A stretch of DNA of 32,230 nucleotides from an uncultured Alphaproteobacteria bacterium (GTDB taxonomy: Bacteria; Pseudomonadota; Alphaproteobacteria; Rs-D84; CACZYB01). The notes under the pieces are model-generated. The model was not told the origin of the DNA, searched no databases, and saw only the letters and a program-made list of their open reading frames with translations. The stretch is from the NCBI GenBank assembly GCA_944390685.1, contig CALXQL010000014.1, positions 1 through 32,230 on the forward strand. The letters run 5' to 3'. The position numbers and the translations under genes are program-made. Of this stretch, positions 1 through 32,230 are shown piece after piece; positions within the stretch are counted from its first letter, which is position 1; each line of letters opens with the position of its first letter.

Positions 1-121
1 AAATAAAAACTTTTTACGAATATTCTTCATACTTACCACCTTATTTATTTACTATTTTAATAGTATACATTTTTATACCTTATTTTCAAAGAAATAATTT
101 TGTATTCTTGTGAATATTAGT

Positions 122-841
122 TTATTTCTTTCCCATAATCTTTTTCCACTTATCAAATTCAGGTTGTAAGAAGTCATAACTAAACTTATTCAATTCTTCA
201 TTTATCTGTTGCAAATCATAATTTGAATAAGATTGCTCCATAGTCCCCTTACCTTCCCACCCAATAATTGCATTTATTATTGTAGGAATCAATCTTGCAC
301 TTTGCATAGCAAGACTTGCATTTTTACGGAAAGAATGAAAATCATATCCTTTATCTTTAATACCTATATCACTTAAAAATTTAAACAAATACCTATCCAA
401 ATATTTATTATTATATTGACCATTTTTAGTTTTACATTTTGGAAAGATAAAATCTTCACCTACAGCATTTAATTTTTTCTTTTTATGTTCAATGTAATCA
501 ATAAAACCCAAATCCAAAAATTGCTTATAAATTGGCACAAATCTTTCACTTGCATCATTTTTCAAATGCTTTATAGAATGATTTTCACAAAAATGTATAC
601 ACCATAAATCATCTTTTAACACTATATCATTATATTGCAAAGTAATAGCAGCATTAGCCCTAGCCCCAGTAAATAAAGCAATCATACAAATCCAAAACAT
701 ATCAGGTTCATCTTTAAAGAAATCATGCTTTACATCAAAAATATGCTTTAATTGATCTTTTGAATAAGCGATATGAGGGTTTCTTTCACTTTTCTTTGTT
801 TTTCAATAAAAATAAAAGGACAATAAAATAATAAAAATCAA
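122..841 (-). pseudogene. Tyrosine recombinase (phage-type integrase), catalytic half only
   Basis: This is the C-terminal catalytic domain of a tyrosine site-specific recombinase. Seen in the sequence: the first catalytic Arg in TGAR, a Lys-containing hairpin ending in ERFVPI, the HSFR box (His-x-x-Arg), a GW in place of the usual G-H, and the nucleophile Tyr in the YSNY region. The first ATG is at 700, but recognisable integrase sequence continues upstream in frame without a Met to about position 805. The frame stays open to a stop at 842-844. The N-terminal SAM-like core-binding domain and arm-binding region are absent, and no remnant of them is seen in the 842-880 gap or the next gene. 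I read this as a 5'-deleted integrase left by a mobile element. An alternative is a short protein started at 700, but no ribosome binding site supports that. Confidence 0.8.
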
Positions 842-879
842 TTAATTATAAATAAAATCCTTATTATTTATAAAATAAT

Positions 880-1230
880 TTAACTCTTATTTGATTTAGA
901 AACATTATCTACTAAAACAAGCAAATATATAACTAACATAATAATTAGAGGAAAAGTAAAAAACACAACAGAAGTTAACATACTCCAATTTAAAAATTCT
1001 ATAGCTCCATAAATACCTAATATTGTTCCAATAATCGGAATTTCCGCTAAAAAAAATAAAATTGGAGTCAATACAATCATAGATAAAATTTCCAAATCAA
1101 AATAAATCTGAAATCCTTTCCAAGTTAAATAAACTTGAAGAAAACCTACCAAGAAATAAGAAATACCGGCTAAAAACAAAAAAAATCTTTTCAAAGAATT
1201 TAATAATTTAACATTAGAAATATTATCCAT
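880..1230 (-). CDS. Small polytopic membrane protein, function unknown
   Basis: A 116-residue protein with three to four hydrophobic stretches (about residues 13-35, 42-78 and 82-108) and a short polar C-terminal tail rich in Ser, Lys and Asn. The reading frame is open further upstream, but the start at 1230 is preferred because GGAGG lies four bases before that ATG. The longer version would add an unconvincing hydrophobic leader. It sits between the broken integrase and tRNA-Leu, so it may be cargo of the old integrative element or a host gene beside it. I recognise no family. An inner-membrane location is inferred from composition only. Confidence 0.7.
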   Translation of the reverse strand: MDNISNVKLLNSLKRFFLFLAGISYFLVGFLQVYLTWKGFQIYFDLEILSMIVLTPILFFLAEIPIIGTILGIYGAIEFLNWSMLTSVVFFTFPLIIMLVIYLLVLVDNVSKSNKS

Positions 1231-1363
1231 AAAACCTCCACTTAATTCATCAAGATTATATAATATATGTAAAAAAAACAAGAAATTATTTTTTTCATAT
1301 AATTACACCAAGCATACACCAGTAAATATCTACATTTTTCTCACAAAAATTCGATAAAATACA

Positions 1364-1387
1364 AAAAATTACACTTTAAAAAAAGTG
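1364..1387 (-). terminator. Weak intrinsic terminator downstream of tRNA-Leu
   Basis: On the minus strand CACTTT pairs with AAAGTG around a four-base loop and is followed by a T-rich stretch. The stem has few GC pairs, so its strength is doubtful. It lies about 85 bases after the tRNA 3' end and would end the tRNA transcript. Confidence 0.35.
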
Positions 1388-1472
1388 ATATTATCAACTT
1401 TTGCAAAAGATAAAATAAAAAAACTAATTATAATGAAAATGAAAAAATATAGTAAAATCAAAGATTTTGAAA

Positions 1473-1563
1473 TGGTGCAGATGGCCGGAATCGAACCGGC
1501 ACGGGCGTTTGAATGCCCGAGGGATTTTAAGTCCCTTGCGTCTACCTGTTCCGCCACATCTGC
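1473..1563 (-). tRNA. tRNA-Leu(UAA)
   Basis: On the minus strand a complete class II tRNA can be folded. The 7-bp acceptor stem is GCAGATG with CATCTGC. The anticodon is TAA, in a loop flanked by GGGA/TCCC pairing. There is a long variable arm (CGGGC.../...GCCCG) typical of leucine tRNAs, a T arm containing GGTTCGATTCC, discriminator A and an encoded CCA. It is a single gene with its own promoter-like sequence upstream. The 3' side faces the broken integrase, the usual geometry for an element inserted at a tRNA 3' end. Confidence 0.97.
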
Positions 1564-1587
1564 AAGGTAGATCATAATAATGAAACT

Positions 1588-1615
1588 ATTATAACCAAAA
1601 AAAAAGAATTTTCAA
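1588..1615 (-). promoter_or_regulatory. Promoter of tRNA-Leu
   Basis: On the minus strand TTGAAA (1615-1610) and a consensus TATAAT (1593-1588) are separated by 16 bases. The predicted start is about 18 bases before the mature tRNA 5' end. It lies in the gap between the ffh stop codon and the tRNA, so the tRNA need not depend on the ffh transcript. Confidence 0.6.
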
Positions 1616-1622
1616 GCAAAAA

Positions 1623-3014
1623 TTACAATTTAAAATCATTTAAATTTGGCATATTGATAAATTCGCCACTTTCTTGCATAGATTTCGCCATTTGCATCAA
1701 ACCTTTAAGTCCACCCATTTTCTGCATTTGCTCCATCATTTGCTTAGTTTTTGTAAATTGTTTGATAAGTTTTTCTACATCACTTAACGAAACACCCGCC
1801 CCTTTTGCAATTCTCTTTCTTCTACCAAGAAGTAAAATATCTGGATTTTCCCTTTCCTTTTTAGTCATAGAAAGGATAATAGCCTCTTGCCTTTTAATCA
1901 TATCATCGTTCATACCTGCACTTTGAAGTTTTTCGGCAATTCCACCAATTCCAGGAAGAAATTTCATAATTCCCCCTATACTTCCCAACTTTTTCATTTG
2001 CTTAAATTGAGAAAGCATATCATTAAAATTGAATTGCCCACTTAACATACGTTCGGTTAAAAGTTTGGCTTCATTTTCATCAATTTTGGCTTGAGCTTGT
2101 TCCACCAAAGAAACAATATCCCCCATACCAAGAATGCGACTAGCAATTCTATCTGGATGGAATAATTCCAAATCATCTACTTTTTCACCAACTCCTAAAA
2201 ATTTAATAGGAACACCGGTAATATGTTTCATAGAAATAGAAGCGCCACCTCTAGCATCACCATCAACACGAGTCATAACTATACCAGTTAAAGCCAATGC
2301 ATCATTAAATGCCTTTGCTACATTGACTCCATCTTGTCCCATAAGGCTATCCACACAAAGAAGTATTTGAGAAGGCGAAGAAATATTTTTCACCTCTACA
2401 ATTTCCTTCATCATAATTTCATCAATGGATACCCTACCTGCACTATCAATAAAAAGCAAATCATAATTATTATTTTTAGCATAATCAATAGCCCTTTTAA
2501 CAATATCCAAAGGTTTTTCACCATCAATTATATTAAGGCAATCTACCCCTATTTTCAAAGACAACGTTTGAAGTTGTTCTCTTGCTTGAGGTCTATATAT
2601 ATCAATAGAAGCAAGCAATATCTTTTTTCCTTGCTTTTCTTTAAAATATTTTGCCAGTTTTGCGGTAGTAGTTGTCTTACCACTACCATTAAGTCCCACC
2701 ATTAAAACAACTTCTAAACCTTTATCATTAAAAACTATATCCCCACTATCATCACCCAATAAAGAAATGAGTTCATCATTAACAATTTTCACCACTTGTT
2801 GAGCAGGAGAAACATCTTCAATGATTTTTTGCCCCACAGCCTTATTCTTAATTCTTTGCATGATATCTTTTACAACAGGCAAAGCGACATCAGCCTCTAA
2901 CAAAGCAATTTTTATTTCACGAAGAGCATTATCCACATCACTTTGAGATAATTTATCTTTTCCCCTAATATAATCAAAGGTTTTAATAAGTTTTTTTGAT
3001 AAAGATTCAAACAT
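1623..3014 (-). CDS. ffh: Signal recognition particle protein Ffh (SRP54)
   Basis: The GTPase of the signal recognition particle. It binds 4.5S RNA and the signal sequences of nascent membrane proteins and docks with FtsY. At 463 residues it has the usual length. Seen: an N-terminal helical bundle (about 1-95), the P loop GLNGSGKTTTT (107-117), DIYRPQAREQL, the G3 motif as DSAGR (190-194, where DTAGR is usual), TRVDGDARGG as G4 (248-257), and a Met-rich M domain with the RNA-binding GRRKRIAKGAG segment followed by KQMMEQMQKMGG. The start is preceded by AGGAT. It follows the small Cys/His-rich gene by eight bases and so is likely co-transcribed with pgm and that gene. The Ser in G3 is conservative and should not prevent activity. 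Confidence 0.97.
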   Translation of the reverse strand: MFESLSKKLIKTFDYIRGKDKLSQSDVDNALREIKIALLEADVALPVVKDIMQRIKNKAVGQKIIEDVSPAQQVVKIVNDELISLLGDDSGDIVFNDKGLEVVLMVGLNGSGKTTTTAKLAKYFKEKQGKKILLASIDIYRPQAREQLQTLSLKIGVDCLNIIDGEKPLDIVKRAIDYAKNNNYDLLFIDSAGRVSIDEIMMKEIVEVKNISSPSQILLCVDSLMGQDGVNVAKAFNDALALTGIVMTRVDGDARGGASISMKHITGVPIKFLGVGEKVDDLELFHPDRIASRILGMGDIVSLVEQAQAKIDENEAKLLTERMLSGQFNFNDMLSQFKQMKKLGSIGGIMKFLPGIGGIAEKLQSAGMNDDMIKRQEAIILSMTKKERENPDILLLGRRKRIAKGAGVSLSDVEKLIKQFTKTKQMMEQMQKMGGLKGLMQMAKSMQESGEFINMPNLNDFKL

Positions 3015-3022
3015 TTTATATC

Positions 3023-3238
3023 CTATTTTTTACTATGATTTTTGTGAATATGACAATCACAATTACATTCATTTTTATGACATTCACAATGACAGCCACA
3101 ATGACATTTTGTGTTATCATCCCACATTTTCGCCTTTTTAGAAATATATTTTGCTTTAATAAAAGCCCACCCTGTTACAACAGCAGCAAAACTAACAATA
3201 CTTGCTTCAACGACTTTCGCTAAACACATTAAACACAT
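3023..3238 (-). CDS. Tiny membrane protein with Cys/His-rich tail
   Basis: A 71-residue protein. It opens with MCLMC, then has one hydrophobic segment (about residues 6-27), a basic stretch (KAKYISKKAK) and a tail from about residue 45 that holds eight Cys and six His in about 24 residues, mostly as alternating Cys-x-Cys and Cys-His. The start is well supported: GAGGAGG lies five bases upstream of the ATG at 3238. It sits 11 bases after pgm and 8 bases before ffh, on the same strand. The tail suggests binding of a soft metal (Zn, Cu, Ni or Cd). The positive-inside rule would place the tail in the cytoplasm if the basic stretch is cytoplasmic. I recognise no family, and the function is unknown. 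Confidence 0.8.
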   Translation of the reverse strand: MCLMCLAKVVEASIVSFAAVVTGWAFIKAKYISKKAKMWDDNTKCHCGCHCECHKNECNCDCHIHKNHSKK

Positions 3239-3249
3239 AATAACCTCCT

Positions 3250-4857
3250 CTAATTTATTGCACTAGGTTTAATATCACCAAAATTTTGATGTATTTCAAA
3301 TATTTCATCAACTAATAAGAAAACATCTTTTAAATATTCCAAGACAGGGATATCAAATTTTTCTGGATTACTTTCATATTTTTCAATATAAAGGCGAAGA
3401 GTAGCCCCAATTGTACCAGTTCCGGAAAGTCTAAAAAATATTCTTGTACCATCATTTGTGAAAATTTGAATACCTTGATTATTACTTACCTCACCTGAAA
3501 CAGGATCTACATAATTAAACACTTCTTTTGATTTAATGGTGAAATCTCCAAATACTTTACCATTCAAATCAATAGATTGCATTTTCAAAAGAAGATTTTC
3601 AGCCTTTTGCTTATCAACATTTTCATAACTATATTGTGAATAAAAATATCTACCATTTTCATTCCACATTTCACGCACAATTTCCTCAACAGATTTAGAA
3701 GTTTTTGCCAAAATGTTAAGCCAAAATAAAATTGCAAATATACCATCTTTTTCACGAATATAATCACCACCTTGACCAAAACTTTCCTCACCACAAAGAT
3801 TTATTTTATTTGCATCAAGAAGTGTTGCAAAGAATTTCCAACCTGTTGGAGTTGCATATACATCAAGTCCCATATTCTTAGCAACAGCATCAACAGCAGA
3901 TGATGTAGGAATGGACCTTGCCACACCATTAAGTCCATTTTGATAATAAGGAATAAGTTTATGATATTTTGTAAGAATAGCTAAACTATCGGAAGGTTTT
4001 ACATAAAAGCCTTTTCCAAGTATCATATTTCTATCCCCATCACCATCACATGCACAACCAAAATCTGCGCCCCCATTCATCATGAAATCAAAAGTATTTT
4101 TTGCATAAGTAGGATTAGGTTCCGGATGCACACCATTGAAATCATTCATAGGCACTTCATTTATAATACTATCTCTATTAGCCCCTAATCTATTTACAAA
4201 TATTTCAATTGCGGTAGGACCAGTTGAAGCATGCATAGCATCAAATACAAAAGTATGATTTTTAAACCAAGATTTAATTGCATCAAAATCAAACATAGAT
4301 TCCATTAAATCAGCATAATCTTTAATTGGATCTAAATACTCTACTTGATTTAATTTCAAAGCCTCATCATCACTAATATCCAAAGACTTATATGAAGATA
4401 TAGTTTTAGTTTCTTCATATATTGCATTTGTAATGGATTCAGGAGCACCTCCACCATTATTCATTTCAACTTTAACACCAAAATCCCCATTTATTCCAGC
4501 GGGATTATGAGATGCGGAAAGAATAAAACCACCATCGGCATTATATTTTCTAATTATATTTGAAATAGCAGGTGTAGGAGCAGTCAAATCCTTCCCCACA
4601 ACAAAAACTTTTTTAACACCATTTGCAATTAGTATTTTAATGATTTTAGGTAATACTTCAACACCAGGATATCTACCATCTCCCCCTATTACCCAAGAAT
4701 TTAACACATCCCCATTTTTAATTCTGACATTCAAAGAAGATTGTAAAAAATTTTCCAAAAAATTTTCCTGCATAAAAACTTTTGTTTGCTTTCTTAATCC
4801 ACCAGTTCCAGGTTTTTGATTATCAAAAGGTTTAGTCAATACATCAATTACATTCAT
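3250..4857 (-). CDS. pgm: Phosphoglucomutase (alpha-D-glucose phosphate-specific)
   Basis: Interconverts glucose 1-phosphate and glucose 6-phosphate, linking glycolysis with sugar-nucleotide and polysaccharide synthesis in the cytoplasm. At 535 residues it matches the animal/Agrobacterium-type PGM rather than the shorter phosphomannomutase type. Seen: an N-terminal GTGGLR substrate loop (17-22), the phosphoserine loop SASHNP (Ser116), the metal loop DGDGDRN (271-277), the sugar-binding loop GEESFG (356-361), and a C-terminal phosphate-binding SGTGTIGATLR. The start has AAGGAG six bases upstream. That ribosome binding site can pair with a CTCCTT just before it (separate entry). The next gene starts 11 bases after the stop codon, so pgm, the Cys/His-rich protein and ffh look like one transcript. 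Confidence 0.96.
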   Translation of the reverse strand: MNVIDVLTKPFDNQKPGTGGLRKQTKVFMQENFLENFLQSSLNVRIKNGDVLNSWVIGGDGRYPGVEVLPKIIKILIANGVKKVFVVGKDLTAPTPAISNIIRKYNADGGFILSASHNPAGINGDFGVKVEMNNGGGAPESITNAIYEETKTISSYKSLDISDDEALKLNQVEYLDPIKDYADLMESMFDFDAIKSWFKNHTFVFDAMHASTGPTAIEIFVNRLGANRDSIINEVPMNDFNGVHPEPNPTYAKNTFDFMMNGGADFGCACDGDGDRNMILGKGFYVKPSDSLAILTKYHKLIPYYQNGLNGVARSIPTSSAVDAVAKNMGLDVYATPTGWKFFATLLDANKINLCGEESFGQGGDYIREKDGIFAILFWLNILAKTSKSVEEIVREMWNENGRYFYSQYSYENVDKQKAENLLLKMQSIDLNGKVFGDFTIKSKEVFNYVDPVSGEVSNNQGIQIFTNDGTRIFFRLSGTGTIGATLRLYIEKYESNPEKFDIPVLEYLKDVFLLVDEIFEIHQNFGDIKPSAIN

Positions 4858-4863
4858 AATAAA

Positions 4864-4886
4864 CTCCTTTATTAAAACATAAGGAG
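4864..4886 (-). promoter_or_regulatory. Hairpin covering the pgm ribosome binding site
   Basis: In the minus-strand RNA, CTCCTT (4886-4881) is complementary to AAGGAG (4869-4864), the pgm ribosome binding site, with an 11-base loop. No T-run follows, so it does not look like a terminator. It could lower or regulate pgm translation. Six pairs in so AT-rich a region could also be chance. Confidence 0.4.
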
Positions 4887-4924
4887 AATAATAACACTTA
4901 ACATAAAACTTATCAAGAAAGAAT

Positions 4925-5794
4925 TTATTTCAAAATATTACACCAATCACCATTTTTTTTCATATCACGACAAAGATATTGAAGTTCTCGTTCATCTCCT
5001 ACAAAATATAGGCGGAAAAAATTACCTTTACCTTTTACATATTCATAATTAACGAAAGGTTCAAAAATATTCGTTTGAGGATACTTTTTTTCAATTTCAA
5101 CTATACCATGCCTTGCACTTTCCTCACTTTGATAAGAAGCGATATGAGCCATAGCTTGAAAAGGTTTTTCTTCACTTATGACATTATTTTCATTACTATC
5201 CGTTTGATTATTGGATTTTTTTTCAAACAAAGGTTTATTTACGACATTATTTTTATTTTCCACAATAAGATTGGATTTAATATTATTGACATTATTATCA
5301 ACTTGACTATTTTGAGGAATAATTAAATTACCATTTTCATCTTCCACATAAGAAGAAGGTTTAATGACCCCACCTTGTTGTCTAGCCATTTCCATCAATT
5401 CATCATAACCTTCTGGTTTTTGAACCTTTGGTTCAGGACGCTTTAAAACCACTGGCTCTAAATCTTTATTACCACTAACAATAACAGGCTCAACTTTTTC
5501 ATCACTATTTTGTTCATAGGACTTCTCATCATCTTTTAAATTATGTTGCACAGGTGATGAATTTTCAATATTTTCTTGATTAGCATCATTGGTTTGATTA
5601 TTAGTTTGATTATTATTTTCTACAATATTTTCTTCAACAGGCATTGGCATCAAACTATGCCTATCTTGAAAAGATGAAATTTGAGATTTAATTTGATCAT
5701 AAGGTTTATCATAATCAATTTTTTGTTGAGCAAATAAAACAGAGGGAAAAACAAGAACCCCTATAATGAAAATAGAATATCTAAAAAAATTCAT
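4925..5794 (-). CDS. Secreted SPOR-domain protein
   Basis: A 289-residue exported protein. The signal peptide is residues 1-22 (hydrophobic core IFIIGVLVFPSVLF, likely cleavage after Ala22). A long low-complexity linker rich in Asn, Gln, Glu and Lys follows (about 50-210), then a C-terminal SPOR-like domain (about 212-289) beginning AMAHIASYQSEESA and ending DMKKNGDWCNILK. SPOR domains bind denuded peptidoglycan glycans at division sites. The SPOR call rests on the pattern (hydrophobic strand, Ser-x-x-x-Ala, and a late strand before the C-terminus) and is likely rather than certain. The ribosome binding site is AGGAGAGG. It is the first gene of the minus-strand run leading to pgm and ffh, separated from pgm by about 67 bases. 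The linker shares the heptapeptide LKDDEKS with the OmpA-type lipoprotein at 25980-27104. Confidence 0.75.
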   Translation of the reverse strand: MNFFRYSIFIIGVLVFPSVLFAQQKIDYDKPYDQIKSQISSFQDRHSLMPMPVEENIVENNNQTNNQTNDANQENIENSSPVQHNLKDDEKSYEQNSDEKVEPVIVSGNKDLEPVVLKRPEPKVQKPEGYDELMEMARQQGGVIKPSSYVEDENGNLIIPQNSQVDNNVNNIKSNLIVENKNNVVNKPLFEKKSNNQTDSNENNVISEEKPFQAMAHIASYQSEESARHGIVEIEKKYPQTNIFEPFVNYEYVKGKGNFFRLYFVGDERELQYLCRDMKKNGDWCNILK

Positions 5795-5869
5795 AACCCC
5801 TCTCCTATTAAATATTGTTTTAAGACTAAAAATATGATAATATAATAAAATTATAGGGGCAAGAAAAAA

Positions 5870-8524
5870 ATGACTGATTTAAAACTTTCAATAAATAATA
5901 TGGATAAAGAAGAAAAAAATTTAGAATTTTCCAATTTAAAACATAAATATAACGAATTTAATAAAAAATATGGTTTTCGTAAAATAAACCCATTATACAT
6001 ATATTTAACAGCCTCTATAATAAGTATAATATGGATAGCTCTTATATGGTATTATTCTGCAAATAGTATATATTCATGGGCATCATTAACAAAAATGCTT
6101 CCACATGAATTTGGTGGATTTTTAGCAGGCACCATAATGCCAATTGGATTCATATGGATGGTTGCATTATATATAGATAGAAATATAAATTCCAATTACG
6201 AACACGAAGTCATTTATCCATTTTTACAAAGCATCATTGATCCTCATGGGGACACATCTGTAATAACAAATGTCATAAAGAAAAAAATTGAAACCGAAAC
6301 AAATGAATTAAAAAATACAATTGAAACATTTGAAAACTTTTCAAATAAAATTGCCCAAATACATAATCAAATATCTTTAAATATAAAAGATGATGTATTA
6401 AATATGAAGGCACATGAACAAACCCTAAACCAAATTACAACAGAATTATATAAATCCACGACACAAAGCGACGATAAAACAAAACAAATACTAAATGATT
6501 TATCACAAAGCCTTGAAATATTAAATACAACAACCCAATCAATAGAAAATAAAACAAACTCTATAACAAATAACCTTATAACTCATACAAATAAGTTAGA
6601 AAATTCAATCGATGAATTAAATAAACAAAAGGAAAATATAGAAATATCTACTACAACCGCATTACAAAGAGCAACAGAAATTGCAAATACATTTTCAAAT
6701 ATCGGGGATAAATTGATTACTTCAAGTGAAATAGCAAACACCTACTCAAATCAAATTCTTGATAAAATTGATGAAAAAACAAATCTCTTTGTAATAAAAA
6801 GTAATATCTCGGCTGAAAGAATTGCAAATGTATCAAATGACCTAATATCCTCAATTGAAACAATAAACATTGTATCAAATGAAAATAAAAAATTGACATA
6901 CAATGCCCTTGAAAAAATATCAAATCAATCAAGTTTAATAACAAATAAATTAACAGAACAAACAAAACAATTTGAAAATAAAACATCTACAATACTTGAA
7001 ACAATAAACAATATTGAACATAAATTTAAGGATATAAATACTATCATCAAAGATATTTCAAATACAATCATTGATAACTTTAAAAATATTGGAAATGAAA
7101 TCAATTCACAAAAAGATAACCTTTTTGAAACTTCATCAATGGTTGCTGAAAATTTAAATAGTTTATCTTCCCAAATAATAAATGAAAAAGATAATTTCAT
7201 AAAATCTATTGAAGATGTAAAAAACATAACTATAAATACAACAGACGATATTACCACATCATCACAAAAAATACTATCATCAACAGAAAATATAAAATCT
7301 GTTGCAAATGAAATAAATAACCTTATGGAACAATCAAAAAGTAATTTATCCACCCAAGCAGAAACAAGTTTAAAATTTGCAACCGAAATAAGAACAACCT
7401 TAAAAAATCAAATAAATGATTTAGAAGAAATTGCAAACACCATATCAACTCAAACAAAATTGGGTGAAATTTCAATTGAAAAACAAGGGGAAAAATTATC
7501 ATCAATTGCCGAAGAATTATTCTTAAAAGTTGATACAATGAATGGAAAAATTTCCTCAACAATAAACAACATTTTAAACTTATCAAGCCAACTTGATGAA
7601 AAATTCACTTCCATGAACGACAATATATTACAAAAAACTTCAACAGCAACAAAAATAATAAATGATAATGTTGAACATACAATTGAACAATCAAATATAT
7701 TTAGAGGTATCTCATCTGACTTTGCAGAAAAATCCCGCAATATCAATCAACAAATATCAACATTGATAAATGAGTTAAAACAACAAACATTTGCACTTGA
7801 AAATACAACAAAACAAACAAAGGATTTAGTAAGCAATATTTCTTCTGAAATAATAAAAGCATCAAAAACTTTACCACAATTAAATAGTTCAATAAACGAA
7901 AACACTACTATATTAAGCGATGCAATAGATTTAACAAACCAAAAATCCAAACAAATAATTGAAAATCTAAATATGATAGGTAATCAATTTACAAAATTCA
8001 CAACACAAAAAACATCTGAAATTGAATACTTATCAAATAATTCTGCACAAGCTATTACAAAATTAGCAAACTATACAAATAAATTATCAAATGAATTAAA
8101 AACAAATCTTGATAAATTGAATACATTTACCTCATCTGAAAATACAAATATCACAAAACAACAAAGCGAAGATTTTTTAAATAAATCCAGTTATATAATT
8201 GAAAAATTAAATTCAATATCAATAGATTTGGCACAAATTTTATCACCTGAAATCACAGCTGAACTTTGGAGTAAATATAACAGCGGACATAAAAATGTAT
8301 TTTCAAAATACCTAAATCATATATTAAGCAAAAAGCAATTTACAAATTTATTGGAACTATATAACAATAACCAAGATTTCAAGGATTATACCAAAAGTTA
8401 TATAAGTGAATTTGATAATCTTATATTAAAAGCATCAAATACGGATAAAAGAGATATTTTACTTGCAACAATCACATCAACAGATCTTGGAAAAGCATAT
8501 ATGATATTAAAAGAAATAAAATAA
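5870..8524 (+). CDS. Large membrane-anchored coiled-coil protein
   Basis: An 884-residue protein with a cytoplasmic-looking N-terminus, two adjacent transmembrane segments (about 43-68 and 79-103), and then some 650 residues of almost continuous helical coiled coil rich in Asn, Ile, Thr, Glu, Lys and Ser. A compact C-terminal domain (about 790-884) contains ELWSKYNSGHKNVFSKYL and ends DLGKAYMILKEIK. The layout, two N-terminal membrane helices plus a giant coiled coil, resembles alphaproteobacterial polarity or envelope-organising proteins such as TipN, but I cannot assign a family. The C-terminal domain pattern seems conserved in alphaproteobacteria from memory, which is weak evidence. The start has AGGGG 11 bases upstream. 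It is divergent from the SPOR gene, and its stop codon abuts the stop of the SufT-like gene on the other strand with no base between. Confidence 0.75.
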   Translation: MTDLKLSINNMDKEEKNLEFSNLKHKYNEFNKKYGFRKINPLYIYLTASIISIIWIALIWYYSANSIYSWASLTKMLPHEFGGFLAGTIMPIGFIWMVALYIDRNINSNYEHEVIYPFLQSIIDPHGDTSVITNVIKKKIETETNELKNTIETFENFSNKIAQIHNQISLNIKDDVLNMKAHEQTLNQITTELYKSTTQSDDKTKQILNDLSQSLEILNTTTQSIENKTNSITNNLITHTNKLENSIDELNKQKENIEISTTTALQRATEIANTFSNIGDKLITSSEIANTYSNQILDKIDEKTNLFVIKSNISAERIANVSNDLISSIETINIVSNENKKLTYNALEKISNQSSLITNKLTEQTKQFENKTSTILETINNIEHKFKDINTIIKDISNTIIDNFKNIGNEINSQKDNLFETSSMVAENLNSLSSQIINEKDNFIKSIEDVKNITINTTDDITTSSQKILSSTENIKSVANEINNLMEQSKSNLSTQAETSLKFATEIRTTLKNQINDLEEIANTISTQTKLGEISIEKQGEKLSSIAEELFLKVDTMNGKISSTINNILNLSSQLDEKFTSMNDNILQKTSTATKIINDNVEHTIEQSNIFRGISSDFAEKSRNINQQISTLINELKQQTFALENTTKQTKDLVSNISSEIIKASKTLPQLNSSINENTTILSDAIDLTNQKSKQIIENLNMIGNQFTKFTTQKTSEIEYLSNNSAQAITKLANYTNKLSNELKTNLDKLNTFTSSENTNITKQQSEDFLNKSSYIIEKLNSISIDLAQILSPEITAELWSKYNSGHKNVFSKYLNHILSKKQFTNLLELYNNNQDFKDYTKSYISEFDNLILKASNTDKRDILLATITSTDLGKAYMILKEIK

Positions 8525-8944
8525 TTATTCCAATTCCATATCCATAATATCAAGTTGGAATTTAGCCTCATCTGACAATTTATCCAAAGACCAAGCAGGA
8601 TCCCACACAAGATTCACTTTGACCTCTCCCACTCCATCAAGAGAGGCAACACTTTCCGCGACCCAATGGGGAATTTCTTCTGCCATAGGACAAGTAGGAG
8701 AAGTAAGAGTCATTTCAATATTCACATCACCAATTGATGAAATATCAATATTATAAATAAGCCCTAAATTATAAACATCAATATTTATTTCAGGATCAAA
8801 TACCAACTTCAACGCATCAATTACATCATCTTTTGATACAATGAAAGAAGTATCTTCCAATTTTTTACCCTCAACAATTTCCACCTTTGGAAGTTCTTTA
8901 ACCTCACCATCAAATATAATTTTTCCATCAACTTTTTTAAACAT
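8525..8944 (-). CDS. sufT: SufT-like Fe-S assembly protein (DUF59/MIP18 family)
   Basis: A 139-residue protein. Its central MIP18/DUF59 domain runs from about residue 38 to 125. Seen: FDPEINIDVYNLGLIYNI, the TSPTCPMAEEIPHWV loop with the family's conserved Cys, then GVGEVKVNLVWDPAWS. In this family the protein helps Fe-S cluster maturation or delivery to client proteins alongside the SUF machinery. It begins one base after the sufS stop codon, so the two are translationally coupled. No SufB, SufC or SufD gene is in the window; in alphaproteobacteria these normally lie in the same operon. The gene symbol follows current usage for the SUF-associated DUF59 proteins. Confidence 0.88.
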   Translation of the reverse strand: MFKKVDGKIIFDGEVKELPKVEIVEGKKLEDTSFIVSKDDVIDALKLVFDPEINIDVYNLGLIYNIDISSIGDVNIEMTLTSPTCPMAEEIPHWVAESVASLDGVGEVKVNLVWDPAWSLDKLSDEAKFQLDIMDMELE

Positions 8945-8945
8945 T

Positions 8946-10145
8946 TCACTTACCTAAAATCAAAGAAATTGCATGTTCAAGTTCATTTACAAAAATATCA
9001 ATATCTCTTTTATCATTATAAATGCCAAGAGATAAACGAATACTACTATCAATTCCTAATTTATTATGCAAAGGTTCTGCACAATGTTTTCCAACCCTAA
9101 CACAAATATTTTTCATTGCTAAAAAAGAAGCAATATCAAATGATGAAACGCCATCTACTACAAAAGAAATAACAGCATTAGAATTTCTATGACTAATCAA
9201 ACGAACATTTTTAACATCCGCTATTTTTTCAATTGCATACTTTGTTAATTCAAAAGCCTCTTTTTCAATAAAATCCATTGAAAATTCATTTAAAAAATCA
9301 ATTGCATAACCTAAACCTATTGTCTCAACAATAGGAGGAGTCCCCGCCTCAAATTTTTCTGGAGTTTTCTTAAAAATAGTTTTATCAAAACTAACTTTCT
9401 CAACCATATCGCCCCCTACTTGATAAGGAGGAAGCATATCCAATAATTCTTTTTTACCATATAAAACGCCAATACCCGTTGGACCATAAATCTTATGACC
9501 TGAGAAAGCTAAAAAATCCACATTTAAAGTTTCAACATCAATTTTAAAATGAGAAATTAATTGAGCTCCATCAATAATCACCTTTGCTCCAAAATTATGA
9601 GCAACTCTGACAACTCGTTCAATATCATTTTTAAAACCAATTACATTTGATTGACCAGACATACAAACAAGTTTTACTTCACTTGAAATATTATTTTCAA
9701 ACCAATCATAATCTAATTCACCATTATCAAGAATAGGAATAAACTTCAAAACTATTCCATTATATTTTGCCACTTCTTGCCAAGGAATTAAATTAGCATG
9801 ATGTTCTAATTCTGTTAAGAAAACCACATCCCCTTTTTTTAAAATTTTTGAAAAGGAATAAGCTAATAAATTGATTGCTTCGGTGGTTCCTTTTGTAAAA
9901 ACAATTTCTTCTTTATACTTTGCACCAATAAAAAGCTTAACTTTATCCCTTGCTTCATCATAAAGAGAAGAAGCAACCTGAGAAAGATTATAAAGTCCTC
10001 TATGAATATTTGCATAATCTTTTTTATAGAAATCATTCATAGCATTGATAACAAACTCTGGTTTTTGAGCCGAAGCGCCACTATCCAAAAAAACCACATT
10101 TGGATTATTTTGAAAAATAGGAAAAAACTTTTTAAAATCTATCAT
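8946..10145 (-). CDS. sufS: Cysteine desulfurase SufS
   Basis: A pyridoxal-phosphate enzyme that takes sulfur from L-cysteine for Fe-S cluster assembly. At 399 residues it has the normal length for group II (SufS/CsdA) desulfurases. Seen: FTKGTTEAINLLAYS, the His of ELEHHANLIPW, the cofactor Asp in IDGAQLISH, the Schiff-base Lys218 in SGHKIYGPTGIG, and the persulfide Cys355 in RVGKHCAEPLH, which sits in the short loop typical of the SufS group rather than the long IscS loop. The SufT-like gene follows one base later. It is divergent from trxA across 81 bases. SufS enzymes usually need a SufE or SufU partner; none is seen here. Confidence 0.96.
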   Translation of the reverse strand: MIDFKKFFPIFQNNPNVVFLDSGASAQKPEFVINAMNDFYKKDYANIHRGLYNLSQVASSLYDEARDKVKLFIGAKYKEEIVFTKGTTEAINLLAYSFSKILKKGDVVFLTELEHHANLIPWQEVAKYNGIVLKFIPILDNGELDYDWFENNISSEVKLVCMSGQSNVIGFKNDIERVVRVAHNFGAKVIIDGAQLISHFKIDVETLNVDFLAFSGHKIYGPTGIGVLYGKKELLDMLPPYQVGGDMVEKVSFDKTIFKKTPEKFEAGTPPIVETIGLGYAIDFLNEFSMDFIEKEAFELTKYAIEKIADVKNVRLISHRNSNAVISFVVDGVSSFDIASFLAMKNICVRVGKHCAEPLHNKLGIDSSIRLSLGIYNDKRDIDIFVNELEHAISLILGK

Positions 10146-10164
10146 AAAAATATACCTATTGAAA

Positions 10165-10194
10165 TTTATAATGAAATGTATTATATAATATAAT
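10165..10194 (+). promoter_or_regulatory. Promoter of trxA-dksA
   Basis: TTTATA (10165-10170) and TATAAT (10189-10194) are 18 bases apart, with a second overlapping TATAAT at 10184-10189. The region is very AT-rich, so chance matches are likely, but the position about 33 bases before trxA fits. It also lies upstream of the divergent sufS. Confidence 0.4.
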
Positions 10195-10226
10195 ACTAAT
10201 GAAATAATTAAACAAGGAGAAAAAAT

Positions 10227-10547
10227 ATGGCATTTACATCTATTACCGATACAAACTTTGATGAATTAGTATTAAAATCAGATAAAGTATGTCTTGTTGA
10301 TTTCTGGGCACAATGGTGTGGACCATGTCGCCAATTTTTACCAATTGTTGAAGAAGTTTCAAATGAAATGAGTGATAAAATAAACTTTTTCAAAGCAAAT
10401 GTTGATGAAGCAAGGGCACTTCCTGCAAAATATGGAATAACCGGTGTACCAACAATAATATTGTTTAAAAATGGTGAAATATTAGCAACTCATAGTGGTT
10501 CTATGTCAAAAAAGGCATTAATTGATTTCATAAACGAACATATATAA
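10227..10547 (+). CDS. trxA: Thioredoxin
   Basis: A 106-residue single-domain thioredoxin, the standard length for TrxA. Seen: the redox site WCGPC (30-34) and the cis-Pro loop GVPT (73-76), with the family pattern CLVDFWAQWCGPC and FKNGEI. It reduces disulfides in cytoplasmic targets such as ribonucleotide reductase and is itself reduced by thioredoxin reductase. No signal peptide is present. AAGGAG lies seven bases before the ATG. dksA starts 10 bases after the stop codon, so the two are probably co-transcribed, an unusual pairing. Confidence 0.97.
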   Translation: MAFTSITDTNFDELVLKSDKVCLVDFWAQWCGPCRQFLPIVEEVSNEMSDKINFFKANVDEARALPAKYGITGVPTIILFKNGEILATHSGSMSKKALIDFINEHI

Positions 10548-10557
10548 AGGAATAACT

Positions 10558-10998
10558 ATGACTGATGAAAAGAAAAGAATAACTCTTCCCGAAGGCTATA
10601 AACCAACCGAGGATGAAGAATATATGAATCCATTGCAACTTGAATACTTTCGTCAAAAATTATTAAAATGGAAAGACGAATTATTACAAGGAAGTGAAGA
10701 AACTCTAAAAACCTTAAACGAAGAAACAACTGACACTTATAGTTCCGCAGGTGATGAAGTTGATAGGGCAAATGACGAAGCCTTAAAACAACTTGAACTT
10801 CGTGCAAGGGATAGGGAAAGAAAACTTATTGCAAAAATTGATGCTGCATTAAAAAGAATAGATGATGGCACCTTTGGATATTGTGAAATAACCGATGAAC
10901 CAATTGGTTTAAAACGATTGGAGGCAAGACCTGTTGCTACTATGTCGGTTGAGGCACAAGAAGAACATGAAACCAAAGAAAAATTATACAACAATTAA
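10558..10998 (+). CDS. dksA: DksA-type RNA polymerase-binding factor, zinc cysteines lost
   Basis: Binds in the RNA polymerase secondary channel and, with ppGpp, adjusts transcription initiation during starvation. It is 146 residues, close to E. coli DksA (151). Seen: a coiled-coil region with the acidic tip DEVDRA (66-71), then ELRARDRERKL and the C-terminal fold GTFGYCEITDEPIGLKRL. Of the four zinc Cys only the first remains (Cys109); the others are Thr112, Ser130 and Ala133. From memory, alphaproteobacterial DksA proteins share this form, so it is a lineage marker rather than damage. A RelA/SpoT gene lies at 15534, so the ppGpp partner system is close by. The gene ends inside a strong shared terminator. 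Confidence 0.95.
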   Translation: MTDEKKRITLPEGYKPTEDEEYMNPLQLEYFRQKLLKWKDELLQGSEETLKTLNEETTDTYSSAGDEVDRANDEALKQLELRARDRERKLIAKIDAALKRIDDGTFGYCEITDEPIGLKRLEARPVATMSVEAQEEHETKEKLYNN

Positions 10999-11026
10999 AA
11001 AATCCCCCAAAAAGGGGATTTTTTTT
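10997..11026. terminator. Bidirectional terminator between dksA and the facing gene
   Basis: AAAAAATCCCC pairs with GGGGATTTTTT around a six-base loop (CAAAAA). T-runs occur in both directions. It overlaps the dksA stop codon on one side and the stop codon of the facing minus-strand gene on the other. Confidence 0.9.
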
Positions 11027-11468
11027 ATCTTTGATTTGAATTTATTTCTTCAATAAGTTGATTTATATTAGTATTGACTTTAACTTGACCTACTTCAGCA
11101 TCAAACAATTTTCTATTTTCTCTACTAATCTTCATTGACAAATATCTTTTTAGAGTATCTTTATCATTATCTTTAACAAATACAATCATAGTTTTATATT
11201 GATCATTCAATTTAGCAAAAAAAGCTGGATTAGTAATTGAGCCATCTAATTTGATACCAGCTTCTTGAATATAATATGCCAATCTAGCTTCATCATCCAC
11301 CTTTACATCTACATCAATAACATTTTTAATTTCTGCATCTGAAAGCTTTGATAAATTATATTCATGAATATAGTCAAGAGATATAGCAGAACCAGCTCCA
11401 ACTAAGAATATAAGACCCATAGCTATATTTTCAAAACTCATTAAATTATTTCTATTTATTTTTTTCAT
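11025..11468 (-). CDS. Small single-pass membrane protein, function unknown
   Basis: A 147-residue protein with a polar basic N-terminus (MKKINRNN), one hydrophobic segment (about residues 14-32), and a mostly charged soluble part predicted to be mixed helix and strand. There is no lipobox and no clear cleavage site, so it is more likely a signal anchor than a secreted protein. GAGGTG stands before the ATG. It lies 45 bases after lnt on the same strand and may be the last gene of that operon. Its stop codon falls in the terminator shared with dksA. I recognise no family. Confidence 0.7.
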   Translation of the reverse strand: MKKINRNNLMSFENIAMGLIFLVGAGSAISLDYIHEYNLSKLSDAEIKNVIDVDVKVDDEARLAYYIQEAGIKLDGSITNPAFFAKLNDQYKTMIVFVKDNDKDTLKRYLSMKISRENRKLFDAEVGQVKVNTNINQLIEEINSNQR

Positions 11469-11513
11469 AAAAACACCTCATTTATTAATTAATATGAAAA
11501 CATAATAAACAAT

Positions 11514-13049
11514 TTATTTATTTTTGTCAATAATTTTATTTAAGAAATTAAAATATAGATAAAGAAAACCTAAAATAATAGTAAAAACAATAAGATAATT
11601 ACCAAACAAAGAAAATAAAGTCCTTTCAAATCTTTTTACCAAATCAATATCCATTACCCCAAAATCATTTAAAAAAGAAGCATTTTTAACCCCATTTTTT
11701 AGAATCGCTTTTCCCTCTATAAAATCACCAATAGGAGAAATCAAAGCTGAAATACCATCATTTGCCACCCTTAATAAAGGCACCCCCTCTTCCACAGCCC
11801 TAAATTTAACTATATTAAGATGTTGATATTTTCCAATAATCCCAAACCATTTATCATTTGAAATATTAACAATTAAATCAACATGTTTTGGTAAATTTAA
11901 ATTAGAAAAAATTGCCTCATAACAAATAAGAGGATAAATGAACATATCATCAAAATTAAAAATAATTTCTTCTTCTCCCATTGAAAAATCCACAAAACCC
12001 TTAGTAAATTTTTCAAAAGGTAATACCGATTTCAAAGGCATATATTCACCAAAAGGCACCAAATGTCTTTTATCATAAAAATCCAAAATACCAGATTTAT
12101 CCATTAAAACCATGGTATTAAATAATTTAAAATCATTATTATTTACCGGCTGAATTCTATTAAATCCAGTAATAAGATAAGAATTATTATTATTATTAAA
12201 ATTCATCAATTTCATCAAAGCAAAATCATCTCTAAATAAATCATATGGGACCGAAGTTTCAGACCAAACAAACAAATCAATATTATTACTTCCCTCCATA
12301 TTAGAAATATTGATATAATCATCTAAAACTTGTTCATCATACTTACCATCAATTGAAATTCCCAAATTAACAATTCTAACTTTTTTATCAATTTTTTCTA
12401 TATTTTGATACTTAAAGATCCTAAAATAACCAAAACCTAAAACAAAAATAATAATAAATATAATGAAATAAAACATTTTTTTCTTATAAAAATCTTTATT
12501 TAGTATTATAAACAAAGGCAAACATAAAACAAAAACCGATAAAAAAGAAAGTCCCAAACTACCAATAATACTAACTATTTGAATGACTGGCAAATATGAT
12601 GACCAAATAAGGCTGATAGGATTCCAAGGAAATCCTGTAAAAATCCAACTTTTCACCCATTCAAAAAACATAATAAAAAAGGCAAATGCAAAATATCGTT
12701 TATCCTTTTTAACATGAAAAACCAATAACCCAATCAAACCAAAAAACAAAGCCCAAAATATATCAAACAATAACACAACTAAAAAAGAAAAATTCCCCAT
12801 TCCAACGAAATAAAAAGGTTGCCTTAACCAATCAAATGCAACAACATTTGATAAAAAGAAAAGAATAAAAGGAAAAATAAAAGCTTGTTTTTTATTTTTC
12901 GCACTAAATATAGTCCAAAGCATAAAAGATAAAAACACAGAAGCCAAAACAAAAGAAATTAAAACATTATTATTAAAAGGAGGAAAAATGAACCCACCCA
13001 ATCCCCCTATAAAAATAAAAAGTAAAGTTTTTAATACTTTATTCTTCAT
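11514..13049 (-). CDS. lnt: Apolipoprotein N-acyltransferase
   Basis: Adds the third acyl chain to the N-terminal Cys of lipoproteins in the inner membrane, which allows Lol export. It is 511 residues, the usual size. Several N-terminal membrane helices (about 1-215) are followed by a periplasmic nitrilase domain and a last membrane helix near the C-terminus. The catalytic triad is visible: Glu264 in WSETSVPY, Lys327 in YDKRHLVPFGEYMP and Cys376 in LICYEAIFS. The open frame reaches a TTG at 13061, but the ATG at 13049 is preferred. It overlaps the end of ybeY by 11 bases, so translation is probably coupled. A lipoprotein that would be a substrate (OmpA type) is at 25980-27104. Confidence 0.96.
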   Translation of the reverse strand: MKNKVLKTLLFIFIGGLGGFIFPPFNNNVLISFVLASVFLSFMLWTIFSAKNKKQAFIFPFILFFLSNVVAFDWLRQPFYFVGMGNFSFLVVLLFDIFWALFFGLIGLLVFHVKKDKRYFAFAFFIMFFEWVKSWIFTGFPWNPISLIWSSYLPVIQIVSIIGSLGLSFLSVFVLCLPLFIILNKDFYKKKMFYFIIFIIIFVLGFGYFRIFKYQNIEKIDKKVRIVNLGISIDGKYDEQVLDDYINISNMEGSNNIDLFVWSETSVPYDLFRDDFALMKLMNFNNNNNSYLITGFNRIQPVNNNDFKLFNTMVLMDKSGILDFYDKRHLVPFGEYMPLKSVLPFEKFTKGFVDFSMGEEEIIFNFDDMFIYPLICYEAIFSNLNLPKHVDLIVNISNDKWFGIIGKYQHLNIVKFRAVEEGVPLLRVANDGISALISPIGDFIEGKAILKNGVKNASFLNDFGVMDIDLVKRFERTLFSLFGNYLIVFTIILGFLYLYFNFLNKIIDKNK

Positions 13050-13515
13050 AAGGATTATCAATTCCCAATTTTTCCAAAATTTTCACTTCAAAAAATTCCA
13101 TTTCCCTTGCTTCATCATCATCAATATGATCAAATCCCAATAAATGAAGTATACCATGACAAAGCAAATGCATATAATGATTTTCAATAGAAATATTTTG
13201 CTCTTTTGCCTCTTTTTTCAAGGTATCAAAAGACATGACAATATCCCCCAATAAAAAATCATCTCCTGTTTCAAAAGACAAAACATTAGTAGGTTTATTT
13301 TTACCTCTATATTCTTTATTTAACTTTTGCACTTCACTATCATTTGAAAGAAGAACATTTATTTCCATTCCTTTTAATTGCTTCATCCCCACCATTTTAA
13401 AGGTATGGTATAGAACTTTTTTAGATAAAGATTGAATATTTGGAATATAAGAAACCCATGATTTAGATTTATAAATAAAAAACAATTTTACTTTATTTGT
13501 ATGAAAAAAGAACAT
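13039..13515 (-). CDS. ybeY: Endoribonuclease YbeY (rRNA maturation factor)
   Basis: A metal-dependent single-strand endoribonuclease that takes part in 16S rRNA 3'-end maturation and ribosome quality control. It is 158 residues, in the normal range. The family's three-His zinc motif is intact: His120, His124 and His130 in HGILHLLGFDH. KPTNVLSF and GDIVMS patterns are also present. Its ATG overlaps the mlaD stop codon by one base (TAATG), and its end overlaps lnt by 11 bases. The ybeY-lnt neighbourhood is common in proteobacteria, but the usual PhoH/YbeZ and CorC genes are missing between and before them here. Confidence 0.95.
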   Translation of the reverse strand: MFFFHTNKVKLFFIYKSKSWVSYIPNIQSLSKKVLYHTFKMVGMKQLKGMEINVLLSNDSEVQKLNKEYRGKNKPTNVLSFETGDDFLLGDIVMSFDTLKKEAKEQNISIENHYMHLLCHGILHLLGFDHIDDDEAREMEFFEVKILEKLGIDNPYEE

Positions 13516-13991
13516 TACTTTTCTCCTTTATTTTTATCCATAAATTGAGAAACACCAATTTGCAACATTTCACTTATATTAACAGAATCTTGAGCATAAT
13601 CAAAAAAGTCACCATTTTCTAAATAATCATTACTACCTCCTGGTAAAATGGTAACATACTTATCCCCCATTAAACCATCAGTATAAATGGCAACAGTGCT
13701 ATCATCTGGAATAAAGATAGATTTATCAATTTCCATATAAATTTTAACAGAAAAATCTTTCATAAGTTCCAATTTTGAAATATAACCAACATCCACACCG
13801 GAAAGACGCACAACCCCACCTTCTTTTAACTCATCTGTTTTTTTAACATTTGCATATAAAGTATAATATTTATTATTATCAATTTTATCATAATATTGAT
13901 ACACTCTAATAATAACAAAAGCAAAAAAACAATATAAAAACAAAGTAAAGAATACTTTTTTTAATGTTTTCCCCATCTTTTTTTTATTCAT
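13515..13991 (-). CDS. mlaD: MlaD-type MCE-domain lipid transport protein
   Basis: A 158-residue inner-membrane protein. One N-terminal transmembrane helix (about 11-31) is followed by a periplasmic MCE domain (about 39-118) with the typical LYANVKKTDELKEGGVVRL and SGVDVGYISKLEL patterns, VAIYTDGLMGDKYVTILPGG, and a helical tail. MlaD forms a hexameric ring on the MlaFEDB transporter, which moves phospholipids between the membranes. No mlaE, mlaF or mlaB is nearby, so the gene is separated from its partners. It begins nine bases after the glyS stop codon with GGGGG as ribosome binding site, and ends in a one-base overlap with ybeY. Confidence 0.92.
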   Translation of the reverse strand: MNKKKMGKTLKKVFFTLFLYCFFAFVIIRVYQYYDKIDNNKYYTLYANVKKTDELKEGGVVRLSGVDVGYISKLELMKDFSVKIYMEIDKSIFIPDDSTVAIYTDGLMGDKYVTILPGGSNDYLENGDFFDYAQDSVNISEMLQIGVSQFMDKNKGEK

Positions 13992-14000
13992 AATTCCCCC

Positions 14001-15374
14001 TTAAACATATTTAAAGAAATTAGAAATATAATTAACTACTTCACTCATAGGGATTCTAATTTGGCTCATAGAATCTCTATCACGAACAGTAATAGTTTCA
14101 GGATCCTTTTCCAATGTTTCAAAATCAATTGTTAAACAAATAGGAGTTCCAATTTCATCATGTTTACGATATGCTTTACCGACATTACCTGATGCCTCCA
14201 AAACAATTTTACCAATACCCAAAATTTTAAGTCTATCTTTTAATTCTTGCGCTTTTTCCATAATTTGAGGATTATTTTTAAGAAGAGGTATAACTGCAAC
14301 CTTTACAGGAGCAAGATGAGGTTTCAATTTAAGGACAATACGCTTATCGCCATTTTCCAAAACTTCTTCATTAAATGCCTCATTAAGTATAGCCAACATT
14401 CCTCTATCCACACCAGCGGAAGGCTCAATAACAAATGGGACATAAGTTTGATTTTCATAAGGATCATTATAACAAAGTTTAGAAGAAGAATCTTTATTTT
14501 CTAATACTTTAGCTTTTACATTCAAGTTATTAGCATCTTTTGTATGAGAACCCAAATCAAAATCTGTTCTATTTGCAATACCTTCCAATTCCTCTAAACC
14601 ATGAGGAAATTTATATACTATATCGGTACAAGCCTTTGCATAATGGGCAAGATCAGATTTATCATGAACTTCAAATGAAAGATTTTCCTCACTCAAACCT
14701 TGTTTAAGCCACCATTTTTTTCTTTCTTCAATCCAATAATTATGCCACTTTTCATCTTCCCCAGGCTTTACAAAAAATTCCATTTCCATTTGTTCAAATT
14801 CCCTAACACGGAAAATGAAATTTCTAGGGGTTATCTCATTTCTAAAAGCCTTACCAATCTGAGCAATACCAAATGGAAGTTTTTTAGATGTTGCATCAAG
14901 AACATTTTTAAAATTAACAAATATACCTTGAGCAGTTTCAGGCCTTAAATAAGCATAAGATTCTTCATCTACGACTGGTCCTATATTAACTTTCATCATA
15001 AGATTAAAATCCCTAGGTTCTGTTAAATCTGTTGAACCACAAAAATCACAAACGCCAGGTTTTAAAAGTTTATCTGCACGCATTCTTTGTTTACATTTTC
15101 TACAATCTACCAAAGGATCGGTAAATGTAGTTTCATGTCCTGAATGCTTAAATATCAATTTATTAGCAAGTATTGAAGAATCAAGTCCTTCTACATCATC
15201 TCTATCATAAACCATAGCCCGCCACCAAGCATTTTTGAGATTATGTTTAAGTTCCACTCCCAACGGACCATAATCATAAGTTCCCTTCAATCCACCATAA
15301 ATTTCACCACTTTGAAAAACAAATCCACGTCTTTTACATAAAGACACTAAATCATCCATAGATTTTGCAACCAT
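14001..15374 (-). CDS. glyS: Glycine-tRNA ligase, single-chain dimeric type
   Basis: Charges tRNA-Gly with glycine. A class II synthetase of 457 residues, of the alpha2 type shared by archaea, eukaryotes and some bacteria. Seen: motif 1 region [13 protein letters not shown], a zinc-type cluster CRKCKQRM...CDFCGS, the class II motif 2 area with [14 protein letters not shown] and [20 protein letters not shown], motif 3 with EPSAGVDRG, and a C-terminal anticodon-binding domain (about 355-457). Most proteobacteria instead use the unrelated two-subunit GlyQ/GlyS enzyme. AGGAG stands nine bases before the ATG. It is the first gene of the glyS-mlaD-ybeY-lnt run and divergent from relA/spoT. Confidence 0.95.
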
Positions 15375-15483
15375 TTTAAAAACTCCTAATTAAATATCTT
15401 TTAAGTAAAATACAGCATTTAATAATAAGTTTCAAGAGTTTTTTAAACTAAATACTATCAGTAAAATTTAGGAAAAAACAAAC

Positions 15484-15512
15484 TTTACAATCATAAAAAA
15501 TTAGAATAATAT
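15484..15512 (+). promoter_or_regulatory. Promoter of the relA/spoT-recN-pepA operon
   Basis: TTTACA (15484-15489) and TAATAT (15507-15512) are 17 bases apart, giving a start about 15 bases before the relA/spoT ATG. It is the best match in the 159-base gap between the divergent glyS and relA/spoT. Confidence 0.4.
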
Positions 15513-15533
15513 TAAATAAACAAAGGATAAAAA

Positions 15534-17699
15534 ATGGAAACAAAAACAGATTTAATAAATGCTGTAAAAAAATATATTCCAGATTTGAAACCTTCCGATA
15601 AAACAAGATTGGAATTGGCATATACTTTTGCACGTGAAAAACATGCCGGACAAAAACGAGCCAGTGGTGAAGAATATTTCACTCATCCATTAAAAGTTGC
15701 AATGATTTGTGCCACTACTTATGAATTGGATGTTGATTCTATAATTGCGGCTTTACTACATGATGTGGTTGAGGATACTGAAACTTCAATAAAAACAATA
15801 CAAAATTTATTTGGTGATAATGTTGCAGAATTGGTAATTGGTCTAACGAAACTCCGTTCCATAAAAATAAAATCGGAAAAGATGTTAAAGGCTGAAAATT
15901 ATAGAAATTTTGTAATTTCTGTTTCAAAGGATATAAGAGTCTTAATCATAAAATTGATTGATCGTTATCATAATATAAGCACATTACAATTTCACAAATC
16001 TCCTGAAAAAAGACAACGCATTGCACTTGAAACATTAAATATATATATACCACTTGCCGAACGTATGGGTATGGAAGAATTAAAACGTCAAATGGAAAAT
16101 ATATGTTTTAAGGAACTTTATCCACAAGATTATCATTATATCCAAGAAAAATTGGAAGATATAAGGAAAAAGGGAACTGATTTAATTGAACCAATTGTTG
16201 ATGAGTTAAGTGAATTAACATTTAAACATAAAATAAATGCAAAAATTTATGGTAGGGAAAAAAGCCCTTATTCCATCTGGCGAAAAATGCAAAACAAAAA
16301 TATAAGTTTTGATGAAATTTTTGACATAATTGCATTTCGTTTTATAACACAAACAGTTGAAGATTGTTATAAAATATTAGGTATGATACATTCAACATAT
16401 AAAATGATACCTAATAGATTTAAAGATTATATATCAACTCCAAAACCAAATAAATATCAATCTTTACATACCACTGTTATTGGTCCACAAAATAAACGAA
16501 TTGAAATACAAATAAGAACCGAAGAAATGGATAAAATTGCCCAATATGGATATGCTGCCCATTGGATGTATAAGGCTGGAAAAACGGATCTTTCATCAAA
16601 TGATTTCAATTGGTTAAAAAATATGGTTGATGCCATAAAAAATATTTCTTCCCCTGATGAAATAGTAGAACACACAAAATTATCTCCATTTATTGATTCA
16701 ATATTTTGTTTCACTCCAAAAGGAGATTTAATTGTTTTACCTCTTGGTGCAACTGCCCTTGATTTTGCCTATAATATACATTCAAACATTGGAAATCATT
16801 GTGTTGGTGCAAAAATAAATAAAGTTATAAAAAATATAAGAACACAACTAAAAACTGGGGATGAAGTTGAAATATTAACATCAAAGACGCAAACCCCTAC
16901 CCCCGAATGGGAAAGATTTGTTGCCACTATAAAGGCAAAATCATCAATTCGCCATTTTTTAAAACAACAAAAGAAACAACAAACAATACTTTATGGTAAA
17001 CAACTTTTACAAACTGCATTTGAAAATTATAATAAAGAATTTCATGAAAAAGTTTTACTAAAAACATTAAATGAATATGGTGCAAGTAATATAGAGGATT
17101 TATACCTACTTGTTGGATCAAAGGAATATACCCCTGATCATATAATATTATCTTTATTCCCAGAATTAAAAAGTTCACAAAAGAAAAATAAATTTGATAT
17201 AGATAATTTTTTAAACACAATAAATAAAATTCCAGTTAAAAATGATACCAATACATTAAAAAAAGGAGTTTTATCAAATATTCCTATACACTTTGCGAAA
17301 TGTTGTTATCCACTTCCAGGTGATGAAATAATAGGGATTATTCATACAGGTAAAGGAATTACCATACATAAACGTAATTGCCTACAACTAAAAAAATATG
17401 AAAACACACCTGAAAAATTATTTGAATTAACATGGGAAGATTATAATACATTTAAGGATTCTACATTCCGCACAAAATTATCAATTCTATGTAATCACAC
17501 TATTGGTGCATTAAATGAAATAACATCAGTATTGGCAAAGGAAAATGCCATAATTGATGATATAAAGGTATCAAATAAGACAAATGAATTTATTGAATTT
17601 TTAATTACAATAGAGGTAAAAAACATCTCACACTTAAATAATATTGTTTCAAATTTAAAATCAATAAAGGTAATAAATACAATTTTAAAATATAATTAA
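15534..17699 (+). CDS. spoT: Bifunctional (p)ppGpp synthetase/hydrolase
   Basis: Makes and degrades the alarmone (p)ppGpp. It is 721 residues with the full long-RSH layout. The HD hydrolase domain has FTHPLKVA and LLHDVVEDT (HD at about 74-75). The synthetase domain has GREKSPYSIWRKM, FDIIAFRFI and NRFKDYISTPKPNKYQSLHT; its RxKD motif marks the bifunctional class, whereas monofunctional RelA has an acidic ExDD. A TGS domain follows (about 390-455), then a Cys-containing region (HFAKCCYPLPGDEI) and a C-terminal ACT domain (about 645-718). Both activities look intact. recN starts eight bases after the stop codon. With dksA at 10558, both parts of the stringent response are in this window. Confidence 0.97.
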   Translation: METKTDLINAVKKYIPDLKPSDKTRLELAYTFAREKHAGQKRASGEEYFTHPLKVAMICATTYELDVDSIIAALLHDVVEDTETSIKTIQNLFGDNVAELVIGLTKLRSIKIKSEKMLKAENYRNFVISVSKDIRVLIIKLIDRYHNISTLQFHKSPEKRQRIALETLNIYIPLAERMGMEELKRQMENICFKELYPQDYHYIQEKLEDIRKKGTDLIEPIVDELSELTFKHKINAKIYGREKSPYSIWRKMQNKNISFDEIFDIIAFRFITQTVEDCYKILGMIHSTYKMIPNRFKDYISTPKPNKYQSLHTTVIGPQNKRIEIQIRTEEMDKIAQYGYAAHWMYKAGKTDLSSNDFNWLKNMVDAIKNISSPDEIVEHTKLSPFIDSIFCFTPKGDLIVLPLGATALDFAYNIHSNIGNHCVGAKINKVIKNIRTQLKTGDEVEILTSKTQTPTPEWERFVATIKAKSSIRHFLKQQKKQQTILYGKQLLQTAFENYNKEFHEKVLLKTLNEYGASNIEDLYLLVGSKEYTPDHIILSLFPELKSSQKKNKFDIDNFLNTINKIPVKNDTNTLKKGVLSNIPIHFAKCCYPLPGDEIIGIIHTGKGITIHKRNCLQLKKYENTPEKLFELTWEDYNTFKDSTFRTKLSILCNHTIGALNEITSVLAKENAIIDDIKVSNKTNEFIEFLITIEVKNISHLNNIVSNLKSIKVINTILKYN

Positions 17700-17707
17700 G
17701 GAATAAA

Positions 17708-19414
17708 ATGCTTACAAACTTAATAATAAAAAATTTTATTTTAATAGAAAATTTGACACTATCTTTTGGTCATAAATTAAGTGTATTAACAGGTGAAACC
17801 GGTGCTGGAAAATCAATATTATTAGATGCCCTATCATTTGTTTTAGGGGCAAGAAGTGATACAAGCCTTATTTCAAAGGATAAAGATAGCACTTCTGTAT
17901 GTGCGACATTTGATTTACCAATAAAACACCCAGCTATAAATAAATTGCTTGAAAATGAAATATTAAAAAAAGAAGATTTAACAACATCAAATGAAATAAT
18001 CATAAGAAGAGTTCTAAACAAAGATGGAAAAAATAAAATCTTTATAAACGATATACCTGTAAGTCTTTCCATGGTAAAATCAATTGGTGATGATTTAATT
18101 GAAATACACGGACAATTTGATAATCAAAGTCTGTTAAATCCATCTACCCATATAAAAATATTGGATAATTTTGGACATCTAAATGGATTAAAGGAACAAA
18201 CAAAAATTGCATATAATATATGGCAAACAAAAAAAACTGAACGCTTAAAATTACAAGAAGAATTTACCAAAGCAAAAGAAGACGAAGACTACCTTAAACA
18301 TAATTTAAAGGAATTAGAAGAACTTAACATACAAATTGGTGAAGAAGAAGAACTAAGCCAAAAACGTCATCTTTTACAAAATAGTGAAAAAATCATAACA
18401 TCAATAAAAGATTCATATGATTACCTTTCAAAATATGGGGATAGTCCTGAAAAATTCATAAATGAAGCTACATATGCTTTAGAACGTATTCCAGATGATG
18501 CAAAAACCGATGATATAATGCAAATATTAAATGAACTTGAAAGTTCCTCACAAAATTTATACGATGCATATGAAAGATTATCACAAATACTATCTAACCA
18601 AACTGATGATACAAATACATTAGACGCAACAGAAGAACGTTTATTCACAATACGTGAACTTGCAAGAAAACATAAAACAACACCTGATGAATTACCAAAC
18701 TTTACAAAACAATTAAAACAAATTGTTGAAAATATAAATAACAGCGATACCCTTTTAAAAAACAAAATTGATGAAGAAGAATTAGCAAAAAAATCTTATA
18801 TAGAAATAGCAACCACCCTATCAAATGAAAGAAAAAAACAAGGGGCTATTCTATCACAAAAAGTAATGGAAGAACTCCCACCTTTAAAACTAGAAAAAGC
18901 AAGTTTTGAAGTGGTGATAACAACCAAAATTGATGAAAAGGATTTTTCCCCAACTGGAATAAATGATATAAGTTTTATGGGCTCTACAAATTTTGGTGCT
19001 ACAAAAAACTATTTACACAAAATTGCTTCTGGTGGTGAACTTGCCCGTTTTACTTTGGCAATAAAGGTTGTAATTTCAGATGAAAATTCAATTTCTACAA
19101 TGGTATTTGATGAAGTTGATACCGGAATTTCCGGTGCTACGGCAAGTGCTGTTGGTGAAAGATTGGCAAAACTATCACAAAATATACAAACATTAGTAAT
19201 TACCCATTCACCACAAGTTGCAAGTTTTGCTAACCATCATTTCAAGGTGGAAAAACATTATGATGAAGAACAAAACAAAACACTGACCTCTGTTGAACAA
19301 TTAACTGAACAACAAAAAATAGAGGAAATTGCACGTATAATCTCAGGAGATTTAATAACAAGCGAAGCCATAGAAGCAGCAAAACAATTATATATATCAT
19401 CAAAAAAAGCATAA
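17708..19414 (+). CDS. recN: DNA repair protein RecN
   Basis: An SMC-like ATPase that acts early in repair of double-strand breaks. It is 568 residues (usual 550-560). Seen: Walker A GETGAGKS (29-36), FDNQSLLNP (the Q-loop region), a central coiled coil (about 155-370) with a short hinge-like break, the ABC signature ASGGELARF (about 440), and Walker B MVFDEVDTGISG (about 464-475) followed by the VITHSPQVAS switch His. It lies eight bases after relA/spoT and ten before pepA. SOS control is common for recN, but I see no SOS-type operator here, as expected for an internal operon gene. Confidence 0.97.
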   Translation: MLTNLIIKNFILIENLTLSFGHKLSVLTGETGAGKSILLDALSFVLGARSDTSLISKDKDSTSVCATFDLPIKHPAINKLLENEILKKEDLTTSNEIIIRRVLNKDGKNKIFINDIPVSLSMVKSIGDDLIEIHGQFDNQSLLNPSTHIKILDNFGHLNGLKEQTKIAYNIWQTKKTERLKLQEEFTKAKEDEDYLKHNLKELEELNIQIGEEEELSQKRHLLQNSEKIITSIKDSYDYLSKYGDSPEKFINEATYALERIPDDAKTDDIMQILNELESSSQNLYDAYERLSQILSNQTDDTNTLDATEERLFTIRELARKHKTTPDELPNFTKQLKQIVENINNSDTLLKNKIDEEELAKKSYIEIATTLSNERKKQGAILSQKVMEELPPLKLEKASFEVVITTKIDEKDFSPTGINDISFMGSTNFGATKNYLHKIASGGELARFTLAIKVVISDENSISTMVFDEVDTGISGATASAVGERLAKLSQNIQTLVITHSPQVASFANHHFKVEKHYDEEQNKTLTSVEQLTEQQKIEEIARIISGDLITSEAIEAAKQLYISSKKA

Positions 19415-19424
19415 GAGGGGAAAA

Positions 19425-20867
19425 ATGAAAATAGAATTTACCGAAAAACTAAAACAAAATTATAATTATACGCTTTTGGGTATTTATGAAAATAATAAAT
19501 TACCAAGCAATACATTAAAATATGATAAAGAATTAAATGGAATCATTACAAAATCCATTACAAATTCAAATTTCAAAGGAAATATTGGCGAACATTTAAT
19601 AATACATAGTGAAAAAATTATTTTAATAGGTCTCGGCAATCAAAAAAAATTAACCAATTTATCATTTGAAAAAATCGGTGGAAAAATTGGAAAACTTTTA
19701 ACAAAGGAACAAGTTAAAACCGCCTTATTATATCTTGATAACTTTGATGATGAAAAACTCTATGAAATAATATTGGGGGCTATCTTAAAAACTTATACAT
19801 TTGATAAATATAAAACCCAAAAAGAATATAATGACACAACATTATACATTCATACGGAAAATCCAATAAAAGCAAAGGAAAATTTCAATAATACAAAGGC
19901 AATAATTGATGGCATAACAACAACCAGAAATCTTGCAAATGAACCATCAAACATATTAACCACTACCCAATTTACAATTGAAGCAAAAAAATTATCAAAA
20001 TTAGGAATCAAAATAGAAATCCTTGATGAAAAAGCCTTAAAAAAAATGGGTGCAAATTTAATTTTATCTGTTGGGCAAGGATCAAAATACCCACCTTATA
20101 TAATAACAATGCAATATACAGGCAATAAAAAATCAAAAGATTATATTGCATTAATTGGAAAGGGATTATGTTTTGATAGTGGTGGAATATCAATCAAACC
20201 ATCTGCCCATATGGATGAAATGAAATCTGATATGACCGGTGGAGCAACAATTTTAGGCATAATGGAAATGATTGCCAAACAAAAATCTAATAAAAATATA
20301 ATAGGAGTAATAGGTCTTGCAGAAAATATGCCAGATGGAAATTCATACAAACCTGGTGATATAATAAAATCATTAAGCGGTAAAACTGTAGAAGTTCTAA
20401 ATACCGATGCGGAAGGAAGATTGGTTTTGGCAGATTGTATTACCTATACACAAAATAAATATCACCCAACAACAATAATTGACTTTGCAACCCTAACCGG
20501 TGCAATAATAATAGCATTGGGCGAACAAAAAGCAGGTCTTTTTACAAATTCATCTTCCCTTGCAAAACAATTACTTGAAAGTGGGGAAAGAACCGGAGAT
20601 GAACTATGGCAATTACCATTATCAAAAACATATAATGATATGTTAAAATCTTCTGTTGCTGATATGATAAATACAAGCAAACCGGAAAGACAAGCAGGTT
20701 CAATTACTGCTGCTGAATTTTTACATAATTTTGTGGATGAAAAAATAAAATGGGCACATATTGATATAGCAGGCACAGCTTGGACTACAAAAGGAACCGA
20801 TACAAGCCCAGCGGGATTAACTGGTTTTGGTGTAAAACTAATAAATGATTATTTAAAAGAGGTCTAA
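19425..20867 (+). CDS. pepA: Cytosol aminopeptidase (leucyl aminopeptidase)
   Basis: An M17 metallopeptidase that removes N-terminal residues from peptides. It is 480 residues, close to the family norm (about 500). The catalytic domain is complete: GKGLCFDSGGISIKPS with the metal-binding Asp, DMTGGATILGIM, the family signature NTDAEGRLVLAD (about 326-337), and WAHIDIAGTAW near the end. The N-terminal domain (about 1-160) is more divergent, as is normal. AGAGGGG precedes the ATG. It is the third gene of the operon, and its stop codon lies in the loop of the terminator. In some bacteria PepA also binds DNA in recombination; that cannot be judged here. Confidence 0.95.
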   Translation: MKIEFTEKLKQNYNYTLLGIYENNKLPSNTLKYDKELNGIITKSITNSNFKGNIGEHLIIHSEKIILIGLGNQKKLTNLSFEKIGGKIGKLLTKEQVKTALLYLDNFDDEKLYEIILGAILKTYTFDKYKTQKEYNDTTLYIHTENPIKAKENFNNTKAIIDGITTTRNLANEPSNILTTTQFTIEAKKLSKLGIKIEILDEKALKKMGANLILSVGQGSKYPPYIITMQYTGNKKSKDYIALIGKGLCFDSGGISIKPSAHMDEMKSDMTGGATILGIMEMIAKQKSNKNIIGVIGLAENMPDGNSYKPGDIIKSLSGKTVEVLNTDAEGRLVLADCITYTQNKYHPTTIIDFATLTGAIIIALGEQKAGLFTNSSSLAKQLLESGERTGDELWQLPLSKTYNDMLKSSVADMINTSKPERQAGSITAAEFLHNFVDEKIKWAHIDIAGTAWTTKGTDTSPAGLTGFGVKLINDYLKEV

Positions 20868-20883
20868 AAAGACCTCTTTTTAT
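20855..20883. terminator. Bidirectional terminator between pepA and the facing gene
   Basis: A perfect 10-bp stem AAAAGAGGTC/GACCTCTTTT (20855-20864 with 20871-20880) has a six-base loop that begins with the pepA stop codon. T-runs occur on both strands. The stem encodes the last residues of pepA and touches the stop codon of the facing gene. Confidence 0.85.
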
Positions 20884-21692
20884 CTACCATTATGATAATT
20901 AAACATTACTTGCCCTTCATCAAAATTAATAGGTCTTCTATCAAATTTAATGAGCAATTGATTACATTTATTAAGATTTTGTCGCAACTCTTCAACATTT
21001 CTGGAATTTCTAACAAAATAGAAGATAATATTTTCTTCAAATGTATGCAAAGACATACCAGCATATTTATAGAAATTAAACAATGATGTAAAAGCCATAT
21101 CATTAAGCACCAAAGGCTTAACATCTATTTCCCCATCACGATTCCAAGTATCAAAAACAAATTTATTATCTTTAAACTTTAATTTAAATATAGGATACAT
21201 AGGCGAATACTTAACAATAAAATCCATAGGATCTAAATCATCCCATTTTTTTAAATGAGCCTTATATTCATTATATTTCATAGAATAAGATTTTTGATAT
21301 ATATCCTTATCACTTTTAAAAACATCAGTTTTTTCAATACTTATATTAGCATGATTTAATAAATACATCATATAAAAATCAATAAATAATTCAAAAACTT
21401 CATTATAAAAATAATTATTTTTATTGCTTAAAACAAATGCTCTATCATTATAAAATTTGCTAAATCCTGGACAAATAGTATTCAAAAAAACAGAAGCATT
21501 ATAAGGAGTAATACTATCCCTAAATAATCCAGAGGAAATTATTTTAAATTCCGTTGAAAAAAATAAATCACTAACCCTATAAAATTTATCTTTTTTATTG
21601 AATTTATTATCTTTAATAACCTTTTTTAAATTCAAAAGAGCATTAAACAATTTTTGTTCAAAATTATCACTGGAAAAACTAACTTGCTTCAT
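20880..21692 (-). CDS. Orphan 270-residue protein, function unknown
   Basis: A soluble-looking protein without signal peptide or membrane segment, rich in Asn, Lys, Phe and Tyr. Aromatic residues are unusually frequent (for example YMMYLLNH, FYKYAGM, FYFVRN). Predicted structure is mostly helical, with a small strand region near FKLKFKDNKFVFDTWNRDGEI. No catalytic motif stands out. GAGAGG precedes the ATG, and its own promoter candidate contains a perfect TTGACA. It is transcriptionally isolated: a terminator sits upstream and another downstream, and it faces pepA tail to tail. I recognise no family; it may be lineage-specific. Confidence 0.7.
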   Translation of the reverse strand: MKQVSFSSDNFEQKLFNALLNLKKVIKDNKFNKKDKFYRVSDLFFSTEFKIISSGLFRDSITPYNASVFLNTICPGFSKFYNDRAFVLSNKNNYFYNEVFELFIDFYMMYLLNHANISIEKTDVFKSDKDIYQKSYSMKYNEYKAHLKKWDDLDPMDFIVKYSPMYPIFKLKFKDNKFVFDTWNRDGEIDVKPLVLNDMAFTSLFNFYKYAGMSLHTFEENIIFYFVRNSRNVEELRQNLNKCNQLLIKFDRRPINFDEGQVMFNYHNGR

Positions 21693-21724
21693 AACAAACC
21701 TCTCAATTTATATTATTTTATGTG

Positions 21725-21753
21725 TATATTATACTAAAAAATAAAAATGTCAA
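21725..21753 (-). promoter_or_regulatory. Promoter of the orphan gene
   Basis: On the minus strand a perfect TTGACA (21753-21748) is followed by several possible -10 boxes. TATAAT (21733-21728) is only 14 bases away; AATATA (21730-21725) is at 17 bases. It lies between the terminator of the upstream gene and the ATG at 21692. Confidence 0.45.
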
Positions 21754-21762
21754 TATTATAGA

Positions 21763-21793
21763 TAAAAAAAATATCCTCAAAAAAGAGGATATT
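21763..21793 (-). terminator. Terminator after the outer-membrane protein gene
   Basis: A perfect 9-bp stem AATATCCTC/GAGGATATT (21770-21778 with 21785-21793) has a six-base loop and is followed on the minus strand by an uninterrupted T-run. It lies 28 bases after the stop codon of the barrel gene. Confidence 0.9.
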
Positions 21794-21820
21794 ATAAATA
21801 AAATGAAATAAAATCAAATA

Positions 21821-22552
21821 CTAAAACATATATTTAGCACCTAATTTCAATGTAGACAAATCTACATTTACATCATTGATATCAAAAGTAGCATAAGAAT
21901 ATCCAATATCAAATGCCATATTTCTCCAATTATAAACATAACCAATTGAGAAAGGATAAACAATCTTACTATCATCTGCCAATTGTTTATTATCAAATAC
22001 ATCATAATTAACAATTGTATCAATATCAGTTAGATGATTTTCCTTTTCTTCTTTATATGTATTATAGGAATTTACAACATAATCAACATTTTTAAGTCCT
22101 ACACCTAAATAAATTTCATTATGATTATCAAATTTATAACCAAATGCAACATCCATACCATAAGTAGGTTTCAAATCAAAATTAACATGACTTTCCCAAT
22201 CTTTTTCAATAATATCAGTTCCACTTAAAGTATGTTCTTCAATTCCTCTATCACCATCAACTTTAATTTTACCCAAATCATAAGTAAGACGAGGCATAAC
22301 AAATAAATTAGTTTCTGGAATATAATATTTATAACCAAAACCTAAACTGAAATTAACATCACTATCATCAACAGATGGTGTAAAAGTAGCATTTTTACCA
22401 TATCCATTATATAATACAGGTATAGAATCAGATTTCACCATGACATCGTTTACATCTACCCCCACAAAGAAAGAAGATTTAGCGACATTATCATTAGCCA
22501 TCACAACACCACTAGCAAAAAACATTGATAAAAATAGTAAAGACTTTTTCAT
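21821..22552 (-). CDS. Small outer-membrane beta-barrel protein
   Basis: A 243-residue exported protein. The signal peptide is residues 1-19 (MKKSLLFLSMFFASGVVMA). A chain of alternating polar/hydrophobic strands follows, such as FSLGFGYKYYIP, NLFVMPRLTYDLG and MAFDIGYSYATFD, ending LKLGAKYMF with a C-terminal Phe, the usual signal for the BAM complex. The size and strand number suggest an 8- to 10-stranded barrel of the OmpA/OmpW/opacity type. The function (porin, adhesin or structural) is not visible. AGGAGG precedes the ATG. It has a good promoter and its own terminator, so it is a single-gene unit. Confidence 0.85.
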   Translation of the reverse strand: MKKSLLFLSMFFASGVVMANDNVAKSSFFVGVDVNDVMVKSDSIPVLYNGYGKNATFTPSVDDSDVNFSLGFGYKYYIPETNLFVMPRLTYDLGKIKVDGDRGIEEHTLSGTDIIEKDWESHVNFDLKPTYGMDVAFGYKFDNHNEIYLGVGLKNVDYVVNSYNTYKEEKENHLTDIDTIVNYDVFDNKQLADDSKIVYPFSIGYVYNWRNMAFDIGYSYATFDINDVNVDLSTLKLGAKYMF

Positions 22553-22582
22553 AAATACCTCCTATAAAAGTTATACACTAAA

Positions 22583-22611
22583 ATTATAATACCACTTTCT
22601 CAAAACTGCAA
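22583..22611 (-). promoter_or_regulatory. Promoter of the outer-membrane protein gene
   Basis: On the minus strand TTGCAG (22611-22606) and a consensus TATAAT (22588-22583) are exactly 17 bases apart. The expected start is about 23 bases before the ATG, upstream of the AGGAGG. It lies directly after the tRNA-Thr terminator. Confidence 0.6.
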
Positions 22612-22612
22612 T

Positions 22613-22638
22613 AAAAAAAACTCCCCAAAAGGGAGTTT
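22613..22638 (-). terminator. Terminator of tRNA-Thr
   Basis: AAACTCCC/GGGAGTTT (22618-22625 with 22631-22638) has a five-base loop and is followed on the minus strand by eight T residues. It is 11 bases after the tRNA 3' end. Confidence 0.92.
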
Positions 22639-22648
22639 GATTTTTAAA

Positions 22649-22724
<76 letters not shown>

Positions 22725-22737
22725 AAAAGATAATATA

Positions 22738-22765
22738 ATAATACCTAAAAATTTTACAAAATCAA
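22738..22765 (-). promoter_or_regulatory. Promoter of tRNA-Thr
   Basis: On the minus strand TTGATT (22765-22760) and TATTAT (22743-22738) are 16 bases apart. The start would be a few bases before the mature tRNA. The stretch is AT-rich, so the match is only moderately specific. Confidence 0.4.
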
Positions 22766-22774
22766 GTAAAAATT

Positions 22775-24097
22775 TTATTTAACTAACATTTCATATAAAT
22801 CCATAGAAGGATAACCATCACTTATAACAGGTTTTCCGGATTTATAAGTGGTAATTTCCTTACCATCTTTTGAAACTTTTTCATCACCATCCAATAACAT
22901 ATTTTGATATTTTTTAATTGCTTTCATAGTTTTTTTACCATAAATACCGGTGATTGAAGAATCATAAATATCCAAGTCCTTTAAAGCCTTTTGAATTTCT
23001 TTTAATTGTAAATTATTCATAGGCTTAAAACTATCCCAATTAGAAGGTCTTTCAAATACAGGCATAGAATTAGATGAAATAGCATCAGCCAATAAACCAA
23101 TTGACAAAGCATAATTAGTGGAAGCATTCCATCGCATAATATATTTAAAATTTTCATACACCATGAATACCGGTCCATAAATTCCATCTGGAGCAATCAA
23201 CATTGCTTTTATATCAGTATTAGGCAATTTGCCACCAGTATAAGTTTTGACACCTATTGAAGAAAAAAACTTAACACTTTCCCAATCATTAGAATTGACA
23301 TATTCCCAAGCTTTTTTATTATTTTTAGAAATCATGACAGGTCTTCCCCACCTATACTTACCATTCCAACCCATTTTTGATAAATAATTTGCTGCGGAAT
23401 ATAAAGCATCCTCAAAAGAATTTATTAAATCAATTTTTCCATCCCCATTACCATCTATTGCATAAGCAACAAAAGTAGAAGGTATGAATTGGAAATTACC
23501 AAAAGCCCCAGCCCAAGAACCGATAAATTTACTACTATCAATATGCCCCTTATTAACTATTTGCAAAGCCTTAATAAGCTCATTTGTAAAAAACTCTGAT
23601 CTTCTTTGATCAAAAGATAAAGTGGCAAGAGCATGAATTACATTATACTTACCTAATATAGTTCCATAATTTGTTTCCATACCCCAAAATGCAAGTAATA
23701 TATGAGGTTGCACATTAAATTTTTTATAAACATCATCAAGAAGTTTTGCATGCTCTTTAAGTTTTATTTTACCATTTGCGACACGTTCTGGTTTAAGTGC
23801 ACTATCATAATATACCCAAAAAGTTTTTAAAAATTCTGGTTGTTTTCTATCTGCATGAATTACCTTTTTTTCATATTTGATATTTTTAAAAGCCTTATTA
23901 ACAATTTCAGGTTTGATATCATATTTTTTAATAGCCTTTTTTTTGAAATCATCAAGCCATTCAAAAAATTCAGCATCCACATTTGAAAATATTTCTATTT
24001 CTTCACTTGCATCATTTAAGGATTTAACTATGGGAGCCTCCTGAGCGAATACAGGATTAACAAAACAACAAAATAAAAATAAAATAATAAAATACAT
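22775..24097 (-). CDS. Lytic murein transglycosylase, MltB family
   Basis: Cleaves the MurNAc-GlcNAc bond of peptidoglycan with formation of a 1,6-anhydro end. It is 440 residues. Signal peptide about 1-18 (MYFIILFLFCCFVNPVFA). An SLT_2/MltB domain (about 45-335) has the catalytic Glu141 in FWGMETNYG, then SFDQRR, GSWAGAFGNFQFIPSTF, and DGNGDGKIDL beside the active site. A C-terminal peptidoglycan-binding domain follows (about 360-436; GIYGKKTMKAIKKYQ). The frame is open to a TTG at 24109, but the ATG at 24097 has GAGG upstream and gives a better signal peptide. No lipobox Cys is properly placed, so it is probably periplasmic rather than a lipoprotein. It follows recJ by about 30 bases. Confidence 0.93.
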   Translation of the reverse strand: MYFIILFLFCCFVNPVFAQEAPIVKSLNDASEEIEIFSNVDAEFFEWLDDFKKKAIKKYDIKPEIVNKAFKNIKYEKKVIHADRKQPEFLKTFWVYYDSALKPERVANGKIKLKEHAKLLDDVYKKFNVQPHILLAFWGMETNYGTILGKYNVIHALATLSFDQRRSEFFTNELIKALQIVNKGHIDSSKFIGSWAGAFGNFQFIPSTFVAYAIDGNGDGKIDLINSFEDALYSAANYLSKMGWNGKYRWGRPVMISKNNKKAWEYVNSNDWESVKFFSSIGVKTYTGGKLPNTDIKAMLIAPDGIYGPVFMVYENFKYIMRWNASTNYALSIGLLADAISSNSMPVFERPSNWDSFKPMNNLQLKEIQKALKDLDIYDSSITGIYGKKTMKAIKKYQNMLLDGDEKVSKDGKEITTYKSGKPVISDGYPSMDLYEMLVK

Positions 24098-24129
24098 ATA
24101 AAACCTCAAAATTATAATGAAGGATTATA

Positions 24130-25926
24130 TCATATTTTTGCGACATCGTCTATTATAAATTGAATATAATGTTTTCCATTCCAATCATTAGCACGAATTT
24201 TTCCAGCCAATTTGAAACGTTGTCCAACAGAAGATAATAACACCTCACCCATAGGGGTATCAACAGCCTTATAACAAATTGCACACACACTTTTACCATT
24301 ATCGGAAGAAAAATAACATCTAATATTACCTCCCCCTATTGCATCACTACCCGTCAATTTTGCATTAAGTATTGCAAATCTAGGTTCTTCATTAGCGGTT
24401 CCAAAAGGTTCCAAAATTTGAATTTTTTTAATCAAATCTTGATTTATTGCAGTAATATCAATAACAGAATCAATTTTTAAAACCGGTATAATTTTTTGAG
24501 ACTTAATTGAATTTTTAATATAATCATGAAGGAATTTCTTAAATTTTTCAATCTTTGATACTTCCAAAGTAAATCCCGCAGCCATAGAATGTCCACCACC
24601 TTCTAATAAAATACCCATTTCTTTTGCTTTAATAATTGCACTACCAAGATCAATTTCTGGAATACTTCTACCACTGCCATTTGCGATACCATTTTCATCA
24701 ACAGTTGCAACACAAGTTGGTAAATTATACCTTTCTTTGATACGCCCTGCAATAATACCAATGACACCAGTATGCCAATTTTGTCCGGAAACGAAAATAA
24801 AATTATCATCTTCCTTTGTTTCAAGCAAAACTTTTTCAAAAGCTTGCTCTAACACAGAAGCCTCAATATCCTTTCTTTCCAAATTAAAATTATTTAACTT
24901 TTGTGCTAAATTATCCGCAGTCAAAGGATTACGAGTGGTCAACAGTTGACTTGCAATACTGGAATTTCCGACCCTACCCCCGGCATTTATTCTTGGACCT
25001 AAAACATAACCTAAATGATATATAGAAGGTGTTGTGCTAACACCGGATACATCACATAAAGCCTTTAATCCAATATTTTGTCTTTTTGCCATTACTTTCA
25101 CACCAGCACACACAAAAGCTCTATTTACACCGATAAGAGGCACCACATCACAAACTGTTCCAAGAGCAACTAAATCCAAATAAGAAAATAAATCTGGTTC
25201 TGTAATCCCTTTTTGCCTATAAATACCTTTTTCCCTTAAAGTTTTATTAAGAGCAACTACCAATAAAAACACCACCCCACAAGCAGCCAAATAAGTAAGA
25301 GAAGATTCATCATCAACACGTTTAGGATCAACCACGGCAACAGCATCAGGCACGCCTACCTCTGCTTCATGATGATCCATAATGACAATATCTAAATCCA
25401 TTTGATTTGCAAGAATAACCGGATCAAAACCGGTAATACCACAATCCACAGCAATTACCAAAGAACAACCTTGAGATAATAACTTTTTCAAACCATCAGA
25501 ACTTAACCCATAACCATCATTTTGCCTATCTGGGATAAAGATATGAATATTTTTCACACCTGCATCATAAAGGAATCTATAAATGATAGCCGAAGAAGTA
25601 GCACCATCAACATCATAATCACCGAAAATACCAATAGTTTCACCATTTACAATTGCCTTAACAATCCTATCCACAGCTTTATCCATATCTTTTAAAATAA
25701 ATGGAGAAGGAAGTAAATTTTTAATAAGAGGTGAAATATAATTTCCCGTATCATCAAAAGATACATTTCTAGAATTTATTATTTTTGCGATTATATCTGG
25801 CAAATTAAATTTTTGGGACACAGCCTCAACAAATCTTTGATCATAATCAAACAACCTCCACCTAAACCCGTTAAGTGAGGAATTTTCATCAATTAAAAAA
25901 TCACCATCATTCATCTCTGGAATCAT
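24130..25926 (-). CDS. recJ: Single-stranded-DNA exonuclease RecJ
   Basis: A 5'-3' exonuclease specific for single-stranded DNA, used in recombination and mismatch repair. It is 598 residues. Seen: the DHH-family motifs GDYDVDGATSS (102-112), AVDCGITG and MDHHEAE (DHH at 184-186), GPRINAGGRVG, then the DHHA1 motif EGGGHSMAAGFT and a C-terminal OB-like domain (about 455-598). The first frame position is a TTG at 25929; the ATG at 25926 is taken as start, with another ATG five codons on (25911). No strong ribosome binding site is seen. An intrinsic terminator lies just upstream (25945-25973), so expression may rely on read-through or a promoter inside that short gap. Confidence 0.96.
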   Translation of the reverse strand: MIPEMNDGDFLIDENSSLNGFRWRLFDYDQRFVEAVSQKFNLPDIIAKIINSRNVSFDDTGNYISPLIKNLLPSPFILKDMDKAVDRIVKAIVNGETIGIFGDYDVDGATSSAIIYRFLYDAGVKNIHIFIPDRQNDGYGLSSDGLKKLLSQGCSLVIAVDCGITGFDPVILANQMDLDIVIMDHHEAEVGVPDAVAVVDPKRVDDESSLTYLAACGVVFLLVVALNKTLREKGIYRQKGITEPDLFSYLDLVALGTVCDVVPLIGVNRAFVCAGVKVMAKRQNIGLKALCDVSGVSTTPSIYHLGYVLGPRINAGGRVGNSSIASQLLTTRNPLTADNLAQKLNNFNLERKDIEASVLEQAFEKVLLETKEDDNFIFVSGQNWHTGVIGIIAGRIKERYNLPTCVATVDENGIANGSGRSIPEIDLGSAIIKAKEMGILLEGGGHSMAAGFTLEVSKIEKFKKFLHDYIKNSIKSQKIIPVLKIDSVIDITAINQDLIKKIQILEPFGTANEEPRFAILNAKLTGSDAIGGGNIRCYFSSDNGKSVCAICYKAVDTPMGEVLLSSVGQRFKLAGKIRANDWNGKHYIQFIIDDVAKI

Positions 25927-25944
25927 CAATTAACCCACAACAAT

Positions 25945-25973
25945 AAAAAAGACAGATAAAGATACCTGTCTTT
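25945..25973 (-). terminator. Terminator after the OmpA-type lipoprotein gene
   Basis: AAAGACAG/CTGTCTTT (25948-25955 with 25966-25973) has a ten-base loop and on the minus strand continues into TTTTTT. It is seven bases after the lipoprotein stop codon and about 18 bases before the recJ start. Confidence 0.85.
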
Positions 25974-25979
25974 ATAATA

Positions 25980-27104
25980 CTAATAAGTTATATAAATTTC
26001 TGTTCTTCTATTAACTGCTTCATTTATTGGCATATTTTCTTCAAGAATTTTTTCTGTATCAGAAACAGCATCAATAAAAATCTTATTTACAGGCACACCA
26101 TTTTTCACTAACACATCACGAACTTTTTGAGCACGAAGTAAAGATAAATCAAAATTTTTAAGTTTATTATCAATTTCCTTCATATTTTTTGTTCTACTGG
26201 AAGAATTACCAACAATTCTAACAGAAGCATCATGTTTTTTTATGAAATCAGCTACTTTTTTCAAAGCCTTAACATCCTTATTGGAAACATCAGCCTTAGT
26301 ATTAGAATGATAAACAATAGCACTTAAAAATGTAATAGAATCATTTTTCTTTTCTTCCACATCATCTTTTACATTAAGTTTAAAAGCTTTTTTATCTTTG
26401 ATATTTAAAGTTCTATTTTTTGGTTTAACATTATCAACTTTAATACCTCTTTTTTCTTGAGCTTGACGTACAGCACTTTCAAATTCATCATCATAATCAA
26501 CAACTTTTTGAGAAATCAATATATTATTTTCATTATCATTGATTGCATAGCTTTCATCAACCACATCAATTACAGCATCTTCTTGAGATGCGACTGGAAC
26601 ATCAATAACTTTCATATCATTATTGGAAGATAATTCTTCTTTTAATTTTAATATATCATCAGGAGACATATCTTCATCTTCTGGAAGTACTTTATGATCA
26701 ACCATATCATTATTTTCAGACTTTTCATCATCTTTTAATTGAGAATTTTGTAAATTTTCTTTTTTAACTTCTTTATCCTCAACTTTATTATCTACATTTT
26801 CAGCATTTTCTTTTTTATCTGTAATTGGATTTGTTGCATCTTCAATAACTTCTTCTTTATCCTCAACTATTTCAATTACATCTTCTGAATTTTCTTCTTT
26901 ATTTATATCCTCAATTTTCTTATCCAAAGAATGAGAAGGAGCATTAGGCACTTCCACTTCTTTTAAATCTTCCTTATATACAATATTTTGATCAATAAGA
27001 TCATTAGAATTTACAGGAACATCCGGATTAAAATCAGAAGAACAAGAAAGCACACTTCCCGCAAAAATAAATAATAATAAATATTTTTTAAACATAAGTT
27101 TCAT
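25980..27104 (-). CDS. OmpA-family lipoprotein with long acidic linker
   Basis: A 374-residue exported lipoprotein. It has a lipoprotein signal with lipobox VLSC, so Cys21 should be acylated. Ser at position +2 (not Asp) favours outer-membrane sorting. Residues 25-250 form a low-complexity linker rich in Glu, Asp, Lys, Asn and Val. The C-terminal OmpA-like domain (about 260-374) has LSLLRAQKVRDVLVKNGVP and ends EAVNRRTEIYITY; the NRR motif is the peptidoglycan (diaminopimelate)-contacting Arg region of the family. It therefore likely tethers outer membrane to cell wall, as Pal does, though it is about twice the length of Pal. GAGGG precedes the ATG. The linker shares LKDDEKS with the SPOR protein at 4925-5794. 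Confidence 0.88.
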   Translation of the reverse strand: MKLMFKKYLLLFIFAGSVLSCSSDFNPDVPVNSNDLIDQNIVYKEDLKEVEVPNAPSHSLDKKIEDINKEENSEDVIEIVEDKEEVIEDATNPITDKKENAENVDNKVEDKEVKKENLQNSQLKDDEKSENNDMVDHKVLPEDEDMSPDDILKLKEELSSNNDMKVIDVPVASQEDAVIDVVDESYAINDNENNILISQKVVDYDDEFESAVRQAQEKRGIKVDNVKPKNRTLNIKDKKAFKLNVKDDVEEKKNDSITFLSAIVYHSNTKADVSNKDVKALKKVADFIKKHDASVRIVGNSSSRTKNMKEIDNKLKNFDLSLLRAQKVRDVLVKNGVPVNKIFIDAVSDTEKILEENMPINEAVNRRTEIYITY

Positions 27105-27136
27105 TTTACAACCCTCACTAATTAAATAATATAATT

Positions 27137-27166
27137 ATAATACTTCAAACACTTGATAATTTTCAA
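27137..27166 (-). promoter_or_regulatory. Promoter of the OmpA-type lipoprotein gene
   Basis: On the minus strand TTGAAA (27166-27161) and TATTAT (27142-27137) are 18 bases apart. A TATAAT overlaps just downstream. The -35 box lies in the small palindrome CTTGAAAATTATCAAG (27152-27167), which could be an operator or chance. Confidence 0.4.
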
Positions 27167-27190
27167 GATTTTTCTTAAAAAAATAATAAT

Positions 27191-27877
27191 TTATTTTTTA
27201 ATAAATGAAAGATATATAGGAATTCTGCCTTCTTTTAAGGCCTTTTGTTCATATTTAGTAGTTTCCCAATCCAAAGGAACATTTACAAAATCAGCAGATT
27301 TAGAAACATTCCAAATGAAATCTTTTTGATTCTGCATACAAAACAAAACCCATGGAATATATATAGGATGATCACTAACCACCAACATTTCAGCATTTTT
27401 TTTAAGTATTCTACTAAAAATTTTCAAATTTTCTAAATTTACCATACGCCTATCTTGATTTCTATTTTTAGGCCAAGGATCCGGATACAAAATAAAAAGT
27501 CTATCAAAAGATTCGTTTTTCAAAAAAGGAAATAGTAAATTGACATCATCTGGAAAAATACGAATATTTTTAATATCATTATCCAATATTTTTTTTAATA
27601 TAGAGGCATTACCGTTCATAAAAACCTCTGTTCCAATAAAGGCTATATCTGGATTTTTAATTGCCATATTGATAAGATGATCACCATCACCATAACCTAT
27701 CTCAAACACGAATGAAGAAGGCTTAAAATCAAATAATTCAAACAAATCAATTTTACTATTATTTTTAGGAAGAGTTATTTGAAATTTCGGCATAAAGGAG
27801 GTAATTAAATTCTCTTTTGCTTTACTCATGCCCTTACCTTTTCGTCTTCCAAAAAAAGTTTTTTGCTTAAATTCCAT
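27191..27877 (-). CDS. trmB: tRNA (guanine-N7-)-methyltransferase
   Basis: Methylates G46 in the variable loop of tRNAs using S-adenosylmethionine. It is 228 residues, the typical size. Seen: the SAM-binding GYGDGDHLINMAIKNP (FEIGYGDG), the Glu of FIGTEVF, the family motif YPDPWPKNRNQDRRM and the late TTKYEQKALKEGRIP. The N-terminus carries the basic FFGRRKGKGM stretch common in this family. It starts one base after the HD-domain gene stop codon and is last in a three-gene run. The intact PDPWPK and TKYE motifs make the assignment firm. Confidence 0.96.
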   Translation of the reverse strand: MEFKQKTFFGRRKGKGMSKAKENLITSFMPKFQITLPKNNSKIDLFELFDFKPSSFVFEIGYGDGDHLINMAIKNPDIAFIGTEVFMNGNASILKKILDNDIKNIRIFPDDVNLLFPFLKNESFDRLFILYPDPWPKNRNQDRRMVNLENLKIFSRILKKNAEMLVVSDHPIYIPWVLFCMQNQKDFIWNVSKSADFVNVPLDWETTKYEQKALKEGRIPIYLSFIKK

Positions 27878-27878
27878 T

Positions 27879-28658
27879 TTATAAACTCACCATATTTTTT
27901 ACCAAATTAACATCATCATTTGATGCACCAAATTTAACAAATTGATCCAACATAAAATCAAAATATCCAATAGATTTTATTTTAGATTTTGTATAATCAA
28001 AATAAATATCATTAATCCAAAATATTACATCAGCAATCATATCAGCCCCAGTTTTTATATATCTTCTATCTACAATAGATTTTTGCAATACTATATTTTT
28101 AACTTCTTGTGATAAAGGAGCTATATCAACATTTTTACTAAATATAGGATAACCATGCATAACAAAATTTTGCATATTTTCAAATTTATCTGCATCACGA
28201 AGCAATTTTGCAATTATATCTGCATTTTTTTTATTTTCTTCATTCAAAGAAACAAAGAAAGGAGAATTATAATCTATTTGCATTAAATCATGAGAAGCAA
28301 TTGCAAAAAATAATAAATCATCATTAATCAAAGAGGATTTTTTAACTATCTCAACGGATTTCAAACCATGTTTAAAAATATGATTAGGAATGAAATTACC
28401 CTTTTCATCAAATTGTAAAAAGCGAGCAATATCATGAAGCACACCAGCACTTTCAACTATATGCTTAAACTTAAATTTAAAATTTGCATCAATTGATTTT
28501 TCAAAAAACATTATATCAAGAATTGTATTTGCCACAGCAAAAGTATGTTTAACTTTATGATTGAAATAACAAAAAACATCATCTCTTTGTGGCATTTTCT
28601 TTAATTGAGAAAAATACACATCTAAAAATAATTTTGTAATTTTATCAATGAATTCCAT
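27879..28658 (-). CDS. HD-domain phosphohydrolase-like protein
   Basis: A 259-residue soluble protein with the HD superfamily metal pattern: His38 in NHKVKHTFAVA, the doublet His75-Asp76 in GVLHDIARF, His97 in NHIFKHGLKS, His123-Asp124 in ASHDLM, and Asp155 or Asp157 in LLRDADKFEN. This five- to six-ligand pattern fits an active mono- or dinuclear phosphohydrolase acting on a nucleotide or other phosphate ester; the substrate is unknown. The layout resembles YfbR/HDc-type proteins more than HD-GYP. It begins nine bases after the membrane protein gene and couples to trmB with a one-base gap, so all three should be co-expressed. Confidence 0.85.
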   Translation of the reverse strand: MEFIDKITKLFLDVYFSQLKKMPQRDDVFCYFNHKVKHTFAVANTILDIMFFEKSIDANFKFKFKHIVESAGVLHDIARFLQFDEKGNFIPNHIFKHGLKSVEIVKKSSLINDDLLFFAIASHDLMQIDYNSPFFVSLNEENKKNADIIAKLLRDADKFENMQNFVMHGYPIFSKNVDIAPLSQEVKNIVLQKSIVDRRYIKTGADMIADVIFWINDIYFDYTKSKIKSIGYFDFMLDQFVKFGASNDDVNLVKNMVSL

Positions 28659-28667
28659 AATTCCTCA

Positions 28668-30137
28668 CTAATAATAAATAATAAATAAAATAACAATAAT
28701 AATCAATAAAGTTGTTATATGATTAACTATTGGAAGGACTGAATTTTTAAATATTGAAAAAATTTCAACATTTTGTTTTGCCTTATTTTCCAATACATCA
28801 ATTAAATTTAACCCAATAATAGAAATAAAAGAAGTAATAAAAATAAGTCCAAAAATGAACGATGAAAGCACTTCATAATCTATATATGGATAAAGCAAAT
28901 AAAGACATATAGAAAATAATACGATATATAAAAGGCTTCTAAAAAACAAATAAAATTTCTTATTATTTATTTGAATAAACTTAACTAAATTAACAATTTT
29001 AAGTATATTAAATAAAACCAATACCATACTTAAAATAAAACCTAAAATCACATTTACAGAAAAAATATTTATATTTACCTTATGTTTAAGTAAAAATTCC
29101 AATGTTTCAAAAAAGATATAAAATAAAACAATATTATTGATAGTTTTTGCCACATATTTAAACGATTCGGAATAATTTTCATTAACATTATCAAAAATAA
29201 GAAAGAAACATCCCCCCACCATGGAAAGACATATTAAACCCAACCCATAAAATTTTCCAAATGTAATTGCAATTGAAATACTTGCTAACATAATAATACC
29301 TACCCAAAACGATGAAGAAACTACATTTGAAATATTATATAAATAAGGTAGTAAAACAGGCATTTTTTTTCTATTAACTAATTGTTTTTTATTCAAATAG
29401 GTTGAAACTTTCATAATGATATAAGAAGTCAAAATACCAATCATCATAACTAAAAATATATTATAAGAAATAGAAAACAAATACACACAAATAAAAGAAG
29501 ATAAAATAAATGTAAAAATTTGATAAAAATCATTAAAATAAATCTGGAACTTATTACTTTTCTTAATAACAAAACTTTTTAATAAAAGTCCAATATTTGA
29601 TAACAATAAGAAAATCACACTGATAAAGAAAGGTAAATTGATAAGAGTTGATCTTTTAATATCCACACCAAAATATCTTGTAATATCAACGGTTGTAATT
29701 TGAGAAGCAAGTATTGCACAGGTCTGAGTTAAAATCACCATCATCAAAAAATTATCCATACTTTTTAAAAATAAAGAAATAATAAATTTTGAATTTTTGG
29801 CATCAAACTTGATGAAAATATTTATAATTTTAATTATAATATTAAAAGCAATCAATCCTGCCATAATCAACAAAGAAGATAAAATTCCATCTAAATCACC
29901 AAAATAATTATCATAAAGGAAATATAAAACTACAATAGTTAATAAAGAAAATAAACTGCTATAAAATTGCATAAAATTTAATTTCAAAGATTCGTTTAAA
30001 GAATCAAAAACATTCTTCTTTTTGATTCGTTTAAAAAGTAAAACAAAAAACATTCCAACTAATTCAAAGGAAAATATTCCAAAAGCAAGTTTCATCAAAT
30101 TAAAAACATACTCAAAGGATAAGTCAGAAAGAATCAT
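28668..30137 (-). CDS. Polytopic membrane protein, probably a degenerate membrane pyrophosphatase homologue
   Basis: A 489-residue protein with about 13-15 membrane segments and hardly any soluble loops. By eye, stretches follow H+-translocating pyrophosphatase (HppA) in order: LPFFISVIFLLLSNIGLLLKS like the family's YPL-IS--GI-ASI-GT; MMIGILTSYIIMKVSTYLNKK like the helix ending in ITEYYT; KFYGLGLICLSMVGG like the LFGIA---VSML helix; and SIFKNSVLPIVNHITTL like PFKDTAGPA-NP-IK near the C-terminus. The catalytic motifs are missing: no DNVGDNVGD loop, only FDNVNENYSE where D-YGP--DNAGG is expected, and no GGAWDNAKK. It is also about 180 residues shorter than HppA. If the homology holds, it cannot hydrolyse pyrophosphate in the known way. 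It is first in a run with the HD protein and trmB; AGGAG precedes the ATG. Confidence 0.55.
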   Translation of the reverse strand: MILSDLSFEYVFNLMKLAFGIFSFELVGMFFVLLFKRIKKKNVFDSLNESLKLNFMQFYSSLFSLLTIVVLYFLYDNYFGDLDGILSSLLIMAGLIAFNIIIKIINIFIKFDAKNSKFIISLFLKSMDNFLMMVILTQTCAILASQITTVDITRYFGVDIKRSTLINLPFFISVIFLLLSNIGLLLKSFVIKKSNKFQIYFNDFYQIFTFILSSFICVYLFSISYNIFLVMMIGILTSYIIMKVSTYLNKKQLVNRKKMPVLLPYLYNISNVVSSSFWVGIIMLASISIAITFGKFYGLGLICLSMVGGCFFLIFDNVNENYSESFKYVAKTINNIVLFYIFFETLEFLLKHKVNINIFSVNVILGFILSMVLVLFNILKIVNLVKFIQINNKKFYLFFRSLLYIVLFSICLYLLYPYIDYEVLSSFIFGLIFITSFISIIGLNLIDVLENKAKQNVEIFSIFKNSVLPIVNHITTLLIIIVILFIIYY

Positions 30138-30213
30138 ATATTTCTCCTAAAAATTATACATATAAACAAATAATAACCTAAATTAAATAATTTGCAACAA
30201 GGCAATTATTTTT

Positions 30214-30242
30214 TTGACTTTAAAATAAGTATTTGCTAACAT
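30214..30242 (+). promoter_or_regulatory. Promoter of the flavoenzyme gene
   Basis: TTGACT (30214-30219) and TAACAT (30237-30242) are 17 bases apart, giving a start about 24 bases before the ATG at 30273. The -35 box is five of six, the -10 box four of six. Confidence 0.45.
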
Positions 30243-30272
30243 ACTAAATCAAAATAGATAAAAGGGAAAAAA

Positions 30273-31670
30273 ATGATTTTAAATAGTATCACTATCGCAA
30301 ATAAAGAAATTTTACCATTAATTGAAGGTGGAAAGGGAATAAATATATCAACTGGCCTTACCTCTGGATTATGGGCAAATTGCGGTGGTGCTGGAACATT
30401 TTCTGGTGTAAATCCTGATTTTTACGATGAAAATGGTAATTATGTAAAACCAATTTTCAATGGAAAATCAAGACAAGAACGCCAAAAAGAATTAATAGAT
30501 TACGGGATAAGAGGTTGCCTTGACCAAGCAAAAATTGCTCATGAACAATCAAACGGAAATGGTTTAGTTTTCATGAATATCCTATGGGAACAAGGTGGGG
30601 CACAAGAACTTTTAACAAATGTATTAGAAAGAGCAAAAGGCACTATAAAGGCAATATCCTGTGGTGCTGGTATGCCATTTAAACTTGCTGAAATCTGTGC
30701 AAAAAATAAGGTATTTTATAACCCAATCATATCTTCGGCAAGGGCACTACAACTTTTATGGAAACGCTCATATTGTAAATTTAAGGAATGGATTGGTGCT
30801 GTAATATATGAGGATCCATGGCTTGCAGGTGGTCATAATGGACTATCCAATACAGATGATCCACTTACCCCTGAAAAACCTATGTCCAGATTATTGGAAA
30901 TAAGAAAATTCATGAATGAAGTAGGATTGAAAAGTGTTCCAATAATAGTTGCAGGCGGAATATGGTGGCTATCCGAATGGCTAGATTATATTGATAATAA
31001 AGAATTAGGTCCAATTGGATTTCAATTTGGAACTCGTCCTATGGTAACACAAGAAAGTCCACTTGCCATGGAAGTGAAACAAAAGTTATTAAATGTGGAA
31101 AAAGGTGGAGTAAAACTTCAAAAATTCAGTCCAACTGGTTTATACTCATCTGCTGTTGAAAATAAATTCTTAAAGGAATTGGAAAACCAATTGACCCGCC
31201 AAATACCATTTGTTGAAATACAAGATAAGGGTATAGGATTTGACATTCCTGTTGAACTAACTGCAAATAAAAAAACAGTTTATATAAATCAAGGGGATAA
31301 AGATCGCCTAAACAAATTTATAAATGATGGTTATACCTCAATTTTGAAAACACCATCAAACACATTACTATTTGTAAATAATGAAAGATATAATAATATA
31401 ATGACAGGTATGAGGGATTGTGTTGGCTGTCTTTCAAGTTGTTTATTTTCCGCATGGACCCAAAGGGAAGGAATGACTATTCAACCAGATCCAAGAAGTT
31501 TTTGTATTCAAAAATCATTACAAAACATTTCACATACAAATGATGCAGAAAATAATCTATTATTTTCCGGACAAATAGTATATAGATTTAAGGAAGATCC
31601 ATTTTATAAAAATGGAACATTCATCCCAACTATAAAGGAATTATTTGAACAAATAAAAACCGGATACTAA
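30273..31670 (+). CDS. Nitronate monooxygenase-type FMN flavoprotein
   Basis: A 465-residue member of the nitronate monooxygenase/2-nitropropane dioxygenase superfamily, a TIM-barrel family that binds FMN. Seen: an N-terminal LIEGGKGINISTG, a Gly-rich SCGAGMP (129-135), the family's GGHNG (186-190) at the position of the catalytic-site His region, the phosphate-binding VAGGIWW (226-232) and FQFGTRP. The barrel ends at about residue 300. The extra C-terminal part contains Cys383, Cys386, Cys390 and Cys411 in DCVGCLSSC and SFCIQ, a spacing that could bind a metal or Fe-S cluster. Nitronate activity is not proven for this long subgroup, which may use another substrate. GGG precedes the ATG. It is a single-gene unit with promoter and terminator. 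Confidence 0.88.
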   Translation: MILNSITIANKEILPLIEGGKGINISTGLTSGLWANCGGAGTFSGVNPDFYDENGNYVKPIFNGKSRQERQKELIDYGIRGCLDQAKIAHEQSNGNGLVFMNILWEQGGAQELLTNVLERAKGTIKAISCGAGMPFKLAEICAKNKVFYNPIISSARALQLLWKRSYCKFKEWIGAVIYEDPWLAGGHNGLSNTDDPLTPEKPMSRLLEIRKFMNEVGLKSVPIIVAGGIWWLSEWLDYIDNKELGPIGFQFGTRPMVTQESPLAMEVKQKLLNVEKGGVKLQKFSPTGLYSSAVENKFLKELENQLTRQIPFVEIQDKGIGFDIPVELTANKKTVYINQGDKDRLNKFINDGYTSILKTPSNTLLFVNNERYNNIMTGMRDCVGCLSSCLFSAWTQREGMTIQPDPRSFCIQKSLQNISHTNDAENNLLFSGQIVYRFKEDPFYKNGTFIPTIKELFEQIKTGY

Positions 31671-31675
31671 TGACA

Positions 31676-31701
31676 CCCCTTTTAATAAGGGGATTTTTTT
31701 T
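31676..31701 (+). terminator. Terminator of the flavoenzyme gene
   Basis: CCCCTT/AAGGGG (31676-31681 with 31687-31692) has a five-base loop and is followed by a run of eight T. It starts five bases after the stop codon. Confidence 0.9.
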
Positions 31702-31702
31702 A

Positions 31703-31731
31703 TTTACAATCACTACAAAATATTATATCAT
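31703..31731 (+). promoter_or_regulatory. Promoter of the structured leader RNA
   Basis: TTTACA (31703-31708) and TATCAT (31726-31731) are 17 bases apart, each five of six from consensus. The predicted start, about 31738, coincides with the first hairpin of the GC-enriched leader and lies right after the previous gene's terminator. Confidence 0.6.
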
Positions 31732-31737
31732 CTAAAC

Positions 31738-31928
31738 TGATGTCAAGAGATTGACATTGGAGCCCGAAAAACTCCTTTTAACCACGAGAGCCGACTCGCA
31801 AAAGCATAGTCATACACCCCCCTTTGGGGAGTACGGCTATATAAGGCATCATGCACGAAAGTGTCGTGCCATTTGGTTAATGGTTTTTTCGACTCCCCAC
31901 TAATTTGTTTAGTGTGTTAACAAAGGGG
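31738..31928 (+). ncRNA. Structured leader RNA, candidate riboregulator of unknown class
   Basis: About 190 bases with 80 G+C in 31741-31920 (44%), far above the surrounding DNA. Hairpins seen: ATGTCAA/TTGACAT with a GAGA loop (31740-31757); GGAG/CTCC (31759-31775); CGAG/CTCG (31785-31798); a long arm ATAGTC/GGCTAT continued by TAC/GTA and CCCC/GGGG (31806-31840); GCACGA/TCGTGC (31853-31869); CATT/AATG (31870-31882); CACTAA/TTAGTG (31898-31914). GGGGAGT (31826-31832) also pairs perfectly with ACTCCCC (31892-31898), closing a cloverleaf-like four-way junction of tRNA size followed by ACTA. Those CCCC bases can instead pair with GGGG at 31925-31928, the ribosome binding site of the next gene. 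It lacks the T-arm and U33 of a tRNA. I do not recognise it as a known riboswitch, tmRNA, SRP RNA or RNase P RNA. Confidence 0.65.
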
Positions 31929-31938
31929 AAAAGAAAAA

Positions 31939-32230
31939 ATGAATTACAAAAAAATAATATATCTAATACTTATATTTTATATCTCACTATCAAATAAAGT
32001 TAATTGTGCAACAACATCTCAACTTAAATCAGTATTGGAAAAATATGGTGTTCCATATACAAGTGATTGTGGAACATTAAATGAAGCTCATTTCAATGGC
32101 TCCAAACCAGAATGCCAACAATTGGGTATGTTTTATAATAAATCTAAACGAAGATGTGAACCTTGCCCTCTTGGAACTGCAACTGATACTAAAACTGATA
32201 CTTCTTGTAAAGATATTGTATGTCCTAATG
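31939..32230 (+). CDS. Secreted Cys-rich protein, N-terminal part
   Basis: Cut by the window end; 97 codons are visible. The signal peptide is about residues 1-24 (MNYKKIIYLILIFYISLSNK, then VNCA). The mature part begins with a short helical region, SQLKSVLEKYGVPY. A Cys-rich region follows with FYNKSKRRCEPCPLGTATD and a further Cys about every 5-20 residues; the CxxCPxGT pattern resembles the extracellular Cys-rich repeats of surface proteins (GCC2/GCC3, TNFR-like). Disulfide-bonded export to the surface is likely. GGGG lies ten bases before the ATG and can be masked by the leader RNA described separately. Family and full length cannot be judged from this fragment. Confidence 0.8.
   Translation, partial: MNYKKIIYLILIFYISLSNKVNCATTSQLKSVLEKYGVPYTSDCGTLNEAHFNGSKPECQQLGMFYNKSKRRCEPCPLGTATDTKTDTSCKDIVCPN

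Follow-up and report, generated by a model that had tools for sequence, protein, structure and literature searches.

Membrane pyrophosphatases (mPPases) are textbook primary pumps, and the locus described here raises the question of what a protein can be, and do, when it follows the helices of such a pump but has lost its substrate loops. The gene lies in a window (the whole stretch of DNA analysed, 32,230 nucleotides) that is contig 14 of a small (929-kb) genome of a gut-type alphaproteobacterium (25 contigs, 97.55% complete). Working from the letters of the window, the original prediction had proposed a non-catalytic relative of HppA, encoded together with an HD-domain phosphohydrolase and trmB. 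A literature search for a catalytically dead mPPase lineage or family found no report of one.

Gene order at the locus

The following features of the window define the locus.

25948-25973, minus strand: hairpin resembling a terminator, 3' of the OmpA-like gene and perhaps the end of the operon (consensus match only)
25980-27104, minus strand: OmpA-like protein with a signal peptide and a lipobox-like start (lipobox by eye), next gene of the run
27191-27877, minus strand: trmB, tRNA (guanine-N7)-methyltransferase
27879-28658, minus strand: HD-domain metal-dependent phosphohydrolase, 259 aa, ligand pattern H38/H75-D76/H97/H123/D157 invariant in 9/9
28668-30137, minus strand: degenerate membrane pyrophosphatase homologue, 489 aa, 14 predicted TM helices that are counterparts of TM1 and TM4-TM16
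30273-31670, plus strand: divergent nitronate monooxygenase/FabK-like (NMO/FabK-like) gene, a neighbour shared with relatives and found near the canonical mPPase of genome G012

The open reading frame of the membrane protein has its limits exactly at 28668 and 30137 and encodes its 489 residues without an internal stop; by eye, a candidate ribosome site (AGGAG) precedes its ATG, within the 135-base gap to the divergent gene. The HD gene follows 3' on the same strand after 9 bases and trmB after 1 more, the arrangement that had been predicted, and beyond trmB come the OmpA-like lipoprotein gene, the terminator-like hairpin, recJ and a lytic transglycosylase gene. Open frames occupy this position in independent genomes as well, which rules out an artefact of assembly or annotation. 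Elsewhere in the window, the frames at 5870-8524 (plus strand, 884 aa) and 20880-21692 (minus strand, 270 aa) have no Pfam match at E 0.001.

Relationship to membrane pyrophosphatases

Searched alone, the window protein matched neither Pfam nor the PDB sequences, and in NCBIfam it gave a weak match to NF001961 (Na+-translocating pyrophosphatase; E 4.6e-4, residues 143-308). Six short orthologues were scanned with the H_PPase profile PF03030 (curated cut-off 29.7 bits): two passed the cut-off (G003 at 1e-7 and G005 at 7.8e-9), G002 matched at 3.1e-6, under the cut-off, and an H_PPase match was absent from G001, G010 and G008. When the eight complete family members were compared as a profile with seven canonical mPPases (hhalign), the match had an E-value of 1.4e-10 over 351 columns and a score of 88.7, which fell to 23.9 when the columns were reversed and to no more than 19.4 and 20.7 when they were shuffled 40 times locally and 40 times in full, respectively, a drop that rules out chance resemblance at the profile level. 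Among the PDB sequences, mPPases came up for this eight-row profile with E-values no better than 1.2-2.2. The sequence link to mPPases is made firm by orthologues and relatives, not by the window protein on its own.

An AlphaFold2 model built from the eight-row alignment (mean pLDDT 81.4, pTM 0.85) has the mPPase fold. A Foldseek search of the PDB placed mPPases at ranks 1-29, and these were the only matches at E 1e-3 or better; in VIA-align, 21 mPPase entries scored Z 23.5-28.5, the best being 6qxa_D (Z 28.5, 464 of 489 residues aligned, 3.7 A). The next fold, an unrelated one, scored Z 9.8, which rules out another transporter family or a chance resemblance. Model and alignment give 14 helices, against 16 in mPPases, and the mPPase-like order of helices noticed at first reading holds. 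Of the Lys and Arg residues, 31 fall on the predicted cytosolic side and 7 on the periplasmic one, and each of the eight rows repeats the pattern; this positive-inside distribution supports the mPPase orientation and an N-out topology.

Loss of the hydrolytic machinery and the ion gate

Losses were mapped in all eight complete family members with the canonical mPPase of G012 as the reference, using the site numbering of PMC6882861. Every member has lost TM2-TM3, a stretch of 76 residues, together with 19 residues from TM5. The 11-12 loop (34 residues, with its DNAGG) is gone, the 5-6 loop is incomplete, and segments of the 13-14 and 15-16 loops are missing too; altogether 239 canonical residues are missing from every member, 44 of which belong to an N-terminal extension of the G012 frame that is itself questionable. 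The window protein is 187 residues shorter than the 676-aa G012 protein (from L025:6083), close to the estimate of about 180 made beforehand. The site alignment and the loss map also confirm that DNVGDNVGD, DNAGG, GGAWDNAKK and GDTVGDP are gone, as had been reported for the window protein, and extend this loss of motifs to all eight complete members.

The hydrolytic centre is not retained: canonical residues occupy 11 of 120 alignment cells (15 sites in 8 proteins), at most three per protein. Hydrolysis or binding of PPi through relocated residues would have to build on these scattered positions and on the Asn of GNTT, which aligns in six of the eight members at a deletion edge, where the alignment is uncertain; since every member either lacks or has substitutions in the two metal-binding Asp clusters and the 11-12 loop, we regard such residual activity as extremely improbable. 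Because TM2-TM3, half of TM5 and the substrate and metal loops are lost, the window protein, as far as its sequence tells, cannot hydrolyse PPi or pump with it by the published mPPase mechanism. It is almost certain that the product of 28668-30137 is a catalytically dead mPPase, and the proposal of a non-catalytic HppA relative is supported by profile, fold and site-by-site comparison.

Three codons mark what has become of the old ion gate and its surroundings.

28710-28712, minus strand: Thr476, counterpart of the gate Lys K16.50, Thr in 8/8
29166-29168, minus strand: Glu324, counterpart of K12.50, Glu/Asp in 8/8, beside a deletion scar and so in less certain register
29754-29756, minus strand: Asp128, counterpart of ion-gate D6.50, kept in 8/8

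D6.50 is the sole catalytic or gate residue that all eight members retain, while R5.50, E6.53 and K16.50 are kept in none: R5.50 is deleted in every member, and the position of E6.53 is hydrophobic, Ala or Ser. One reading of this pattern is a non-hydrolytic transporter or channel, in which the inner ring and D6.50 would form a path for ions or small solutes without PPi, for example as a passive or gradient-driven exchanger. It would draw on D6.50 and the invariant T16.50, both at the old ion gate, on the counterparts of all inner-ring helices in the model, and on the conservation of the periplasmic half (below), which is the old exit side. Since R5.50, K16.50 and E6.53 are lost in all eight, however, the known gate network is gone, and few invariant charged residues are left inside the membrane; we therefore consider a transporter unlikely.

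Relatives and a possible route of descent

The family is present in 9 of the 11 genomes of the window's bacterial family, always as open frames: in all six genomes of genus g1, where the G004 copy is split over two contigs, and in all three of genus g4. Complete members have 463-493 aa, and identity falls to 20% across the two genera. The gene was not found in G006 or G007; G007 is 77% complete and trmB was likewise not found there, and in G006 the absence is clean, with the NMO-like and HD genes about 60 bases apart (L069:5806-5866). Across 201 genomes of the order, other convincing mPPase-like proteins occur only in G012 and G016.

Wider searches yielded little. The window protein matched nothing in the named genomes, and query A1 found eight loci there, which we take to be from genomes already in the sampled set; against 385 genomes of the class, A1 exceeded 68 bits only in the window's own genome. 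Weak matches in the f5 genomes G122 and G137, which contain stops, and a match in G055 at E 0.1 were taken as chance. In 16 chosen genomes, PF03030 matches were mostly long frames or contig-edge pieces, with two short pieces in G246, one 82-residue piece in G551 and none in three genomes.

G012 carries an intact mPPase with every motif, near an NMO/FabK-like gene in the same relative orientation as in the window, with two genes between them, one nudix-like (by eye) and one for a family II PPase. G016 encodes a full-length but half-degraded mPPase of 751 aa (L024:6163-8418, minus strand; PF03030, 372 bits). It keeps 12 of the 15 hydrolytic sites, with D5.65, E5.76, D6.43 and the coupling residue D11.50 replaced; in PMC6882861, D6.43 is said to be one of the Asp pair that activates water. 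For all its difference in length and in hydrolytic sites, the G016 protein shares with the short family a stretch of the form VDI(S/T)R..VDI.R..LI (A2).

In the tree, the short family (f1) groups together with support of 100/100 and the canonical group stands apart from G016 with 98/91, so that G016 is placed between the short family and the canonical pumps, on branches long enough to call for caution. The tree is compatible with a single origin of degeneration in G016 and the short family, a reading qualified by these long branches and by unusual composition. By comparison with the G012 locus beside its NMO-like gene, the gene in the window may have descended in place from a chromosomal mPPase, a step that we hold only jointly with the best overall explanation given below. 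With a graded series of intact, half-degraded and stripped proteins, one could ask which parts of the pump are dispensable to a membrane barrel that stays useful, and what becomes of the function of an ion-pump scaffold deprived of its energy source.

Selection and an apparent shift of constraint

Estimated by the Nei-Gojobori method, dN/dS of the membrane protein was 0.09 for G003-G005, 0.17 for G002-G004 (partial) and 0.19 for G001-G002, and that of TrmB in the same three pairs was 0.11-0.14 (for G003-G005, 0.14 for TrmB and 0.30 for HD); more distant pairs of the membrane protein gave 0.19-0.49 or, through saturation, undefined values. The close pairs are under purifying selection and the gene is plainly constrained, though at larger distances it changes faster than TrmB: across the genus, identity to G000 is 35-52% for the membrane protein vs 67-70% for TrmB. 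Because of this faster change, and because G006 lacks the gene, the role of the membrane protein is not essential everywhere.

These data bear on whether the protein is a slowly decaying relict with no positive role, on which selection would only guard against misfolding or leaking as the gene disappears. Decay is suggested by how fast the protein diverges within the genus, by its shrinkage, by the clean absence in G006 and by the half-degraded form in G016. A neutral gene so diverged would, however, be expected to be broken, whereas nine genomes in two genera keep open frames; the low dN/dS of the closest pairs and a set of invariant residues specific to the family point the same way, and we think a relict rather improbable.

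Where the constraint falls was examined by splitting the model helices into halves and assigning loops to sides, with the start Met not counted as invariant. One stretch stands among the most conserved of the family.

29628-29699, minus strand: residues 147-170, the 6-7 loop and the start of TM7, predicted periplasmic

Invariant positions of the family number 21 of 243 on the periplasmic side and 6 of 246 on the cytosolic side (p 0.003), with mean entropies of 1.37 and 1.71, respectively; at the same positions, the canonical pumps have 45 of 234 and 95 of 244 (p 2e-6). Since the bias could stem in part from the scars that deletions have left on the cytosolic side, we also ran a strict test, using helix residues only and leaving out gap-adjacent columns. 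Entropy still differed (periplasmic 1.40, cytosolic 1.61; p 0.005), and of the 14 helices, 10 were more conserved in their periplasmic half, compared with 1 in canonical pumps; invariant counts alone were not significant (15/193 vs 5/154, p 0.10). Taken by genus, g4 has a side bias on its own (p 0.02) and g1 does not (p 0.26). Constraint thus appears to be reversed, with the canonical pumps conserved on the cytosolic side and the short family on the periplasmic side.

The HD-domain neighbour

The HD protein belongs to PF01966 (33.8 bits, cut-off 22), and the invariance of its ligand residues in all nine sequences agrees with the view that its active site is intact. In eight of the nine genomes that encode the membrane protein, the HD gene comes directly after it; for the split gene of G004 this means after the C-terminal piece, with which HD shares a contig. 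Its model (pLDDT 93.4) scored Z 14.1 in VIA with PPX/GppA C-terminal domains and Z 11.6 with HD hydrolases including YpgQ, top scores too close together for a substrate to be named from the predicted fold. Foldseek with this model found nothing at E 1e-3 or better, the HD profile nothing below E 0.06 among the PDB sequences, and PHROGs nothing useful for either the HD or the membrane protein.

HD relatives occur in 10 of 385 genomes of the class, the window's own included, and outside the family they are not adjacent to mPPases where positions can be compared: in G542 one HD gene lies about 13 kb from the mPPase gene, and in G247, G466 and G399 the two are on different contigs. The coupling to an HD enzyme proposed from the window is real as a conserved neighbourhood, but weaker than stated. 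Because G006 has HD-trmB without the membrane protein, and G008 the membrane protein and trmB without HD, the pair is a lineage habit and not an obligate unit. The same two genomes count against a dedicated partnership, in which the membrane protein would anchor or gate the HD enzyme as a membrane-bound hydrolase of a nucleotide signal; adjacency in most genomes and the invariant ligand residues would suit such a partnership, but conservation is lower among residues of the cytosolic side, to which HD would have to bind, and we judge it improbable.

Host pyrophosphate metabolism and a possible periplasm-facing role

No second, active mPPase that the protein might regulate was found in the window's own genome. 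Among the 11 genomes of the family, family I soluble PPase (PF00719) was found in none and a DHHA2 / family II PPase in 10, the exception being the fragmentary G004. The window's own genome encodes a Mn-dependent family II enzyme (L071:5696-6631, plus strand; G000:C3) that scores 374 bits with NCBIfam NF003877 (cut-off 283), and because of its presence the loss of mPPase catalysis is tolerable. Two genes away, with a methionine aminopeptidase-like gene (by eye) between, lies a phosphofructokinase gene (L071:3665-4792, minus strand) whose top-scoring NCBIfam model is that of the ATP-dependent type (313 bits vs 253).

Like HppA, as represented by the Thermotoga maritima and Vigna radiata structures, the window protein has the same fold over almost the whole model, the same helix order, D6.50 and an N-out topology; unlike it, at 489 rather than 676 aa it is without TM2-TM3, half of TM5 and the substrate loops, and the short family has lost its hydrolytic residues and shifted its conservation to the periplasmic half. 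Pseudoenzymes in general are dead paralogues that regulate or scaffold, and the short family resembles them in having lost catalytic residues while fold and gene are kept under selection; it differs in that the window's genome has no active mPPase, as far as was found, for the protein to regulate.

The best overall explanation, which in our estimate is about evenly balanced between right and wrong, would be a pseudoenzyme that descended in place, is kept for its membrane body and faces the periplasm. Its ancestor would have been a chromosomal mPPase whose fold was kept as a 14-helix bundle while the engine parts were lost. The soluble family II enzyme may have made hydrolysis dispensable, leaving the protein to be kept for its membrane body, and the periplasmic face would be the working side, a receptor or scaffold to which a ligand or a partner in the envelope would bind. 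The former central cavity (D6.50, T16.50, E12.50) could be a remnant or a minor conduction site.

Because the cytosolic engine is lost and the periplasmic side is under the stronger constraint, a periplasm-facing receptor or scaffold fits best, followed by a PPi-independent transporter and then by slow decay, and we propose a periplasm-facing, non-hydrolytic role tentatively. Stated for the whole group, and with somewhat less than even confidence, this may be an mPPase-derived pseudoenzyme family of reduced-genome alphaproteobacteria that has discarded the PPi engine along with two helices and now works from the opposite, periplasmic face, whether as receptor, scaffold or PPi-independent transporter, with G016 as a living half-way form and G012 as an intact pump of the ancestral type. 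Short H_PPase matches in small genomes need not be pumps.

The window's genome also encodes two related short, secreted, Cys-rich frames (window 31939-32229, plus strand, and L071:6988-7380, plus strand), which are 73% alike; with their repeats like CPxGTATDxKTDTxCK, they look like a small paralogous surface family.

Follow-up and report, generated by a model that had tools for sequence, protein, structure and literature searches.

The leader and its locus

The window, as we call the whole 32,230-nt stretch of DNA analysed here, ends within a gene for a secreted Cys-rich protein that is preceded by a long structured leader (Table 1). Behind the upstream gene (30273-31670) lie a terminator-like hairpin with a T-run, at approximately 31675-31702, and then a promoter, so that the leader is predicted to begin its own transcript. 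A sequence-only reading of this DNA had proposed a good promoter with the transcript start at the first hairpin. This proposal is supported, because the -10 element ends 6 nt before the 5' hairpin H0, and the -35/-10 consensus of the wider family described below ends 5-6 nt before H0 in the same layout. The GC enrichment noted in the same reading is borne out by a GC content of 45-47% for the leader against 28.1% for the whole window. On folding, the leader is more stable than all of its dinucleotide shuffles (200/200, z = -3.85). No tRNA or tmRNA was found in the leader region by ARAGORN. The product of the regulated gene matches PF07699 in Pfam at E = 6.1e-4, which is below the family cut-off.

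The target segments a1 and b1 are also termed L and PA, and the guide segments a' and b' are also termed L' and PA'.

Table 1. Features of the window leader and the start of its gene.
Feature	Position	Strand	Basis and remarks
Sigma-70-type promoter	31703-31731	+	TTTACA 31703-31708, 17 nt, TATCAT 31726-31731; sequence and family consensus
H0, 5' hairpin at the expected transcript start	31739-31758	+	Folds; 8 of 8 pairs changed on both sides in 54 homologues
GGAG-[loop]-CTCC hairpin	31759-31775	+	Loop is target segment a1 (CGAAAAA, 31765-31771); GGG:CCC 96% paired in 54 homologues
Target segment b1 (TTAACCA)	31778-31784	+	Partner is b' (31874-31880); 7 of 7 family pairs changed on both sides
HA hairpin, CGAG-CTCG	31785-31798	+	Sequence; covariation
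Block A, C-rich	31817-31822	+	Local partner of B; sequence and fold; CCCC inside
Block B (GGGGAGT)	31826-31832	+	GGGG 31826-31829; partner of A, or of C in the closing stem of an sRNA-Xcc1/C4-like domain
P3 hairpin, GTACGGC:GTCGTGC	31831-31869	+	Internal loop TATATAAG / ACGAAAGT; short apical hairpin 31846-31854; corresponds to hairpin 1 of RF02221
X:X' hairpin	31869-31883	+	CCAT 31869-31872, ATGG 31880-31883; loop bears guide b' (TGGTTAA, 31874-31880); corresponds to hairpin 2 of RF02221
Guide segment a' (TTTTTTCG)	31884-31891	+	Partner is a1; 97.2% of cells paired; 4 pair types at several positions
Block C (ACTCCCC)	31892-31898	+	Pairs with B or with the ribosome site
CACTAA-TTAGTG hairpin without T-tract	31898-31914	+	Occupies the terminator place of most relatives; aligned with the terminator of model R2; probable terminator relic
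Ribosome-binding site AAAGGGGAAAAG and spacer	31922-31938	+	Complementary to C; SD GGGG 31925-31928
Start of regulated gene	31939-32230	+	ATG 31939; secreted Cys-rich protein with Ephrin_rec_like repeat; truncated by the contig end

Exclusive folds and their conservation

The sequence-only reading had described four blocks, namely A, B, C and the Shine-Dalgarno (SD) sequence, that can pair in two mutually exclusive ways, and all four were found exactly where it had placed them. Pairing of A with B and of C with the SD is also the predicted minimum, at -63.8 kcal/mol with the start codon included. The alternative, in which B pairs with C, reaches -54.6 kcal/mol when folded without pseudoknots. 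The nested energy model thus prefers the closed state by approximately 9 kcal/mol in the window, so that opening would need something that favours B:C. Beyond the pairings given in that reading, two more long-range helices, a1:a' and b1:b', compete with local hairpins (GGG-L-CCC and X-PA'-X').

Compensatory changes were found in every helix in a model-based alignment of 54 homologues (alignment A8). L:L' is paired in 97% and PA:PA' in 94%, each with many pair types. When H0, L:L', PA:PA', HA, P3 and most of B:C are scored jointly, the covariation score is 0.689 compared with 0.169 for shuffles and less than 0.1 for slid versions, a result to be read with the caveat that the alignment leans on all of the scored helices except B:C. 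B:C itself lies outside the alignment model, yet it is 95.9% paired and its covariation score exceeds that of 500 of 500 shuffles. X:X' is likewise outside the model, yet covaries among CAAU/AUUG, CUAU/AUAG and CCAU/AUGG, with AU in 32 copies, UA in 15 and CG in 4 at alignment position 281:307. GGG:CCC, the third helix outside the model, also shows compensatory change. Because compensatory change extends to these three helices, we regard the chain of B:C versus A:B as real.

The alignment thus demonstrates that a1:a', b1:b', B:C, P3 and X:X' have all been kept by compensatory changes. By this comparative record, the leader is a genuine RNA switch at the head of the mRNA for a secreted Cys-rich protein. 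The earlier proposal of a long structured leader with a possible ribosome-site switch is upheld in that B:C covaries and C complements the SD in the window's subtype.

A large family of leaders

By BLASTN, 96 relatives yielded additional copies in four genomes, all of the window's family (f1), and each copy has an SD and a coding start directly behind it. As the sequence-only reading had anticipated, these homologous leaders precede genes that mostly encode secreted Cys-rich proteins, although two in one genome (G003) look like truncated remnants. A covariance model, R1, made from eight leaders of the window's family only, also recovers leaders from another family of the order, f5, its best E-value there being 1.1e-7. 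A second model, R2, made from five leaders of f5 (Ca. Enterousia) only, has matches in 177 of 201 genomes and in 18 of the 23 genera of the order. On the whole window, R2 gives a single significant match, at 31738-31920, with E = 4.5e-7. These model E-values are rough, reflecting a short calibration. Fuller scoring with R2 yields 52, 39 and 28 copies in three genomes (G059, G022 and G027, respectively), the 52 copies residing in a 1-Mb genome; copy numbers are minimum estimates for genomes in which no more than 7-14 candidates were scored. Most of the genomes are metagenome assemblies, and the evidence is comparative throughout.

Among named genomes, an exact-pattern scan identified the carriers as Ca. 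Enterousia and other gut Alphaproteobacteria. Enterousia belongs to the order Rs-D84, whose genomes are reduced (PMC12306168). Outside the order, model R3 finds 26 further genomes of the class among 385 sampled, and in a sample of the phylum it gives only one borderline match outside the class. Neither DNA similarity nor the exact pattern revealed phage or plasmid carriage of the Rs-D84-type element. As judged from these model searches, the window leader is one copy of a very large and mostly unrecognised family.

Downstream genes and output platforms

Among 160 distinct copies, 142 have a usable ORF, and in 79 of these the ORF starts 20-29 nt after the element. In the family as a whole, copies come with a promoter of their own, and most stand 20-30 nt ahead of a gene, chiefly genes for surface proteins and regulators. 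By a simple signal-peptide heuristic, 92 of the products look secreted, of which 62 are Cys-rich. Among 103 downstream proteins, the leading Pfam assignments are small HTH/XRE proteins, Ephrin_rec_like Cys repeats and outer-membrane beta-barrels. One copy (L094, G198:C45:3459-3629) is located upstream of a queuine tRNA-ribosyltransferase gene (PF01702), which is an unusual target for this leader family.

In most copies, block C continues into an intrinsic terminator, such as CUCCAACCACC...GGUGGUUUU. The window's subtype instead carries a hairpin without a T-tract at this place, and its C block is complementary to the SD. This complementarity is partly trivial, because every CUCC is able to pair with an SD. 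Two leaders with an altered C (L052 and L050, AUUCCUC and CUUCC) show correspondingly altered SDs.

Several other arrangements were observed around these leaders. The Cys-rich genes behind them break assemblies, both in the window (31939-32230) and at L033, L034, L035, L036, L042 and L051. The window contig and another contig (G000:C23; L033, 7159-7859) end within the same gene body, and their leaders and signal peptides differ, which suggests collapsed paralogues or gene conversion. Downstream of the Cys-rich gene at L035 (G005:C3), L037 (G003:C7) and L038 (G003:C10), another intergenic hairpin recurs, GGGTGGAAG...TTCATGGTCTTCGCTTCCACCCTCCCG, with an SD and a start codon behind it, and might be a further leader motif. 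Tandem arrays of 2-5 elements spaced approximately 239 nt apart occur at L078 (G061:C2:67935-69064), L083, L076, L079, L093 and L055. Each array element has a promoter, a terminator and an SD-like remnant, with no ORF between elements, and the two arrays checked (in G021 and G157) end before a small HTH-like ORF.

Relation to sRNA-Xcc1

The sequence-only reading had matched the leader to no known class, a view that the comparison with relatives does not support, although Rfam misses the window copy itself. Rfam returned no match for the window leader and no usable match for the window together with strongly related loci, and RF02221 (sRNA-Xcc1) fails to match the window copy even at E 10. Among leaders outside the order that were found by R2 or R3, two (L258 and L255) score 66.2 and 56.2 bits on RF02221, above the gathering score of 53. 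Within Rs-D84, RF02221 matches one genome (G014) at the positions of R2 elements at 6.3e-6, below the gathering score. We use 'gammaproteobacterial' for RF02221 matches that lie in the phylum but outside the class. R2 has no match at these gammaproteobacterial loci; only R3 reached one clearly, finding L318 at full length (2.4e-5).

The RF02221 consensus corresponds to the 3' half of the leader, its closing stem being B:C, its hairpin 1 being P3 and its hairpin 2 being X:X', followed by a' and C. The loop of its hairpin 1 is of the AAUACAAUA / GGAAUA type, as in P3. This order of closing stem, hairpin 1 with an A-rich internal loop, and hairpin 2 is present in the window and covaries in the 54 homologues. 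By the chain of model searches and this correspondence of order and loop, the 3' half of the leader is homologous to sRNA-Xcc1. However, RF02221 describes the 3' half only (87 nt), is filed as a trans-acting sRNA, and lacks H0, a1, b1, HA, A and the terminator or SD platform.

Published occurrences are compatible with reading sRNA-Xcc1 as part of a leader. Xylella is reported to have seven sRNA-Xcc1 homologues, of which five are clustered (PMC12189769), and in Xanthomonas the RNA lies upstream of symE (PMC12444791). The SymE/sRNA-Xcc1 integron cassette of Xanthomonas (PMC12444791) has a counterpart in our data, in that an RF02221 relative (L330) likewise precedes a SymE_toxin gene. The Xanthomonas cassette differs in being an integron element of plant pathogens with no genome-wide set of leaders.

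Comparison with C4 antisense RNA

The C4 antisense RNA of phages P1 and P7 has an anatomy of one target (a1-b1), guides (a'-b') and a second target (a2-b2). In layout, this system (Rfam C4, RF01695; c4-a1b1, RF03163; c4-2, RF02944) has in common with the window leader a promoter, a 5' hairpin, a GGG-a1-CCC hairpin, b1 and then the guides a' and b'. The a1 hairpin occupies the same position as a1 in c4-a1b1. According to the passage of PMC8198154 that cites Citron and Schuster 1990, C4 RNA helps to repress the antirepressor.

The gammaproteobacterial matches to RF02221 possess an unannotated 5' half with the same GGG-L-CCC hairpin and PA, complementary to L' and PA'. Pairing of their own L and PA with their own guides, compared with those of other copies, was equalled in 0 of 2000 permutations. 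These relatives also have the second C4 target, located at the ribosome site of phage antirepressor genes. In L316, L327, L328, L329, L338 and L339, the SD of the next gene lies between copies of L and PA, and none of 2000 permuted pairs gave as good a match of the guides to this ribosome-site region. Genes found behind these relatives include KilA-N, P22_AR_N, Rha, SymE and BRO-N, the last below the cut-off. In three cases (L316, L324 and L325) the RF02221 relative stands before an ORF of 28-30 codons with a BRO-like gene closely behind, an arrangement like that of phage P1, where icd precedes ant. Loci L314-L329 contain a GC hairpin and T-run (ACCGC...GCGGTATTTTT) between the 5' target and the RF02221 part, possibly an internal terminator ahead of the antisense domain.

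The window's order resembles C4 in that the upstream target a1-b1 is complementary to the guides a'-b', both by pairing and in the test of own against other copies described below. It differs from C4 at the output. A second target a2-b2 at the ribosome site is unsupported, with 331 of 2000 permutations as good for f1 and the window's subtype, 132 of 2000 for f5 and 98 of 2000 for other members of the class. The downstream genes encode surface proteins and small XRE regulators rather than an antirepressor, and the gene behind the window leader is that for the Cys-rich secreted protein and not icd/ant. The C4 models gave no score above gathering and no match to the window copy. Model c4-a1b1 matches the 5' half of L246 and L247 weakly (L246: E 1.6e-4, 30.2 bits, gathering 46.7), and the tie to C4 therefore rests on layout together with this score.

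Private pairing codes

The guides of a copy pair far better with the targets of the same copy than with those of others. Own a'b' with own a1b1 yields -18.6 kcal/mol, versus -9.4 kcal/mol with other copies (z -33, n = 87), in duplex tests that ignore intramolecular structure. Within G027, 19 of the 20 copies have their strongest pairing with themselves, 17 by a margin above 3 kcal/mol, and only 6 of 380 cross-pairs come close to own. In G059, own pairing is best in 30 of 52 copies. The duplex energies indicate that the a/b codes are mostly private to each copy. Private codes with few close cross-pairs leave little room for other targets.

Alternative explanations

The sequence-only reading had seen in the exclusive folds the logic of a translational riboswitch or thermosensor. 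The possible ribosome-site switch survives from this proposal, but we see no sign of a small-molecule ligand or of temperature, and the parts that regulate consist of private RNA:RNA codes. We judge unlikely a new riboswitch for a metabolite, an ion or temperature, in which P3, with its A-rich internal loop, and the pseudoknotted core would bind a ligand and thereby choose between B:C and the terminator or SD. The highly conserved unpaired loop (GAAUAUAUUGAAUA in f5, UAUAUAAG/ACGAAAGU in the window) would suit an aptamer of this kind, as would the competition of local and long-range folds and the presence of both terminator and SD platforms. Attenuators and riboswitches with such platforms are indeed alike in using exclusive helices with one strand shared with the terminator or SD, but the key pairings here are private antisense codes. 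Moreover, the conserved domain is common to sRNA-Xcc1, whose gammaproteobacterial copies guide against phage antirepressor ribosome sites, and the downstream genes have no common metabolic theme. As for specific ligands, c-di-GMP is unlikely in Enterousia-family genomes, because a GGDEF domain is absent from all five that were tested (0/5).

Somewhat less probable again is a free-standing, trans-acting sRNA, as sRNA-Xcc1 is annotated, that stands before genes by chance. RF02221 is filed as an sRNA and was mapped as an 88-nt RNA in Xanthomonas (PMC2996969), most copies end in a terminator, and tandem arrays without ORFs exist. Chance placement is difficult to reconcile with the short, constant distance to a start codon with an SD, with a subtype that lacks the terminator and whose C block complements the SD, or with codes that are private to each locus. 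A DNA-level repeat, such as a recombination or mobile site that shuffles surface-gene cassettes with RNA folds as a by-product, might explain the many copies, the tandem arrays, the paralogous genes behind diverged leaders and the contigs that break inside genes, but is very improbable and strongly disfavoured given the massive compensatory change that keeps the RNA pairings as sequence drifts and the promoter and SD spacing kept in each copy.

Proposed mechanism and significance

We consider it probable, from the comparative data, that the leader at 31738-31938 is a full-length C4-type antisense module that has been reworked into a leader attenuator for a surface gene. Given that the a1-b1:a'-b' code is kept and a2-b2 is unsupported, we read it as a C4-type module in which the C strand has taken over the output from guide:SD pairing, and the sharing of this strand between the closing stem and a terminator or SD would be the new output. 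The 5' half would present two targets, a1 within the GGG-loop-CCC hairpin and b1 after it. The 3' half would form a compact domain (B:C, P3 and X:X') that displays the guides, with b' in the X loop and a' beside C.

The gene would be open as long as B holds C. If A captures B instead, or if the domain unfolds in some other way, C would close the gene, forming the terminator in most relatives and pairing with the SD in the window's subtype. Pairing of a1-b1 with a'-b', either in one RNA or between transcripts of the same locus, may set the nascent fold. Descent from a phage-type C4 module is suggested by the gammaproteobacterial relatives.

If this reading is correct, the annotated 'sRNA' family sRNA-Xcc1 becomes one half of a larger cis module and, through its layout, is linked to the well-known C4 antisense RNA of phages P1 and P7. 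The module, which was missed by Rfam scans of the window, would be a dominant gene-control element in a major uncultured gut lineage, with up to approximately 50 copies per 1-Mb genome. Far more tentatively, we entertain the idea that the surface proteome of these genome-reduced gut bacteria is controlled by dozens of private, locus-specific switches, all derived by domestication and multiplication of an antisense RNA of the phage immunity type. The terminated leader of each locus would then use its private a/b code to act on the nascent transcript of that locus. If true, each surface gene would have its own, possibly bistable, feedback switch.
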